A stretch of 64,000 nucleotides of DNA from Brevibacillus composti (GTDB lineage Bacteria; Bacillota; Bacilli; Brevibacillales; Brevibacillaceae). The notes beneath the pieces are model-generated. The model saw only the letters and a program-made list of their open reading frames with translations, was not told the origin of the DNA and searched no databases. A program made the translations under genes and the position numbers. Shown here in pieces: positions 1 to 64,000 of the stretch (positions are counted from its first letter, which is position 1; the number at the start of each line of letters is the position of its first letter). The stretch lies in assembly GCF_016406105.1 (NCBI RefSeq), contig NZ_CP066308.1, positions 817,501 to 881,500 on the forward strand, in the 5' to 3' direction.

Positions 1-660
<660 letters not shown>

Positions 661-717
661 TGGATAGCGGTGACTCGCGTTTTTCCGATATGAAAAACTG
701 AAAGGTGAGGGATGGCA

Positions 718-2496
718 ATGGCTGATACCAAAGAATTGATCCGCGGAGGAAGCTTTCTGATTGACGCTGGTTCCGCCGAGGCGATGTTTGTCCCGGAAGA
801 ATATACCGAAGAGCAGAAGATGATCGCCAAGACGACGGAAGATTTCGTCGTGGGCGAGGTCAGGCCGCATCTGGAGGAAATCGAAAACCACAATTTTGAC
901 ATCTCGGTTCGTCTTTTGAAGGAGGCAGGGGAACTGGGCCTGCTCGGCGGAGACGTGCCGGAAAAATACGATGGACTGGGCCTGGATAAGGTAAGCACAG
1001 CACTGGTGACGGAAAAGTTCTCCCTGGCCCGCGGCTTTGCGCTCAGCTACGGAGCGCATGTGGGAATCGGCTCCCTGCCGATCGTCTACTTTGGAAATGA
1101 GGATCAAAAGCGCCGCTACTTGCCGGATCTCGCGTCGGGCAAACGGCTCGCTGCCTACTGCCTGACAGAGCCCGGCTCCGGTTCGGATGCGCTCGGAGCG
1201 AAAACGACGGCAAAGCTGTCCGAAGACGGGAAGCACTACATCCTGAACGGCGAGAAGCAGTGGATCACCAATGCGGGCTTTGCCGACGTCTTCATCGTCT
1301 ATGCCAAAATCGACGGCGAGCAGTTCACCGCCTTTATCGTGGAGCGGGACTACCCGGGCGTCTCGTTTGGACCGGAGGAGAAAAAGATGGGCATCAAGGG
1401 CTCCTCGACGCGCACGGTCATCCTGGAGGATGTGCCGGTGCCTGTGGAAAATCTCTTGGGCGAGCCGGGACGCGGCCATGTCATCGCCTTTAACATCCTG
1501 AACGTCGGCCGCTACAAGCTGGCTGTCGGCGCGGTCGGCTCCGCGAAGCGGGCCTTGCAGCTGGCCACGGAATACGCCAAGGAAAGAAAGCAATTTAAAA
1601 CGCCGATCGCCAATTTTGGACTGATCAAAAACAAGCTGGCCAACATGGCGCTGAAAACCTATGCGGCGGAGAGCTCTGTCTACCGCACCGTCGGCCTGTT
1701 CGATACGGCTCTCTCCAGCCTTGGAGAAAAAGCGGATGACGGACGGGAAGTGGCGAAGGCCATTGCCGAGTACGCCATCGAGTGCTCCATCAACAAGGTG
1801 TTTGCCACCGAAGTGCTGGACTACTGCGTGGACGAAGGGGTGCAAATCCACGGGGGCTACGGCTTTATGTCCGAATACGAGATCGAGAACATGTACCGCG
1901 ATTCCCGGATCAACCGGATTTTTGAGGGAACCAATGAGATCAACCGCCTGCTGATTCCGGATATGCTGGTCAAAAAGGCGATGAAGGGCGAGCTGCCTTT
2001 GCTCCAGGCGGCGGCAGGGCTGCAAGAGGAGCTGATGAGCTACTACCCGGAGGAAATCGAAGAGGCGCCGCTGGCTCAGGAGAAGCACCTGATCGACATG
2101 ACGCGCAAAATCATTCTGATGGTGGCTGGCTCCGCACTGATGAAGTATCAGCAAGCGATCGCCAAAGAGCAGGAGCTGCTCGCCTATGCGGCTGACATGC
2201 TGATCGAGCTGTACGCCATGGACAGCATCGTGAAGCGGACCGAGAAGGCGATCGCGAAGGATGGCGCCGAGAAGTCGCAGCAGAAGCTGGACCTGACGAC
2301 TCTCTACGTGAACGAAGCTTTTGACAAGGTAGAAGCATGGGCGAGAGAAGCGCTCGCTGCGATGGAAGAAGGCGACGATTTGAGAATGCGTCTCTCCATT
2401 TTGAAAAAACTGACGCGCCGCATGCCGATCAACAGCGTCGGACTGAAGCGGGTCATTGCCGACCGCGTCATCGCAGCCGGCGGGTACGTGGTGTAA
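718..2496 (+). CDS. fadE: Acyl-CoA dehydrogenase
   Basis: FAD enzyme for the first oxidation step of beta-oxidation. The 592-residue length fits the long FadE (YusJ) type with a C-terminal helical extension. The central part has the dehydrogenase signatures [13 protein letters not shown] and [10 protein letters not shown]. The [15 protein letters not shown] block and [11 protein letters not shown] follow; the Glu in the latter is at the position of the catalytic base of this family. I chose ATG 718 over ATG 712 because the ribosome site AAAGGTGAGG at 701-710 leaves 7 bases to 718 but only 1 to 712. The gene closes the fad operon and is followed by a clear terminator at 2518. In Bacillus this operon is controlled by FadR; no operator was identified here. 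Confidence 0.92.
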
Positions 2497-2517
2497 CTGA
2501 AAGAGAAATACATGCAA

Positions 2518-2543
2518 AGCCGAGATGATCTCTCGGCTTTTTT
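2518..2543 (+). terminator. Rho-independent terminator after fadE
   Basis: An 8-bp perfect stem (AGCCGAGA / TCTCGGCT) with a 5-base loop is followed by a run of six T. It ends the fad operon just before the convergent ger operon. Confidence 0.85.
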
Positions 2544-2569
2544 GTCTGCCTTTGACCGAATCTCGGAAT

Positions 2570-3739
2570 CTAATGCTTGGAGGATGACTGCGGCTTATGT
2601 TGTCGTACCTTCGCAATCCCTCCGTCTGTAAGATTCACCTTCACCCGCACCTTTTTTAGCATGTCATAAGTGAGCACAAGCCTGCCGTCCCGGTTGAGGC
2701 GATGCCACTCACGGGGATATTTTCTGTAGAAAAGATGGCCAAGACCAATGGTATCTATGCCCGATTGAACACCCTTCTGATAAAGGGCGCGGACCTCTGA
2801 TTCGATCTGCTTGGCCGCTCCTTTTTCCAGAATGGGGACGGGCGTGGGATTCAGCAGTTGGGTCGTGTAGGCGTCAACTTTTATGTCGATGTCAAAGGCT
2901 GGCTTCCCCCGCTGCATTTGTGGCTTTATCTTGACCCGCGGTCTCTCCACAGTCAAAATGGCTGATTTCCTTTTGTCTGGATGAAGGAAAGTACGCTCCG
3001 TCTCCTGCTCGATCCAGCGGATGCCCAATACATCTGAGCGAGGGAAACAGCCGACAAACTTCTTGTTTTGCAGATAGCAAATTCCCTCCATCATGAGGTG
3101 AGGCTTTTGTCTGCCGTCTTCTTTCCATTGATTTTTTCGAATGGACAGATAGGGGAGACGGACGACACCGTTCGGTTCTTGATACTCGGAGATGACTCGA
3201 AACAGCAAGAGCGGCCGGATAAACGAGTACTGACTGTATACATCTTTCGGATCTCCCAATTGCGAGTACAGAGTGGAAATGCCGAGGATCGGTCTTGCGT
3301 TATAGATATCCTCCAACGGTTCCGTGGTGGCAAAGGTCCAGATGGTGTAGCGAAATTCTTGATAGCGGTCCAGTGAATCGATGGTCTGGTCAAACAGATT
3401 GTGCTTCAAGGCACGGGTGGTAAAGACGATCGAGTGAACATGGCTCCAGATCAGTCGCTGCTGTGCAGACGAATAGATCTGGGCGATGGCTGTGACAAAG
3501 GTGTCACCTGCGCCCTTGACGACCGCGATCGGTTCTTGCTGTCGTCCGGCATTGCCTTCTTTTTTGGCGATGTTGGAAAAGCCAAGAATCTGCAAGTAGA
3601 CCACAACCTTTTTGTCCACATAGTCCACACCGATGGAATCAATGTAGATCAATTGCTCAATGTCGCGGGCGTTCCAGCAGCCACTGAGCAATACCGAGGA
3701 AGCCAACAGGATGATAAAGCACTTTCGCAGCTGAAGCAT
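2570..3739 (-). CDS. gerAC: Spore germination receptor lipoprotein, Ger(x)C family
   Basis: Third subunit of a GerA-type germinant receptor, an inner spore membrane lipoprotein. The 389-residue product begins MLQLRKCFIILLASS and has the lipobox LLSGC, then the conserved WNARDIEQL segment and the Ger(x)C body. A longer in-frame reading back to 3916 lies inside the preceding gene and would bury the signal peptide, so the start at 3739 is preferred. Its ATG lies one base after the gerAA stop codon, which suggests translational coupling. The length is usual for the family. Ligand specificity cannot be read from sequence. Confidence 0.9.
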   Translation of the reverse strand: MLQLRKCFIILLASSVLLSGCWNARDIEQLIYIDSIGVDYVDKKVVVYLQILGFSNIAKKEGNAGRQQEPIAVVKGAGDTFVTAIAQIYSSAQQRLIWSHVHSIVFTTRALKHNLFDQTIDSLDRYQEFRYTIWTFATTEPLEDIYNARPILGISTLYSQLGDPKDVYSQYSFIRPLLLFRVISEYQEPNGVVRLPYLSIRKNQWKEDGRQKPHLMMEGICYLQNKKFVGCFPRSDVLGIRWIEQETERTFLHPDKRKSAILTVERPRVKIKPQMQRGKPAFDIDIKVDAYTTQLLNPTPVPILEKGAAKQIESEVRALYQKGVQSGIDTIGLGHLFYRKYPREWHRLNRDGRLVLTYDMLKKVRVKVNLTDGGIAKVRQHKPQSSSKH

Positions 3740-3740
3740 A

Positions 3741-5246
3741 TCAGGAATCCGTCTCCTTACGGGAGGGACGCTGCAGGATACTGGCTCGCCCCTCCCATAA
3801 TCGCCACGGCGTGCGCAACAGCACTTTGGCCATATCCTTGAGAACGGGCGGAGAGAGCGGTTCGAGAAAATAGACGCCAAATGAACGCGTGTTTGCAAAA
3901 AAGAGCAAAACGCCAATGAGCATCATCATGAAGCCAAATATGCCCAGGAATGAACAGAAAAGCAGAATGACGATGCGTAAAATGATGATAGAAGCGACCA
4001 TGCTTTGGTTCACAATGGTGAAGGTACCCATCACAGAGATGGCGATGATTACCAGACTGCCGGGGGCGGTCAAGCCTGCGGAGATCGCTGCTTGCCCTAC
4101 GATCAGACCGCCGACGACGGACAGGGTTTGGCCGATTGCGGTCGGCATGCGCAACCCCGCCTCGCGGAATAATTCGAAGAGCAGCAGCATGAGCAAAGCC
4201 TCCAGGGGGGCGGGCATCGGAACCCCCTGACGCGAGATCACCATTGTCGCAATCAAGATATACGGAAGCTGATCCTGGTGATAGGTGACCAGTGCCACCC
4301 AGAATCCCGGCAAAAACAAAGCGATCCCTACGCTGAACAGCCGTATGATGCGAACGAAGACCACCTGATGGATCGAAACGTTAGCATCCTCCGATGTATT
4401 CAGGAGGTAGGTCATGTTGGACGGAGCGATCAAAACGGTAGGCGAACCGTCGACCAGGATGGCAAAACGGCCTTTCAGCAAGCTGCTTGCGACGAAGTCC
4501 GGTCGGCCGGTATATTCATACAAAGGCAACAACGTAAAGGGCGTGTCGAGCAATAGCTCTTCCAGCTGAGCGCTTGACACGACACCCGTACTCTTGACAG
4601 AGGAAAGCCTGTAGCGAATATCCTCTACCAATTTCGGATCGATGGTATCTTGAAGGTACAACAGGCCGACCTTTGTCCGGGTGTGGCTTCCCAGGATAAA
4701 TGTCTCGTAATGGAGCAGCGGTGTCTTCAGCCGCTTTCGAATCAAAGCGACATTGGTGTGGATATCCTCGATAAAGCCGTCCCTTGGACCGCGTACGGAG
4801 ACTTCCGTGTTGGGCTCCTCTGTATTTCGTTCGGGGCGGTCGGTTAGGTCCAAACTGTAGACGGCGCCCCACTTTTCAAAGTACAGGATCACGTTTCCAT
4901 TAAAGACGAGATTGGCTAAGGTGTCGGAATCCACATGCTCCAGTTTTTTGATGAGGAAAGGGCGCTTCTTTTCCAAGTCGTCTGAACTGGCTATCTCTCC
5001 CGACCGAAACAGCTCACTTAATCTGGGGAGGAAGTGCTCCATGACTTTGCCTTTGTCACATAATCCATCCGCGAAAGTCAGAAAGAGATCAAACTCATTG
5101 GGAAGGAGACCGTAATGCTCCACAGAGACGTCCCCACAACCGGCAAAAAGCCGTCGGATGGCATCCGCACTCAAGGGCTCCAGAGATGGCAGCTTTCCAC
5201 GCACATTCATGCGATCAAAGGGACTCTGGCGTTGATTGTTGTTCAT
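3741..5246 (-). CDS. gerAA: Spore germination receptor A subunit, GerA family
   Basis: 501-residue A subunit of a germinant receptor in the inner spore membrane. A hydrophilic N-terminal half (about residues 1-280) contains the conserved GPRDGFIEDIHTNVALIRKR segment. It is followed by several hydrophobic segments at about residues 290-470 (for example IRLFSVGIALFLPGFWVALV and MLIGVLLFFANTRSFGVYFL). The start at 5246 has a good ribosome site (AAAGGAG, 7 bases upstream) and overlaps the end of gerAB by 32 bases. The order B-A-C differs from the A-B-C order of Bacillus subtilis gerA. Confidence 0.93.
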   Translation of the reverse strand: MNNNQRQSPFDRMNVRGKLPSLEPLSADAIRRLFAGCGDVSVEHYGLLPNEFDLFLTFADGLCDKGKVMEHFLPRLSELFRSGEIASSDDLEKKRPFLIKKLEHVDSDTLANLVFNGNVILYFEKWGAVYSLDLTDRPERNTEEPNTEVSVRGPRDGFIEDIHTNVALIRKRLKTPLLHYETFILGSHTRTKVGLLYLQDTIDPKLVEDIRYRLSSVKSTGVVSSAQLEELLLDTPFTLLPLYEYTGRPDFVASSLLKGRFAILVDGSPTVLIAPSNMTYLLNTSEDANVSIHQVVFVRIIRLFSVGIALFLPGFWVALVTYHQDQLPYILIATMVISRQGVPMPAPLEALLMLLLFELFREAGLRMPTAIGQTLSVVGGLIVGQAAISAGLTAPGSLVIIAISVMGTFTIVNQSMVASIIILRIVILLFCSFLGIFGFMMMLIGVLLFFANTRSFGVYFLEPLSPPVLKDMAKVLLRTPWRLWEGRASILQRPSRKETDS

Positions 5247-6324
5247 CAGTCTGCTCCTTTCTGCGTGAGAATAGGGCTAGCAGCGTAAATGTTACAGACA
5301 AGAACAGTGACAAAGCCAAAAGGCCGGGCAGCAGATAACGACTAAGAATCTGGTAGAACCAAATGTCATTGTAGGGCCATAAGGAAGATCCGATCGCGAG
5401 CAGACTGATCAGGACGAGAAAACGAACGCGTCCTCGGCTTTGCGGTAGCCGAAAAAGATCCCCCAGGAGAAAAAGAACGAGGGAGACCCGGATAAAAGCG
5501 CCGCTAAACCACTGATAAATGCTGAAAAAGTCGACATGCTCGATATAGAGGCCGATTTTGACCAAGCGCCACTCCTCATAGGCGGGAAAACGGAGCTTGG
5601 CCGCTTCCTGCGGGCCAAATTCGGCGATAGCTCCGATCAGGGGACCCAAGGTCAGCCACACCTGGATAAAACCAAGGAGCGCCATCTTTTTGAAGTTTAC
5701 CTCGGGGCCGATGTACGGTGTCAGCAAGAGGAACAGCAGGATCTCCGAGAAGCCCGTGCCCGCGTAGACCATGCCCCGGACAACAGGTTCCCAGCCAAAT
5801 TCCAGCATGGGCAGGAGATAGGAATAATCCTTGTACTGGAAGTTGGTCGTCATCACAAAAAAGCCGAGAATCACGACGACGGGGAGCAGGAATACAGAAA
5901 GCATGGAGATGGAACGGATACCGAACAGCGCGTTAATGAGACATACCGCGCCAAAGACGACGGCGAGGATGATCATCGGGATTCGCGGTGCAAAGGTCAG
6001 ATTGACCCAGATTAAGATGTCTTTTATCGTAATGACCGCAATCATGAACAGGTAGAGGGCCAAAAGGGAGGTGAGAAGCCAGTTGATTCCCCGTCCATAT
6101 TGACTTTGCACCCATTTCAAGATCGGTTCCTTGCCGCTGACATGCTGCGTAAAGACGATCATCCCGATCAGCAGCAAGTACAGCGGCAGTATGGCGAGAA
6201 CCGAAATCCACGCATCCCGCCCGGCTGCATCGAGCAGATGAGGGATGATGATCACATGGTTGATCAAGCCATTGGACAGCATGAGGATAAACACGACTTG
6301 CACAAATGATATACCGTTTCGCAT
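5215..6324 (-). CDS. gerAB: Spore germination receptor B subunit, GerAB/ArcD/ProY transporter family
   Basis: 369-residue integral membrane protein with about ten hydrophobic segments, from FVQVVFILMLSNGLINH to LLALSLFLSVTFTLLALFS. GerAB proteins belong to the APC transporter superfamily and are thought to bind the germinant. It is the first gene of the minus-strand operon gerAB-gerAA-gerAC and overlaps gerAA by 32 bases. A second, broken ger locus starts on the opposite strand 157 bases away. The promoter, expected to be sigma-G dependent, lies in the divergent region 6325-6480 and was not resolved. Confidence 0.9.
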   Translation of the reverse strand: MRNGISFVQVVFILMLSNGLINHVIIIPHLLDAAGRDAWISVLAILPLYLLLIGMIVFTQHVSGKEPILKWVQSQYGRGINWLLTSLLALYLFMIAVITIKDILIWVNLTFAPRIPMIILAVVFGAVCLINALFGIRSISMLSVFLLPVVVILGFFVMTTNFQYKDYSYLLPMLEFGWEPVVRGMVYAGTGFSEILLFLLLTPYIGPEVNFKKMALLGFIQVWLTLGPLIGAIAEFGPQEAAKLRFPAYEEWRLVKIGLYIEHVDFFSIYQWFSGAFIRVSLVLFLLGDLFRLPQSRGRVRFLVLISLLAIGSSLWPYNDIWFYQILSRYLLPGLLALSLFLSVTFTLLALFSRRKEQTDEQQSTPESL

Positions 6325-6480
6325 AGGGTACCCGCCAGACTTTTCCTGATTTTCCTTTCAAGTATGTCCGTTTGGAGAGGGAGTATGCAAGAGCGCAGGC
6401 GGCGGGCCTCGCATGCATATTTTGGAACGGGATTCCTCACGATAAAGGGAAAATACTATTTTTCCCAAGGTAGGACGCCT

Positions 6481-7507
6481 ATGAAAAATCTTCGTAATTG
6501 GCTCAGACGAAAGCAAGAGACGGCGCGACAGCCGAAGGGGGCAGCGTGGACAGCGAACCGGAGGGGTTCGATCAGCGTCAGTTTGCAGGAGAACGTTCAG
6601 GAACTTCAACGGATTTTTTCTCAGACGCCCGATCTTGTCATTCGCCATTTGCACAATCAGGCCAACGATGAAAAAGCAGTGCTGGTCTACCTGAGTGGAT
6701 TAGCAGATAAAAATCAGGTCGACGAACATATCCGCGTTGACGGTAGGCGGGAAGATTCAGATCATCGCCTTGAGCAAACGGCTGGTCCAGCATCCCGATT
6801 GGTATACGCTCCTCGACACCATCTACCGGGATCCCCGCTTGACGATCAATGCGCGAATCGTCGTTGTCGATGGTCCTTTGCATGAAATTTTCCACTTAAA
6901 CCCGCCGGACAAGCCGCGTTTGCCCATCCATCTGACACAGCTGCTGGATACGGCCAACCGCCGGAATTTGACGGTCAAGACCAGCGCTCTGGAATTGCAA
7001 CGGATGATGAACGATAAAGGGACGACTCCGGTGGTGACAGAGTTTAAAAAGGTAATTTTGAGGTTTGGCAAAAAGGGAGAGTTGACGATCGTGTCGAAAA
7101 TCCCTGACCATCTAAACAAGAATCGGTGGCTCAAGCCATTGCTGAGCTATTTTGTGAAGTACGTGGATAAAGAGGTAAAGACGAGTTATCAGGATAATCA
7201 ATTCCACTTCGACGTGGAGTTAAAGATGGAAATTTCGATCTCAGAGCGATACTCTTCCTTTGACGTGGCCACTCACAAGAAAGAATTGGAGCAAGTGCTG
7301 GAAAAGGATCTGAGCCAACGGTATCAAAAACTGATCGCCACCTTCCAAAAGCATCAGGTGGACCCGGTTGGTTTCGGCGTATATGCCCGGGCGTATCAGT
7401 ACAAGGAATGGAAAAAGGTCGAAGAGGATTGGCCAAAGGCTTTTGCCCATGCAAAGGTTCGGATCAAGCCGATCGTTTCCATCAAAGGATTTGGCGTGAT
7501 CGAATAG
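6481..7507 (+). pseudogene. Chimeric remnant: gerAA start fused out of frame to gerAC end
   Basis: Two different germination genes are joined here. From ATG 6481 (ribosome site near 6470) about 85 codons encode a GerAA N-terminus, including the SVSLQENVQELQRIF and DLVIRHLH segments and ending near YLSGLADKNQVDEHI. At about 6735-6750 the recognisable sequence changes frame by +1 and becomes a Ger(x)C protein that lacks its signal peptide and lipobox. It starts near KIQIIALSKRL and runs to the stop at 7507 (about 255 residues). The middle of gerAA, any gerAB and the start of gerAC are missing. A single deletion in an A-(B)-C operon would produce this. The TTG at 6737 could start the gerAC part, but no lipoprotein would result, so function is unlikely. 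Confidence 0.75.
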
Positions 7508-7508
7508 A

Positions 7509-7555
7509 AGACCCACTTGCAGCCGGACACGGTCAGCTGCGAGTGGGTCTTTTTG
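7509..7555 (+). terminator. Terminator after the ger remnant
   Basis: A 15-bp stem begins at 7509 with AGACCCACTTGCAGC and pairs with the segment ending at 7550, with one G-T pair; TTTTTG follows. It separates the remnant from the convergent mtn operon. Confidence 0.8.
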
Positions 7556-7577
7556 TTTAACGGCTGCCTGCTTGTAT

Positions 7578-8087
7578 TTAATAGATGGCTTCCCAGCCGG
7601 CAGGCGTGACGAACAGGCGGATTGCTTTGATCTTGCGGTCGTCCATCAGCGTGAAGTAATGGCGGTAGTTCGGCGGGACGGAGATCAGGTCGCCCGGCTC
7701 CAGTTCGGCGTCGAAGTAGCGGCCGTCTTGTCCCTTGATCGCGAAAATGCCGTGACCGTCTACGCAGAAGCGGCACTCGTCGTCCGTGTGATGATGCTCG
7801 TTTTTGAATTTTACCAAGAGCTCATCCAGGTTGGGTGTCTGGTCGGACAGCACGATGATGTCGGCGGTCAAGTAGCCGCGGCGCTGGCTGATCGAATCGA
7901 TCTCCGGCTTGAAAGCAGCGAGAATCTGCTGTTTTTCTTCATCCGTAGGGCTGTAGTTGTTGCGGAGATTTTCGTCGAGGCGGTCTACGCCCCAGTGCTC
8001 GTAAATGATCCCCTGGGATTCCAGAAAAGAGATCACATCGTCCCCTGTGAGATATTCGTTGGTGTCGTGAAAACGTACTTTTGCCAT
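7578..8087 (-). CDS. mtnD: Acireductone dioxygenase
   Basis: 169-residue cupin metalloenzyme of the methionine salvage pathway. With Fe2+ it converts the acireductone to 4-methylthio-2-oxobutanoate and formate. The metal-binding pattern is visible at NEHHHTDDECRF (His, His, Glu) with the fourth ligand in the later FTLMDD region or a nearby histidine. The start has a good site (GGGAGG, read on the minus strand at 8096-8101). It is the last gene of the mtnW-mtnX-mtnB-mtnD operon, 27 bases after mtnB, and is under the S-box at 10680-10888. Confidence 0.93.
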   Translation of the reverse strand: MAKVRFHDTNEYLTGDDVISFLESQGIIYEHWGVDRLDENLRNNYSPTDEEKQQILAAFKPEIDSISQRRGYLTADIIVLSDQTPNLDELLVKFKNEHHHTDDECRFCVDGHGIFAIKGQDGRYFDAELEPGDLISVPPNYRHYFTLMDDRKIKAIRLFVTPAGWEAIY

Positions 8088-8114
8088 TTGGCATGCCTCC
8101 CTTTGGATGATGGT

Positions 8115-8762
8115 TTATGGTGCAACCGCGGCGGCTTGGCGGAGCTGCAGCCAGCGCGCGTGGTATTCAAACAGAAATTCGAAAGACTCCAGGTGGCGCT
8201 TGGCCGCAAAATCGCTGTCGCCCCAGGCGTAAATGCCGTGATTGCGGATCAAAACGCCGGGAACCTCGGGGGTGATCACTTTTTCAATCGCGGCAGCCAG
8301 CGTCGGAATATCAGCAAAATTCTCGACAATGGGGACAGTGATGCGGGCGTTTTCTTCCCAGATGCCCAGCCCTTTGATCAATTCCTGTCCCTGTATGGAA
8401 AAGGCCCGCTGCCCGAAGTACAGTTCGGAGATCAGGTTGTTCCAGACGGTGTGGACGTGGAAGCAGGCCTGCGCCTGCGGAATCTGCCGATAGACGACGA
8501 CGTGAATCATCGTTTCTGCCGAGGGCTTGAGGGCTGTCGGCTCTACCGGGCGCGAATCGCCGTCTACCACCAGGTAGTCCTCCGGAGACAGCTTGGTCTT
8601 GTCCTTGCCGCTGGCTGTCACCGCGAATTGCAAAGGGTCGCTGCTCAATTTGATCGAGAGATTGCCGCTGGTCCCGGGAAACCAGTCACGGCGGGCAAAA
8701 GTCAGCTTGGCGTCGTCCAGGCGGCGAAAAGCATCCAAGCGCTGTTCAAGTGTTATGGTCAT
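8115..8762 (-). CDS. mtnB: Methylthioribulose-1-phosphate dehydratase
   Basis: 215-residue class II aldolase-fold enzyme that dehydrates 5-methylthioribulose-1-phosphate in methionine salvage. The zinc ligands of the family are visible in CFHVHTVWNN and in RNHGIYAWGDS; the substrate loop FPGTSGNLSIK is near the N-terminus. Its start codon overlaps the mtnX stop (ATGA type, 8759-8762), which indicates translational coupling. Confidence 0.93.
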   Translation of the reverse strand: MTITLEQRLDAFRRLDDAKLTFARRDWFPGTSGNLSIKLSSDPLQFAVTASGKDKTKLSPEDYLVVDGDSRPVEPTALKPSAETMIHVVVYRQIPQAQACFHVHTVWNNLISELYFGQRAFSIQGQELIKGLGIWEENARITVPIVENFADIPTLAAAIEKVITPEVPGVLIRNHGIYAWGDSDFAAKRHLESFEFLFEYHARWLQLRQAAAVAP

Positions 8763-9451
8763 GTTGGTTGAACCTCCTGTTGCCGTTTCAACTCCTGCAA
8801 GACGGCAATCACATCGTGGAACGTGGCAAACGGCCGGTAAGGCAGCCCCAGCTCCTCGCTTTTTTCGGCCAGCAGGGAACGGGCGATGACGAAATCGGCG
8901 ATCTTGGCACCGGCCAGATCGGTAATCGAATCCCCGATCACGACGCGGTAGTAGTGCTGTGGATCATAGCGGCGAATCACGGTCGTTTTGCACATGCCGC
9001 AGCGATTGTCGCAATGTTCGTCGCAGGCATGGGGCCAGGTGATCGTAATTCTCGGGCCGCTAAAGTCACTGCCGTTGCAGTAAATGGGTACATCCAGCCC
9101 AAACGGAGCGAGAATCGGCTCTACAAAAAAGTCGATCCCGCCGCTGGTGACAAGCAGCTCGATGCCCTCTTCCCGGCAAAAGCGGACGAACTCTTCAAAC
9201 CCGGGGCGGATAGCCGCTTCGGCCACGATGAAGTCGATGATCTCCTGTTTCTTGGCGGAGGGGATGAGCTGGAACAGTTTCCCGACTCCCTCCTGTATGG
9301 AGATTTTCTGGGTCAGAATCTGTTCGATCAGCTCCTCCCGCTCCGGGGGAGCAAACCGGCGCATAATGGCGACGATATTGTCTTTTTCCGTAATCGTTCC
9401 GTCAAAATCACAAAACAGCACGAGGGATTTGCTCACCGGCCCGCCCCCCAT
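8759..9451 (-). CDS. mtnX: 2-hydroxy-3-keto-5-methylthiopentenyl-1-phosphate phosphatase
   Basis: 230-residue HAD-superfamily phosphatase that makes the acireductone from the enol phosphate. The nucleophile motif CDFDGTITEKDN is at residues 12-23, motif II is at LLVTSGGIDFF and the acidic motif is at VIGDSITDLAGAK. The gene overlaps mtnW by 19 bases and mtnB by 4. MtnW plus MtnX is the Bacillus-type pair that replaces the single MtnC enzyme of other bacteria. Confidence 0.93.
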   Translation of the reverse strand: MGGGPVSKSLVLFCDFDGTITEKDNIVAIMRRFAPPEREELIEQILTQKISIQEGVGKLFQLIPSAKKQEIIDFIVAEAAIRPGFEEFVRFCREEGIELLVTSGGIDFFVEPILAPFGLDVPIYCNGSDFSGPRITITWPHACDEHCDNRCGMCKTTVIRRYDPQHYYRVVIGDSITDLAGAKIADFVIARSLLAEKSEELGLPYRPFATFHDVIAVLQELKRQQEVQPT

Positions 9452-10647
9452 TTCTGCAGGGCCGCTGCCAGCTCCGCCGATTCCGCCGCCGCTTCTTCCA
9501 GGGTGCGGCCGGCGACCACCGCATCGATCGCTGCCACAAAGGCGCGGGCGCCCGCCGTCGCGCCGCCGGGGTGGCCGTGAATCCCGCCGCCTGCGTTGAC
9601 GACCTGATTCAGGCCGAAATCTTCGTACAGCTGCGGCACCAGACCGGGATGGATGCCCGCAGACGGTACCGGAAAGGACTGGCGAAGGCTCCCGCTCGGC
9701 TCGGTCAGATGCTGGGAGAGCTGCAGCGCCTCCGCTTTGTTCAGGGCGACATTGCCGTATGGCGAAGGAAACAGTACCAGATCCGCTCCGGCCAGGCGCA
9801 TCAGCTTGCCGAGGAGCAGCGGCGTGGCGATGCCGTAGTCCGGCGAAGGATAGAAGGCTCCGGCCAGTGCTGGATGGGCCATGATCGGCACTTGTACATC
9901 AGGGTCTGCAGCCAGGCGGTGCAGGGCGTCGTAGCCAAAGGCGAGGACGTTGAACAAAAGGCAGTCCGCCCCAGCCTCCACCGCACGTTTTGCGCGGTCG
10001 TTCAGCTCGTGAACAGGTCCAGTCAGGTTCGCCGCATAGATGACCGGTTTGCCGGTCTCCGCTTCGGTCTGGCGGGCGATTTGTTTAAAGGCGGAAATCC
10101 GCTCGAGAAAAGGAGCCCGATCATCGGCAAAGAAAATTTCGTCATCCTTTACCAGATCGACGCCGCCCAGGGCTTGTGCGCGGAACTGCGTCTTCAGATC
10201 GTCAAAAGGGAGTCCCAGGCAGGATTTGAAGATGCTCATCAAGAGCGGACGGCCATGGGCCCCAAGGCGCTCGCGCAGTCCGGCAATGCCGTATTTCGGC
10301 CCGGGAAAAGCGGAGAGAAACGAGTCCGGGAATTGAACGTCGACCAGCTTGATTTTGCCGTCCATGGACAGCTTCCCGAAGATGCCGGTCAAGAGGGACG
10401 GGATGTCTTTTGTAAAGTTGCGAAGCGGATAACTGACCGTAATCAGTCCGCGGCTCTCGCCGTTGTCCAAAGTGTCCAGCGTCTGGCTGCCGACCGCTTC
10501 GCCCAGGTAGGGCTTCAGCTCCTCCTGCTTGGCAGCGGGCAGGTCAGTCCAGCTCCCGACCGTCATGCCGACGGCGATCGCTTCCGCCTTTTTCTGCAAG
10601 TCTTTGGCCTGAGTGAGATAGGTGACGAGGATGCGTTGCTCGCTCAA
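9433..10647 (-). CDS. mtnW: 2,3-diketo-5-methylthiopentyl-1-phosphate enolase (RuBisCO-like)
   Basis: 404-residue RuBisCO-like protein that enolises the diketo phosphate in methionine salvage. The active-site block GVDLVKDDEIFF contains the lysine that is carbamylated in this family and the neighbouring acidic metal ligands. AGGGIHGHPGG near the C-terminus is the phosphate-binding loop. The length and motifs fit MtnW, not a true CO2-fixing RuBisCO, and its neighbours are all salvage genes. It is the first gene of the minus-strand operon, directly behind an S-box and terminator. Confidence 0.94.
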   Translation of the reverse strand: MSEQRILVTYLTQAKDLQKKAEAIAVGMTVGSWTDLPAAKQEELKPYLGEAVGSQTLDTLDNGESRGLITVSYPLRNFTKDIPSLLTGIFGKLSMDGKIKLVDVQFPDSFLSAFPGPKYGIAGLRERLGAHGRPLLMSIFKSCLGLPFDDLKTQFRAQALGGVDLVKDDEIFFADDRAPFLERISAFKQIARQTEAETGKPVIYAANLTGPVHELNDRAKRAVEAGADCLLFNVLAFGYDALHRLAADPDVQVPIMAHPALAGAFYPSPDYGIATPLLLGKLMRLAGADLVLFPSPYGNVALNKAEALQLSQHLTEPSGSLRQSFPVPSAGIHPGLVPQLYEDFGLNQVVNAGGGIHGHPGGATAGARAFVAAIDAVVAGRTLEEAAAESAELAAALQKWGAGR

Positions 10648-10679
10648 TGAGGGACCCTCCTTTTGCTCTCAAGACAGAT

Positions 10680-10888
10680 AAAAAGCCTCCCCATCGTGGA
10701 GGGGAGGCGGTTCGTTCCGTAAACGTGTTCGTCTCCTCTCATCTCTCGGTTTAGAGTCGAAACACGGATCATACGCCGCAGGGTTCGACTCTTACCGTTG
10801 GAATTAGCACCGTTTCGCCACCCGAAATAGGTGAGCGCCGGTTGCCGGGCATCATTGGGCCAGTCCCTCAGCCAGCTCGCGATAAGAG
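10680..10888 (-). promoter_or_regulatory. S-box (SAM-I) riboswitch with terminator, mtnW operon
   Basis: Read on the minus strand, 10888-10789 shows the S-box core: P1 strand CTTATC, then GAGGGACTGGCCC, GATGCCCGGCAACC and GGTGCTAATTCC, closed by GGTAAGAG. It is followed by an intrinsic terminator at 10708-10680 (stem GCCTCCCC / GGGGAGGC, then five T). When SAM binds, the terminator should form and switch off mtnWXBD. Confidence 0.93.
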
Positions 10889-10928
10889 TTTGAATGAATC
10901 CTATGAGTTTTGTCTTGCGATACCCCTA

Positions 10929-10957
10929 ATGATATGACGTTCGTTTTCGGGAGTCAA
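10929..10957 (-). promoter_or_regulatory. Sigma-A promoter of the mtnW operon
   Basis: On the minus strand TTGACT (10957-10952), a 17-base spacer and TATCAT (10934-10929) lie just upstream of the S-box. Confidence 0.75.
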
Positions 10958-11050
10958 CCCTTGTTTTGGCGGGGAAGCCGGTTTGTCTGGCACGGTATAA
11001 AGGCTGGCCGATGTTGCTCGCGTTGTCTTAAAGATCATCATCAAAAAGTG

Positions 11051-11080
11051 TTGACAGCGATGGAGAGGCGCGTGTATGAT
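11051..11080 (+). promoter_or_regulatory. Sigma-A promoter of the mtnKA operon
   Basis: TTGACA at 11051-11056, an 18-base spacer and TATGAT at 11075-11080 lie about 30 bases upstream of the S-box core. Confidence 0.75.
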
Positions 11081-11111
11081 TCAAACTAATCAAAACTGCA
11101 TACGTTGGATA

Positions 11112-11316
11112 CCTTATCCAGAGAAGGTGGAGGGACTGGCCCGATGATACCCGGCAACCGACATACGCTGGCCTCAGCAGACGCTGAAGGCGGATGACTA
11201 GCGATGTGCACGGTGCTAATTCCAGCAGAAGCAAAAGTATTCTGGAAGATAAGGGGGAGACACACGCTTGCTGCGTACGGTTGCGACCTCTTTTCTTCGG
11301 GAAAAGAGGTCTTTTT
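11112..11316 (+). promoter_or_regulatory. S-box (SAM-I) riboswitch with terminator, mtnKA operon
   Basis: The P1 strands are CCTTATCCAGA (11112-11122) and TCTGGAAGATAAGG (11241-11254). Between them lie GTGGAGGGACTGGCCC, GATACCCGGCAACC and GGTGCTAATTCC, the conserved S-box blocks. The intrinsic terminator is at 11285-11316 (stem GACCTCTTTT / AAAAGAGGTC, then five T). High SAM should stop transcription before mtnK. Confidence 0.94.
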
Positions 11317-11409
11317 GATGTTCGCCGGGCCCTGATGCCCGTGTTGTTTTGGCGGAAGCATACCCTTTTAGGAAATAGACGAAATGATAACGGAGAGGAG
11401 CAATCTATC

Positions 11410-12639
11410 ATGGCGTATCGTGCGTTGAGCGAGCAAGAGGCAGTGCAGTATGTAAAAGAATTGCCCGGTCTGTTCGAACCGGGAGCCGAGCTGACATCCC
11501 GGGAGATTGGCGACGGCAACCTCAATCTGGTTTTCCACATCCGGGAGGAAGCGACAGGGAAAAGCGTGATCGTCAAGCAGGCGCTGCCGTACGCCCGCGT
11601 CGTGGGGGAATCCTGGCCGCTGACGCTGGACCGCGCCCGCATCGAAAGCGAAGCGCTGCGGATTCAGTACAAGCATGTGCCTGACCTGGTGCCGGAGGTG
11701 TACCACTATGATGCCGAGCTGGCCCTGACCGTCATGGAGGATCTGAGCGATCACGTCTTGATGAGAAAAGGGTTGATCGAAGGGGAGCGCTACCCTCACT
11801 TTGCCAAGCACATCGGACGGTTCATGGCGCATACGCTCTTTTACACATCGGATCTGGGTGCCCATCCCTACGAGAAAAAAACGCTCGTCGGAACATTCTT
11901 GAATCCGGAATTATGCAAAATTACGGAAGATCTGGTCTTTACCGATCCGTATGAGGATGCCCCGACCAACAACTTCAACCCGCTGATCCGCAAAGAGGTG
12001 GAGGCGATCTGGAATCACAAGCCGCTCAAGCTGGAAATCGCCAAGCTGAAGTACGATTTCCTCACGCGGGCGGAAGCCTTGCTTCATGGCGACCTGCACA
12101 CTGGCAGCATTTTCGTCACGAAACAATCGACGAAGGTAATCGACCCGGAATTCGCCTACTACGGTCCCATCGGATTTGACATCGGCGCGGTGATTGCCAA
12201 TCTGCTCCTGAATTACGCGGCCCAGCATGGGTTGGAGCCTGACGCAGGAAAGCGGGAATCCTACCGCGAATACCTCTTGACAACCGTTGAGGATGTCTGG
12301 AATGAGTTCGTTTCCCAGTTCGTCCAGCTCTGGCATAAGCAGGCGAAAGAGCGGAGCGCCCATGTCGAGGGACTCTGGCAAAGCTATGTCAAACGGTTGA
12401 TTGCCGACACGGCCGGGTTTGCGGGCTGCAAAATTCTGCGCCGGGTGATCGGACTTGCGGGAGTGGCGGATTTGAACACTATCCAGGACGACCAGACGAG
12501 AGCCGAAGCCGAACGTTTGGCCCTGTTGATCGGCCAGGAGCTGATCCTGAAGCGGAGCGGCATCGAAGAATCGACAGATATGACAGACATCGTGCGGCAG
12601 GCAACCGCACGATATGATCAGGAGGCAGCGACAGTATGA
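11410..12639 (+). CDS. mtnK: S-methyl-5-thioribose kinase
   Basis: 409-residue kinase that phosphorylates methylthioribose with ATP, the entry step of the salvage pathway. It has the aminoglycoside-phosphotransferase-like kinase fold: catalytic loop [13 protein letters not shown] and the metal-binding segment [17 protein letters not shown]. The start at ATG 11410 follows the site GGAGAGGAG. In-frame codons further upstream lie inside the riboswitch and terminator and are not coding. The stop overlaps mtnA by 4 bases. Confidence 0.94.
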
Positions 12640-13679
12640 CGATTTCCCAAGAAACATTTGCGCCGGTAAAGTGGGAGGGGGATGCTCTCCTCCTGTTGGA
12701 CCAGACGCGTTTGCCCGTAGAAACGATCTTTTTGACGCTAAACACCCCCGAAGAGGTATGGGCGGCGATTCGCCATCTGCAAGTGCGCGGTGCTCCTGCG
12801 ATCGGCATGGCCGCCGCATACGGACTCTACCTCGGCGTGAGAGGCAGCCAGGCTGCCGATGTGCAGGCTTTCCGGGAGGAACTGAACACGCAGGCGGATT
12901 ATCTGGCGACAGCACGGCCGACAGCGGTCAATCTGTTCTGGGCGCTGGATCGGGTAAAAGCCCGGGTACAGCGCGAGGGAGAGCAGCCCGTCGAAGCGCT
13001 GAAGGCAGCGGTGCTCGACGAAGCGCTGACCATCCAACGCGAGGATGCCGAGGTGTGCCGGACGATCGGAGAGAATCTGCTGACCCTCCTGCATGACGGC
13101 ATGGGCGTCTTGACACACTGTAATCCGGGCGCTCTGGCCACAGCAGCATATGGCACGGCGACCGCGCCTTTTTATCTGGCGAAAGAGCGGGGCTGGAATC
13201 TGAAGGTGTACGCGGATGAAACCAGACCGGTGCTGCAGGGAGCCAGACTGACCGCTTATGAGCTGCAGCAAGCGGGAATCGATGTCACGCTGATCTGCGA
13301 CAACATGGCCGCAATGGTCATGGGGCAGGGCAAAGTGCAGGCTGTCATCGTCGGAACTGACCGGGTGGCCGCGAACGGAGATGTCGCCAACAAGATCGGT
13401 ACCTACGGCGTGGCCGTACTGGCGAAGGCGCACGGGATTCCGTTCTACGTCGCATCTCCGCTCTCTTCCATCGATCTGGAGACGCCGACCGGGGCCGATA
13501 TCCCGATCGAGGAGCGTCCCGCCGAAGAGATCACGCATGGACTGGGCAAGCAGGTGGCCCCGGACGGAATCAAAGTCTACAACCCGGCCTTCGACGTAAC
13601 ACCTGCCGCCTATATAACGGCCATCGTCACGGAGACGGGCATCTTCAAACCAGAGGAGATTCGCAATTCCAAGAAGTAA
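12636..13679 (+). CDS. mtnA: S-methyl-5-thioribose-1-phosphate isomerase
   Basis: 347-residue isomerase that converts methylthioribose-1-phosphate to methylthioribulose-1-phosphate. It resembles eIF2B subunits. Catalytic residues of the family are visible as Cys in [11 protein letters not shown] and Asp in [21 protein letters not shown]; the N-terminal [13 protein letters not shown] motif is also typical. It is coupled to mtnK by an ATGA overlap, and together with mtnWXBD the window encodes the whole pathway from methylthioribose to the keto acid, apart from the final aminotransferase. Confidence 0.95.
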
Positions 13680-13698
13680 CCGACCGTACAAAAAAGAA

Positions 13699-13724
13699 AG
13701 CGCCCTGCCGAGGGGCGCTCTTTG
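13699..13724 (+). terminator. Weak terminator-like hairpin after mtnA
   Basis: Stem AGCGCCC / GGGCGCT with a 7-base loop is followed by CTTTGACTTT. The T run is poor, so partial read-through into the next gene is possible. Confidence 0.45.
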
Positions 13725-13747
13725 ACTTTGTGAGGAGGAGATCGGAC

Positions 13748-14290
13748 ATGAAGGTCATCCCGGTACATGCAGATACCGTACTGCGACGCCTGGAGATGCA
13801 TGATGCAAAAGAGATGTTTTGGCTCACGGATACGAATCGCGCTCATCTTCGCCAGTGGCTGCCCTGGCTGGACTACGTGACCACGGAAGAGGATACCCGG
13901 CGCTTTATCTCCGCTACCCTCGACCAGGACAACCGCCGGCAAGGCACTCATTTCGGCATTTGGCACCAAGGGCGGCTGGCCGGCACGGTGGGCGTGCACA
14001 ATATCGACTGGACCAATCGGAAGACCTCGATCGGCTATTGGCTCGGCGCCCAGTACGCCGGTCGGGGCCTGATGACAGAATCCGTCTCCGCTTACCTGGA
14101 CCACCTGATCTTCGGGGAGTGGGATTTGCACAGAGCCACGATTCATGCAGCCACCGAGAACCACAGGAGCAGGGCGATCCCGGAGCGGCTCGGTTTTAAG
14201 CTGGAGGGCATCCTGAGAAGCAACGAATTTCTTTACGACCATTATGTCGATCACGCGGTATACGGAATGCTCGCCTCGGAATGGCGATAA
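13748..14290 (+). CDS. GNAT family N-acetyltransferase (RimJ/RimL-like)
   Basis: 180-residue acetyltransferase. Residues near the N-terminus (LRRLEMHDAKEMFWL) and the acetyl-CoA loop region GYWLGAQYAGRGLMTESV fit the RimJ/RimL group, which acetylates protein N-termini or small amines; the substrate is unknown. The start at ATG 13748 has the site GAGGAGGAG 7 bases upstream. It sits between the mtn operon and an ABC exporter and appears to be its own unit or a read-through gene of mtnKA. Confidence 0.85.
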   Translation: MKVIPVHADTVLRRLEMHDAKEMFWLTDTNRAHLRQWLPWLDYVTTEEDTRRFISATLDQDNRRQGTHFGIWHQGRLAGTVGVHNIDWTNRKTSIGYWLGAQYAGRGLMTESVSAYLDHLIFGEWDLHRATIHAATENHRSRAIPERLGFKLEGILRSNEFLYDHYVDHAVYGMLASEWR

Positions 14291-14297
14291 GAAAAAC

Positions 14298-14326
14298 TTG
14301 GATTGATCAGAAAATTTAGGTAAACT
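14298..14326 (+). promoter_or_regulatory. Candidate promoter of the ABC exporter operon
   Basis: TTGGAT (14298-14303), a 17-base spacer and TAAACT (14321-14326) precede the hairpin at 14341. The match is moderate. Confidence 0.45.
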
Positions 14327-14340
14327 AGAAAGATACGCAG

Positions 14341-14367
14341 GCTCCGCCGAACTCAGGGCGGAGCCAT
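14341..14367 (+). terminator. Hairpin with short T run upstream of the ABC exporter
   Basis: Stem GGCTCCGCC / GGCGGAGCC with an 8-base loop is followed by ATGTTTTCT. It may terminate the acetyltransferase transcript. Because a candidate promoter lies upstream, it may also attenuate the exporter operon. Confidence 0.6.
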
Positions 14368-14429
14368 GTTTTCTCTCGCACTGAAAAGCTCGAACTGAAA
14401 AGATGAAAAGGAAGGGGGGGACAGGTAAA

Positions 14430-16178
14430 GTGAAAGCGCTGCGGCAATTATTCTGGTTTTTTCGAACGTATTGGAAACGCTATGCGGTCGGTGTCGCTTT
14501 TCTGTTTCTCATCGATCTCTTGATGCTCTGGCCGCCTCGTCTGATCGGTCAAACCGTGGACCAGATTCGCAACGGATCGCTGACGACAGCCACTTTGACC
14601 ACGACGGTCGTCACCTTGCTTTTGATCGGTCTCGTGCTCTATGCGCTTCGGTTCTTGTGGCGGTACCTCCTGTTTGGCGGGGCGCTGATGCTGGAGCGTA
14701 CGCTGCGCCAGCGCTTGTTCGGCCATCTGACCCGCATGTCGCCGTCTTTTTATGCCCGGCGCCGCTCCGGCGATCTGATGGCGCTGGCTACCAACGATAT
14801 TCCGGCAATCGAGCAGACGGCGGGCATGGGAGTACTGACGCTGGTCGACTCTCTGTTTGCCACTTTGCTCACGCTGACCGTGATGATGGTGACGATAGAC
14901 TGGCAGCTGACGCTGGCGGCTCTGATCCCGATGCCGTTTATGGCATGGGCCACCGCTTACTACGGCAAGCTGCTGCACGACCGTTTTTACCTGGCTCAGG
15001 AAGCGTTCGGCGAGATGAATGACCATGTGCAGCAATCCGTCTCCGGCGTTCGGGTGCTGCGGGCTTTTGTCCAGGAGGAGCAGGATGTGGAGGCGTTCAG
15101 GCGGGTCAGCGAAAAAACGCTGGAGCGAAACGTCAGTGTCTCGCGGATCGACGCGCTGTTCGAACCGACGATTGCGATCATCATTGGCCTCAGTTTTCTG
15201 ATCGGCATCGGCTATGGCGCCTACCTGGTCATCTCCAGCGCCATTTCCCTGGGCGATCTGGTGGCGTTTAACCTGTATTTGGGGCTGTTGATTTGGCCGA
15301 TGTTTGCCTTCGGCTGGCTGATGAATATTCTCCAGCGGGGGAGCGCTTCTGTGAAAAGGCTGTACGAATTTTTCGCCGAGCAGCCGGAAGTGACCGAACA
15401 AAAGGAAGCGATCAATACCGTGCCCGCGAGTACCGTGGAGGCGCGCTCGCTTACCTTCCGCTATCCCGGTTCCGACAAGGACGCGCTTTGCGACATCAGC
15501 TTTTTACTGCGGGAAGGCGAGACGCTGGGCATCGTCGGGCGGACGGGGAGCGGCAAAACGACCCTCTGCCGCACGCTGCTGCATCAGTATCCCGTCCCGG
15601 AGAAGGCTCTCTTTATCGGCGGCGTGCCGATCGAGCAGCTCTCCCTGTCCGCCCTCCGCGGCAAGATTGCGTACGTGCCTCAGGAGCATTTGCTCTTTTC
15701 CCGCTCGATTGAAGCCAACGTCGCTTTCGGAAAGCCGGAGGCCAGTACGGAGGAAGTCTGGCATGCGCTCTCCCTGGCGGAGATGAAGCGGGATGTCGCC
15801 CAGTTCCCGGCGGGGCTGGGGACGATGGTCGGCGAAAAAGGCGTGACTCTCTCGGGCGGACAAAAACAGCGTGTTTCGATTGCCCGTGCGCTGCTGATGG
15901 AAGCGGATATTTTGATTCTCGATGATTGCCTGTCTGCCGTCGATGCGCGCACAGAGGAGAGCATCCTGCGCCATCTGCGCGAGGAGCGAAAAGGCAAGAC
16001 GACTTTGATTACGGCTCATCGTCTGTCGGCGGTCCAGCATGCGCAGCTGATCCTCGTGCTCGAGGACGGAAAAATTATCGAGCGCGGCACGCATGAGCAG
16101 CTGATGGCCAAACGGGGCTGGTACTGGGAGCAGTACCGCAGGCAACAGTTGGAGCTGGATGCGGCGGGCCAAGGGTAG
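14430..16178 (+). CDS. ABC multidrug exporter half-transporter, BmrC/YheI-like
   Basis: 582 residues: an N-terminal six-helix membrane domain (about residues 10-310) and a C-terminal ATPase. Walker A is GRTGSGKTT, the signature motif LSGGQKQRVS and Walker B ILILDDCLSAVD. The residue after Walker B is Asp, not the catalytic Glu, the degenerate site known from BmrC-type partners of heterodimeric exporters. I chose GTG 14430 because GGAAGGGGGG lies 9 bases upstream; ATG 14403 would add nine residues and lacks a site. The next gene encodes the partner with a canonical Glu. Confidence 0.88.
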   Translation: MKALRQLFWFFRTYWKRYAVGVAFLFLIDLLMLWPPRLIGQTVDQIRNGSLTTATLTTTVVTLLLIGLVLYALRFLWRYLLFGGALMLERTLRQRLFGHLTRMSPSFYARRRSGDLMALATNDIPAIEQTAGMGVLTLVDSLFATLLTLTVMMVTIDWQLTLAALIPMPFMAWATAYYGKLLHDRFYLAQEAFGEMNDHVQQSVSGVRVLRAFVQEEQDVEAFRRVSEKTLERNVSVSRIDALFEPTIAIIIGLSFLIGIGYGAYLVISSAISLGDLVAFNLYLGLLIWPMFAFGWLMNILQRGSASVKRLYEFFAEQPEVTEQKEAINTVPASTVEARSLTFRYPGSDKDALCDISFLLREGETLGIVGRTGSGKTTLCRTLLHQYPVPEKALFIGGVPIEQLSLSALRGKIAYVPQEHLLFSRSIEANVAFGKPEASTEEVWHALSLAEMKRDVAQFPAGLGTMVGEKGVTLSGGQKQRVSIARALLMEADILILDDCLSAVDARTEESILRHLREERKGKTTLITAHRLSAVQHAQLILVLEDGKIIERGTHEQLMAKRGWYWEQYRRQQLELDAAGQG

Positions 16179-16193
16179 AGAGGGGGAAGGTGT

Positions 16194-18284
16194 ATGAACG
16201 GGCAACATGTATGGAAGCGCTTGGTCGAGTACGCCTTGCCGTTTCGCAAACAGATCGCAGGCGCTTTGCTATTGCTCCTGCTGGGAACTGCCGCGGAGCT
16301 GGCCGGCCCCTTCTTGGCCAAGGTGATGATTGACAACCATATTTTGGCGATCCAGAAGACGTGGTATCGTTTTGAGCAGGAGCCGCGGTCCATCGAGGGC
16401 GAATCGATTGCGGTTCCCCTGGCGGATCGGTACTTTGTGCGGGAGGATTGGCTTTCATCGCTGCCCCCGGAAGTGGGAAAGACAGCAGAAAAGACGGAGA
16501 TCGTGACTGCAGGCACGACCTATTACTTGCTGGATCGGGAGCTGGCCGGAGACGGGGAACCGAGATTGGAATCAATTCCCACCGGCGATGGCAGAGAGCG
16601 GATCGAAGCCACGCTCGTTCGCGACGGGCAGGTCATGGACCAGGTGGAGGGCATTCGCTTGACGGCAGATGAGGTGAAGGCTCTGTACAGTCGGGAGATT
16701 TCCCCGATCCTCTGGCTGGCCGGGGGATATGCCGTCTTGATCCTGTTTAGCGCCGTCTGCAACTACGTGCAAATTCTCACGCTGCAGACGACGGCGCAGC
16801 GCATTATCCAGCGGATGAGGATGATCCTGTTTTCTCATCTGCAGAAGTTGCCGGTCTCTTTTTTTGACAAGACGCCGGTCGGGCAAATCGTCTCCCGGGT
16901 AAGCAATGATACCGAGGCGATCCGCGAGCTGTACGTGAGCGTACTTGCGACCTTTGTCCAAAACGGTGTGTACCTGGTGGGGATCTTAATCGCGCTCTTC
17001 ATCCTGCAGCCCGAGCTGGCTCTGTTCTGCTTCCTCAGCGTGCCGCTGATCGTCGGACTGGTCATCCTCTACCGCCATTTCAGCTCGCGTTACTATACGG
17101 TGATCCGCAGCCGTCTGAGCGATATGAACACGACGATTAATGAGATGATTCAAAACATGACGATCGTCCAGGCGCTGCGCCGGGAGAAGGGCGTGCAGGA
17201 AGAGTTCGCCGAGGTAAATGAGGAGTATTTCCGCACGCGGCTAAAGGAAAACAATCTGGAGTCGCTTCTGCTGCGGCCAGCAGTGGACTTGATCTGGAAG
17301 ATCGCGCTCACGGTCATCGTCTGGTATTTCGGCTCATCCTCCTTTCACAGCGCGATCTCCTTTGGGGCGTTGTTTGCCTTCGTCGATTACATGGGCCGGT
17401 TTTTCGAGCCGATCAGCATGATCATGAACCGCCTGTCCCAGCTTCAGCAGGCGGCGATCTCCTCCCAGCGCGTATTTGACATCCTCGACACCCCTGCCGA
17501 GGAGAAGCCGGAGGGAGGAGAGGTCGAACGCCCGCGCGGAGAGGTGATTTTTGATCGCGTTTCCTTTGCTTATCAGGAGGATCAATATGTGCTGAAGGAT
17601 GTCTCCTTCACCGCCCAACCGGGGCAGACGGTCGCGCTCGTCGGCCATACCGGCTCCGGCAAAAGCTCGCTGATGAACCTGCTCCTCGGATTTTATCCGG
17701 TGACCAAGGGGCGCATCCTGATCGACGGCCGGGAACTGCGCGAACTGGATGTGCGGAAGCTCCGCCGCCATATGGGTCTGGTGCTGCAGGATCCGTTTCT
17801 GTTTACCGGCAGCGTCGAATTCAACATCCGGCTGTACGAGGAGACGATCTCGCCTGGGGACGTGCGGCGCGCTGCAGAAGCAGTAAAGGCGGACGAATTT
17901 ATCCAGCTGCTCCCGCAAGGCTATGAAGAGCCTGTCGTGGAGCGGGGGATGACCCTCTCTGCCGGGCAGCGGCAGCTGCTCTCCTTTTCCCGCGCGCTGG
18001 CGGCCGATCCGGCGATCTTGATCCTGGATGAAGCCACCGCCAGCATCGACAGCGAGACGGAAGCGCTGATTCAAGAGGCCCTGCAGGTGCTGTCGCAAGG
18101 GCGTACCACCTTTATCATCGCCCACCGGCTCTCGACGATCCAGCACGCTGACCTGATTCTGGTCCTGTCCCGGGGTGAGGTCGTGGAGCGGGGGACTCAC
18201 GAAGAGCTGATGGCACAAAATGGGCTCTACCAAAAAATGTATCAGCTTCAACAGGGGCAACTTTCTGTTAAAGTAGAAGGATAG
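16194..18284 (+). CDS. ABC multidrug exporter half-transporter, BmrD/YheH-like
   Basis: 696 residues, larger than its partner because of an insertion of about 130 residues between the first and second membrane segments (roughly residues 45-175), as in BmrD/YheH. The ATPase has Walker A GHTGSGKSS, a non-standard signature LSAGQRQLLSFSRAL and Walker B ILILDEATASIDSETE with the catalytic Glu. It starts 15 bases after the BmrC-like gene, behind GAGGGGGAAGG. Together they should form a heterodimeric drug exporter with one fully active ATP site. Confidence 0.9.
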   Translation: MNGQHVWKRLVEYALPFRKQIAGALLLLLLGTAAELAGPFLAKVMIDNHILAIQKTWYRFEQEPRSIEGESIAVPLADRYFVREDWLSSLPPEVGKTAEKTEIVTAGTTYYLLDRELAGDGEPRLESIPTGDGRERIEATLVRDGQVMDQVEGIRLTADEVKALYSREISPILWLAGGYAVLILFSAVCNYVQILTLQTTAQRIIQRMRMILFSHLQKLPVSFFDKTPVGQIVSRVSNDTEAIRELYVSVLATFVQNGVYLVGILIALFILQPELALFCFLSVPLIVGLVILYRHFSSRYYTVIRSRLSDMNTTINEMIQNMTIVQALRREKGVQEEFAEVNEEYFRTRLKENNLESLLLRPAVDLIWKIALTVIVWYFGSSSFHSAISFGALFAFVDYMGRFFEPISMIMNRLSQLQQAAISSQRVFDILDTPAEEKPEGGEVERPRGEVIFDRVSFAYQEDQYVLKDVSFTAQPGQTVALVGHTGSGKSSLMNLLLGFYPVTKGRILIDGRELRELDVRKLRRHMGLVLQDPFLFTGSVEFNIRLYEETISPGDVRRAAEAVKADEFIQLLPQGYEEPVVERGMTLSAGQRQLLSFSRALAADPAILILDEATASIDSETEALIQEALQVLSQGRTTFIIAHRLSTIQHADLILVLSRGEVVERGTHEELMAQNGLYQKMYQLQQGQLSVKVEG

Positions 18285-18385
18285 CTTGTTTTTTTGCGCA
18301 GTCCTGAAAAGCGAACATGCTTGATAATTAGGAAAGCGGAAACCCATAGAGAGAGTTTGGAAGTGGAGAGGAGTACACAACCATC

Positions 18386-19564
18386 ATGTCATCATCGCGC
18401 TATACGTTCTGGGTACTCATATTGGTCGTCGTCATCGCAGGGGCCAGCCAGGGGCTGACGATCCCGCTGCTCGCGGTGATGCTGGAGCAGCAGGGGGTCT
18501 CATCGGTCTCGAATGGACTGAATGCAGCCGCGCTGTATATCGGCATGCTGCTGATCTCCCCCTGGCTGGAGGTGCCCTTGCGCCGCCTCGGCTACAAGGC
18601 GACCATTTTCTGGGGACTCTGTCTCGTCACGCTGGCTACTGTCCTGATCCCGATCTTTTCCAATTTGGCCGTCTGGTTTGTCCTACGGATGCTGATGGGC
18701 ATTGGCGATTCCGGTCTCCATTACTCCAGCCAGATGTGGGTCACCAAAATCGCCGCGCCGGAAAGACGGGGACGGGACCTGTCGATCTACGGACTTGCTT
18801 ACGGAATGGGCTTCAGCATCGGGCCGCTGGGCATTAACCTGCTTCCGCTGGGATTCTGGGTGCCGTTTGCCTCTTTGACCGTCTTGTACATCGCGGCCTT
18901 CATCCTGCTCGCCCGGCTGCGCAATGATTTTCCCGAGGCAGCCCAAGCGGCTCCCGCCCAGAAGACGAAAAAGGAAAATCGCTATGCCAGCGTCATTCGC
19001 CTGAGCTGGCTGGCCTTGATCCCGTCCTTCTTGTACGGGTTCATGGAGACCTCCTTGAACGGCAGCTTTCCCGTCTATGCCCTGCGGACGGGCCTGACCG
19101 TCGAATGGGTCTCGGTCATCTTGCCTTCCTTTGTCGTGGGCAGCATTATCTTGCAAATCCCGCTCGGAGCGCTCAGCGACCGGATTGGCCGGAAGCGGGT
19201 CATGTTCGTCTGCGGACTGGTAGGCGCCACTGCTTTTATGCTCTTCCCGCTGAGCGGAGGAAATGTCTGGATGATGATGTTCCTCCTGGGGATTGCCGGG
19301 GCCGCCGTCGGTTCCTTTTACTCGCTGGGGCTTGCGTTTGCGACCGATCTCTTGCCGGGCTCGATGGTGCCCACTGCGGGCATTATCGCCAGCATGAACT
19401 TTGGCGTCGCCAGCATACTCGCCCCCAATGTGAATGGACTTCTCATGCAGTTGTGGGACCCGCGGAGCATTTTCTGGCTGATGGCCCTGTTGCTCGTCGC
19501 TTTTTCTGTGTCCTGTCTGCTGTTCCGCACGAATCGTTCACATCAGGAGACGGTTGCCGCATAA
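18386..19564 (+). CDS. MFS transporter
   Basis: 392-residue membrane protein with about 12 hydrophobic segments and a charged central loop near residues 190-205 (RLRNDF...KTKKENR). The motif GALSDRIGRKRVMF, typical of loop 8-9 in the major facilitator superfamily, is present. The substrate is unknown; its place after a multidrug exporter suggests drug or metabolite efflux, which is only inference. A site GAGAGGAG lies 13 bases before ATG 18386. Confidence 0.85.
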   Translation: MSSSRYTFWVLILVVVIAGASQGLTIPLLAVMLEQQGVSSVSNGLNAAALYIGMLLISPWLEVPLRRLGYKATIFWGLCLVTLATVLIPIFSNLAVWFVLRMLMGIGDSGLHYSSQMWVTKIAAPERRGRDLSIYGLAYGMGFSIGPLGINLLPLGFWVPFASLTVLYIAAFILLARLRNDFPEAAQAAPAQKTKKENRYASVIRLSWLALIPSFLYGFMETSLNGSFPVYALRTGLTVEWVSVILPSFVVGSIILQIPLGALSDRIGRKRVMFVCGLVGATAFMLFPLSGGNVWMMMFLLGIAGAAVGSFYSLGLAFATDLLPGSMVPTAGIIASMNFGVASILAPNVNGLLMQLWDPRSIFWLMALLLVAFSVSCLLFRTNRSHQETVAA

Positions 19565-19627
19565 ATTGAAGAAAAAAGGGGAAGCGTAGAGCGTAAAGTC
19601 ATCTTCTCTAGGAAAGGGGCTCCGCCC

Positions 19628-19765
19628 ATGCTTACGCCCTGCATTTTCAAACGGGGAGTGATCTGGATTCTGTTTTTTGTTCTGAGCATGATCCTGCTGC
19701 CCTTCTTCGGCGACGAAGCGCCACCCAAACCAGCTCCTGCAGTGAACAACGCAAGCAGCCAGTAA
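19628..19765 (+). CDS. Small single-pass membrane protein (45 residues)
   Basis: A short gene starts at ATG 19628 with AAAGGGG nine bases upstream. It encodes a positively charged start (LTPCIFKRG), one hydrophobic segment of about 19 residues (VIWILFFVLSMILLPFF) and a proline/alanine-rich tail ending ASSQ. A terminator follows at 19790. The family is not recognised. The site, the clean membrane segment and the terminator support a real gene. Confidence 0.6.
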   Translation: MLTPCIFKRGVIWILFFVLSMILLPFFGDEAPPKPAPAVNNASSQ

Positions 19766-19789
19766 GCGGCAAAACATATCGCAACGACA

Positions 19790-19826
19790 AGAACCCGTCT
19801 GAGAGACCAGGCGGGTTCTTTCCCTT
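19790..19826 (+). terminator. Terminator after the small membrane protein
   Basis: Stem AGAACCCGTCTG / CAGGCGGGTTCT (one G-T pair) with a 6-base loop is followed by TTCCCTTT. The tail is moderate. Confidence 0.6.
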
Positions 19827-19832
19827 TCACGT

Positions 19833-20378
19833 TCACGATTGCGGAAACAGAGGCAGCTCTTGGAGATACAGGATGTCTTGGCGTCTGGCGGCATCTCCTT
19901 CTGCCAGGATCGCCGCCCGAGCGACTACTTCTCCTCCGGCTTTTCGGACGAGCTCCTCAATCGCCTGAATCGACTGGCCGGTGCTGATCACATCGTCAAT
20001 CACAGCGACCCGTTTGCCGGCGATTTCTTTGGCGTCCTTTCCATCCAGGCAGAGAATTTGCGTTTTCGGGGTCGTGATGGAGACGACCTCGTTGATCAGC
20101 GGATTCTCCATGTAAGGCTTGAGGCTTTTGCGCGCGACGTAGTATTTTTTCATCTGCAGGACCCGGGAGATCTCGTGAATCAGGGGGATTCCCTTCGCTT
20201 CCGCAGTGATCAGCACATCGACTTCGGGCAGCTTCTGCGCGAGCAGAGAGCCGGCTGCCGTCACCAGCTCGGTGTCTCCCAGGATGACAAAGCTGGCGAT
20301 GCTGAGGTCTTCCGTAATCGGGACAATCGGCAGCTCGCGGGTTACGCCAGCTACCTCAAGTGTATAGGTTTTCTGCAA
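19833..20378 (-). CDS. Phosphoribosyltransferase family protein (adenine/xanthine PRT-like)
   Basis: 181-residue type I phosphoribosyltransferase. The PRPP-binding loop VAVIDDVISTGQS is clear and a TAEAKGIPL segment resembles the purine-binding hood region. Such enzymes convert a free purine base to its nucleotide. It follows a permease of the NCS2 purine/uracil family on the same strand, which supports a purine salvage role. It is shorter and different from canonical Apt or Xpt, so the base is not assigned. Confidence 0.82.
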   Translation of the reverse strand: MQKTYTLEVAGVTRELPIVPITEDLSIASFVILGDTELVTAAGSLLAQKLPEVDVLITAEAKGIPLIHEISRVLQMKKYYVARKSLKPYMENPLINEVVSITTPKTQILCLDGKDAKEIAGKRVAVIDDVISTGQSIQAIEELVRKAGGEVVARAAILAEGDAARRQDILYLQELPLFPQS

Positions 20379-20409
20379 GACAATCCCTCCCCACTAAAAT
20401 TTCAAACCT

Positions 20410-21284
20410 TTAAAATCCGAACATGGATACGAGGAACTTCATCAATAGTCCGGCCAGCATTCCGAAGAACGGATCGGAAATCGCCGTCACCACCATCGTC
20501 ATCCCGCCGACGAGACCGGAAGCAGGACCTTCGCCGGTCAGAGCCAGAGCGGCATTGCTCGGGGCGGTGACGATGGCACCGAGTACGAACAGGAATCCGG
20601 AAATCGATTCGCTCGGGATATACCGGCCCATTTTCGGCAGCAACCCGGCAAACAAGATCGCTGCCATGATGACCATCATCAACACGCCGGAGGCGACGGG
20701 GTTGGGGGCAAAATCGCAGGGGAAAACGTCAGCTTTTGCATGGCGAAGCGCTCCCGTTCAATCGGTTTCAGATCTGTTCCTTTTTTCAGAAATACGGAGA
20801 TCAGGCTGGAGACGAGCACGGAGGCGGTAATCGTATAGACGAGGTCTTTCGTCAAAAAGTAGACCAACAGGCCGACCGCGATGGAGCTGATCCCGACAGG
20901 CTGGTTGCTGCGCGCCATATCCCAGGAGACTTTGGCCAGCATAATGCCCACCCCGGCCATCATCCCGTTGGTAATGACGGGTCCGATAAAATCGACGATT
21001 TTCTCCAGAAATCCGAGCAAGCCGATTACGGCCATGATCAGGCCGCCGAAGAAAATCATCGAGAGACGTTCTTTCATGCTCCGTCCGATACTGCCAGCCA
21101 GAGTAATGGTCTCCGCCTGGTAAGAAACGACCGCGACCGAACCGGTCATCGCATTGCCGGCAGCCCCGACGAGAAAAGCAAGGGCGGTCGGAACGGAAGC
21201 GAAGCCGAGGGAGAGCGCGAGCAGCCCCTGCGGCAGAGCGTTTAAAACAACGCTGAGAGCGGCGATAAGATCTTTCCATTCCAT
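20410..21284 (-). pseudogene. NCS2-family (xanthine/uracil permease-like) transporter, frameshifted
   Basis: Two overlapping reading frames form one membrane protein of about 290 residues. The first runs from ATG 21284 (site AAGGAG) through several membrane segments to FAMQKLTFSPAI, then drifts into a proline-rich nonsense tail that stops at 20679. The second resumes the membrane protein at VLMMVIMAAILFAGLLPKMG and runs to 20410. Adding one base in the T4 or C5 run at about 20704-20713 restores a continuous protein. This may be a real 1-base deletion or a sequencing error. The gene is next to a phosphoribosyltransferase. No purine riboswitch was found upstream. Confidence 0.75.
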
Positions 21285-21598
21285 GATGTCTCCAACTCCT
21301 TAGGTGCAGTCAAGTTCAACGTTTGTTAAGGTAACACAAAAGACGATCTTTATCGACGGAAAAAATGAGAACGATCGCCTTTTTATAATTACCTTTGATA
21401 AAAATCACTTTATTTTCCGGTGGACTTCACTAAAACACGAATATTTTTTGATGACCCATCCCGCGAGGTCTGTCGGCGAAGAGAAGGAAGCCGCGAAAGA
21501 GGTGAAACGTAAATTCAAAACTCATGAAATTTTCTTACGATTGGGTTACAATAGAACAATATAAGCACGCAGAGAATATGTTCAGGGGGTACCAAATC
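21285..21598. other. Intergenic region between permease and ABC ATPase
   Basis: 314 bases, AT-rich compared with the surrounding genes. It should hold divergent promoters. A TACAAT hexamer at 21547-21552 could be the -10 of the ATPase gene, but no convincing -35 was found. I see no riboswitch or RNA gene. An 86-codon frame at 21304-21564 has no ribosome site and is not called. Confidence 0.4.
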
Positions 21599-22327
21599 GT
21601 GATCATTCAAGTGACAGATTTGAAAAAAAACTACGGGAACCTGCAAGTGCTGAAAGGAATCACCACACAGGTAGCCGAACGTGAAGTGGTCTGTGTCATC
21701 GGTCCGTCCGGATCGGGGAAAAGCACATTTCTGCGCTGCCTGAATCAACTGGAAGAGATGTCTGGCGGACGCATCGTGATCGACGGTCATGACCTGTCCG
21801 ACCCGAAAGTAGATATCAACAAAGTGCGTGAAGAGGTAGGCATGGTATTTCAGCGGTTCAACCTGTTTCCGCACAAAACCGTTCTGGAAAATGTAACGCT
21901 CGCTCCGATCAAGGTAAAAAAGATGCCTGTGGAAGAAGCGAGAGAGCAGGGGATGGCTCTGCTGAAAAAGGTCGGGCTGGAAGACAAGGCCGACGTCTAT
22001 CCGGAACGCCTCTCCGGCGGTCAGATGCAGCGCGTGGCGATCGCCCGGGCCCTGGCGATGAATCCCAAGGTGATGCTCTTTGACGAGCCGACCTCGGCGC
22101 TGGACCCGGAGCTGGTGGGGGAGGTGCTGGCGGTGATGAAAAATCTGGCCAGCGAAGGCATGACGATGATCGTCGTCACGCACGAGATGGGGTTTGCCCG
22201 GGAAGTAAGCGACCGCGTCATTTTCATGGATCAGGGAGTCATCATGGAGGAAGGAACTCCCGCGGAAATCTTGACCGATCCGAAAAACGAGCGGCTGCGC
22301 TCCTTTTTGCGCAAGACCTCTGCCTAG
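21599..22327 (+). CDS. Amino acid ABC transporter ATP-binding protein, GlnQ type
   Basis: 242-residue ATPase of polar amino acid uptake systems. Walker [10 protein letters not shown], signature LSGGQMQRV, Walker [15 protein letters not shown] and the switch histidine in [12 protein letters not shown] are all intact. The start is GTG 21599 with AGGGGG ten bases upstream; an ATG at 21524 lies in non-conserved sequence. No permease or binding protein gene is adjacent, so it is an orphan ATPase that must work with components encoded elsewhere. Confidence 0.9.
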
Positions 22328-22340
22328 ATCACAAAGCAAG

Positions 22341-22364
22341 GCCCCCGGGGATCGGGGGCTTTTT
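22341..22364 (+). terminator. Terminator after the GlnQ-like gene
   Basis: Stem GCCCCCG / CGGGGGC is followed by TTTTTG. The convergent deacetylase gene ends at 22368. Confidence 0.8.
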
Positions 22365-22367
22365 GTC

Positions 22368-23081
22368 TTACTTTTTCCCACTTTCATCGAGCAGTTGACT
22401 GATGGTGACGAAGCGGTAGCCCTGTGACCGCAGATCGGTGATCAGCTCCTGCAGCGCAGCCACGGTCTGCCGCTGATTCAGCCCGCCGTCGTGAAACAGG
22501 ATGATATCGCCGGGGGAAATGCTTGTTTTGACGCTTTTGGCGATGTGGGAGGCGGTCCGGGCGAGGGACCAGTCGCGCGGATCGATCGACCAGTGGATGA
22601 TGTCGTACCCGGAGGACTGGACAGCGCTCATGACGTCGTGGGTCATGACGCCGCCGGGCGGGCGATAATACTCGGCCAGCACGCCCGTCGATTTGAGGAT
22701 AGATTTTTCTCCGAGCTTGATCTCTTCGTAGATTTCCTGCTCGGTCAGCTTGTTTAGATCATTATGATGATAGCCGTGATTGCCGATTTCATGCCCTGCT
22801 TTGTGGATCCACGCCATGATCTTGGGATACTTGTCTGCTTGGGAGCCGAGAACGAAAAAGGTGGCCGGCACGCGGTTGCGGTGCAGCACTTCCAATATCA
22901 TCGGCGTATAGGTGGGATCGGGACCATCGTCAAAGGTGAGAGCGACCACCTTGTGGGGCGTGTCGATCCGATGAATAGGCTCGTAAGACGGGAGCGGCTG
23001 GCTGAGCGCGCCTGCCGGGATACTTTGGCCGAGGCAAAGGAGACAGGCGGCGAGCGTCAGGATGATGGCTCTGTACCGCAG
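22368..23081 (-). CDS. Polysaccharide deacetylase (NodB domain), secreted
   Basis: NodB-type metal-dependent deacetylase acting on chitin-like or peptidoglycan sugars. Motif 1 is TFDDGPDPT, motif 2 NHGYHHNDL, motif 3 YYRPPGG and the C-terminal DIILFHDGG contains the catalytic His. The first standard start (GTG 22949) would begin directly at the catalytic core and has no ribosome site. In the same frame a CTG at 23081, eight bases after AAGGAGG, gives a 237-residue protein with a Sec signal peptide (hydrophobic AIILTLAACLLCLGQS, Ala-X-Ala site AGA). I prefer this start although CTG starts are rare; an ATT at 23087 is another option. Confidence 0.82.
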   Translation of the reverse strand: MRYRAIILTLAACLLCLGQSIPAGALSQPLPSYEPIHRIDTPHKVVALTFDDGPDPTYTPMILEVLHRNRVPATFFVLGSQADKYPKIMAWIHKAGHEIGNHGYHHNDLNKLTEQEIYEEIKLGEKSILKSTGVLAEYYRPPGGVMTHDVMSAVQSSGYDIIHWSIDPRDWSLARTASHIAKSVKTSISPGDIILFHDGGLNQRQTVAALQELITDLRSQGYRFVTISQLLDESGKK

Positions 23082-23219
23082 AGTAATCCCCTCCTTTTTG
23101 TACTATTCCATAGCTTGACCCAGCGGGGCCGAATCATGCTGTCAAAAGAAAACAGCAATCTCCGGGACGAGGGGTTATGGTAAAATGAAAGCACCGTACA
23201 TAGGAGAGGAGAGAGTATA

Positions 23220-24026
23220 GTGGAACTCCGCGGTATTTTGCACGGGCTGAGCCACCAGTACCACAGCAAGGATCAGCCGGTGGACTATTATTTGCAGCTG
23301 GGCGAGGAGCGGCTGCCGCTCAATGAATGGCTGGGAAACGAACTGACTATCTCATATCTGGGGCAGAAAAACTGTATCGCCTGCGGGCGCAAGACAAACA
23401 AAACATTTAACAGCGGGTACTGCTACCCTTGTTTTACCAAGCTTCCCGAGAACGATCTGTGCATCGTGAAGCCGCATGAATGCCATTTCGACCTGGGCAC
23501 CTGCCGGGATGCCAGCTTTGGCGAAACCCATTGCATGATTCCCCACTATGTCTATCTGGCGGTTTCCAGCGACGTCAAGGTAGGGTTGACCCGGAAAAAC
23601 AACCAGATCAAACGCTGGGTGGATCAAGGGGCGATCCGGGCTATACCGATCGCCGAGGTGCCGACCAGACGCATGGCGGGGGAGCTGGAGTTTCACCTGA
23701 GCCAGTTTTTGCCGGATAAAACCAACTGGCGAAAAATGCTCAAAGGGGATGTGCGCGAGGTGGACTTGCTCCATTTGCGGGACGAGGTCTATGCCCATTT
23801 CCCCGAAGAATTCAAGGCATTTCGCTACCGGGAGGACGAGTGGGTCGAGATCACCTATCCGATTCTGGAGTCGCTCGACAAAATCAACTCGCTCACATTG
23901 GACAAGCAGGAGAGCATCAGCGGGAAGCTGATCGGCGTGAAGGCACAGTACCTGATTTTTGAAAACGGCGTATTCCAGGCCCGTAAGCACGCCGGCTATC
24001 AGGTGCAGGTGACCCTGCCTGCATAA
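23220..24026 (+). CDS. DUF2797 family protein
   Basis: 268-residue protein of the uncharacterised DUF2797 family. A zinc-binding cluster CIACGRKTNKTFNSGYC with a following YPC is at about residues 56-75, and more cysteines follow (HECHFDLGTC, THC). The segment YVYLAVSSDVKVGLTR resembles the start of a GIY-YIG nuclease-like fold; a catalytic function is not established. Start GTG 23220 follows GGAGAGGAG. A TAAAAT at 23180-23185 could be a -10 element. Confidence 0.78.
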   Translation: MELRGILHGLSHQYHSKDQPVDYYLQLGEERLPLNEWLGNELTISYLGQKNCIACGRKTNKTFNSGYCYPCFTKLPENDLCIVKPHECHFDLGTCRDASFGETHCMIPHYVYLAVSSDVKVGLTRKNNQIKRWVDQGAIRAIPIAEVPTRRMAGELEFHLSQFLPDKTNWRKMLKGDVREVDLLHLRDEVYAHFPEEFKAFRYREDEWVEITYPILESLDKINSLTLDKQESISGKLIGVKAQYLIFENGVFQARKHAGYQVQVTLPA

Positions 24027-24078
24027 AGTGATCCGCTTTCCCGCACACTGAGAGCAAAGACGATGAGGGGGCGGCGTC

Positions 24079-24282
24079 ATGACCGGCGAGAACATTCCTC
24101 ACCGTGAGGAAAAGATCACCTACACAGAGCCGTTGACAGGCACCTTGGCCGAAGAGGCCGATCCCGATCCGCTCGGAATCCCCTACACACCGCTTGCCCG
24201 CATGTGGCAGGTGAATCCGGGGGCGGAAGCGATTCCTCGCGGCGCCGAGTCGGAACTCACCACGGAATCAAAAACCGAATAA
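24079..24282 (+). CDS. Hypothetical protein (67 residues)
   Basis: Small acidic, proline-rich protein without membrane segment or cysteines. ATG 24079 is preceded by GAGGGGGCGG and a terminator follows its stop by about 20 bases, so a small real gene is likely. No family was recognised. Confidence 0.55.
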   Translation: MTGENIPHREEKITYTEPLTGTLAEEADPDPLGIPYTPLARMWQVNPGAEAIPRGAESELTTESKTE

Positions 24283-24301
24283 GAACGTCCATACAAGAAA
24301 A

Positions 24302-24332
24302 GAGCAGCCAGACAGGATCGGCTGCTTTTTTC
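24302..24332 (+). terminator. Terminator after the 67-residue gene
   Basis: Stem AGCAGCC / GGCTGCT with a 10-base loop is followed by six T. Confidence 0.8.
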
Positions 24333-24460
24333 ATGGGGAAGCACGATGGGGTTAGAGTCGTGCTGGATGCAGCCGGTCACATGCATGAGCTTGGTGCGGG
24401 CCAAAGATGCAGGCTTCTGGCGGCATGCCGAACAGAGAGGACGAGAGGAGGTCTCTTATC

Positions 24461-25405
24461 ATGAGAATCTGGGCAATTTCAGCGGCGATCGCCGCACTGA
24501 TCTGCGGAGTGTCATGGGCCGGGTATCAGGTCGGCCATGATGTCGCCGGTCAAGCATACTAGCAAGAAATCGCCGGGCTGGCGTCTGAAATCGAGCGGCT
24601 GCGCGGAAAGCTGGAAGAGCGGGAGAAAAATGCGGGCGCCCCGTCCTCGTCGGAGCCGCAGTCCCCCGGCTCTGCCGAGGAATCGTCTCCCGCTGAAGAG
24701 GGAAGCCCCGCACAGGACCTCCCCCCGGGAGAGCATCCGCTGGCCGACCGCGATGCGATCGCATACGCTTTTCAGCACACCGACGACAAGGGCTGGGGCT
24801 ATGAGTATACGGAAGAGGAACGGAAGCAAATGATGGGCGAGCCTCGCAGCCGGGACTTTAAATGGGTGCTGCGGCAATTTTTCCGGGAGCGTCTGGACAA
24901 ACAGATCGAGAGCTTCCAGACCATCAGCCGCACCGTAAATCCGCGGCTGTTGCTGGTGACGACCGCTGACCGGACCGCCTACGAGGTGGAGATGAAGCGA
25001 TGGCCGGGGTATAACCAGATCTGGGCGGTGGAGAGGATCAATGACGCGAGATGGGAAGCAGGTCCGCAAGACGGCAAACGCTATCGGCTGCTCAGATACG
25101 AGGAAGCTCCGGAAGATGTGCAGCAGTGGCTAAAGCCGCTGCTCGCCGAAGACGGCTGGAAAATGGAACACTACGCAAGTGGCGAGGCCATGTATGTGCT
25201 GATCAAAACCTCCTCCGATGCCACCGATTCCATAGAAATCGAAGACGCCAGCGTCTGGGCGAATGAAATCACAGTCTCCTATCAGACCTATGATTATGCG
25301 AAAAGCCAGGATCATTCCTTGGTAAACGATTACGAACTGATCGAAATTCCGCATGCAGCAGGAGCGAGTGTCTCCTATGTGAAGACGCTAGCGATTGTGC
25401 AATAG
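24461..25405 (+). pseudogene. Membrane-anchored hypothetical protein with in-frame amber codon
   Basis: ATG 24461 has an excellent site (GAGGAGG, 9 bases upstream) and begins an N-terminal signal or anchor (RIWAISAAIAALICGVSWAG). Codon 34 (24560-24562) is TAG. After it the same frame stays open to 25405 with protein-like sequence: a charged coiled-coil-like stretch (EIAGLASEIERLRGKLEERE), a Ser/Pro/Glu-rich linker and a C-terminal domain of about 200 residues. One C-to-T change from CAG (Gln) explains the stop. If real, only a 33-residue peptide or a product from an internal start such as ATG 24830 is made. The family is unknown. Confidence 0.65.
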
Positions 25406-25467
25406 GCCGGGCTCTTTTACAATGAAGGCTAAGTGGAAAAGTTTACAGAAAGAGAGGTTATCCCGAG

Positions 25468-25830
25468 ATGACGATCAAAGCCTATCTCTACGACAAGTGC
25501 GGCACCTGCCGAAAAGCAAAGCAATGGTTTCAGCAAAACGGAGTGGCTATCGAGGAAATCCCGATTGTGGATGCGCCGCCTGCCGCCGATGAGCTGCGCC
25601 GCATGTGGAAGGCAAGCGGCCTCTCGCTCCAGAAGTTCTTCAACACCAGCGGCCAGTTCTACCGAGAGCTGGGGCTGAAGGACAAGCTGGGGGCGATGTC
25701 GGAGGACGAGATGCTGGAGCTGCTCGCTTCCAACGGCAAGCTGATCAAACGGCCGCTGGTCTCCGACGGGAAAAGCGTGACTGTCGGTTTTAAAGAAGAA
25801 GAATACGAACAGACGTGGGGGAAACGCTAA
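25468..25830 (+). CDS. ArsC/Spx family protein, YusI-like
   Basis: 120-residue thioredoxin-fold protein of the ArsC/Spx/MgsR family. The redox pair CGTC is at residues 11-14, and the family pattern KRPL (residues 92-95) is present, followed by VGFKEEEY. Start ATG 25468 follows AGAGAGGTTAT. In Bacillus subtilis yusI lies next to gcvH and the fad genes, and here gcvH is about 2.5 kb downstream. It is not a typical arsenate reductase context (no arsR or transporter). Function is unknown. Confidence 0.85.
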   Translation: MTIKAYLYDKCGTCRKAKQWFQQNGVAIEEIPIVDAPPAADELRRMWKASGLSLQKFFNTSGQFYRELGLKDKLGAMSEDEMLELLASNGKLIKRPLVSDGKSVTVGFKEEEYEQTWGKR

Positions 25831-25831
25831 G

Positions 25832-27013
25832 ATGCGCACACCTTCCCGCCGTCTAAAGCATCTGGCTTCGGCTATCTTTTCGGAACTGGCCCAGCGCAAA
25901 AAGAGTGCAGCGGCTCAGATGCAGGTGATCGATCTGAGCATCGGCAGCCCGGATCAGCCGCCTGCCCCGGAGCTGGTGGAAGTGCTGGCGTCAGCCGTTC
26001 GTCAGCCGGACGCCTTCGGCTATCCCTTGAGCGATGGGACGGAGGCGTTCCGCGAAGAAGTCGCGCGCTGGTATCAATACCGGTTCGGAGTGGAGCTGGA
26101 CCCGGAGCGAGAAGTCCATTCGCTGATGGGCTCGCAGGATGGCCTCGCCCACTTTGCGCTGGCTTGGTCCGACCCTGGCGACATCGTACTCGTCCCCGAT
26201 CCGGGCTATCCGATCTATGCGGGCAGTGTCCATTTGGCCGGGGCTGAGCCGTATCCCATGCCGCTGCGCGAGGAAAACGGCTTTTTGCCCGATCTCGCGG
26301 CGATTCCCGAGGATGTCGCCCGGCGTGCGCGCTTCATGATTCTCAACTATCCCAATAATCCGGTTTCGGCCGTGGCCACGCTTGCTTTTTTCGAAGAGGT
26401 GGTGGCCTTTGCCAAAAAGCATGATGTCATCGTTGTCCACGACCTCGCGTACTCCGAGATGGCTTTTGACGGTTACCGTCCGCCCAGCTTTTTACAGGCA
26501 GAAGGGGCCAAAGAAGTGGGCATCGAGTTCAACTCGTTTTCCAAGAGCTTTAACATGGCGGGCTGCCGCATCGCTTATGTGGTGGGAAATGCGGAGATTA
26601 TCAAACCCCTGGCGGTCGTCAAGTCCAATGTAGACTACGGCGTCTTCCTGCCGGTGCAGCATATGGCAGTGGAGGCTTTGCGCCGCGATCGGACGTCTGG
26701 GGAGAAGAGCACGGTCGCGCCCATCTATCAAGAGCGCCGCGATGTGCTGATCGCATCGCTGAAGGAAGCAGGCTGGGAGATTGCTCCGCCCAAAGCGACG
26801 ATGTTTGTCTGGGCGCGAATTCCGTCCGGCTGGACTTCGCGGGAGTTTGCCTTTGCCCTCCTGGAGCGGGCAGGCGTCGTCGTCGTACCCGGCAGTGCGT
26901 TTGGCGAGCAGGGAGAGGGCTATGTGCGGATCGCCCTGGTTCAGCCGCCTGCGCTGCTTCGCGAGGCAGCCAGACGGATCGGGGAGAGCGGGCTGTTGGA
27001 GCCGCTGCGCTAA
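25832..27013 (+). CDS. PLP-dependent aminotransferase, class I/II
   Basis: 393-residue fold-type I aminotransferase. PLP-contact motifs are NYPNNPVSA, HDLAYSEMAFDG and the Schiff-base lysine in FNSFSKSFNMAGCRIAY. It resembles LL-diaminopimelate and alanine-type transaminases. It starts one base after the YusI-like gene and may be co-transcribed with it. It could supply the last transamination of methionine salvage, but the gene is far from the mtn genes, lacks an S-box and this is not supported further. Confidence 0.85.
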   Translation: MRTPSRRLKHLASAIFSELAQRKKSAAAQMQVIDLSIGSPDQPPAPELVEVLASAVRQPDAFGYPLSDGTEAFREEVARWYQYRFGVELDPEREVHSLMGSQDGLAHFALAWSDPGDIVLVPDPGYPIYAGSVHLAGAEPYPMPLREENGFLPDLAAIPEDVARRARFMILNYPNNPVSAVATLAFFEEVVAFAKKHDVIVVHDLAYSEMAFDGYRPPSFLQAEGAKEVGIEFNSFSKSFNMAGCRIAYVVGNAEIIKPLAVVKSNVDYGVFLPVQHMAVEALRRDRTSGEKSTVAPIYQERRDVLIASLKEAGWEIAPPKATMFVWARIPSGWTSREFAFALLERAGVVVVPGSAFGEQGEGYVRIALVQPPALLREAARRIGESGLLEPLR

Positions 27014-27126
27014 TGGGGAGAGGAGAGCTGGTTTCGACAGAAAAAGCGATGTATAGTCTCTCTGGAAAGCGGCAAGGATATAGCTGGCTTTACAAAAGTT
27101 TAATTGAAAATGATTCCTACATTGTA

Positions 27127-27155
27127 TTGACTATAAACAGCATGGTTGTTATCAT
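27127..27155 (+). promoter_or_regulatory. Sigma-A promoter of the peroxiredoxin gene
   Basis: TTGACT (27127-27132), a 17-base spacer and TATCAT (27150-27155) lie 44 bases before the start codon. Confidence 0.8.
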
Positions 27156-27198
27156 GTAACATGTAGGCAAAAAACTTATTTCCAAGGAGGTTTTACAT

Positions 27199-27747
27199 AT
27201 GGCACAACGTCTCGTAGGTCTTCCAGCACCTGACTTTACTATGGAAACAGCACTGGGCAATGGACAAGATTTCGGAAAGGTATCTCTCTCCGACTACCGC
27301 GGCAAATGGCTGGTACTTTTCTTCTATCCACTGGATTTTACTTTCGTATGCCCGACTGAAATCATCGCGATGAGCGACTCTATCGAAGATTTCAAAGACC
27401 TGGATGCGGAAGTTCTCGGCGTGTCCGTAGACTCCAAGCACTCCCACCGCGCATGGATCAACACTCCTCGCGATCAAAACGGTCTCGGCGGCCTGAACTA
27501 CCCGCTCGCTTCCGACTTCCTGAAAACAGTTGCACGCGACTATGGCGTACTGGATGAAGAAGGCGGCGTAGCGTTCCGCGGTCTGTTCATCATCGATCCT
27601 GAAGGCGTACTGCGCTACCAAGTGGTAACTGACCTGAACATCGGTCGTTCCGTAGAAGAAACGCTGCGTGTACTGCAAGCTCTGCAATCCGGCGGTCTCT
27701 GCCCAGCTAACTGGCGTCCAGGCCAAGGCCACCTGACTGCAAAGTAA
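27199..27747 (+). CDS. 2-Cys peroxiredoxin (AhpC/TSA family)
   Basis: 182-residue thiol peroxidase that reduces hydrogen peroxide and organic peroxides. The peroxidatic cysteine is in DFTFVCPTE (residue about 52) and the resolving cysteine in [11 protein letters not shown] near the C-terminus, the typical 2-Cys arrangement. It has a very strong site (AAGGAGGTTTTACAT) and codon use richer in preferred codons than its neighbours, which suggests high expression. A thioredoxin-like gene follows. No ahpF reductase gene is adjacent. Confidence 0.92.
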
Positions 27748-27800
27748 GTTTTCCTATGAAACGCAAGATCGAGCAGCCTTGACGGCTTGCCAGTTTGAAA

Positions 27801-27830
27801 AGGGTCTAACAGCTGTTAGGCCCTTTTTTT
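27801..27830 (+). terminator. Terminator after the peroxiredoxin gene
   Basis: Stem GGGTCTAACA / TGTTAGGCCC (one G-T pair) with a 2-base loop is followed by seven T. Confidence 0.85.
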
Positions 27831-27864
27831 AAAAATACCACGACTTTGAAAGGAGAGATTCTTG

Positions 27865-28317
27865 ATGCGTCTGCGTGAAGAATTGCCTGATTTCCCGGGT
27901 ATTACCGAATGGGTAAACGGACAGGTGAGCAAAGCCGATCTGGCGGGAAGCCCGGTTTTGATCCACTTTTGGTCGGTAAGCTGTTACATGTGCAAAGAAT
28001 CCATGCCGCAAATTCTCGAATGGCGCGACAAATACGCGGAGAACGGACTGAAAGTGATCGGCATCCACATGCCCCGCTCCGAAGCCGATACCGATATTGC
28101 AAAAATCAAGGAGACGATCGTCGAGCACAAGCTGACACACCCGATCGCGATTGACAACGAAATGAAGACGGTCGACGCGTTCCAAAACGAATACGTGCCG
28201 GCCTTCTATCTCTTCGATGAGAACCTCCAGCTTCGCCATTTCCAGGCTGGTGAAAAAGGGCTGAACCTGGTCAAAAAACGCCTTCACCGAATTTTGGGGA
28301 TTGAAGAGGAATCCTAG
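27865..28317 (+). CDS. Thioredoxin-like protein (TlpA/redoxin type)
   Basis: 150-residue thioredoxin-fold protein with active site SCYMCKES (CxxC) at about residues 40-43 and the cis-proline segment YVPAFYLF. It lacks a signal peptide, so it should act in the cytoplasm. ATG 27865 follows GAAAGGAGAG; TTG 27862 is less likely. Its position after a peroxiredoxin suggests a shared redox role, but a terminator separates them. Confidence 0.85.
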   Translation: MRLREELPDFPGITEWVNGQVSKADLAGSPVLIHFWSVSCYMCKESMPQILEWRDKYAENGLKVIGIHMPRSEADTDIAKIKETIVEHKLTHPIAIDNEMKTVDAFQNEYVPAFYLFDENLQLRHFQAGEKGLNLVKKRLHRILGIEEES

Positions 28318-28375
28318 GCCTTATGTCCAATTAATAAGGGAACATGATTGAACCTGATAGGAGGATACGAGAACG

Positions 28376-28756
28376 ATGGAATTCCCGAAACATCTTCGTT
28401 ACAGTGAAGAGCACGAGTGGGTTCGTGTCGAAGGAAACAAGGCGTATATTGGTATTACCGCTTTTGCTCAATCCGAATTGGGCGATATTGTTTTTGTCGA
28501 ACTGCCTGAGGTGGGCGCGACAATTACACAGGATGAACCGTTTGGCAGCGTCGAATCCGTAAAAACGGTTTCGGAGCTGTACGCGCCTGTCAGCGGGAAA
28601 GTTGTCGAAGTAAACGGTGAACTGGAAAGTGCACCGGAGCTGGTCAACTCCTCTCCTTACGAGCAAGCCTGGATGATCGTCGTCGAACTGTCCGACGAGA
28701 GCGAGCTCGACAAGCTGATGGATGCTGACAAGTACGAAGCGATGGTAAAAGAGTAG
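28376..28756 (+). CDS. gcvH: Glycine cleavage system H protein
   Basis: 126-residue lipoyl carrier. The lipoylated lysine lies in [12 protein letters not shown] (about residue 64). The gene stands alone, without gcvT or gcvP, as in Bacillus subtilis, where free-standing GcvH also passes lipoyl groups to other complexes. No glycine riboswitch is visible in the short upstream region. Site AGGAGGATACGAGAACG precedes the start. Confidence 0.95.
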
Positions 28757-29150
28757 TTGGAAAACGGAAGAACAAGCAAAAGGGCCGGAGATCGTCTTCG
28801 GTCCTTTTCCTTGTTCTTCGCAGGTATTTGGGCTCGGTGGAATCAGCGGATAATCAGGTTCTATAGGCCTACTTAAAATGGTAATGGCGACCTATTGTTG
28901 GTAAAACGTTCTATGCATCAGAAAACCATAGTCAATTCGATTCTTTTTCGTTACAATAGAAATTATATTCCATCCTTTGCAAACTGGTATGATTTTCGAC
29001 TAGAGACGACAGCTTCTGTAAGATACAATGAAGTACAGACAAAGAACCGCACCCCCTTTGGAAAGGTGTAGAACGTGATTGGGACTTTGGTCCCTTCCTG
29101 TTAGAGAGGGCAACTGGTTATTGTTTGGTTGGCGAAAAGGAGGGAGAGAC
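28757..29150. other. Intergenic region after gcvH
   Basis: 394 bases without a supported gene. A terminator hairpin lies near 28779-28812 (AAAAGGGCCGGAG pairing with CTTCGGTCCTTTT). The rest is AT-richer than its surroundings. A TACAAT at about 29024 is a possible -10 for the next gene, without a good -35. Small hairpins such as CCTTTGGAAAGG near 29053 are seen but not assigned. Confidence 0.5.
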
Positions 29151-29585
29151 ATGGGTTTCTGCTGTGGTGCCGGAATGATAGGTTCGATAGGGACGGTTCG
29201 TCACTATAAGACGTTGGTGCACAACGTGCCGATCATGTTCTGTCCGGTTTGCGATCGTATTGAAGTTCATCCCGCGATTGAGGGAGAATATGAAATCCTG
29301 ATTGAATACGCACAGGGCGATCAAGCCCCTGAAGTCGATTTTGCCGACTTCGTCAGTGTTGACAATATATCCGAGATATTTGAGAATTGTACCATGACGG
29401 ATGAAGCGGGCAGCTTCTCCGAGGTTCTCAAGCAGCAAATCGACATCTCATTGGATTTGCTGGGAGTCGCAAAAGAGTTGGAAGATCATGAATGGCGCGA
29501 GGCGCTGTTGACGCGGCTGAAGCGTTTAAGCGAACGGCTGAAGCATTACAATCGCCGCAAGGAAATGTCAAAGCGCAGCGCATGA
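29151..29585 (+). CDS. Hypothetical protein with N-terminal cysteines
   Basis: 144 residues starting MGFCCGAGMIG at ATG 29151, behind AAAAGGAGGGAGAGAC. The CC pair and a later CPVCD (about residue 40) could bind a metal. The C-terminal third is rich in charged residues and likely helical (LEDHEWREALLTRLKRLSER). An earlier in-frame TTG at 29079 has no site. The family is not recognised; the short gap of 26 bases to the VOC gene suggests an operon. Confidence 0.65.
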   Translation: MGFCCGAGMIGSIGTVRHYKTLVHNVPIMFCPVCDRIEVHPAIEGEYEILIEYAQGDQAPEVDFADFVSVDNISEIFENCTMTDEAGSFSEVLKQQIDISLDLLGVAKELEDHEWREALLTRLKRLSERLKHYNRRKEMSKRSA

Positions 29586-29611
29586 TCTACGTCATGTAGG
29601 AGGCAGTGTAA

Positions 29612-30010
29612 ATGTTTCATTTGAAAGGCGTGCATCATATCGCACTCAATTGCCGGGATGTGGTGAAGGTTGCTCGTTTTTTTAAAGATATTTTGGAAGT
29701 TCCCATTCCGGAAGCAGACATCGAAGAAGGAGCGCCTATCTACTTTCAAATTGGCACTTACACAAGGATCGGCCTCCATCCCTATGCGGGCGATGATGGC
29801 AAAAACGGTATCGGCCAGGTGGATCACATCTCTTTTTCCGTGACCAGCCGCGCCGAATTGGATTATCTGGTCGACAAGCTGGAAGCGGAGAATATCTGCT
29901 ACCGCGGCCCGATCACGAGACCTGCCAGCTTTAATTTGTACTTCGAGACACCCGATGGTCATCATCTGGAGGTTCGTCTGGACAAAGACGAGCTGGATGA
30001 ACAGGATTAA
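29612..30010 (+). CDS. VOC superfamily (glyoxalase-like) protein
   Basis: 132-residue vicinal oxygen chelate protein made of two beta-alpha-beta-beta-beta modules. Metal-ligand candidates are His in GVHHIALN, the histidine of QVDHISFSV and Glu in DGHHLEVRLD. The substrate is unknown. It follows a hypothetical gene closely and is ended by a strong terminator. Confidence 0.85.
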   Translation: MFHLKGVHHIALNCRDVVKVARFFKDILEVPIPEADIEEGAPIYFQIGTYTRIGLHPYAGDDGKNGIGQVDHISFSVTSRAELDYLVDKLEAENICYRGPITRPASFNLYFETPDGHHLEVRLDKDELDEQD

Positions 30011-30027
30011 GGAATTTGGACTAAGGC

Positions 30028-30071
30028 GACACCTTTCTGACGCTGCGGCGTCATCCGGAAGGTGTCTTTTT
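30028..30071 (+). terminator. Terminator after the VOC gene
   Basis: A long stem (GACACCTT at 30028-30035 with AAGGTGTC at 30059-30066, inner pairing GACGC/GCGTC) is followed by five T. Confidence 0.85.
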
Positions 30072-30219
30072 CTATTTTCGGCGCCGTTTCTGTCTGCGGA
30101 TCATGTCGAGAAGAAATGGGGCTGTCTGACAGAGGCCGACACCGCTTCCCAGGCCTCGCCAAAGGATTCGACTGCCGCCTCCGAGAACCTCTCAAGGGTA
30201 GAGCAAAGGGGGTACGCGT

Positions 30220-30561
30220 GTGGCGAATCTATGTCTGGATTCCTTGCTGAACCGGGTAACCGAGCAGGTGGGAAGCAAAAGCTATCTAAAGGGAATCATG
30301 AAAGGCTGGGAAGGGCGCATCGGAATTGTTGCCGTGGACGCCGACAAACGCTATTGCCTGCGATTTTCCCCGGAGGGTGTCAATCGCACGGAGTGGCAGG
30401 AGCCGATTCACCTGCTGCTCAGCGGACGAGAACGAGATCTCGCCAGAATGTTCGGCGGGGAGGAGATGTATTATCTGGGGGCCAAACAGTCTGTTACCGT
30501 TAAAGGGCCGATTCGTGATCAATTGAAGCTGGACGCGCTGCTTCGTCTCACTTGTTCGTGA
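30220..30561 (+). CDS. SCP2-like sterol-carrier-fold protein (tentative)
   Basis: 113 residues starting at GTG 30220, behind AAAGGGGG. The sequence pattern (GWEGRIGIVAVDADKRYCLRF, then IHLLLSG, DLARMFGGEEMYY and GPIRDQLKLDALL) resembles short SCP2 domain proteins, which bind lipids in a hydrophobic tunnel. This is a pattern-level assignment only. The gene is monocistronic, with terminators on both sides. Confidence 0.55.
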   Translation: MANLCLDSLLNRVTEQVGSKSYLKGIMKGWEGRIGIVAVDADKRYCLRFSPEGVNRTEWQEPIHLLLSGRERDLARMFGGEEMYYLGAKQSVTVKGPIRDQLKLDALLRLTCS

Positions 30562-30580
30562 GCGGGGCGGCGTTTTTTTT
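30536..30580 (+). terminator. Terminator overlapping the end of the SCP2-like gene
   Basis: Nested stems CGCTG/CGGCG and CTCAC/GTGAG are followed by eight T. Confidence 0.65.
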
Positions 30581-30808
30581 AGATGGGAATATAAGATTAG
30601 GGATAGCCGAAGAGACTGTCCTATCATGCTTTCAGGTTATTTCCATGTGCAAAAGGGAGCGCAGCAGGGGAGCATGATCCTTCACCCTACAGCCTCGTCC
30701 TCAGGCGGAATGGGTTTTTCTGTGACATCGTTCGCGGGGGTGCCAAAAACGAGGAGACGCCAAGCGGGTTCATCGGCGTGCTATAATAAAACCCGGGAGG
30801 TTAGGAGT

Positions 30809-31816
30809 GTGAGAACAAACATACTGGGGAAAACAGGGTTGACCGTCTCCGCGCTGGGCTTTGGTGCCATGCGGCTTCGCGGGCTGAGCCAGGAGGAGTC
30901 GGACCGGGTGCTGGGCCACGCGCTGGACCGCGGGATCACCTATTTTGATACCGCCGCCGCATACGGGGACAGCGAAGAGAAGCTGGGTAAGGCCATCAGC
31001 CATCGCCGATCGGAATACGTGCTGGCGACAAAGACACAGAAGCGCACGTACCGGGAGGCCATGCAGGAAATCGAACAGAGCTTGTGCCGGCTGCAGACGG
31101 ATTATGTAGATATTCTGCAGATCCATTACGTCAATTACCCGCAGGAATACCGCGATGTAAAAAGAGAAGATGGCGCGATCCGCGCCGCCGAAGAGATGAA
31201 GGCCAAGGGGTATGTGGGACATATCGGGATCACCGGCCATCGCCCTGAGCTATTGGCTCGCTGGCTGCAAGACTATCCGTTCGCGACGGTGCTCTTCCAC
31301 CTGAGCATGGTGCAGCCTTTTGCCAGGCAGGAGCTGATGCCGGTGGCCGAATCGCTGGATGTCGGAATGATTGCGATGAAGCCCATCTCCGGACCGTTTT
31401 TGTCCAAGGTGACGGAATCGCTTCGATATTCGTCCGCATCGACCGCCCATGTGGTACTGTCAGGCATGGAAAGCATAGCGGAGGTTGACGCCAACGTGGC
31501 CGCGTTGGAGTGGAAGGTAGACCAGGAAGAACGAAGAGCGTTGGAGGAGATGGCGGCGGGACTGGACGAGCACGGTTGCCGCAGATGCAATTACTGCTCC
31601 TGTCCCCTGGAGATTCGGATACCGGACACGCTTATCCCGTCGAGGTACCGGCAAAAATACGGGCTCCTGGAGGCAGGCGAGAAGCTCTGGCAGAAATCTG
31701 CGGACAAATTCGCGCAATGCCTGACGTATGAGCCCTGCCGGGAGAAGCCGCTGTGTGAGCGGGCATGTCCGTATCATTTGCCGATCCAGGAAGAAATCAG
31801 AAAAGCGATGAGGTAA
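30809..31816 (+). CDS. Aldo/keto reductase with C-terminal iron-sulfur cysteines
   Basis: 335 residues. The AKR barrel covers about residues 1-270: GFGAMRLRG, the catalytic Asp and Tyr in FDTAAAYGDSEEKLG, Lys in LATKTQ, and the substrate histidine in LQIHYVN. A C-terminal extension carries two cysteine groups, CRRCNYCSCP and CLTYEPCREKPLCERAC. These resemble the ferredoxin-type 4Fe-4S domain found in the COG1453 group of reductases. GTG 30809 follows GGAGGTTAGGA; TATAAT at 30782-30787 is a probable -10 element. The substrate is unknown. Confidence 0.85.
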   Translation: MRTNILGKTGLTVSALGFGAMRLRGLSQEESDRVLGHALDRGITYFDTAAAYGDSEEKLGKAISHRRSEYVLATKTQKRTYREAMQEIEQSLCRLQTDYVDILQIHYVNYPQEYRDVKREDGAIRAAEEMKAKGYVGHIGITGHRPELLARWLQDYPFATVLFHLSMVQPFARQELMPVAESLDVGMIAMKPISGPFLSKVTESLRYSSASTAHVVLSGMESIAEVDANVAALEWKVDQEERRALEEMAAGLDEHGCRRCNYCSCPLEIRIPDTLIPSRYRQKYGLLEAGEKLWQKSADKFAQCLTYEPCREKPLCERACPYHLPIQEEIRKAMR

Positions 31817-31842
31817 AAAGCTGCGAAAAGGGGATTTTCTAC

Positions 31843-31881
31843 ATGCGGACCTATTGTATCAGCGACATCCACGGAATGTAA
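31843..31881 (+). pseudogene. 12-codon stub of a metallophosphoesterase gene
   Basis: ATG 31843 follows AAAAGGGG and encodes MRTYCISDIHGM before TAA. This matches the N-terminal metal motif (D-x-H-G) of bacterial PP1-like serine/threonine phosphatases. The rest of such a gene is absent: a terminator begins 27 bases later. It is probably the remnant of a deletion. Confidence 0.5.
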
Positions 31882-31907
31882 GCAAGTCTCCGTGGAAAAA
31901 GGGGAAA

Positions 31908-31940
31908 GATAGGGTGGACAAGAGTCTGCCCTATCCTTTT
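31908..31940 (+). terminator. Terminator before the pckA promoter
   Basis: Stem GATAGGG / CCCTATC with a 14-base loop is followed by CTTTTTC. Confidence 0.65.
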
Positions 31941-32067
31941 TCATTTTAGACCGCTCGACAGTATGACTGTTGGGAATAGACTATTTCCCCAATTGTCACA
32001 TACTATAAAGAAGGAATTGGGGGATAGATGGGCATTCACATTTTCTTCACACCTAAAAATTAAAATC

Positions 32068-32098
32068 TTGTAGCTTATTTAACCAAATGTGATATACT
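32068..32098 (+). promoter_or_regulatory. Candidate promoter of pckA
   Basis: TTGTAG at 32068-32073 and extended -10 TGATATACT (hexamer TATACT at 32093-32098) are separated by 19 bases. The long spacer is partly offset by the TGn extension. In Bacillus subtilis pckA is repressed by CcpN during glycolysis; no operator was identified. Confidence 0.5.
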
Positions 32099-32165
32099 AA
32101 TTGAAAATCAACCGATAATTACAACCACATTAACGGATAGATATTGGGAAGGAGATCGTTCACAA

Positions 32166-33746
32166 ATGGAAACCAAGACGGTTCACAAACTCGCTGACGT
32201 ACTGGCGAATGCAACGGTTCACGCCAACCTGCCAGTCGCAAAACTCGTTGAGATGGCAGTCAAGCGCGGCGAAGGCATCATGACGGACAAAGGGGCGCTC
32301 AACGCGTTAACGGGTAAGTTTACCGGCCGTTCCCCTAAGGACAAATTCGTAGTGGACGAAGCTTCCGTACACGACAAGATTAACTGGGGACCTGTGAACC
32401 AGCCTATCTCTGCAGAAAACTTCCAGCGTCTGTACCAGGATGTCATGGACTATCTGCAAACAAAAGAACTGTTTGTGTTTGACGGCTTTGCCGGTGCAGA
32501 CAAAACCTACCGCCTGCCGATTCGCGTCGTCAATGAATACGCTTGGCACAATCTGTTTGCCCGCCAGCTTTTCATCCGCCCGTCTGCGGAAGAACTGGCT
32601 GAGCACAAGGCAGAGTTCACCGTCGTGTACGCGCCTACCTTTAAAGCCGACCCGCAAGTGCACGGAACGAACTCCGAAACCTTTATCATCACCAGCTTCG
32701 AGCAAAAGATCGTGCTCATCGGCGGCACCGAATATGCGGGAGAGATGAAGAAATCCATCTTCAGCGTGATGAACTTGCTTCTGCCTGAGCAAAACGTGCT
32801 CTCCATGCACTGCTCTGCAAACGTGGGCAAAGACGGCGATGTGGCTCTCTTCTTCGGCCTCTCGGGTACGGGCAAAACCACGCTCTCCGCTGACCCGGAC
32901 CGTTTCCTGATCGGCGACGACGAGCATGGCTGGTCCGATCACGGCGTCTTCAACATCGAGGGCGGCTGCTACGCCAAGTGCATCCGGCTGTCCGAAGAAG
33001 GCGAGCCGCAAATCTGGAGCGCGATTCAGTTCGGAACCGTTTTGGAAAACGTTGAAGTCGATCCCGATACACGCCAGGCGAATTACGACAGCGACAAGTA
33101 CACGGAAAATACTCGCGCGGCGTATCCGGTCGAAGCCATTCCCGGCGCAGTCATCCCGGGTGTGGGCGGCCAGCCGCATGTGATCATCTTCCTGACAGCC
33201 GATTCGTTTGGGGTGCTCCCGCCGATCTCCAAACTGACGAAAGAGCAAGCGATGTACCACTTCCTGTCCGGTTACACCAGCAAAATGGCCGGGACAGAGC
33301 GCGGCGTGACTGCACCGCAAACCGAGTTCTCCACTTGCTTCGGTTCTCCGTTCCTCCCGCTTCATCCGGTGGTCTATGCGGAAATGCTCGGGAAAAAGAT
33401 CGACGAGCGCGATGTACAGGTGTACCTGGTCAACACAGGGTGGACAGGTGGCCCGGTTGGTGTCGGAAGCCGCATGAAGCTGTCCTACACACGTGCGATG
33501 GTCACGGCTTCACTGAATGGCGAACTGGCGAAGGCGAGCTATGTCACCGACCCGATCTTCGGCGTACAAGTCCCGACTTCGTGCCCGAATGTGCCATCCG
33601 ACGTGCTGCTGCCGCGCAATACCTGGGCAGATCCGGATGCGTACGACAAACAGGCTCGTGACCTGGCCAGCCGCTTCATCGAGAACTTCCAGAAGAAGTT
33701 CCCGAATGCAACCGACATCGCGGCTGCTGGACCAAAAGTACAGTAA
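32166..33746 (+). CDS. pckA: Phosphoenolpyruvate carboxykinase (ATP)
   Basis: 526-residue gluconeogenic enzyme that converts oxaloacetate and ATP to phosphoenolpyruvate, CO2 and ADP. The ATP loop [14 protein letters not shown] is at about residues 235-248, followed by the metal-binding [10 protein letters not shown]. The N-terminal [13 protein letters not shown] and the [15 protein letters not shown] segments are diagnostic of the ATP-dependent form. Site GGAAGGAGATC precedes the start. It is a single-gene unit ended by a strong terminator. Confidence 0.96.
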
Positions 33747-33777
33747 CAGCTGACGGGTATTCAATTAAGAAAAGATA

Positions 33778-33826
33778 AGGCTGTCTTTTCAAGCTGCACG
33801 TTGGCTTGAGGAGACAGCCTGTTTTT
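33778..33826 (+). terminator. Terminator after pckA
   Basis: A long stem (AGGCTGTCTTTTCAAGC at 33778 pairing with the segment ending AGACAGCCT at 33820, with small mismatches) is followed by GTTTTTG. Confidence 0.88.
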
Positions 33827-34056
33827 GATGCTCCTACTTGTGCTTCTTTTTCTCGAAATCAGGGCCGTAGTGAGAAGAAGCGCTTCATACATAGAAGACA
33901 CAGCCAAATGTAACGCAGAACGGCCTTTTAATAGTCTTTCGTCCAAAACGGATACCTCTATAGAATGGAAGGCAAAATAAGCAAATGTACATACATCCAA
34001 AAAAGACTTTCTAAATATAATGATTTAAAAATTACAGATATGTTCCATACCTTGCT

Positions 34057-34077
34057 TTATAATAATTCTTATTATAA
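34057..34077. promoter_or_regulatory. Perfect palindrome upstream of sufC, probable regulator site
   Basis: TTATAATAA (34057-34065), a 3-base spacer TTC, and TTATTATAA (34069-34077) form a perfect inverted repeat. It contains a TATAAT that could be a -10 hexamer and lies 68 bases before the sufC start. It resembles AT-rich sites of the Fur/PerR family, although their usual spacing is different (7-1-7). Role and regulator are inferred. Confidence 0.6.
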
Positions 34078-34144
34078 GATGAGTATTGAGAATGGATTGA
34101 GAATAAGTCAACTCATTTTTGAGTGTTACTGGAGGGAAAAGAAA

Positions 34145-34933
34145 ATGACAGCAGTACCGCATTTGCAGATAAAAAATCTTCGCGCCAAGATTGAGGACAA
34201 GGAAATCCTCAAAGGACTCAACCTGGAGATCAAGGGCGGCGAAATTCACGCCATCATGGGACCGAACGGTACAGGGAAATCCACCCTCGCGTCTACGCTG
34301 ATGGGTCATCCGAAGTACGAAGTAACCGGCGGGGAAGTTACCCTGAACGGCGAGGATGTTCTGGAAATGGCAGTGGACGAGCGCGCACGTGCTGGTCTGT
34401 TCCTGGCGATGCAATACCCGTCCGAAATCAGCGGCGTGACCAACTCCGACTTCCTGCGCTCCGCGATCAATGCGCGCCGCGGCGAAGGCAATGAAATTTC
34501 CCTGATGAAGTTCATCCGCGAGATGGACAAGAAAATGGGCGCTTTGGAAATGGACGAATCCTTTGCCCACCGTTACCTGAACGAAGGCTTCTCCGGCGGT
34601 GAGAAGAAGCGCAATGAGATCCTGCAAATGATGATGCTGGAGCCGAGCATCTGTATTCTCGACGAGATCGACTCCGGTCTCGACATCGACGCGCTGAAAG
34701 TGGTCGCCAATGGCGTAAACGAGATGCGTTCCGCTGACCGCGGCTTTTTGATCATCACCCACTACCAGCGTCTGTTGAACTATGTAAAGCCTGACTTCGT
34801 GCACGTTATGATGCAAGGCCGCATCGTGAAGTCCGGTGGTCCTGAGCTGGCTGAGCGCCTGGAGGCAGAAGGCTACGACTGGATCAAGGAAGAACTGGGC
34901 ATCGTCGATGAAACTGTGAACGCAAACGTGTAA
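34145..34933 (+). CDS. sufC: Fe-S cluster assembly ATPase SufC
   Basis: 262-residue ABC-type ATPase of the SufBCD scaffold. Walker A is GPNGTGKST, the signature is [11 protein letters not shown] and Walker B is [16 protein letters not shown]. Start ATG 34145 has GGAGGG upstream; the 60 in-frame codons before it overlap the promoter region. It is the first gene of sufC-sufD-sufS-sufU-sufB, the only general Fe-S assembly system of most Bacillales. Confidence 0.96.
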
Positions 34934-34953
34934 GAGAAGGAGGCAGCAGTGAG

Positions 34954-37908
<2,955 letters not shown>

Positions 37909-37921
37909 GGAGTGAACGGAC

Positions 37922-39319
37922 ATGGCGAAAAAGGCCCCTGAAATACAGGAGTACCAGTACGGTTTCCACGACAAGGACGTCTCCATTTTCCGCACGAAAA
38001 AGGGCTTGACCCGCGAAATCGTCGAGGAAATCTCCCGGATCAAGGAAGAGCCGGCCTGGATGCTGGAATTCCGCCTGAAATCTCTGGAAATCTTTGAAAA
38101 ATTGCCGATGCCGAAATGGGGCGGCGATCTGGATGACCTCAATTTCGACGACATCACCTACTATGTAAAGCCTTCCGAAAAAGCGGGTCGCAGCTGGGAT
38201 GAGGTGCCGGAAGAAATCAAGGCAACCTTTGACAAGCTGGGTATTCCGGAAGCGGAGCAGAAGTTCCTCGCCGGCGTATCTGCCCAGTACGAATCGGAAG
38301 TCGTGTACCACAACATGCAGGAAGACCTGGAAGAGCTGGGTGTTCTCTTCTGCGACATGGATTCTGCTGTTAAGCTGTATCCGGACATCGTGAAGGAATA
38401 CTTCTCTACGGTCATTCCGCCGGCGGACAACAAGTTCGCAGCGCTCAACTCTGCGGTGTGGTCTGGAGGTTCCTTCATCTACGTGCCAAAAGGCGTGAAG
38501 GTGGAAACTCCGCTGCAAGCCTACTTCCGCATCAACTCGGAGAACATGGGACAATTTGAGCGCACGCTGATCATCGTCGATGAGGACGCGTTCGTCCACT
38601 ACGTCGAGGGCTGTACGGCTCCGATCTACAGCACCGACTCCCTGCACTCCGCCGTCGTGGAAATCATCGTCAAGGAGCGCGCACGCTGCCGCTACACGAC
38701 GATCCAAAACTGGTCCAACAACGTATACAATCTGGTTACCAAGCGCGCCGTCGCTTACGCCGATGCCAACATGGAGTGGATCGACGGCAACATCGGTTCC
38801 AAGCTGACCATGAAATACCCGGCCGTGATCATGAAAGGGCCTCGCGCCAAAGGTACTGTCCTTTCCATCGCCGTAGCGGGCAAAGGACAGCATCAGGATG
38901 CGGGTGCGAAAATGATTCACTTGGCGCCGGATTGCACCTCCACGATTATCTCCAAATCGATCTCCCGCGATGGCGGAAAGGTAACCTACCGCGGTCTGGC
39001 CCAGTTCGGCCGCAAATCGGAGGGTTCCAAGTCCAACATCAAGTGCGATACGCTGATTCTGGATAAACTGTCCACGTCCGACACGATCCCGTACAACGAG
39101 ATCATGAACGACAACATTACGCTGGAGCACGAGGCGACAGTCTCCAAGGTATCCGAAGACCAGCTCTTCTACCTGATGAGCCGCGGCCTGTCCGAAGCGG
39201 AAGCGACAGAGATGATCGTCATGGGCTTTATCGAGCCGTTCACCAAAGAACTGCCGATGGAATACGCTGTTGAGATGAACCGTCTGATCAAGTTCGAGAT
39301 GGAAGGTAGTATAGGTTAA
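37922..39319 (+). CDS. sufB: Fe-S cluster assembly protein SufB
   Basis: 465-residue scaffold subunit on which the cluster is built. The conserved [19 protein letters not shown] and the C-terminal [21 protein letters not shown] are visible. Site AAGGAGTGAACGGAC precedes ATG. It is the last gene of the operon. The prophage begins directly after its stop codon, and the operon's native terminator is not obvious; only a weak hairpin (CCGC/GCGG, then TTTT) at 39322-39340 is seen. Confidence 0.96.
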
Positions 39320-39388
39320 CCCGCATAGCAGCGCGGTTTTCTCAACCATCAAAGTACCGCCAGCCCACAATTTGCCCACAAATGTTTT
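39320..39388. other. Prophage left end: attachment region and integrase arm-site-like repeats
   Basis: The host suf operon ends at 39319 and the integrase gene ends at 39389. Two copies of GCCCACAA lie 3 bases apart at 39363-39370 and 39374-39381. They look like arm-type binding sites for the integrase. The core att sequence cannot be defined because the right end is outside the window. Confidence 0.5.
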
Positions 39389-40573
39389 TCAGTCTGCAAT
39401 ATAAGAGGTGTAAAGATCGAGTGCATCCTGCTCGATCTTTTTTGTTACATGCAGGTACGTGTCAGCAGTAATTTTCACGCTGGCATGCCCGAGACGCTCG
39501 GACACGTATTTTATGTTCGCGCCCGACTCTAGTAGATGGACGGCATGGGTATGCCGAAGTGCATGCGGGGATAGTTGCGGCAGACCGACGCGCTTGCAGA
39601 CTTCTTTCATGTATTCGCGTACGACGTTCGTCCGGAGCCAGCGGCCGTCATGCTGGTGGAACATAAGATTGTCCTTTGAGGGTCTATAATTTTCGTAACG
39701 CAAGATCACTTCTTTCTGGTTAATACGGTGCCGTTTGAGCAAGGCGAGTGTAGCAGTATCGAGCGCGACTTGTCTTATGCTGGCTTTAGATTTTGGTGTT
39801 GAGATGTACGGTGTTGAGTTCAGCGGGTAAACAAGCGTTTTATTCACGTTGATTCGGTCACCAATCAAGTCATCCCAGGTCAACGCCAAAGCTTCCCCGA
39901 TGCGCAAGCCTGTACGCGCCAACAGGGTAAAGAGGGCGTAATACTGGATAGAGTGCTGGTATTTCGCGTTTTTTGCGGGCTTGCAAGCCTTAAGAAGGGC
40001 TGCCAGTTGTTCCTTCGTAAAATACTTCAACTCGTCTGTTTGATCTGTCTGCTTCGGGATTTTTATCCTTTGGATCGGGTTGTCCCGTAAAATCTGAAAC
40101 TCGTAAACAGCGTCATTCATCGCGCTGCTGAAAATGCTGTGTATCCTCCTCACGGTTCCTTCGCTGTATTTCTTTCTCAGTTCATTTATCCATTTCTGAT
40201 ACTCGGAACGGGTAATGTCCTTGAGCCTGTAATTCCCCCATTGCGGCAAAATGTTCAGGCGCACGTTGCGCTCCTGCACGCTGTACGTGATGGGTTTAAC
40301 GTTCGGTTTTTTGTATACTTCAAGCCACTCTTCAAAGTAAGTTTTAACCGTTTCGTTTCCGTTTTCAGCAAATCCGTGCCGCTCGATAGCTAACTCCTCT
40401 TCTGCAGCTGCAAGTTGGGCGGCCTTCTTGGTGTCGAAGCCGCCCTTTGATTTTTCACGGTATTTCCCTGTTTTTCGGTCAAGGTATCGGATGCGATATT
40501 CCCATTTCGCGCCGCAGGTGCAGCGTTTACGCTCTGGCGGACATTTGCAGTTTTTGAGTCTGAAACTAGCCAT
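39389..40573 (-). CDS. int: Phage integrase, tyrosine recombinase
   Basis: 394 residues. An N-terminal arm-binding domain has a CKCPPERKRCTCG zinc-like cysteine cluster and WEYRIRYLDRKTGKYRE (AP2-like). A core-binding domain covers about residues 70-170. The catalytic domain has Arg in ARTGLRIGEALALTW, HxxR in HALRHTHAVHLLESG, His in LGHASVKITADTYLHV and the nucleophile Tyr in that last block. A good site (AAGGAGG) precedes the start. It integrated the element after sufB and reads toward the host junction. Confidence 0.94.
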   Translation of the reverse strand: MASFRLKNCKCPPERKRCTCGAKWEYRIRYLDRKTGKYREKSKGGFDTKKAAQLAAAEEELAIERHGFAENGNETVKTYFEEWLEVYKKPNVKPITYSVQERNVRLNILPQWGNYRLKDITRSEYQKWINELRKKYSEGTVRRIHSIFSSAMNDAVYEFQILRDNPIQRIKIPKQTDQTDELKYFTKEQLAALLKACKPAKNAKYQHSIQYYALFTLLARTGLRIGEALALTWDDLIGDRINVNKTLVYPLNSTPYISTPKSKASIRQVALDTATLALLKRHRINQKEVILRYENYRPSKDNLMFHQHDGRWLRTNVVREYMKEVCKRVGLPQLSPHALRHTHAVHLLESGANIKYVSERLGHASVKITADTYLHVTKKIEQDALDLYTSYIAD

Positions 40574-40586
40574 GTATTATACCTCC

Positions 40587-41216
40587 TTAAAGCAATTGTG
40601 TAACCTGAACAGCTCGTCCGATAATACGAGCAGGGTTGTCCGGTGTAATAACAATCGGCTCGTGCTCGGGGTTATCCGGCATGAGGATGACCATATCCCC
40701 CTGTCGCTTAATCCTTTTAAGAGTCGCTTCCGTATCGCCGTTGACGAGTACAGCTGCGATTGCCCCTGGTTCAACTTCCGGCTGCTCACGTATCAAAACA
40801 AGTGAGCCATCAGGGATCGTCGGCTCCATGCTAGAACCTTTTGCACGGAGGTAAAAAAGCTTACCGCTGGGAAGCCGGTCGATTGGCATATATATGTATT
40901 CTGAAATATTTTCTTCAGCAAGGATAGGCTCGCCGCAAGCAATTGTCCCGAGAACTGGAATTCGGGCAAATTTCGGCTCAACCGGCTCTACGTTTGTCGG
41001 TGACGGGAAAAGATCGTTGATTGATACACCCAAAACATCGGCTATTGCAAAAAGGATGTTTTGCTCCGGCTCATTCGTACCGCTTTCATACCCCGAAATC
41101 GTGTTGTGCTTCACTCCAATTCTGAACCCCAATTCCTTTTGGGTCATCCCCCTTGCTTTCCGATATTTCCTTATCTGCGCTCCCACATATTTGGTCACAC
41201 TGTTTTCAAATTTCAT
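40587..41216 (-). CDS. Phage repressor: HTH plus S24 (LexA-like) peptidase
   Basis: 209 residues. The N-terminal XRE helix-turn-helix (MTQKELGFRIGVKHNTISGYESG) is followed by a LexA/CI-type self-cleaving domain. Candidate cleavage occurs at TIACGEP, the nucleophile Ser is in GSSMEPTIPDGS and the Lys in the ATLKRIKR segment. Start ATG 41216 has GAGGAGG upstream; the longer frame to 41282 runs through the promoter. Self-cleavage after DNA damage would induce the prophage. Its -10/-35 and operators are at 41210-41269. Confidence 0.92.
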   Translation of the reverse strand: MKFENSVTKYVGAQIRKYRKARGMTQKELGFRIGVKHNTISGYESGTNEPEQNILFAIADVLGVSINDLFPSPTNVEPVEPKFARIPVLGTIACGEPILAEENISEYIYMPIDRLPSGKLFYLRAKGSSMEPTIPDGSLVLIREQPEVEPGAIAAVLVNGDTEATLKRIKRQGDMVILMPDNPEHEPIVITPDNPARIIGRAVQVTQLL

Positions 41217-41269
41217 GAAATCATACCTCCTCACAAGGGTTATTATATCAAATTTCGCGAAATTGTAAA
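41210..41269 (-). promoter_or_regulatory. Repressor promoter with ATTTC-N2-GAAAT operators
   Basis: On the minus strand TTTACA (41269-41264), a 16-base spacer and TATAAT (41247-41242). Two 12-bp palindromes share the form ATTTC-N2-GAAAT: ATTTCGCGAAAT at 41252-41263, inside the spacer, and ATTTCATGAAAT at 41210-41221, over the repressor start codon. Their centres are 42 bp apart. Confidence 0.75.
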
Positions 41270-41276
41270 CAAATTT

Positions 41277-41333
41277 CTTCATGTTGTATGAAGTTTTCTG
41301 TTGACTCGGTTTGTCGCTTCATGTATTATGAAG
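41277..41333 (+). promoter_or_regulatory. Early rightward promoter with CTTCAT-N5-ATGAAG operators
   Basis: TTGACT (41301-41306), a 17-base spacer and TATTAT (41324-41329). Two perfect 17-bp inverted repeats CTTCAT-N5-ATGAAG lie at 41277-41293 (upstream of -35) and 41317-41333 (over -10), 40 bp apart. A related site CTTCGA-N5-ATGAAG is at 41552-41568, at the end of the cro-like gene. Confidence 0.8.
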
Positions 41334-41360
41334 TCAGACGAAGGCATGGAGGTGACATAT

Positions 41361-41576
41361 ATGCAAGAAAAACTGGCTGCTCTTCGACGCTACCATAATA
41401 TCTCCCAAAAGGAGATGGCCGATCTCATTAGAGTGGATCTTCGTACTTACATCAATAAAGAGAATGGCCAGTCTCAATTCAAAGCAAATGAAATGTTCGC
41501 CATCGCTCGAAAATTTCAAATGCCAATTGACGAAATTTTTTTACCGACGAACTTCGAGAAACATGAAGTTTCGTAA
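41361..41576 (+). CDS. Cro-like XRE family regulator
   Basis: 71-residue helix-turn-helix protein (NISQKEMADLIRVDLRTYINKENG) with a short tail, start ATG 41361 behind GGAGGTGAC. Its position, first gene on the rightward side and divergent from the repressor, is that of Cro. It may bind one of the two operator classes found here. Confidence 0.85.
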   Translation: MQEKLAALRRYHNISQKEMADLIRVDLRTYINKENGQSQFKANEMFAIARKFQMPIDEIFLPTNFEKHEVS

Positions 41577-41597
41577 GAAAGGAGTTGAACCAAAGCG

Positions 41598-42401
41598 ATG
41601 AACAAACAGCAAATTTTCAATCATTCTATGTTCGGCGATCTGCCGGTAATCGTTGTGGGCGGGGTTGAGTGGTTCGGAGCAACGGAAGTGGCGAAGGCGT
41701 TGACGTTCGCAAAACCACATGATGCCATTACCAACCACGTGGATGAAGATGACTCCGCGGTCTACGGAGTCATCGACTCACTCGGTAGAACGCAGCAGAA
41801 GAAGTTTATCATCGAGTCCGGTCTTTACAGCCTGATCTTTGGGGCGGCCAAGCAAGGTAACAACCCGGAAATTCAGGAAAAAGCAAAGCAGTTCAAGCGT
41901 TGGGTAACCCGCGAAGTGCTCCCGACGATCCGCAAACACGGTGGCTACCTAACGCCAGCGAAGATCGAAGAAGTGCTGCTCAACCCGGATACCATCATTG
42001 ATCTTGCACAGCGGCTGAAACAGGCGAACGAAGAAAAAGCGAAGCTGACTGCGCAGATAGAAGCCGATAAGCCGAAAGTCATCTTCGCTGATTCGGTGGC
42101 CGCCAGTAAAACAAGTATCCTGATCGGCGATCTGGCGAAGATCCTGAAGCAAAACGGATATGACACTGGTCAAAAACGTCTATTCGCTCAGCTTCGGGAT
42201 GAAGGTTATCTGATCAAACGTAAAGGCGCCGACTATAACATGCCGACGCAACGGGCAATGGAAGTGGGGCTGTTTGAAATCAAAGAGACTGTGGTCACCC
42301 ACTCTGACGGTCACATTTCCATAAGCAAAACACCAAAGGTAACCGGCAAAGGGCAAATTTATTTTATTAACAAATATGCCGGGAGGGTCGAAGCATCATG
42401 A
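41598..42401 (+). CDS. Phage antirepressor (BRO-N and KilAC domains)
   Basis: 267 residues. The N-terminal BRO domain spans about residues 15-115 (VEWFGATEVAKALTFAKP, GLYSLIFGAAKQGN, FKRWVTREVLPTIRKHG). A coiled linker follows, and a KilAC domain covers about 150-260 (KILKQNGYDTGQKRLFAQLRDEGYLIK). Such proteins counter the repressor in Gram-positive phages. Site AAAGGAG precedes the start. Confidence 0.92.
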   Translation: MNKQQIFNHSMFGDLPVIVVGGVEWFGATEVAKALTFAKPHDAITNHVDEDDSAVYGVIDSLGRTQQKKFIIESGLYSLIFGAAKQGNNPEIQEKAKQFKRWVTREVLPTIRKHGGYLTPAKIEEVLLNPDTIIDLAQRLKQANEEKAKLTAQIEADKPKVIFADSVAASKTSILIGDLAKILKQNGYDTGQKRLFAQLRDEGYLIKRKGADYNMPTQRAMEVGLFEIKETVVTHSDGHISISKTPKVTGKGQIYFINKYAGRVEAS

Positions 42402-42682
42402 ACACATCGTTTGACCAACTCCCCAACATCCTCACAGTCAAGCAAGTGGCCGAGATCATGGGCTGGCATCCCAACACGGTATATATCCGCTGTACGAGCG
42501 GAGAGCTGCCAAGCTTCAAAAGCGGCAACAGCCGTCGCATTCGCCGGGAAGCGTTTATTGAATGGATGGAGCGGCTTGAGAAAGCAGACACTTTCGCAAT
42601 ATTACGAACGGATGAAGTTGAAGAGGATCGCCTAAACACCTCACCCAGAAAGAAAGGAGGTTACCACCTTGCACGTGGTTGA
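42398..42682 (+). CDS. Excisionase-like helix-turn-helix protein
   Basis: 94 residues. A MerR/Xis-type HTH (ILTVKQVAEIMGWHPNTVYIRCTSGELPSFKSG then RRIRREAFIEWMERL) fills residues 8-62. This domain occurs in phage excisionases and in small regulators. It overlaps the antirepressor by 4 bases. Excisionase is a reasonable role because no other candidate is seen near the integrase. Confidence 0.8.
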   Translation: MNTSFDQLPNILTVKQVAEIMGWHPNTVYIRCTSGELPSFKSGNSRRIRREAFIEWMERLEKADTFAILRTDEVEEDRLNTSPRKKGGYHLARG

Positions 42683-42893
42683 GAAACGGCTGCTTGAGTT
42701 GGTGGGAATATCTTTCCAACGCCAGCTTACCGCTGCAGAACGTGACGACCTGCGATTCTGCCATCGGTTTCTAGTGGAACGTGAATGGAAACTCGGTCTT
42801 TTAGAAGCGCAGTCATATCTCGCGAGCCTGACTAACGATACCGAATGGCAGCACGAGATCTGCCGAAAGATTGACGCCTTAGATGGGAGGTGA
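42669..42893 (+). CDS. Small phage protein (74 residues)
   Basis: Start TTG 42669 (or GTG 42675) behind AAAGGAGG; overlaps the preceding gene by 14 bases. The sequence is mainly helical and charged and ends ALDGR. The codons for the last residues and the stop contain GGGAGGTGA, a ribosome site. No known family. Confidence 0.65.
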   Translation: MHVVEKRLLELVGISFQRQLTAAERDDLRFCHRFLVEREWKLGLLEAQSYLASLTNDTEWQHEICRKIDALDGR

Positions 42894-42949
42894 GTGGGGG
42901 ATGGGCGGTTGGTAACAGAGTTGACGTATGTTGGAAGGAGTGATCGCCG

Positions 42950-43159
42950 ATGGATACTCAAATAAAAAGCTCGCTTAGTAAGTATTTGCAGCGCGGGATC
43001 GCGCACATTGAGGCCGCACATAAAGAGCTAGACAGGGCAAAGTTTTTTCTTGGGGCTGCCGGGTGCCGTGAGGATAAGTACCTAGTCCCGATGCGCATCA
43101 ATCTGGAAATGCTTCACGAAGACCTACTATTCGAGATTAAACGGCTTGATGGGAGGTGA
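42950..43159 (+). CDS. Small phage protein (69 residues)
   Basis: Start ATG 42950 behind TTGGAAGGAGTGATC. Helical, with lysine and glutamate, ends KRLDGR. Its last codons and stop (GATGGGAGGTGA) again supply the ribosome site for the next gene. No known family. Confidence 0.65.
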   Translation: MDTQIKSSLSKYLQRGIAHIEAAHKELDRAKFFLGAAGCREDKYLVPMRINLEMLHEDLLFEIKRLDGR

Positions 43160-43164
43160 ATCAC

Positions 43165-43597
43165 ATGTTCACAAAAGATGAATACATGCACTCACTGGAG
43201 CGGACGTACCGCACAAACCGGGTTCCACAATGCAGGCCGCTGGTTCGGCCTGGCGTATCGCAACTTGCGCATGTCGATGCTCTTGAGCCCGGAGCGCCGA
43301 GACAGCGTCCGCGATTGCAGACATGCGCTGCTGGCGGCTTGGAAAGAATTTGCAAGAGTGTGGATGAACAAACAAAAAGAAACCACCGTAGGTACGGTGG
43401 CAGGAAAGGAAAAGGCTAAGGGTTCCGAAGTTGCCTTTTTATCACAGGATCATCCGGTTTCCCTGGTTTCTTCGGATATGCAATGTAATCCGCAGCAATC
43501 CCATGTTGAAGAGCCCGTTCATATAATCGAACTTCGTCTTCATGCAACGATGGAATCTGCTCTTGATGAATCTCGAGCTCGTACTCAAAATTTATAA
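43165..43597 (+). pseudogene. Small early phage gene, probably frameshifted
   Basis: ATG 43165 has the site GGGAGGTGA and encodes MFTKDEYMHSLERTYRTN, after which this frame becomes arginine/proline-rich and stops at 43419. The +1 frame has no ribosome site but from about 43225 reads as protein: GFHNAGRWFGLAYRNLRM then LAAWKEFARVWMNKQK. A 1-base change near 43215-43232 would join them. The end is uncertain, because the second frame runs to 43597 across the opposite-strand gene. Confidence 0.45.
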
Positions 43598-43757
43598 CTT
43601 TCCAAAGGGATTTTTCGATGTAGTTTATTGCCCGGAGCTTGGCGCTCTCTTTATCTTCCGCAATAACCCAAACGTGAGCCTTTGCACCGGCAATATCTTC
43701 ACAATCTTTATTATCTGGCATCGGAACAATATTAATCACAAACAAGTATGGATTCAT
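43416..43757 (-). CDS. Hypothetical minus-strand protein in the early region (113 residues)
   Basis: ATG 43757 has AAGGAGGCGATTTCA upstream on the minus strand. The product begins MNPYLFVINIVPMPDN; its body includes AHVWVIAEDKESAKLRA. No family was recognised. It opposes the early transcription direction and its 5' flank is nearly identical to that of another minus-strand gene at 44404, so the pair may be independently expressed cargo. Confidence 0.6.
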   Translation of the reverse strand: MNPYLFVINIVPMPDNKDCEDIAGAKAHVWVIAEDKESAKLRAINYIEKSLWKVINFEYELEIHQEQIPSLHEDEVRLYERALQHGIAADYIAYPKKPGKPDDPVIKRQLRNP

Positions 43758-43765
43758 TGAAATCG

Positions 43766-43840
43766 CCTCCTTCCTGTAACGATTTGGTAAGTCTGGACAA
43801 CGAACCATTTCGACAAGAAAGTGGAAATTCCTACAAGAAA
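43766..43840. repeat. Divergent regulatory module, copy A
   Basis: Shares about 35 nearly identical bases (43766-43801, one mismatch) with copy B at 44687-44722, then partial identity for another 40 bases. It contains the minus-strand ribosome site of one gene and the upstream region of a plus-strand gene. Confidence 0.75.
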
Positions 43841-43853
43841 GTGAGGGTGTTTA

Positions 43854-44069
43854 ATGAACAACATCAGCAAACAAGCAATTTGGCAAGCAGTTAACTCTGA
43901 TGAATACGGCGACTGGCTGGTGGAGATCGCGCAGGAACATACCCGTTTGGCGCGGGAGTTAATTGTCAACAAGCACCTGACAGACGAGAACAAGGAAATC
44001 TTCGCGGCACGCATTGAGCAGCTTCGTAAGGAGCGGGATTCGATCCTGCGGCAATTTGAGGGGAGGTGA
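43854..44069 (+). CDS. Small phage protein (71 residues)
   Basis: Start ATG 43854, in the plus direction from module copy A with GTGAGGGTG upstream. Charged helical protein (ARIEQLRKERDSILRQFEGR). It ends with EGR encoded by GAGGGGAGGTGA, the ribosome site of the following gene. No known family. Confidence 0.65.
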   Translation: MNNISKQAIWQAVNSDEYGDWLVEIAQEHTRLARELIVNKHLTDENKEIFAARIEQLRKERDSILRQFEGR

Positions 44070-44075
44070 GTGGGG

Positions 44076-44414
44076 ATGGAAAAGGTTCATGCTGATCTGG
44101 CCGACGTGCTGGAACGAATTAAGAATTTATCAGTTCTTCAAAGAGGAGGCGTGCTAGATGATTTGAACAACTGGCAAGCCTTTGTTGATCAAGTTGGGTT
44201 TCAAAATCTTGGACAAATGCTTCAAGTACAAAAGATATGCCCTGCAACATCATCAAAAGGGATTCTTTTAGAGAAAGCGATTCGGAGCAAAAAAAATGAG
44301 ATTGCACAAGAATTCGCAAGTCGTTTATATGATGAGGGACTTACGGTTCAAGATGCAATCTCAATACTGGACACAGCAAAAAACGCGATCCTAAATTCGA
44401 AATTCACCCTTTGA
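44076..44414 (+). CDS. Hypothetical phage protein (112 residues)
   Basis: ATG 44076 lies nine bases after GGGAGG; GTG 44070 would be too near. The body is AT-richer than neighbouring genes from about 44130 on (for example SLQRG... replaced by ILLEKAIRSKKNEIAQEF). It ends convergent with the minus-strand gene at 44404, overlapping it by 11 bases. No family was recognised. Confidence 0.6.
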   Translation: MEKVHADLADVLERIKNLSVLQRGGVLDDLNNWQAFVDQVGFQNLGQMLQVQKICPATSSKGILLEKAIRSKKNEIAQEFASRLYDEGLTVQDAISILDTAKNAILNSKFTL

Positions 44415-44679
44415 TATAAGCCTCAACTGTTTCTCGGGATGGTTTTTCTGGTTTATAAGTTGCATTTGGATTCATGTCATTCAGAATCCGAATATTCATT
44501 TTCTCACCGCGACTGCATCTGTTCCCAGCGTAAGCACCAGCAAGACAGGCGATGTAGTGGCTGCCATAAGACATACATATGGGTAGGTTATGGCAGTCGT
44601 GAGTGTATACCTCTATTCCAGCATCATCCAGTGTGGTTTCATCTGTCAATGATGGTGCGATTAAAGGATTCTTGTACAA
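44404..44679 (-). CDS. Hypothetical minus-strand protein in the early region (91 residues)
   Basis: TTG 44679 lies behind AAGGAGGTGAAACC on the minus strand. The product includes HDCHNLPICMSYGSHYIACLAG, with four cysteines in total and histidines that could bind a metal, and a C-terminus YKPEKPSRETVEAYIKG. The 5' flank matches that of the minus-strand gene at 43416, while the two proteins are unrelated by eye. Confidence 0.55.
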   Translation of the reverse strand: MYKNPLIAPSLTDETTLDDAGIEVYTHDCHNLPICMSYGSHYIACLAGAYAGNRCSRGEKMNIRILNDMNPNATYKPEKPSRETVEAYIKG

Positions 44680-44686
44680 GGTTTCA

Positions 44687-44760
44687 CCTCCTTCCTGTAA
44701 TGATTTGGTAAGTCTGGACAACTTCCAAATTCGACGGAAAGGTGGAAAATCCTACACAAA
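44687..44760. repeat. Divergent regulatory module, copy B
   Basis: Second copy of the element at 43766. Conserved part: CCTCCTTCCTGTAA, one variable base, then GATTTGGTAAGTCTGGACAAC. It separates the minus-strand gene at 44404 from the plus-strand gene at 44774. Confidence 0.75.
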
Positions 44761-44773
44761 GGAGATGAGAGGT

Positions 44774-44941
44774 ATGGACAAGCTGATGAACCAACGACAG
44801 CAGGAGATTCTTGAAAAAACCTTTGCCTGGGAGATCCGCCGGATGACGGCATCGGGGCTCCCGGGGACGCACCAGGCTGTGGCAGCCTACAGCGACAGGC
44901 TCTTGGAAAACAAAAAGAAGATGGGAGGAATCAAGGAATGA
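44774..44941 (+). CDS. Small phage protein (55 residues)
   Basis: ATG 44774 behind GGAGATGAGAGGT. Contains TFAWEIRRMTASGLPGTHQAV and a lysine-rich end. It overlaps the next start by 4 bases. No known family. Confidence 0.6.
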   Translation: MDKLMNQRQQEILEKTFAWEIRRMTASGLPGTHQAVAAYSDRLLENKKKMGGIKE

Positions 44942-45210
44942 AATACGATTTCCAAGCCGCGGAGCGGCGGATTGAGGAACTGAAACTGATCTATCGGCAA
45001 ATAAAGGAGCAGCATCAAGAGGACGGCACCTGGGACTGGTGGATCATGGCACAGATCGAGGAGATCGAGCTGGAGATCGAAGAGGCCAAACGCAAAATGG
45101 CCGTCAGGCAGGACGGCCATCCAGCAAAAGCTGTTTCAAATGTTATCACTCCGATTATACCTGCTTGGCAAACAGCGAGCAAGGAGGTCGTGCAAAGTGG
45201 GAGCCTTTAA
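44938..45210 (+). CDS. Coiled-coil phage protein (90 residues)
   Basis: Start ATG 44938 in an ATGA overlap, with GGGAGGAATCAAGG upstream. Residues 6-60 are heptad-like and charged (ERRIEELKLIYRQIKEQ, IEEIELEIEEAKRKM). The tail is less ordered. No known family. Confidence 0.65.
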   Translation: MKYDFQAAERRIEELKLIYRQIKEQHQEDGTWDWWIMAQIEEIELEIEEAKRKMAVRQDGHPAKAVSNVITPIIPAWQTASKEVVQSGSL

Positions 45211-45378
45211 GGATTCGATCATCTTCGACGAGGCGGACAGGCCGTTGGACTATTGTGATGATTGTGGAAACGGGATTTATGCGGCCAAGCAATCTGGAAG
45301 ATCGGCGGAGAGATCTACTGTTGTAGTGCATGCTTCAAAAACGCTATCGGTGCTGTTGAGCCGATGCGGATCACATAA
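45197..45378 (+). pseudogene. Zinc-ribbon phage protein, frameshifted
   Basis: GTG 45197 lies behind AAGGAGGTCG. Its frame encodes LDYCDDCGNGIYAAKQSG, the first CxxC of a zinc ribbon, then turns into low-complexity sequence that stops at 45427. Shifting by one base at about 45293-45302 gives KIGGEIYCCSACFKNAIGAVEPMRIT and a stop at 45378, which supplies the second CxxC pair. The intact gene would encode about 60 residues. This is either a real indel or a base-calling error. Confidence 0.6.
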
Positions 45379-45401
45379 TCACATAGTCGAAACCGGCGGC
45401 A

Positions 45402-45614
45402 ATGCCCCGCTGGTCGCAGGGAGATGACCGCCCCTGCCTGATGAGACAGGTCTACATATGCGAGGTCAAAGCGTGGCGCAGCCGATGGAGCTGCAACGGC
45501 TGGCAGAGAGGTTGGGCTGCTGGCGGCCTCGTGACAAACGAAGAAGGGAGGAGAAACAGTGTTCAAATTGGACGAGTTTGCAAACGGTGCTCTTGCAGAG
45601 AAATTCAACATTGA
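45402..45614 (+). CDS. Small Trp/Cys-rich phage protein (uncertain)
   Basis: Possible 70-residue protein with REVYICE-like features (CLMRQVYICEVKAWRSRWSC NGW). There is no clear ribosome site at ATG 45402 (ATG 45441 is an alternative), and it overlaps the next gene by 56 bases. Kept at low confidence because no other gene explains 45379-45558. Confidence 0.3.
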   Translation: MPRWSQGDDRPCLMRQVYICEVKAWRSRWSCNGWQRGWAAGGLVTNEEGRRNSVQIGRVCKRCSCREIQH

Positions 45615-45915
45615 AGCACAGCGAGTGCTGGAGAACATCGCGGATCCCAATACGGATCCAAAGAAGGCACGTACCATCACTTTGACAGTCACACTCAAAG
45701 CTGATGAAAACCGCGAACTGGCTATGGTTGACATCAACGCCAAGGCATCCCTTGCACCTGCAAAAGGTGTGCAAACGAAAATCATCATGGGTCGCGACAG
45801 ACAAGGGAAGGTTGAAGCTGCAGAACTGAAATCTGGCGTAGTCGGTCAAACCTACATCACAGATGAAGGCGATGTAGCTGATGATCGCGGGAACAAAGTT
45901 GTGCAATTCAAATAA
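45559..45915 (+). CDS. Phage 'replication terminator protein'-like protein
   Basis: 118 residues starting at GTG 45559 behind GGGAGGAG. The sequence (DEFANGALAEKFN, RVLENIADPNTDPKKARTIT, KIIMGRD, GQTYITDEGDVADD) matches a small phage family that databases call replication terminator protein; that function is not proven for phages. It opens the replication and recombination block. Confidence 0.75.
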   Translation: MFKLDEFANGALAEKFNIEAQRVLENIADPNTDPKKARTITLTVTLKADENRELAMVDINAKASLAPAKGVQTKIIMGRDRQGKVEAAELKSGVVGQTYITDEGDVADDRGNKVVQFK

Positions 45916-45931
45916 TCGGGGAGGCTAACCC

Positions 45932-46642
45932 ATGTTGAAAGAAGCTCTGCAGTATTTGATTGGTCTTGGAAATGCAAAAATTTTCAATTCTGTTAGCGGC
46001 CAGGAGTACGCTTCGCAAACGGTTCACTTGCTCAAACGACCAACACCAGATGCGTTGGTCGTCAGAAACCTCTCTGGCCTGGTGGATTACCTGATCCATA
46101 ACTACGACAATCAGCCACCGGTCCTTGTTCATGTCGCCAGCCCGACGCAGGTGGATGTACTCAGCACTTTCAATACCGACTACAATCGGAATCATCTTTT
46201 GAGAGCCGAAGCGCTGCTTCCCAAAATCCCATTTGGACAGTTCTTGGATACTGAACAGTTCAACATTCTTCTCCAAAGCTGCTTCGTTTCGAACGAAGAT
46301 CGGGCCATGGTGTTGAAAGTAATTGGCAACATCAAAGAGGAAACGGTATCTACATTCGGCGATGATGGGGTGTCTCAGCAGGTTACAGCAAAAACAGGAG
46401 TCGCCACCGTTGAAAATGTAGTGGTCCCGAATCCGGTTACTTTGAAACCGTTCCGAACATTCGTAGAAATCGAACAACCAGAAAGCGAATTCATCTTCCG
46501 GATGCGAACCGGACCGGCGGCAGGTTTATTTGAAGCCGATGGCGGAACATGGAAGTTGACCGCAATAGCGCGAATCAAGGACTACCTCCAAGCCGCGTTG
46601 GAAGATGAGGTTACCAACGGAAAAGTCACGATTATTGCATAA
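45932..46642 (+). CDS. Conserved phage protein, DUF2303-like (tentative)
   Basis: 236 residues, start ATG 45932 behind GGGGAGG. It lies between the RTP-like gene and the SMC-like ATPase, the usual place of DUF2303-type proteins in similar phages. It has the segments LVVRNLSGLVDYLIHNYDN and PFRTFVEIEQPESEF. No catalytic motif is seen. Confidence 0.6.
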   Translation: MLKEALQYLIGLGNAKIFNSVSGQEYASQTVHLLKRPTPDALVVRNLSGLVDYLIHNYDNQPPVLVHVASPTQVDVLSTFNTDYNRNHLLRAEALLPKIPFGQFLDTEQFNILLQSCFVSNEDRAMVLKVIGNIKEETVSTFGDDGVSQQVTAKTGVATVENVVVPNPVTLKPFRTFVEIEQPESEFIFRMRTGPAAGLFEADGGTWKLTAIARIKDYLQAALEDEVTNGKVTIIA

Positions 46643-46787
46643 CGCTGTGAACGAGTTGCCCGCCCGTGTTCAACTTCGCTTGCTGGGCGGGAAATTACTT
46701 CAAATATAAAACCCAGCGTTGCCGCGCTGGGTTCGCACAATACTATAGTTTGCTCCATCATAGCACAGTTGGAGCATGGAGGTAAAT
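46643..46787 (+). promoter_or_regulatory. Structured leader before the SMC-like ATPase
   Basis: Three hairpins in 145 bases: CCCGCCC/GGGCGGG (46659-46691), AACCCAGCG/CGCTGGGTT with a 6-base loop (46710-46733) and TGCTCCA/TGGAGCA (46751-46776), the last next to the ribosome site TGGAGGT. None has a T run, so they are not ordinary terminators. A promoter or protein-binding leader is possible. Confidence 0.45.
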
Positions 46788-48122
46788 ATGATAAAGATCA
46801 ATAAACTGGAAATTGAAAACGTCAAGCGCGTCAAAGCGGTCAAAATGGAGCCGACCGCGAACGGCCTGACGATTGTCGGCGGGAAGAATAGTCAAGGGAA
46901 AACGAGCGTACTGGACGCGATTGCATGGGGCTTGGGCGGAAATAAGTACCGCCCTTCCCAGCCCGCTCGCGAGGGATCAGCAGTACCGCCCTATCTCCAT
47001 ATCGTCTTGTCCAACGGCCTGATCGTTGAGCGTAAAGGGAAAAACAGCGACTTGAAAATCATCGACCCGAACGGCCAAAAGGGCGGCCAACAGTTGCTTG
47101 ACAGCTTCGTGGAAGAACTGGCGATCGATTTGCCCAAGTTTATGAACGCGAGCGCCAAGGAAAAAACGGCCATTCTGCTACGTATCATTGGCGTAGGTGA
47201 TCGTCTACATGAATTGGAGCGTCAAGAACAGGAGTTGTACAACCGACGTCATGCGATTGGGCAGATTGCCGACCAGAAGGCCAAATTCGCCAAAGAACAA
47301 CCATACTTTCCGGATGCTCCAAAAGAGCCAATTTCAGCATCGGAGTTGATCCGTCAGCAGCAAGAAATCCTCGCCCGGAACGGCGAGAACCAGCGCAAGC
47401 GGCAGCGGCTGGCGCAGATTCAGGTGGCATACGCAAATCAAGGAGAAGAAGTCAGGAGATTAAAAGCGTTGCTGGCCGAAGCTGAAACAAAATATGCGCA
47501 ACTGGGGGGAGACTTGGAGATTGCCCAGAAAGACACGCTCGACCTGATGGACGAATCAACCGCTGAGTTGGAGGCGAACATCCGTCAGATCGACGAGATC
47601 AACCGTAAGGTCCGGGCAAATCTGGACAAGGACAAGGCTGAAGCGGATGCCAACGACTACCGCGTGCAATACGAAGCATTGACGGCCGAAATTACAGCCA
47701 TTCGCCGTCAGAAGACGGAATTGTTGACGAACGCGAATCTGCCTCTGCCGGGCCTGTCGGTCGAAGATGGCGAACTGGTCTACAACGGCCAGCGCTGGGA
47801 TAACATGAGCGGTTCCGAACAGCTCCGAGTGGCGACGGCAATCGTGCGGCGACTGAAACCAAACTGCGGATTTATTCTGTTGGACAAGCTGGAGCAGATG
47901 GATTTGGAGACACTTCGGGAGTTCGGTGCATGGTTAGAGCAGGAGGGGCTACAGGCGATTGCCACGCGCGTCAGCACAGGCGAAGAATGCTCCATCATCA
48001 TTGAGGACGGTTATGTTGTCGGTCAGGAGGGCGTGCAATTGCAGCAGCCGCCAGGCGAAATCGATCCCGGACCAACATGGGGCACCGGATCCAAAACAAC
48101 GTGGAAAGCAGGTGAGTTTTAA
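46788..48122 (+). CDS. SMC/RecF-like phage ATPase
   Basis: 444 residues. The N-terminal ATPase half has Walker A IVGGKNSQGKTSVLDA (about residues 31-46). A central coiled coil covers about 140-310. The C-terminal half has an ABC-type signature MSGSEQLRVATAI and a Walker B-like FILLDKLEQMD. Proteins of this type belong to phage recombination modules. Start ATG 46788 follows GGAGGTAA. The next genes encode a Sak4-like ATPase and a DUF669 protein, a common trio. Confidence 0.85.
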   Translation: MIKINKLEIENVKRVKAVKMEPTANGLTIVGGKNSQGKTSVLDAIAWGLGGNKYRPSQPAREGSAVPPYLHIVLSNGLIVERKGKNSDLKIIDPNGQKGGQQLLDSFVEELAIDLPKFMNASAKEKTAILLRIIGVGDRLHELERQEQELYNRRHAIGQIADQKAKFAKEQPYFPDAPKEPISASELIRQQQEILARNGENQRKRQRLAQIQVAYANQGEEVRRLKALLAEAETKYAQLGGDLEIAQKDTLDLMDESTAELEANIRQIDEINRKVRANLDKDKAEADANDYRVQYEALTAEITAIRRQKTELLTNANLPLPGLSVEDGELVYNGQRWDNMSGSEQLRVATAIVRRLKPNCGFILLDKLEQMDLETLREFGAWLEQEGLQAIATRVSTGEECSIIIEDGYVVGQEGVQLQQPPGEIDPGPTWGTGSKTTWKAGEF

Positions 48123-48124
48123 AA

Positions 48125-49201
48125 ATGCAAGTCATCAGAGGGAAAGTCCAGAAGGCTAAAAAGGTTGTGCTGTATGGCCCAGAGGGGATTGGCAAGTCCT
48201 CTCTGGCCGCCCGGTTCCCGCGGCCCATTTTTATTGACACGGAAGGGTCGACGACGGAAATGGACGTTGATCGCCTGCCAAAGCCGACGAGCTGGGAAAT
48301 GCTCAAGCAACAGGTCCAGTGGGTGAAGCAGCAAGCCGGGCAGTTCGGGACACTTGTCATCGATACGATCGACTGGGCGGAATTGCTTTGTAACGAAAGT
48401 GTATGCGCGGCTCACCAGAAGCGAGGTATCGAGGACTTCGGTTACGGCAAGGGATACATTTACGCGGAGGAAGAATTTGGTCGATTCCTTAATATGCTGA
48501 GCGACGTGATCGAAGCCGGAATAAATGTCGTCCTCAACGCGCATTCGCAAATCGTTAAGTTTGAGCAACCCGACGAGATGGGGGCCTATGATCGCTACCA
48601 GTTGAAATTGGGCAAGAAAACGGGTTCGCGCACTGCTGCCCTGGTCAAAGAATGGGCAGACATGGTCTTGTTCATCAACTATAAAACATTCTCCGTCGCG
48701 ACGGATGACAAGGGTAGGAAGCATAAGGGACAAGGCGGCGTCAGGACGGTCTACGCCACGCATCACCCGGCCTGGGACGCGAAAAATCGTCACGGATTGC
48801 CGGATGAATTCCCGCTGGACTATGCCCATATCGCCCACATTTTTGAGGGTCCTACAAACGCGCAACCTGTCCAAACGCCTCCTGTAGCAACTCCGCCGGT
48901 ACAGGAAGCATGGGGAAAGATGACCGACGAGCAACAGCTGCCACAGGAACAACAACCTTCTGCCGAAGAAGCATTGAAACCGCATATCCCAACCGACATT
49001 CCAGCCTCATTGCGCGATCTGATGGTCCAACATCAGGTGTCCGAAAATGAAATTCAAATCGTGGTAAGCAAGAGAGGTTACTATCCGATGGATACACCAA
49101 TCGCCAATTACGATCCTGGCTTCGTCGAAGGTGTGTTGGTCGGAGCATGGCCACAAGTTTTCGAAATGATTAAAGCCATCAGAAATGACTTGCCATTTTA
49201 A
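48125..49201 (+). CDS. Sak4-like RecA-fold ATPase (phage recombination)
   Basis: 358 residues. The RecA-fold core (about 1-230) has Walker A VVLYGPEGIGKSSLAARF and Walker B FGTLVIDTIDW. This small RecA-like family (Sak4) promotes single-strand annealing in phages together with a single-strand binding protein, probably the next gene product. The C-terminal 120 residues hold a proline/glutamine-rich linker (PVQTPPVATPPVQEAW). Stop of the preceding gene is 2 bases away. Confidence 0.82.
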   Translation: MQVIRGKVQKAKKVVLYGPEGIGKSSLAARFPRPIFIDTEGSTTEMDVDRLPKPTSWEMLKQQVQWVKQQAGQFGTLVIDTIDWAELLCNESVCAAHQKRGIEDFGYGKGYIYAEEEFGRFLNMLSDVIEAGINVVLNAHSQIVKFEQPDEMGAYDRYQLKLGKKTGSRTAALVKEWADMVLFINYKTFSVATDDKGRKHKGQGGVRTVYATHHPAWDAKNRHGLPDEFPLDYAHIAHIFEGPTNAQPVQTPPVATPPVQEAWGKMTDEQQLPQEQQPSAEEALKPHIPTDIPASLRDLMVQHQVSENEIQIVVSKRGYYPMDTPIANYDPGFVEGVLVGAWPQVFEMIKAIRNDLPF

Positions 49202-49219
49202 CAACGGGAGGAAATACAC

Positions 49220-49771
49220 ATGAATCAAATGGATAGAGAACTGAATTGGGACGACGAAATTCAAAAGGACGGCGGAGAGTTTATCGTACTGCCAGAAGGT
49301 GACTACAATTTTACGGTCACGAAGTTCGAGCGCGGGCGTTTCAATGGGAGCGAGAAAATGCCGCCGTGCAACCAAGCAAAACTGGAGTTGACCATTCACT
49401 CCCCTCAACACGGCGATGTGATCGTTTTCCATAACCTTTTCTTGCACACCAAGACAGAAGGGCTGCTCTCCAACTTCTTTACAGGGATCGGTCAAAAGAA
49501 GAAGGGTGAGCCGTTGCGTATGAACTGGAACGCGGTTGTGGGTGCAAAAGGTCGGTTGAAGTTGGAGATCAACAGATTTAAAGGCAAGGATGGCGTGGAG
49601 CGAACCAATAACCAGGTCAAGTCCTTCTATCCTTATGATGAAGTTTTTGGAAAGCAACAACAGCAATACCAGCAGCCATCTCAGTTTCAACAACAGCCGC
49701 AACAAATCCAATATCAAACACCGTTCCCGACCAGCCAGCAAAACGGCGGGTTTACGCCGGGCCAGTTTTAG
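49220..49771 (+). CDS. DUF669 phage protein, SSB-like
   Basis: 183 residues. A beta-rich N-terminal domain of about 125 residues (GGEFIVLPEGDYNFTVTKFERG, then LELTIHSPQHGDVIVFHNLFL) fits DUF669. The C-terminal 45 residues are glutamine-rich (QQQQYQQPSQFQQQPQQ) and disordered, as in single-strand binding proteins. Its site between Sak4-like ATPase and helicase supports an SSB role. Site GGGAGG precedes ATG 49220. Confidence 0.82.
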   Translation: MNQMDRELNWDDEIQKDGGEFIVLPEGDYNFTVTKFERGRFNGSEKMPPCNQAKLELTIHSPQHGDVIVFHNLFLHTKTEGLLSNFFTGIGQKKKGEPLRMNWNAVVGAKGRLKLEINRFKGKDGVERTNNQVKSFYPYDEVFGKQQQQYQQPSQFQQQPQQIQYQTPFPTSQQNGGFTPGQF

Positions 49772-49780
49772 GAGGGGACT

Positions 49781-51364
49781 ATGGAACTCAGACCATACCA
49801 ACAAAAGGCGCGGGAAGCAATTCAAACGGAATGGAGAAACGGCGTGAAAAAGACGCTCTTGGTCCTCCCAACCGGATGCGGCAAGACGATCGTATTCTCG
49901 AAGGTTATCGAAGACCGCGTAAGGCTGGGCGAGCGTGTGCTCGTCCTAGCCCACCGCGGAGAGTTGCTGGACCAAGCAGCCGATAAACTGGAGAAGTCAA
50001 CTGGATTGAAGTGTGCGAGGGAAAAAGCTGAACAAACATCAGTCGGCAGCTGGTATCGCGTTGTCGTTGGAAGCGTACAAACCATGATGCGCGAAAAACG
50101 ACTGGAGCAATTTGACCGGAACTTCTTTGATACGATCATCATCGACGAGGCCCATCATTGTCTTTCCGACAGCTATCAACGGGTGCTGCAATATTTTGAT
50201 TCGGCTAACGTATTAGGCGTGACGGCTACGCCAGACCGGGGAGATATGCGAAATCTCGGATCATATTTTGAAAGCTTGGCTTTTGAGTACACGTTGCCGA
50301 GAGCAATCAAAGAAGGATACCTCAGCCCGATCAAGGCATTGACCATCCCATTGCAGCTGGATTTGTCAGCGGTCGGACAACAGGCCGGTGACTTTAAAAA
50401 CAGCGATCTGGGGACAGCTTTGGACCCGTACCTGGAATCGATCGCTGCCGAAATGTGGCGCGTTGCCCAAGACAGGAAAATCGTCGTGTTCCTCCCGTTG
50501 GTTAGGACCAGTCAAAAATTCACGAATATTTTGAATAACATTGGCTTCCGCGCCGCCGAAGTCAATGGCGAATCACAGGACCGAGCAATGATTTTGGATG
50601 ACTTCGATAAGGACAGATACAACGTCCTGTGCAATTCCATGCTGCTTACAGAAGGCTGGGATTGTCCCAGCGTGGATTGCGTAGTTGTCTTGCGGCCGAC
50701 GAAAGTCCGTAGTCTTTACAGTCAAATGGTCGGGCGAGGTACCCGGCTCCATCCTGGAAAAACTGAGCTGTTGTTGCTGGATTTCTTGTGGCATACCGAG
50801 CGACATGAACTCTGCCACCCTGCCCACCTTATCGCCGAGAACGAAGAGATTGCGAAGGCCATGACCAAGCAGATCGAGCAGGCGGGCATCCCACTGGATC
50901 TGGAGGCGGTAGAGAAGCAGGCAACCGAAGATGTGGTCGCGCAGCGCGAGGAAGCGCTGGCAAAGCAGCTCGCCGAAATGAAGAAACGAAAACGGCAGCT
51001 TGTAGATCCCTTGCAATTTGAGATGAGCATCCAGGCGGAGGATCTTGCCAGTTACGTGCCAGTATTCGGTTGGCAGATGTCTCCGCCAAGTGATAGTCAG
51101 TTGAAAGCATTAGAAAAGATGGGGATTTATCCGGATGAAATTGACAACGCCGGAAAAGCATCACTCTTACTTGAACGTCTGGAGAAACGTAGACAAGAAG
51201 GATTAACTACTCCTAAGCAAATTCGATTTTTGGAACAGCGAGGATTCAATCATGTCGGTACTTGGTCATTTGAATCTGCCAAACGACTGATCGATAGAAT
51301 TGCAGCCAATGGATGGCGTATTCCAAATGATATTAACCCCAAAGAATACCGGCCAGAGGTGTGA
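49781..51364 (+). CDS. DEAD/DEAH-box helicase (SF2)
   Basis: 527 residues. Motif I is LVLPTGCGKT, motif II IIIDEAHH, motif III VTATPDR and motif VI YSQMVGRGTRL. The C-terminal 100 residues are a separate domain (for example TPKQIRFLEQRGFNHVGTWSFESAKRLID), found in related phage helicases. From about 51100 codon use becomes more AT-rich than in the core. Starts 9 bases after the DUF669 gene behind GGAGGGG. Confidence 0.92.
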   Translation: MELRPYQQKAREAIQTEWRNGVKKTLLVLPTGCGKTIVFSKVIEDRVRLGERVLVLAHRGELLDQAADKLEKSTGLKCAREKAEQTSVGSWYRVVVGSVQTMMREKRLEQFDRNFFDTIIIDEAHHCLSDSYQRVLQYFDSANVLGVTATPDRGDMRNLGSYFESLAFEYTLPRAIKEGYLSPIKALTIPLQLDLSAVGQQAGDFKNSDLGTALDPYLESIAAEMWRVAQDRKIVVFLPLVRTSQKFTNILNNIGFRAAEVNGESQDRAMILDDFDKDRYNVLCNSMLLTEGWDCPSVDCVVVLRPTKVRSLYSQMVGRGTRLHPGKTELLLLDFLWHTERHELCHPAHLIAENEEIAKAMTKQIEQAGIPLDLEAVEKQATEDVVAQREEALAKQLAEMKKRKRQLVDPLQFEMSIQAEDLASYVPVFGWQMSPPSDSQLKALEKMGIYPDEIDNAGKASLLLERLEKRRQEGLTTPKQIRFLEQRGFNHVGTWSFESAKRLIDRIAANGWRIPNDINPKEYRPEV

Positions 51365-51367
51365 CGG

Positions 51368-51871
51368 ATGCGAATTATTGATTTAACGAATCAAAGAATC
51401 GGCAGATTGACAGTATTAAGTCGCTCAGGAAATATCGGAAAACACCCAGCATGGTTATGTAAATGTGATTGCGGAAAAACAACGACAGTGAGAGGCGACC
51501 ACCTAAGAAATAATTTAATCAGAAGCTGTGGTTGCCTTGAAGAAGAAAACAGAAAAAATGGAGCAAATACCAAACACGGTGGCAGAAATTCTCGACTTTA
51601 TGAAATTTGGTCTGGAATGCTCAAACGGTGTAACAACCCAAACAGTCACTCTTATGAGAATTACGGTGGCAGGGGTATTAAAGTTTGTGATGATTGGTTG
51701 GATTTCTCGAAATTTCGTGATTGGGCATTAAAACACGGATATTCTGATTCACTAAGTATTGATCGAATCAATAACGACGGAAATTATGAACCATCTAACT
51801 GCAGGTGGACAGATGCAAAGACTCAAGCTAATAACAGGAGAAAAAGACGAAAAAGTCTTTCAGTGGGGTAA
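51368..51871 (+). CDS. HNH endonuclease, homing-type (AP2/HNH)
   Basis: 167 residues. An N-terminal zinc-ribbon-like part (WLCKCDCGKTTTVRGDHLRNNLIRSCGCL) is followed by YEIWSGMLKRCNNPNSHSYENYGGRGIKVCDDW and the C-terminal SIDRINNDGNYEPSNCRWTD, the usual layout of phage free-standing homing endonucleases. The gene is clearly more AT-rich than the helicase and primase genes on both sides and fits between them with 3 and 4 bases of spacing. Confidence 0.85.
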   Translation: MRIIDLTNQRIGRLTVLSRSGNIGKHPAWLCKCDCGKTTTVRGDHLRNNLIRSCGCLEEENRKNGANTKHGGRNSRLYEIWSGMLKRCNNPNSHSYENYGGRGIKVCDDWLDFSKFRDWALKHGYSDSLSIDRINNDGNYEPSNCRWTDAKTQANNRRKRRKSLSVG

Positions 51872-51875
51872 AACC

Positions 51876-54116
51876 ATGGAGCACAAACTCGATCTTATTG
51901 CACTGCTGGCCTATATCGACCCAGCTCAATTGACATACCAGGAGTGGCTTAGTGTAGGCATGGCCCTCAAATACGAGGGCTATACCGCAGCTGACTGGGA
52001 TAACTGGAGCAAACGTGATCCGGCCCGGTACCATCCCGGTGAGTGCTTCAAAAAGTGGACGACGTTCGAAGGGGCTGGCACACCTGTTACGGGGGCAACG
52101 ATCACGCAGATGGCCAAGGACAACGGCTGGGTGCCACGTTCTGATCGAGATGGCCGGGAACTCGGATGGGATGACGAGATAGCTGGCGATTACGTGGTGG
52201 TCGATAAGAACTGGATCGAGGGCAAGGAGATCCACGAGCCAGCCGTTTGGAACCCAGTGCAGCAATTGACCACATACCTGCAGACGCTCTTCGAGGCATC
52301 TGAAAATGTCGGCTACGTTACGGAATCGTGGCAAGACGATGACGGTAAGTACCTACCCACCAAAGGGGCGTGGGACCGAACTGCCGGCGAGCTGATTGAA
52401 CTGCTACATATGTGCGAAGGTGACATCGGAGCAGTGCTCGGTGACTATAATCCAGCAGCCGGTGCGTGGATCCGGTTCAACCCGCTGGATGGCAAAGGCG
52501 TCAAAAACGAAAACGTGACCGAATTCCGGTACGCCTTGGTCGAGTCCGATACCATGGACATTGAAAAGCAGCATGCGATCATGCGCGAGCTGGAGCTGCC
52601 AATAGCTGTCCTCGTATACAGCGGCGGGAAGAGTCTCCACGCCATCGTGCGAGTGGAAGCAGCCAACTACGACGAGTACCGCAAACGGGTGGACTACCTG
52701 TATAACGTCTGCAAAAAGAATGGGCTGAATATCGACAACCAAAATCGCAATCCATCCAGGCTGTCGCGAATGCCGGGCGTCGAGAGGAACGGGAAAAAGC
52801 AATTCATCGTCGACACCAACATCGGGAAAGCGAGCTGGGCCGAATGGCACGAATGGATCGAGGGCATCAACGACGATCTGCCAGATCCAGAGAGCTTGGC
52901 GAACTATTGGGATAACATGCCGTCATTGGCTCCGCCGTTAATTGAGGGTGTGCTCCGGCAAGGCCATAAAATGCTGATGGCTGGGCCGTCGAAGGCCGGC
53001 AAGTCTTTTGCCTTGATTGAGCTTTCCATAGCCATTGCCGAGGGAGAGCGATGGTTGGGCTGGAAGTGCACGCAGGGGCGAGTCCTCTACGTGAATCTGG
53101 AGTTGGATAGTGCAAGTGCGCTTGATCGCTTCAAAAGTGTCTATCAAGCACTGGGACTGGAGCCAAGGAACATTGATAAGATCGACATCTGGAATTTGCG
53201 CGGGAAATCAGTCCCGATGGACAAGCTGGCGCCGAAGCTGATCCGGCGCGCGGCCAAAAAAGGCTATATCGCCGTCATCATCGACCCAATCTATAAGGTC
53301 TTGACTGGTGATGAGAACAGCGCGGACCAGATGGCGCACTTTACCAACCAGTTTGACAAGATCGCGACAGAGCTGGGAGCCAGCGTCATCTACTGCCACC
53401 ACCATTCAAAAGGTGCCCAAGGGGGCAAAAAGTCCATGGACCGCGCCAGCGGAAGCGGCGTATTTGCCCGCGACCCAGACGCGCTCATCGACCTCGTGGA
53501 GTTAGATATTACGGAGGATCTGCTCAAGCAGGAGGAAAACAAGGCCGTTTGCGCGGTGTACCAGCAGCTCTTTGAAAAATTCAATCCAGACTATTTGGAT
53601 GAACATGTATCCCAAGATGATTTGTTGAGCGCCAGGGCGATGGAAGACCACGCTAAACGGGCAATACCGGCACATTTGAATGCAGCGCAGGAAAGCATCA
53701 AGCAGGCCGTGAAGAGCGTCCGCATCCGGACGGCATGGCGCGTAGAGGGCACATTGCGAGAGTACCCGAAATTCGAGCCCATCAATATGTGGTTCCAGTA
53801 TCCGATCCATAAGGTGGACGAGGTGGGCAGCCTGAAGGACATCGAGCCGGAAGGGGAAGCCCCAGCGTGGAAGAAGGCAGCAGAAAAGCGAAAATCGTCA
53901 GCCCAAAAGGAACGTCGGAGCAAAGCCGAGCAGTTTGAAGACGCGGTGAACAATTGTAATTTCGGGGAACCACCGACAGTAAAAGATGTTGTCGAATGGT
54001 TTGGAAAATCTGGCAAAGAGGTGTCTGAGCGGACTGTGAGAGACTGGATCAAAAAGTACGGATATGTTTTGCAAGATGGTTTGATCGTAAAGGACGATGG
54101 CGCAGATCATGATTAA
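51876..54116 (+). CDS. Phage primase-helicase (PriCT-2, AEP-like, RecA-like ATPase)
   Basis: 746 residues. Domains in order: PriCT-2-like (about 1-65: AYIDPAQLTYQEWLSVGMAL), an archaeo-eukaryotic-primase-like part (about 150-345) with YALVESDTMD, VYSGGKSLHAIV and RNPSRLSRMPGV, then a RecA-like ATPase (about 355-570) with Walker A MAGPSKAGKS and Walker B AVIIDPIYKV and the HHHSKGAQGG loop. A winged-helix-like end (KEVSERTVRDWIKKYG) closes it. ATG 51876 is chosen; 39 further in-frame codons upstream lie inside the HNH gene. Confidence 0.85.
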   Translation: MEHKLDLIALLAYIDPAQLTYQEWLSVGMALKYEGYTAADWDNWSKRDPARYHPGECFKKWTTFEGAGTPVTGATITQMAKDNGWVPRSDRDGRELGWDDEIAGDYVVVDKNWIEGKEIHEPAVWNPVQQLTTYLQTLFEASENVGYVTESWQDDDGKYLPTKGAWDRTAGELIELLHMCEGDIGAVLGDYNPAAGAWIRFNPLDGKGVKNENVTEFRYALVESDTMDIEKQHAIMRELELPIAVLVYSGGKSLHAIVRVEAANYDEYRKRVDYLYNVCKKNGLNIDNQNRNPSRLSRMPGVERNGKKQFIVDTNIGKASWAEWHEWIEGINDDLPDPESLANYWDNMPSLAPPLIEGVLRQGHKMLMAGPSKAGKSFALIELSIAIAEGERWLGWKCTQGRVLYVNLELDSASALDRFKSVYQALGLEPRNIDKIDIWNLRGKSVPMDKLAPKLIRRAAKKGYIAVIIDPIYKVLTGDENSADQMAHFTNQFDKIATELGASVIYCHHHSKGAQGGKKSMDRASGSGVFARDPDALIDLVELDITEDLLKQEENKAVCAVYQQLFEKFNPDYLDEHVSQDDLLSARAMEDHAKRAIPAHLNAAQESIKQAVKSVRIRTAWRVEGTLREYPKFEPINMWFQYPIHKVDEVGSLKDIEPEGEAPAWKKAAEKRKSSAQKERRSKAEQFEDAVNNCNFGEPPTVKDVVEWFGKSGKEVSERTVRDWIKKYGYVLQDGLIVKDDGADHD

Positions 54117-54391
54117 TTCCGCCGCCGCCATGAAGTAATATACGGCAAGAACCATGATAACCGCCGCCGCCGCAAATAAAACTTCGGCGGCGAACACCAT
54201 CATTTTATGGTTGCCGCCGCCGAAAAATCAGAATCACGCCTTATATATAAATATATCGCGCGCCCGTAGTAATAAATTAAAGATTAAGTCAGGTAAACAG
54301 TAATCGTCAGAGAGAGAAGGTTGCCGCCGCAGGTTTGCGGCAACCCCTTCTCTCTGCCGAACTGACACCCGCGCGAGAAAGGAAAAATAAA
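54117..54391. other. Candidate phage replication origin: GCC repeats, hairpins, AT-rich stretch
   Basis: A non-coding 275-base region after the primase. Runs of (CCG)n lie at 54118-54130, 54161-54173, 54212-54224 and 54321-54332, and inverted at 54183-54192. An 18-bp hairpin with 15 matches pairs 54183-54200 and 54207-54224 (TTCGGCGGCG...ACCAT). An AT-rich stretch follows at 54240-54300. A second hairpin pairs 54311-54327 with 54337-54355 (AGAGAGAAGG, TTGCCGC). Iteron-like repeats, an AT-rich element and the adjacent primase gene suggest an origin. Confidence 0.5.
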
Positions 54392-54661
54392 ATGCCAAAA
54401 AAAACGAATGAGAAATACTGGGAAAATGAAACGGGAGAATTGATTGAATTCGGCAGTTTCTTTATGAGGTGCTATGACAAAGCTGGAAAGCTCCAATTTG
54501 GAGTAAAACTCCGCGATCAAAAATCAGGTGAATGGGTTTATGCCGTAAAATTCGTACTCGATCGTGAATCCCTGTTCTCCAGCGACGAAGCGCCAAGTTA
54601 CTTGCGCGGCACGATCGACGATTGGGAAGAGATGCTCGAAGGTGAACGAAATGACGACTGA
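54392..54661 (+). CDS. Hypothetical phage protein (89 residues)
   Basis: ATG 54392 behind AAAGGAAAAATAAA begins MPKKTNEKYWENETGEL. An acidic, mixed alpha/beta small protein (GVKLRDQKSGEWVYAVKFVLD). It overlaps the RusA gene by 11 bases. No known family. Confidence 0.7.
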   Translation: MPKKTNEKYWENETGELIEFGSFFMRCYDKAGKLQFGVKLRDQKSGEWVYAVKFVLDRESLFSSDEAPSYLRGTIDDWEEMLEGERNDD

Positions 54662-55049
54662 ATTTTTTATGCCGATGAAAAAAGTGCCGACCGTTACCCA
54701 TCAGCAAAAACAGGTAACGGTCGTGAAGGACAAGCCAGTATTCTACGAACCAGCCGCGCTGAAAGCTGCGAGAGCGAAGTTGATGGCTCATCTTGGGCAA
54801 CACAAGCCAGAACGTCCATACCATCGCCCGGTTCGCCTGATCGTCAAATGGTGCTTTCCGATCACTGGCAAGCGTCAGGACGGGGAGTACAAGGCCACGC
54901 GGCCCGACATCGACAACAGCCAGAAGCTGCTGTTTGACTGCATGACCGACTTGGGATTTTGGAAGGATGACGCGCTGGTGGTCAGCCTGATCGCGGAAAA
55001 GTTTTGGGCCAGGTTGCCAGGGATCTACGTCCGGATTGAAGAGGTTTAG
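54651..55049 (+). CDS. rusA: RusA-family Holliday junction resolvase
   Basis: 132 residues, start ATG 54651 behind GAAGGTGAACG. The RusA core has LIVKWCFPITGK, RPDIDNSQKLLFDCMTDLGFW and KDDALVVSL, with conserved acidic residues that bind Mg2+. It cuts branched DNA formed in recombination before packaging. Confidence 0.9.
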   Translation: MTTEFFMPMKKVPTVTHQQKQVTVVKDKPVFYEPAALKAARAKLMAHLGQHKPERPYHRPVRLIVKWCFPITGKRQDGEYKATRPDIDNSQKLLFDCMTDLGFWKDDALVVSLIAEKFWARLPGIYVRIEEV

Positions 55050-55052
55050 CCT

Positions 55053-55277
55053 ATGGACTATAAAGCCTTTTACGACGATGTCGTTGGCTGGATCAATCAA
55101 GCAAATCAGGCCGCTGCCAAATATGGGATGCATGATGAGCAGTTCTGGGCATGGGTAGTCGATTCAAGCGATAAGCTATGCCGGAAGTATCAGAATCACC
55201 AGCTGACTATAAAGCAAATGCTCATGCTCGTTAGGTGGCTGGAAGAAGTGTATGAAAGCATGAGAGAAAGGAGTTAA
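55053..55277 (+). CDS. Hypothetical phage protein (74 residues)
   Basis: ATG 55053, three bases after the RusA stop, so coupled. Helical protein with aromatic residues (FYDDVVGWINQANQAA, DEQFWAWVVDSSDKL). No known family. Confidence 0.7.
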   Translation: MDYKAFYDDVVGWINQANQAAAKYGMHDEQFWAWVVDSSDKLCRKYQNHQLTIKQMLMLVRWLEEVYESMRERS

Positions 55278-55281
55278 AAAG

Positions 55282-55797
55282 ATGAACGCTGTACGGAGCA
55301 ATGATGTTGACACTTTGGTTCAGAATACATTGCCATTCGTCCACCACATCCTGAAAAAATATTACCCACCCACTGGGTATGAATACGAGGACCTTTATCA
55401 GGTTGGATGCATCGGGCTTGTCCAAGCGGCGAAAAAGTTTGATCCCTCCTTGGGGTACAAGTTCACCACGTTTGCAGGAATTTGGATTGAGAACGAGATC
55501 AGAAAGGCAATTCGTATGCAAAAGGCTGTAAAGAGAACGGGGGATGTTTTTTCGATCGATGGATGGGACCGGGAAGAAGGATCACTGGCGGATCTGCTGG
55601 CGAACTTCGATTCGGTGGAAGAAGAGGTCGAAGCCAAGTTGCTCTTTTCGGAACTGTTCAGACGGGAACCAGCCATTACAATGCTTGCGCTGCAGGGATA
55701 TACCCAGAAAGAGATTGGCCGCAAATTAGGGATGAGCCAGGTCAATGTCTCGCGAAGAATGTTCAGCATGAAAAAAGCTGTAGCAGCATTGTGCTGA
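55282..55797 (+). CDS. Sigma-70 family RNA polymerase sigma factor (phage)
   Basis: 171 residues. Region 2 is clear: YEDLYQVGCIGLVQAAKKFDPS then GYKFTTFAGIWIENEIRKAIR. Region 4 is a short HTH, MLALQGYTQKEIGRKLGMSQVNVSRRM. Regions 1 and 3 are reduced. Site AAAGGAG precedes ATG. It lies before the packaging genes and may redirect host polymerase to late promoters, working with the RinA-like activator downstream. Confidence 0.9.
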   Translation: MNAVRSNDVDTLVQNTLPFVHHILKKYYPPTGYEYEDLYQVGCIGLVQAAKKFDPSLGYKFTTFAGIWIENEIRKAIRMQKAVKRTGDVFSIDGWDREEGSLADLLANFDSVEEEVEAKLLFSELFRREPAITMLALQGYTQKEIGRKLGMSQVNVSRRMFSMKKAVAALC

Positions 55798-55804
55798 TAT
55801 AGCC

Positions 55805-56374
55805 ATGGTTACCAAAGCGAGGTTTTTCGGTCGTTCTAACGGTCGGGGTGATATTCGTTTCTCACATCGGGAAGAGGATGTGCAGCCGGGGGAGGTCATT
55901 ACGTACCGTTTGTCTCCCGAGGAATTGGAGACATACAGGAAAGGGGATGACAAGGGGATGAGCAATGCCACCACAACAAAGCGCCAGCCGCAAAAGTTGA
56001 CCAAGTCCGACTTGACCAAAGACATCTACAGAAAACTGGTTAATCAAGGGATGTCGGACAGACAGATTCGTGAAAAGTACAATATCGGGAGTTGGGCTAC
56101 CTTGCAGAAGATCAAGGATACGTGGGGAGTTGCACCTGACGAAAAGGTGGAGGCGAATCCGGCTTCTTCAGGACAAACAGAATTGGCGGAACGAATACTG
56201 GTGCAAGTTTCCAAAATGGCTGTTGAACAGGAAGAAACAAAAAAGCAGCTGAACGAGATCCGCGAGATTCTCACCCAGCTGACACAAAAGATTCACTCAC
56301 CTGGCGATCAGTATACTCGGTTTAACGATGAATCATACGAATTGATACGGAAGCTGCTAAAAAAATTGCTTTGA
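55805..56374 (+). CDS. Hypothetical phage protein, HTH-like centre
   Basis: 189 residues. The centre (DIYRKLVNQGMSDRQIREKYNIGSW) resembles a resolvase-type HTH, and the C-terminal part is a coiled coil (ILVQVSKMAVEQEETKKQL). ATG 55805 lacks a good ribosome site. ATG 55957 (MSNATTTKRQPQ) has AAGGGG upstream and gives a 138-residue product that keeps the HTH and the coil. No family name can be given. Confidence 0.6.
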   Translation: MVTKARFFGRSNGRGDIRFSHREEDVQPGEVITYRLSPEELETYRKGDDKGMSNATTTKRQPQKLTKSDLTKDIYRKLVNQGMSDRQIREKYNIGSWATLQKIKDTWGVAPDEKVEANPASSGQTELAERILVQVSKMAVEQEETKKQLNEIREILTQLTQKIHSPGDQYTRFNDESYELIRKLLKKLL

Positions 56375-56406
56375 TTTGACGTGAAGCCCAAGGGATGGTG
56401 AACAGC

Positions 56407-56832
56407 ATGACAATAACCAAAATCAGAAAAGGCACCTTTCAACATGTGGAGTCGGAACTGTACGCATACCATGAAACGCGAAAAGAGATCATACGGCTGG
56501 AGAATGAATTCTTACATGGCAGCAAAGGGGATGACGAAAACGTAGGCGGTGGACGAGGCAATCTGCCGGGTGATCCGACAGCTACACGAGGCACGCTGTT
56601 GGCTACCTACCGGATGCTGAACAGGATGCGTGAGGTTGTAAATGCAATCGATGACGTGTACGGAAGACTTCCGGCAGATCGCAAGAAACTCATCGAACTG
56701 AAATATTGGCGCAAGCCACAGACCTTAACCTGGGACGGTATAGCCCTTGAAATCGGGGTCAGCCGCCGCCATGCAATGCGCTGGCGAGATGGCATCGTGT
56801 ATGCCATAGCTGAGCGGTTGGGGTGGGTGTAA
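56407..56832 (+). CDS. RinA-like late transcription activator
   Basis: 141 residues. The C-terminal half has the sigma-region-4-like block typical of RinA/ArpU-type phage activators: LIELKYWRKPQTLTWDGIALEIGVSRRHAMRWRDGIVYAIAE, here read in parts. ATG 56407 is preferred over ATG 56395 because AAGGGATGG lies at a normal distance. Such proteins turn on packaging and structural genes. Confidence 0.75.
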   Translation: MTITKIRKGTFQHVESELYAYHETRKEIIRLENEFLHGSKGDDENVGGGRGNLPGDPTATRGTLLATYRMLNRMREVVNAIDDVYGRLPADRKKLIELKYWRKPQTLTWDGIALEIGVSRRHAMRWRDGIVYAIAERLGWV

Positions 56833-56900
56833 CAAGATGTCACTTTTGGCACTTCAAAACGTGGTAATCTAATAACGTGGAAGATCATACCAAGTAGGAC

Positions 56901-56929
56901 AAGCCATCCGATATTCGGGTGGCTTTTTC
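56901..56929 (+). terminator. Terminator after the RinA-like gene
   Basis: Stem AAGCCATCCG / TCGGGTGGCTT (G-T pairs) with loop ATAT is followed by TTTTTC. It divides the early block from the late block. Confidence 0.8.
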
Positions 56930-56952
56930 ATTTCCTGAAGGAGAGAGGAGCT

Positions 56953-57255
56953 ATGAGACTTGATGAGTTGCAATTCATCCTAGACGATCATGCGTATAAA
57001 CGATACTGCCAGCGGGTGGAGCCAGTGACCAGGGAAGCGCTGCTGTCCCTTATCGGCGAGCAACTGCAACCCGGGTACTACCGGCAGAAAGGGTATCTCC
57101 AGCTTGACGGCGTTTGGTGGAGGTACAGCGTAACGGACGCTGTGATCACGATGCACACCTGCTACGGACGGCATCACATTGATCTGCCGGCAGCGATCCG
57201 GTGGGCAAAACAGCACAGAGATCGGATTGTGCTGGGAGACCTATATGGCGACTAA
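56953..57255 (+). CDS. Hypothetical phage protein (100 residues)
   Basis: ATG 56953 behind AAGGAGAGAGG. The sequence (HAYKRYCQRVEPVTREALLSL, YLQLDGVWWRYSVTDAVITMHTCYG) has a pattern of small phage proteins with a toxin-like beta sheet but no identified active site. It overlaps the HNH gene by 11 bases. Confidence 0.7.
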   Translation: MRLDELQFILDDHAYKRYCQRVEPVTREALLSLIGEQLQPGYYRQKGYLQLDGVWWRYSVTDAVITMHTCYGRHHIDLPAAIRWAKQHRDRIVLGDLYGD

Positions 57256-57634
57256 ACCGAAACGACCATGCGCAGCACCGGGCTGTCGCAACCTGACAGA
57301 CAGAGGCTATTGCCCGGATCACATGCCGCTTGTGAACAAGCAGAAGAGAGAGCGAAACAAGCAGTATGACCTGCACCAGCGTGACAAGCAGGCAAGAGAC
57401 TTTTACCGCAGCGCAGAATGGGAGCGGCTTCGCCAACAGGCACTGATGCGCGATCACGGGCTATGCCAGGACTGTCTGGATCAGCAGCACATCCGAACAG
57501 CCGATGTTGTGGACCACATTAGGCCTGTGAGGCCATTTTGGCATCTGCGGTTACGGCTGGACAACCTGCGGTCATTATGCCATCCGCACCATAACCAAAA
57601 GACGGCGGAGGACAAGAAGCGGTACCCGTCTTAG
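57245..57634 (+). CDS. HNH endonuclease next to cos/terminase
   Basis: 129 residues. Two zinc-ligand pairs (CAAPGC, YCPDH) at the N-terminus are followed by the HNH core: YRSAEWERLRQQAL, CQDCL, VVDHIRPVR and LDNLRSLCHPHHNQKT. HNH proteins at this position, directly before terS, are needed for cos cutting with terminase in HK97-like phages. ATG 57245 follows GGGAGACC. Confidence 0.9.
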   Translation: MATKPKRPCAAPGCRNLTDRGYCPDHMPLVNKQKRERNKQYDLHQRDKQARDFYRSAEWERLRQQALMRDHGLCQDCLDQQHIRTADVVDHIRPVRPFWHLRLRLDNLRSLCHPHHNQKTAEDKKRYPS

Positions 57635-57639
57635 AAACG

Positions 57640-57766
57640 CTTTATTTGTGTAAAGGATTAGGGGCAGGGGGAGGGTCAAAAATTTTCGACCGCGTCGCCG
57701 GAGACCGCCGCGCCCCCCTCGCGCGAGATTTTTTCCCAAAATGAGATTTTTTCAGGAGGTGAGAAC
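57640..57766. other. Probable cos region and terminase-binding repeats
   Basis: Non-coding stretch between the HNH and terS genes. A G-rich block GGGGCAGGGGGAGGG (57661-57675) is followed by GTCAAAAATTTTCGAC, then a C-rich CCGCCGCGCCCCCC (57706-57719). A direct repeat GAGATTTTTTC lies at 57725-57735 and 57743-57753. The position and composition fit cos sites of HK97-type phages; the nick sites are not determined. Confidence 0.55.
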
Positions 57767-58297
57767 ATGGCAGGACGACCCAGTAAACCGGTCCAGCTGA
57801 TCAAGTTGGAGGGAAAAAGTCATCGGACAAAGTCAGAACTGAAACACCGCGAGAAGGCGGAGAAGTCACTTTACACCGGCACGACCTTCAAGGAGTCGCC
57901 CGCCGTGAAGGCGGATCCCGTCGCTCACCGCGAATTCCTGAGGCTGAAGAAGCTTTACAAGTCGATCGAGTTTGTCGACGGCCTTGATGAACAGATCATC
58001 AACCGTTACTGCATGCTGATCAGCCAGGAACATGCATTGGCGAAAATGATGGAGCGGATGCGGATGGACATCGACCAGGTAGAGGACGTAGAGGATCGTA
58101 TGCGGATATACGAGTCGATCGCCGGCGTTACGGACAAAGTCATGAAGACCAGGGACATGCTGCTCAAGCTGGAGGATCGGCTGTTCCTTAACCCCACGGC
58201 ACGGATCAAATCGATCCCGAAAATGCCGGCGGAGGAAAAGAAAGAGTCAGCGATGGCTCAATTCATAAACAGACGAGCTGGTGGCCATGCCCCATGA
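57767..58297 (+). CDS. terS: Terminase small subunit, P27 family
   Basis: 176 residues starting MAGRPSKPVQL with the typical KLEGKSHRTKSELKHREKAE segment; the centre is helical (YCMLISQEHALAKMMERM) and the end holds basic residues. It recognises cos DNA and loads the large subunit. Site AGGAGGTGAGAAC is excellent. It overlaps terL by 17 bases. Confidence 0.92.
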   Translation: MAGRPSKPVQLIKLEGKSHRTKSELKHREKAEKSLYTGTTFKESPAVKADPVAHREFLRLKKLYKSIEFVDGLDEQIINRYCMLISQEHALAKMMERMRMDIDQVEDVEDRMRIYESIAGVTDKVMKTRDMLLKLEDRLFLNPTARIKSIPKMPAEEKKESAMAQFINRRAGGHAP

Positions 58298-59855
58298 TAA
58301 ACAACGAGCCCTAGAGCCCATTGAATTCATCCAAATGCTCCATGCCGTCGATGACTTCTACGGCCAGCCATTCCAGCTGCTTGACTGGCAGTATCAAGTC
58401 CTGTGGGATGTGTATGGCACCGTCAAAGAGGACGGATACCGGCAGTATCGCTATGCGTACTTGGAGATCCCGAAGAAGAACGGCAAGACCTCGCTGATTG
58501 CGGCAATCGCGCTTTATCACATCGTCTGCGACGGGCCCGGCGGACAGATTTACTGTTGCGCTGCTGACCGGCAGCAAGCGGAGTTGGTCTATCGGGCGGC
58601 CTGCGGCATGATCGAGCAGGAGCCTGAGCTTGAAGCGATCCTGAAGGTCACCGAGAGCAAAAAAGAGATCAAAAACAAGCTGACCGGGACGACTCTAAAG
58701 GTACTATCGGCAGAAGCGTACACCAAACACGGGATCAACCCGACGGTGGTCATCTTTGATGAGTTGCACGCGCAGCCGAACCGCGACCTGTGGGATGTCA
58801 TGACCTTTGGCGCCGGGGCCGCCCGGAAAGAACCGATCTGGTGGGTTATCACCACGGCCGGCGACGACCCGGACCGGAAGTCGATCGGTTGGGAGGTCCA
58901 CGACAAAGCGCGAAAAATCATCTCCGGTGAACTGGATGATCCGTATTGGTACGCAAAAATCTATGCGGCGCCAGAGAATGCAGACATCTTTGACGAGGAA
59001 ACCTGGTTTAAAGCCAACCCGAGTCTTGGTCATACCATTAGCATAGAAAGCGTTCGCCAGGAGGCGCTGGCCGCACGTAACAGTGAAGCGGCGGAGCGCC
59101 TTTTCCGTTGGTTGCGGCTGAATCAATGGGTGTCACTCAAGCGGGTCGGCTGGTTACCGCTTACGCTCTGGGACCAAACGACTGGCAAGTGGTCACTGTC
59201 GGAGTTGGTTGGGAAGCGTTGCTATGTGGGGTTGGACTTGTCAAGCACGACGGACATCACAGCTGCCGTCTATCTGTTCCCGCCGCAGAATGGCATGCCA
59301 GACTGGCGGTTCATCCATGATGCCTGGATCCCCGAGGACAACATGAAAGAGCGGGTCACACGCGACCATGTGCCTTATGATCGATGGGTGAATCAAAAGG
59401 TCTTGCATGCAACACCCGGGAATGTCGTGGATTACGACTTTGTGGAGGCCAGGATCGTCGCGGCGAGCAAGCAATACGACCTGCACACGCTTGGCGCCGA
59501 CCCCTGGAACAGCCGGATGCTGACACAGCGGCTTATGCGTCAGGGCGTTGAGGTTGTGGAGATCCCTCAAAACATGGCCAACATGAGTCCGGCCATGAAA
59601 TTGATCGAGCAGCTGATGAAGCGCGGGATGATGAGCCATGAAGAAAACCCGTTGGCCCGGTGGTGCTGGGGCAATGTCGTGGTGGCCGTCGATGGAAACG
59701 AGAATATCAAGCCGATGAAAAACAAATCGGCGGATCGGATCGATTTAACCGTCGCGTTGATCAACGCGATGGCGACGGCCATGCTGTTTGAGGAGATCAG
59801 CCTGGATGTGTCGGAGTTTGCAGACGAATCATTCCTCAACAAACTGTGGGGGTAA
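58281..59855 (+). CDS. terL: Terminase large subunit
   Basis: 524 residues; ATPase and nuclease that packages DNA. The ATPase has LEIPKKNGKTSLIAAIALY (Walker A-like), VVIFDELHAQ (Walker B) and WWVITTAGDD (motif III). The nuclease has YVGLDLSSTTDITA, LGADPWNSRML and a C-terminal acidic residue in SADRIDLTVALINAM. Start GTG 58281 or ATG 58287. Confidence 0.95.
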   Translation: MAMPHDKQRALEPIEFIQMLHAVDDFYGQPFQLLDWQYQVLWDVYGTVKEDGYRQYRYAYLEIPKKNGKTSLIAAIALYHIVCDGPGGQIYCCAADRQQAELVYRAACGMIEQEPELEAILKVTESKKEIKNKLTGTTLKVLSAEAYTKHGINPTVVIFDELHAQPNRDLWDVMTFGAGAARKEPIWWVITTAGDDPDRKSIGWEVHDKARKIISGELDDPYWYAKIYAAPENADIFDEETWFKANPSLGHTISIESVRQEALAARNSEAAERLFRWLRLNQWVSLKRVGWLPLTLWDQTTGKWSLSELVGKRCYVGLDLSSTTDITAAVYLFPPQNGMPDWRFIHDAWIPEDNMKERVTRDHVPYDRWVNQKVLHATPGNVVDYDFVEARIVAASKQYDLHTLGADPWNSRMLTQRLMRQGVEVVEIPQNMANMSPAMKLIEQLMKRGMMSHEENPLARWCWGNVVVAVDGNENIKPMKNKSADRIDLTVALINAMATAMLFEEISLDVSEFADESFLNKLWG

Positions 59856-59897
59856 AATCCCAAGCGGTTGGGATTTTGAAAGGAGGGAGGTGCAGAT

Positions 59898-61220
59898 GTG
59901 AAGATCATAGATTATGCACGGCGCTGGCTTGGTATGGAAAAGCGAGAAACATTGGAACTGAACGTTGATGACCGGCGGCTGCTCGAAGTGTTGGGCATTG
60001 AGCCGGGTGATGTCAACGTGCGGGGGAAAAACGCCCTCAAAGTAGACACTGTGTTTGCCTGTGTCCGCATCCGATCCGAATCGGTGGCGAAACTGCCTCT
60101 GAAGGTATTCCAGGAGGATGAGTCTGGAATACAAAAACACACGCGGCACCCGGTGTATCAATTGCTCCGGTTGCGCCCCAATCCGTACATGAGCGCTTTT
60201 GACTTTTGGAAGTGCATCGAGGCGCAAAACAGTATGTACGGCAACGCTTACGTTTCCATGGAGTTTGATCATCGCGGACGGATTGTCGGGTTGTGGCCGA
60301 TGGACGCCAGCCGGGTTAAGATCATCGTGGATAACGACACCGGCGCAAGCGGCGTTCTCACCAGTCGATCGAAGCTCTGGTATGAGGTGAACCTTGGCTA
60401 TGAGCAGCGAAAGCTTTCGCCGGATGAGGTTCTGCACTTCAAAGGCGGCGTGACCCTGGACGGGATTGTCGGTCTATCCCCGCTGGATTGCTTGCGGGCT
60501 ACAGTTGAAAATGCGGCGTCGGCGAACAAGTTCGTCAACAACTTCTACAAGCAGGGATTGCAGGTAAAAGGTATCGTCCAGTATGTTGGCGACCTGGATG
60601 AGAAGGCCAAGAAAAATTTCCGTGAGAAGTTTGAAGCCATGTCATCGGGGTTGAACAACAGCCACCGGGTCGCGTTGATGCCCATTGGCTATCAGTTCGT
60701 GCCGATTGCGCTGAATATGCACGACGCGCAATTCCTAGAGAACAATCAGCTGACGATCCGGCAAATTGCTTCTGCCTTTGGTATTAAGATGCATCAGCTC
60801 AATGACTTGACCAGGGCGACGCATACAAACGTAGCTGAGCAGCAGAAGGAGTTTTACACGGACACGCTACAGCCGATCCTCACGATGTACGAACAAGAAC
60901 TGACATACAAGCTGCTGCTGGACGAAGAGATCCAGGAAGGGTACTTTTTCCGCTTTAACGTCGACGCCATTCTGCGGAGCGATATCAAAACCAGGTATGA
61001 AGCGTATCGCATCGGCGTGCAGGGTGGGTTTCTCGCACCCAATGAGGCCCGGGCGAAGGAGGAACTTCCGCCAATGGAAGGCGGCGACCAACTGCTGGTG
61101 AACGGTAGTGTTGTACCGATCACCATGGCTGGAAGCGCCTATAAAGCGAAAGGGGGTGATGGAGCTGGACAAGGAAAAAAAGACGACCCAGACGAAGGAG
61201 ATCCGGGCGTTACCGGTTAA
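59898..61220 (+). CDS. Phage portal protein, HK97 type
   Basis: 440 residues starting at GTG 59898 behind AAAGGAGGGAGGTG. Family segments include NVRGKNALKVDTVFACVRIRS, RLRPNPYMSAFDFWKCIEAQ, GNAYVSMEFD and QLTIRQIASAFGIKMHQL. Twelve copies form the DNA channel at one capsid vertex. The last 62 bases overlap the protease gene. Confidence 0.94.
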   Translation: MKIIDYARRWLGMEKRETLELNVDDRRLLEVLGIEPGDVNVRGKNALKVDTVFACVRIRSESVAKLPLKVFQEDESGIQKHTRHPVYQLLRLRPNPYMSAFDFWKCIEAQNSMYGNAYVSMEFDHRGRIVGLWPMDASRVKIIVDNDTGASGVLTSRSKLWYEVNLGYEQRKLSPDEVLHFKGGVTLDGIVGLSPLDCLRATVENAASANKFVNNFYKQGLQVKGIVQYVGDLDEKAKKNFREKFEAMSSGLNNSHRVALMPIGYQFVPIALNMHDAQFLENNQLTIRQIASAFGIKMHQLNDLTRATHTNVAEQQKEFYTDTLQPILTMYEQELTYKLLLDEEIQEGYFFRFNVDAILRSDIKTRYEAYRIGVQGGFLAPNEARAKEELPPMEGGDQLLVNGSVVPITMAGSAYKAKGGDGAGQGKKDDPDEGDPGVTG

Positions 61221-61791
61221 GCTTGAGGTTCGAGCCTCTGATGGTGACGACGGCAAACGGACCATCACCGGTGCAATCAAGTACAACACAGACAGTGCAG
61301 AGATGCGCGACTGGTGGGGAGACACATTTGTTGAGTCGATCGACAAAGAAGCGTTCAAGGATAGCATCGCTTCGCGTAACGTCGTTGGTTTGTGGAGCCA
61401 CGACACATCTCAGGTACTGGGAAACACGAAGTCGGGGACGCTTCGCCTGACCAACACGGATACAGAGCTTCGCTTCGAACTAGATATCCCGAACACCACT
61501 GTCGGCAATGATGCGTGGGAGTTGATCCAGCGCGGTGATGTGGACGGCGTGTCGTTCGGAATGCGCGTGACAAAAGACAAGTGGACAAGTGAGAAGCGCG
61601 ATGAAAAACGGGTCTATAAGCGCAATATCTTGAATGCTGAATTGTACGAGATTAGCCCAGTAGCATTCCCCGCGTACCCTGCAAATGAAGTCAGCGTCCG
61701 GAGTTTAGAGGAGTTTAAAGCTTCTGAACAACGAGCTGTTGACAAGTATGAAAAAGAAAAACTGCTCATCGAGCTTGACCTTTTTGGTTAA
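61159..61791 (+). CDS. HK97-family prohead protease
   Basis: 210-residue serine protease that matures the capsid. The catalytic His is in NVVGLWSHDTSQVLG and the Ser in VDGVSFGMRV. The C-terminus is lysine/glutamate-rich and probably removed by self-cleavage. ATG 61159 overlaps the ribosome site AAAGGGGGTGATG; an earlier in-frame start at 61108 has none. Protease, then capsid, is the usual HK97 order. Confidence 0.9.
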   Translation: MELDKEKKTTQTKEIRALPVKLEVRASDGDDGKRTITGAIKYNTDSAEMRDWWGDTFVESIDKEAFKDSIASRNVVGLWSHDTSQVLGNTKSGTLRLTNTDTELRFELDIPNTTVGNDAWELIQRGDVDGVSFGMRVTKDKWTSEKRDEKRVYKRNILNAELYEISPVAFPAYPANEVSVRSLEEFKASEQRAVDKYEKEKLLIELDLFG

Positions 61792-61828
61792 GCTTTTTGT
61801 TTTGCCAAATAACTCATGAGGTGATCCC

Positions 61829-63016
61829 ATGACAAAAGAATTGCGAGCGCTGCTCCAGAAGCTGGACAACGCGAAACAAGAAGTACGGTCCCTGCTGGCC
61901 GAAGACAAGACACAAGAAGCGAAAGATAAAATGGACGAGGTCCGAAGCCTGCAAGCAAAAGTAGATTTGCAACGTGAACTGGAAGAAACCGAGGCTCGCG
62001 GTCTTGGCGGGAAGGAACTGAACGACGATGGCAACGTGGAAGAACGCGACATGCAGGAGCTGGAGAAAGAATATACCGGCATCGTACTGCGCGGGATCCG
62101 CCGCCGCCCAATCTCAGAGGAGATGCGCTCTGTCATCCGCGAATATGAAAAACGAGCCGTCATGAACGAGGGGAATACAAATCCGGCTATCGCTGACGGA
62201 GACGTTGGGATTGTCGTGCCGCAGGACATCCAGACGCAAATCAATACACTGATGCGTGATTGGAACGACTTGAGCCAGTATGTGACCGTTGAGAACGTCA
62301 CCGCGCTCTCTGGTACTCGGGTTATGGAGTCGGACGCAGACATGACTCCCTTTGCGGATGTAGACGAGTACGGAATAATCCAGGCGACGGATAATCCGAA
62401 GTTTACACCGATCAGCTATAAGGTCAAAAAGCGGGCAGGTTACTTGCCACTGACCAATGAGCTACTTCAGGATAACGATGCGAACCTGCTGGGGTACGTT
62501 ACAAACTGGATCGCCCGGAAGGCGGCCCATACACGCAACGTGCACATCATCAATTTGTTGAAGACTATCACACCAAAGACGCTGGCGGATTTGAAAGCGA
62601 TCAACACGGTCCTCAACGTGGACCTGGACCCGGCAATCAGCCGTTCCGCCGTTATCTTGACCAACCAGGACGGATTCAACTGGCTGGATAACCAAGTTGA
62701 TGGCAAGGGGCGCCCGATTCTGATGGATGACTTCACACAACCAGGACGTAAGCTTTTCAAAGGTCGTCCGATTGCGGTCGTATCTAACCGTAACTTGCCT
62801 TCTGATGGTACCAATGCACCGTTGATCATCGGTAACCTGAAGCAGTTCATGGTACTGTTCAACCGCCGATTCTTTGAGCTGGCATCCACCCGGGAAGGCG
62901 GCGATGCATGGCGCCGTGATACTACAGAGCTCCGGACCATCATGCGCGATGATTACGTAAAATGGGATGCGGAGGCTGCCGTATTCGGCCAATTGGATAT
63001 CACACCAACACCTTGA
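61829..63016 (+). CDS. Major capsid protein, HK97 fold
   Basis: 395 residues. The first 100 form a coiled-coil delta domain that acts as scaffold (ALLQKLDNAKQEVRSLLAE, DKMDEVRSLQAKVDLQREL); the protease should remove it. The mature part starts near residue 105 and has IVVPQDIQTQINTLMR, KKRAGYLPLTNELLQD and the conserved GRPIAVVSNRNLP. Site TGAGGTGATCC precedes ATG. Confidence 0.95.
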   Translation: MTKELRALLQKLDNAKQEVRSLLAEDKTQEAKDKMDEVRSLQAKVDLQRELEETEARGLGGKELNDDGNVEERDMQELEKEYTGIVLRGIRRRPISEEMRSVIREYEKRAVMNEGNTNPAIADGDVGIVVPQDIQTQINTLMRDWNDLSQYVTVENVTALSGTRVMESDADMTPFADVDEYGIIQATDNPKFTPISYKVKKRAGYLPLTNELLQDNDANLLGYVTNWIARKAAHTRNVHIINLLKTITPKTLADLKAINTVLNVDLDPAISRSAVILTNQDGFNWLDNQVDGKGRPILMDDFTQPGRKLFKGRPIAVVSNRNLPSDGTNAPLIIGNLKQFMVLFNRRFFELASTREGGDAWRRDTTELRTIMRDDYVKWDAEAAVFGQLDITPTP

Positions 63017-63074
63017 TAATCAATAAAGCGGGGGGCCGGGGGAAGCCGGCCCTCAGTATTTGGGGGTGAACTGT

Positions 63075-63431
63075 ATGGCTAAGGTGAACAAAGCCTTTCG
63101 TGAGCGGTATCACGACATGAAACTGTATCTTCCTGGTGAAGAATACCCGGATGATGACCAACAGCGGGTTCAATATCTGGTCTCCCAAGGATTTTTGAAA
63201 GCGTCCGAAAAAGCAGTTCCGCCCAAGTCGCCGACATTGGAAGAATTTTCGGAGCTTTCGGCTGCTGAGCAGAAAAAATGGTTGGCCACTTTGGGAATCG
63301 TAGGGGACGACAGCAACGCGGATAAGCGGGAGGCACTTTACCGGCAATATCTTGGCGTTGATTCTTCCACAGTAGACGACGGAGCGGCCAATGATGGAGT
63401 AGTGAATACTGATGCCGATCTTGACGCTTGA
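63075..63431 (+). CDS. Hypothetical phage structural-region protein
   Basis: 118 residues, ATG 63075 behind GGGGGTGAAC. The N-terminal third (RYHDMKLYLPGEEYPDDDQQRVQYLVSQG) resembles a small capsid-region family; the end is acidic (TVDDGAANDGVVNTDADLDA). It overlaps the connector gene by 20 bases. It may be a capsid accessory or decoration protein. Confidence 0.65.
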   Translation: MAKVNKAFRERYHDMKLYLPGEEYPDDDQQRVQYLVSQGFLKASEKAVPPKSPTLEEFSELSAAEQKKWLATLGIVGDDSNADKREALYRQYLGVDSSTVDDGAANDGVVNTDADLDA

Positions 63432-63711
63432 AGAAACGAAGACCTGGCTGCGGGTAGACGGAGCAGATGAGGACTCGCTCATCCAAACACTGATCGGTGC
63501 AGCAGAGGAATATTTGCGTAATGCCGTTGAAGTAGAATTTGACAGCACCAACCAGCTTGCGAAGCTGTTTTGCCTGGTGATTTGCGCGGATTGGTATGAG
63601 AACCGGGACCTAATTGGGTCGCAACCGTCCGACAAGATCCGTTTTTCCGTGCAGTCCATGCTTGCACAACTCCAGCATGCTTACGCGCCGCCACCGGAGA
63701 CAACGCCATGA
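63412..63711 (+). CDS. Head-tail connector protein, gp6-like
   Basis: 99 residues. The start PILTLEETKTWLRVDGADEDSLIQTLI and the helix AAEEYLRNAV match the gp6/gp15 connector family that sits under the portal. It overlaps the next gene by 4 bases. Confidence 0.85.
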   Translation: MPILTLEETKTWLRVDGADEDSLIQTLIGAAEEYLRNAVEVEFDSTNQLAKLFCLVICADWYENRDLIGSQPSDKIRFSVQSMLAQLQHAYAPPPETTP

Positions 63712-64000
63712 AATCACTGGTCAATCGGCTGAATAAACGAGTGACGATCCGGCGGCAAATTTGGGCGGAGAATAGCATGGGGGAACGAAAGCAAGCGTGG
63801 GAAGACTACGTGACGGTCTGGGCGAGCGTTGAGCCCTTACGCGGGCAGGAGTTTTTTGTTGCACAGCGGAGCGAGGCCGATGTCACCACTCGTATCCGGA
63901 TACGCCACCGCGATGATATCGACCGATCAATGACGGTCCGTTGCAACGGCGTGGATTTCGAGATCATGTACATCATCCATCCTAATTTCAATGGGCGGGA
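63708..64000 (+). CDS. Phage head closure protein, partial
   Basis: Starts at ATG 63708 in an ATGA overlap and is cut by the right window edge; 97 codons are visible. NRLNKRVTIRRQIW, WEDYVTVWASVEPLRGQEFF and RIRHRDDIDRSMTV match the small beta-barrel head-closure family (SPP1 gp16 type). It closes the neck between connector and tail. Confidence 0.85.
   Translation, partial: MKSLVNRLNKRVTIRRQIWAENSMGERKQAWEDYVTVWASVEPLRGQEFFVAQRSEADVTTRIRIRHRDDIDRSMTVRCNGVDFEIMYIIHPNFNGR

Follow-up and report, generated by a model that had tools for sequence, protein, structure and literature searches.

Organization of the locus

The region studied here (54117-54391) is the gap between the stop codon of a primase-helicase gene (54116) and an ATG at 54392 in the open reading frame list of the window, which confirms the original prediction that 275 noncoding bases adjoin the primase. 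By the window we mean the whole 64-kb stretch of DNA that was analyzed (G000:C1:817501-881500, in a 4.47-Mb genome). A prophage surrounds the region. Family profiles identified, on the 5′ side, a Sak4-like annealing protein, a DEAD-type helicase, and an HNH endonuclease, followed by the primase-helicase; on the 3′ side, the 89-aa gene is followed by RusA, a sigma-like factor, the terminase subunits, the portal, and the major head protein (Table 1). The HNH endonuclease gene (51368-51871; phrog_374, 8.1e-72) lies directly 5′ of the primase gene and is possibly a homing-type insertion between the helicase and primase genes. The 89-aa protein had no family matches in profile searches that included Pfam and phrog. 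In several relatives whose hairpin is long, the candidate origin is followed by similar, KYWENE-like protein starts. An NCBIfam profile search returned no matches.

Table 1. Coordinates of the candidate origin, its proposed initiator, and flanking genes (window positions)
Feature	Coordinates	Strand	Basis and remarks
Primase-helicase, proposed initiator, 746 aa	51876..54116	+	Pfam, phrog, PDB profile, structure model
C-terminal helix-turn-helix, residues ~700-740	53973..54095	+	Structure model; recognition helix 718-727 with R722-D723
Iteron half-site 1, ATGATTAATTCCGCCGCCGCC	54109..54129	+	Sequence, repeat family D1, pattern scan; starts inside primase gene, overlaps stop codon
Iteron dyad, CGGCAAGAACCAT (54143-54155) + ATGATAACCGCCGCCGCCGC (54154-54173)	54143..54173	.	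Sequence, repeats, pattern scan
Iteron dyad, TTCGGCGGCGAACACCAT - CATTTT - ATGGTTGCCGCCGCCGAA	54183..54224	.	Inverted repeat I2
AT-rich stretch, TTATATATAAATATAT, proposed melting site	54241..54256	.	Longest A+T run in region; adjoins repeats
Three-stem hairpin, candidate single-strand initiation (priming) site	54306..54366	+	Structure parse, covariation, cmsearch
Downstream 89-aa gene	54392..54661	+	ORF; bounds candidate origin, not counted in it
RusA	54651-55049	+	Pfam 5.2e-29; bounds candidate origin
Terminase small subunit	57767-58297		In window; ~3.4 kb downstream of candidate origin

The primase-helicase and its C-terminal tail

The primase-helicase is a full-length member of phrog_2597 ("DNA primase"), which matches residues 1-736 with 1248.8 bits. 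Pfam recognized a PriCT_2 domain (residues 9-80; 2.9e-19) and an AAA_25 domain (9.9e-30). The only credible PDB profile match was between the helicase domain (~335-650) and RSF1010 RepA (1g8y; 1.9e-6), and RepA was also the top Foldseek match (1nlf_A; E 4.5e-9) of a structure model with a pLDDT of 83.5. VIA-align scored RepA at Z 21.5 (1olo_B; rmsd 3.4, 236 residues aligned), with T7 gp4 tied within 1 Z (5ikn_F 21.0; 20.9). Matches to the helicase domain filled the fold search, from which a shallow first model (pLDDT 61.9) was kept out. These comparisons suggest that the helicase domain is closest to RSF1010 RepA.

The center of the protein (~120-330) had no match in Pfam or among PDB sequences. 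Its invariant residues (E223-S224-D225, S249-G250, H255, and D287) presumably correspond to AEP-like active-site motifs, and this part of the chain is a probable archaeo-eukaryotic-type primase. The annotated record of FP_Lugh names the homologue "AEP Primase-helicase." In the structure model, the tail forms helices 702-711 and 718-727, followed by strands 730-733 and 736-739; the helix-turn-helix gave weak Pfam matches to such domains, below the cutoffs.

Repeats and an AT-rich stretch follow the primase gene

All five GCC/CCG runs that had been predicted were found, at 54119-54129, 54161-54173, and 54213-54222, with CGGCGG at 54185 and GCCGCC at 54323. The region holds eight GCCGCC/GGCGGC hexamers, a number reached by 2 of 2,549 sliding 275-base placements, both of which overlap the region; placements away from it had at most four. 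The iteron-like repeats of the original prediction are real, but their unit is a dyad, with GCCGCC/GGCGGC outer halves and ATGRT/AYCAT inner halves, and not (CCG)n alone. They lie mostly in the noncoding gap, as predicted, except that the first unit begins within the primase gene. A repeat search and a pattern scan placed half-sites at 54109, 54143, 54154, 54185, and 54207. Matches to the half-site pattern cluster at 54109-54222, with seven lone matches elsewhere in the 64 kb, and a degenerate inverse partner of half-site 1 may lie at 54100-54110, inside the primase gene. The near-perfect hairpin to which two of the runs had been assigned corresponds to the inverted pair 54183-54200/54207-54224, with 18-nt arms that are 83% complementary. 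Its counterpart in close relatives consists of GCGGCAATCAT..ATGGTNGCCGC-like units. Within the region of the window (locus L083), one 9-mer occurs three times, compared with at most twice in 30 shuffles.

The AT-rich stretch was also present as predicted (Table 1). Folded as a single strand, the region scored better than all of 200 dinucleotide shuffles (z of -4.76 as DNA and -4.90 as RNA). The GC-skew analysis suggested with the original prediction was uninformative: neither the window (at 54 kb) nor the complete relatives BCJA1c and EFC-1 (at the origin position) showed an inflection. Skew tracks gene direction, and it was dropped as an origin marker.

The layout recurs in relatives and is retained when a gene intervenes

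Primase relatives were drawn from IMG/VR, GTDB genomes, genomes of the same genus, and phage records. Full-length loci (187 of 202) were thinned to 113; many IMG/VR loci of the second fetch were contigs already in the first. A three-stem hairpin search used 109 of the 113 and a residue test 112, the rest having too little downstream sequence. Removal of duplicates, short loci, and loci without a stop left 88 distinct regions. Named hosts in GTDB were Brevibacillus, Paenibacillus, Cohnella, Bacillus, Oceanobacillus, Streptococcus, Enterococcus, Agrilactobacillus, and Aerococcus, along with Lachnospiraceae and Clostridia MAGs, and the phage records added Flavonifractor and Faecalibacterium.

By inspection of the sequences listed, many Firmicutes relatives have, 3′ of the primase gene, repeats followed at the equivalent place by a TATATAAATATA-like or TATATACTACGTATATA-like stretch and then by a GC-rich hairpin. 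In 54 of the 88 regions, including that of the window, the recurrence of a 9-mer exceeds that in each of 30 shuffles; the other 34 regions fall short of this. Units within one phage are alike. Across phages, the repeats diverge widely (GCCGCC..CAT; GGGAAAAACTCGA; GTGACAAAAACAT; GGACAAACTGG; GTGTCAAAAA).

Eight loci on five contigs (L014, L015, L017, L019, L020, L130, L131, and L133) have other sequence directly after the primase gene. In L019, the intervening sequence is a reading frame of 195 aa (6236-6823), and the end of this frame overlaps the first repeat. All eight loci carry GCC/CAT repeats ~550 bases past the primase stop, and in L019 the AT stretch and hairpin then follow. Because this group keeps the repeats, and L019 the AT stretch and hairpin as well, the candidate origin appears to be a block of its own and not the tail of the primase message. 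Recurrence of the layout beside the primases of relatives, together with retention of the block when a gene intervenes, lends support at the sequence level to the original prediction that the region may be an origin.

No origin is marked in the stretch examined of five annotated phage records (BCJA1c, Vegas, EFC-1, FP_Lugh, and Castelnaud). Two of these records annotate a "hypothetical protein" over the repeats (Paenibacillus phage Vegas, L204:3784-3906; Flavonifractor phage Castelnaud, L207:3762-4019); these are probably not real genes. In L018, L092, and L132 (~4001-6950), the primase match is ~700 bases longer than in relatives, suggesting a possible interruption of the gene by an insertion close to its start.

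A three-stem hairpin lies beyond the AT-rich stretch

The second large hairpin of the original prediction is present; its extent was corrected to that given in Table 1, and it proved to have three stems and two 3′-side bulges. An outer GTCAG/CTGAC stem is followed by a 6-nt 3′ bulge, a AGAGAGAA/TTCTCTCT stem, a 2-nt 3′ bulge, a GGTTGCCGC/GCGGCAACC stem, and a 9-nt loop. The repeat search reported its arms as 54304-54327/54337-54360 (24 nt, 83% complementary).

A strict three-stem search of 109 regions gave 61 that beat all four of their own shuffles and 48 that did not; 43 were without a structure. A simpler fold scan took 85 of the 88 distinct regions, of which 6 lacked the apical stem; the median z over the other 79 was -3.38, with 52 below -3. 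We then considered 33 of the 63 hairpins found, picked by eye as alignable. In this alignment, whose outer and apical stems (but not the middle stem) were preselected for Watson-Crick pairing, 87.6% of cells pair, compared with 41 to 55% when the columns are slid by 1 to 3, and there are 53 double-change cells versus 13.8 in shuffles. The unselected middle stem pairs in ~85%. RNAalifold predicted only 3 pairs on the same alignment, so the covariation rests on the structure that we named.

A covariance model of the 33 hairpins was run on 834 kb from 82 sources and matched 26 times up to E 1. All were at origin positions, and six were the same hairpins on the opposite strand. At E <0.01, 19 of the 82 sources had a match (L047 and L209 being one phage, L195 and L201 being alike, and some being near relatives of model members); all of these were on the + strand, starting 156 to 304 bases after the primase stop where this was measured. 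The window hairpin, itself in the model as L083, scored 31.1 bits (E 1.9e-4) and was the sole match in the window, and the single match in complete BCJA1c was its origin hairpin. The remaining 63 sources, including EFC-1, FP_Lugh, and Castelnaud, had no match at E <0.01. In these, the hairpin presumably takes another form or is missing; by eye, many phages with aspartate at the position of D723 (the D class, below) have a shorter one.

G-U pairs make up 17 of 195 paired cells in the unselected stem and 2 of 379 in the outer and apical stems. The argument that depletion of G-U pairs shows the hairpin to be DNA and not RNA was dropped, as the depleted stems are those preselected for Watson-Crick pairing.

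The block sits between codirectional genes and is thus probably transcribed, and the hairpin covariation, with the G-U pairs of its unselected stem, suits RNA equally well. The repeats could then be operators for the helix-turn-helix of the tail, controlling transcription of the replication operon or limiting initiation, with the hairpin serving as an RNA attenuator or processing site and replication starting elsewhere. We regard this as unlikely. The repeats lie downstream of the primase gene, not upstream; promoter-like sites in the region numbered 0 against 1.1 expected; terminator-like sites were absent from the + strand, with one on the - strand against 1.0 expected; and no Rfam family scored above threshold, the single subthreshold match being a Plasmodium snoRNA. 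Moreover, origins usually have an AT-rich stretch next to their iterons.

A different role for the hairpin, as a cruciform substrate of RusA in recombination-dependent replication or concatemer processing, would leave the iterons as the true origin. RusA is encoded nearby in the window, and 0 to 2 annotated genes intervene in BCJA1c, Vegas, EFC-1, FP_Lugh, and Castelnaud. In the 109 regions, however, bulges on the 3′ side gave the better structure in 56 and bulges on the 5′ side in 20, with 33 tied (26 of them without a structure either way), an asymmetry that suits a folded single strand over a symmetrical cruciform. RusA is not known to depend on a fixed sequence of this type, and we consider the cruciform reading very unlikely. 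The hairpin is treated below as a candidate priming site.

The repeat sequence tracks the primase tail

Repeat 6-mer distances were compared with distances over 60-residue segments of the primase in partial Mantel tests controlled for residues 1-660. The set comprised 67 nonredundant phages, thinned from 83, and excluded L014, L015, and L017 (displaced origin) as well as L032 and L042 (internal stop or X). Partial r was 0.557 for residues 661-720 and 0.535 for residues 686-745, the latter value being equaled in none of 2,000 permutations; the other eleven segments gave -0.08 to 0.165. Against two control DNAs, the C-terminal segment gave partial r values of 0.15 and 0.147, each exceeded in 0 of 2,000 permutations, indicating that a little shared history remains.

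The residue at the position equivalent to D723 was then related to the repeats in 112 phages, 11 of which have a residue other than R, N, or D. All 22 phages with R have more GACA than GAAA, 33 of the 37 with N have more GAAA than GACA, and GCSG leads in 36 of the 42 with D. The exceptions were L052, L170, L165, and L186 for N and L095, L177, L171, L168, L195, and L193 for D; L095 has an inserted stretch, so that the part measured is probably not its origin. These motif counts replaced hand-written repeat patterns, which left some loci unclassed. The difference in GACA between R and N phages had a p of 2e-11 in the repeats versus 0.005 in coding control DNA, and that in GCSG between D and N phages had a p of 1e-13 versus 1e-6. 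Given the weaker class differences in the coding control, base composition contributes to the association, most of all for the D class.

On a FastTree tree of the protein body only, R and N interchange 11 times. Eight independent R/N pairs on supported branches went the expected way 7.8 times on average and the opposite way 0 times (median p 0.008). Corrected for the tree, the contrast of D with the rest did not reach significance (5 pairs, median p 0.125). Locus L089 is a natural swap: its body is 83% identical to that of the window protein, and it has an RNRIK tail with GGGAAATTCTCGA repeats, which is the N class. Arginine reading G and asparagine reading A are common contacts. The repeats co-vary with the C-terminal helix-turn-helix and its linker far above other parts of the protein, as expected if the C-terminal domain is the binder, as originally predicted, and the comparison favors the view that this helix-turn-helix would bind the dyad iterons.

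The tail and the repeats, being adjacent, could in part be transferred jointly by recombination. Carried to its limit, this would explain the whole association by the exchange of a single linked block in which tail and repeats do not bind, and contiguity of the coding end and repeats in most relatives examined and the frequent exchange suggested by the 11 R/N changes both fit such a reading. Joint transfer is probably not the sole cause, however, because the correlation for residues 601-660 is low and because a residue-to-base rule exists; direct readout predicts that R goes with GACA and N with GAAA. In addition, the five contigs with another gene between primase and repeats keep the repeats that the tail predicts: the C-terminal helix of this group, ERTVRDWIKRYGY where listed, predicts GCC/CAT. 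We give the linked-block explanation little probability and prefer recognition of the iterons by the tail.

A proposed one-protein replication origin

From sequence comparison, we consider it likely that the region is the replication origin of the Brevibacillus prophage, working in four steps and containing an iteron/tail specificity cassette. In the first step, as the covariation suggests, the C-terminal helix-turn-helix of the primase-helicase would bind the dyad iterons (54109-54224). The AT-rich stretch, judging from its composition and position, would then melt, and the helicase domain, whose kinship with RSF1010 RepA is seen in the matches above, would load onto the opened strand. In the last and least certain step, modeled on RSF1010 RepB′ at ssiA, the GC-rich hairpin would fold on the exposed strand, where the first primer would be made by the protein's own primase domain or by the host primosome. 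Iteron sequences differ among phages and the C-terminal domain matches them, which suggests that the pair acts as a replicon-specificity cassette. One chain would recognize iterons, unwind, and prime, like a fusion of RSF1010 RepC, RepA, and RepB′.

More tentatively, we propose that this fused replicator owes its origin specificity largely to one or two recognition-helix residues (R, N, or D at D723 giving GACA, GAAA, or G+C), that tail and origin are swapped as a cassette between phages, perhaps escaping titration of the initiator by resident prophage origins, and that the hairpin is the phage's own primer site. It is extremely unlikely that the region is instead a packaging site (cos or pac) read by terminase: although it is on the terminase side of the primase gene, ~3.4 kb upstream of the small subunit gene in the window, the block stays at the primase end while the separation of that end and the small subunit gene varies (~3.7 kb in BCJA1c, 2.1 kb in EFC-1, and 1.4 kb in FP_Lugh), and its repeat sequence follows the tail of the primase.

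Comparison with known replication systems

The original view that the arrangement is unlike known origins found less support, in that the organization resembles those of the Streptococcus phage Sfi21 origin and RSF1010 oriV. Iterons that vary with their initiator are of a known kind. For SaPI Rep and lambdoid O, the DNA-binding domain of the initiator and the iterons co-vary between relatives, although these protein families differ from that in the window, where a single chain unites the iteron reader, the helicase, and a probable primase. Phage P4 alpha recognizes its origin through a C-terminal domain, but its helicase is of SF3, whereas that of the window protein is RepA/RecA-type, and the P4 origin has a different layout. 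Alpha is described as combining primase and helicase in one protein (PMC7145576), and origins located after primase genes are reported for Gram-negative PICIs (PMC10111431).

The Sfi21 origin is annotated in GenBank record NC_000872 (34487-34784), and the account in PMC6356513, citing Foley et al. 1998, describes a 302-bp noncoding element as the origin. Like the candidate origin, this element lies where a replication ATPase gene ends and overlaps the 3′ end of that gene, and by eye its GTTACTNAGTTAC-like palindromic repeats flank an AT-rich stretch on both sides. The Sfi21 initiators, in contrast, are a Prim-Pol and a Pox_D5 helicase, and the window primase is not of that type; BLASTP found no significant similarity between the 271-aa Prim-Pol and the window primase-helicase. 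The Sfi21 element also folds without a GC-rich three-stem hairpin and has no match to the hairpin model. The Sfi21 case shows that an element so placed can be an origin, though the proteins are unrelated.

The oriV of RSF1010 (IncQ) has iterons, which RepC binds. The RSF1010 system is the closest working precedent and shares with our model a RepA-kind helicase, a specific initiator, and hairpin sites for its own primase. RepC is described as the initiator, RepA as the helicase, and RepB′ as priming at ssi sites (PMC4538821, PMC4434180); ssiA is given as 40 nt long, with nt 7-27 forming a hairpin, and RepB′ makes contact with the 5′ tail and with the first pair (PMC4434180, PMC4538821). RSF1010 uses three proteins, whereas the Brevibacillus prophage would use one chain. 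RSF1010 also has two ssi hairpins, one per strand, whereas the window has one modeled hairpin, for which the + strand match alone passed E 1; membership in the IncQ replicons was rejected because no such two-strand ssi pair was found. Among the window proteins covered by general family scans, none was named as RepC-like, and the helix-turn-helix sits in the primase chain.

Searches of the open-licence literature found no description of this primase-linked origin family; as far as that literature shows, the family, its hairpin, and the residue-to-repeat rule are new. If the proposal is correct, a wide family of Firmicutes phages has a candidate origin that can be recognized from its sequence, together with a compact one-protein replicator and a candidate hairpin primer site. 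The phages also supply many naturally occurring pairs of initiator domain and binding site, from which a rule of protein-DNA recognition can be derived.

For Sfi21, resident origins have been suggested to titrate the initiators of incoming phages (PMC6356513). If resident origins do so, phages may be competing with one another by diversifying their iterons, and near-identical prophage replicons in one cell should cross-talk. The window prophage has such a counterpart: a second prophage on the same chromosome (L087) encodes a primase 99.6% identical to that of the window (869376-871613 for L083 and 1429502-1431739 for L087, both on G000:C1). The two intergenic regions are 87% identical overall, with the iteron half nearly unchanged and the outer parts of the hairpin altered. 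Another genome of the genus (G002) has three copies, which belong to two iteron classes.
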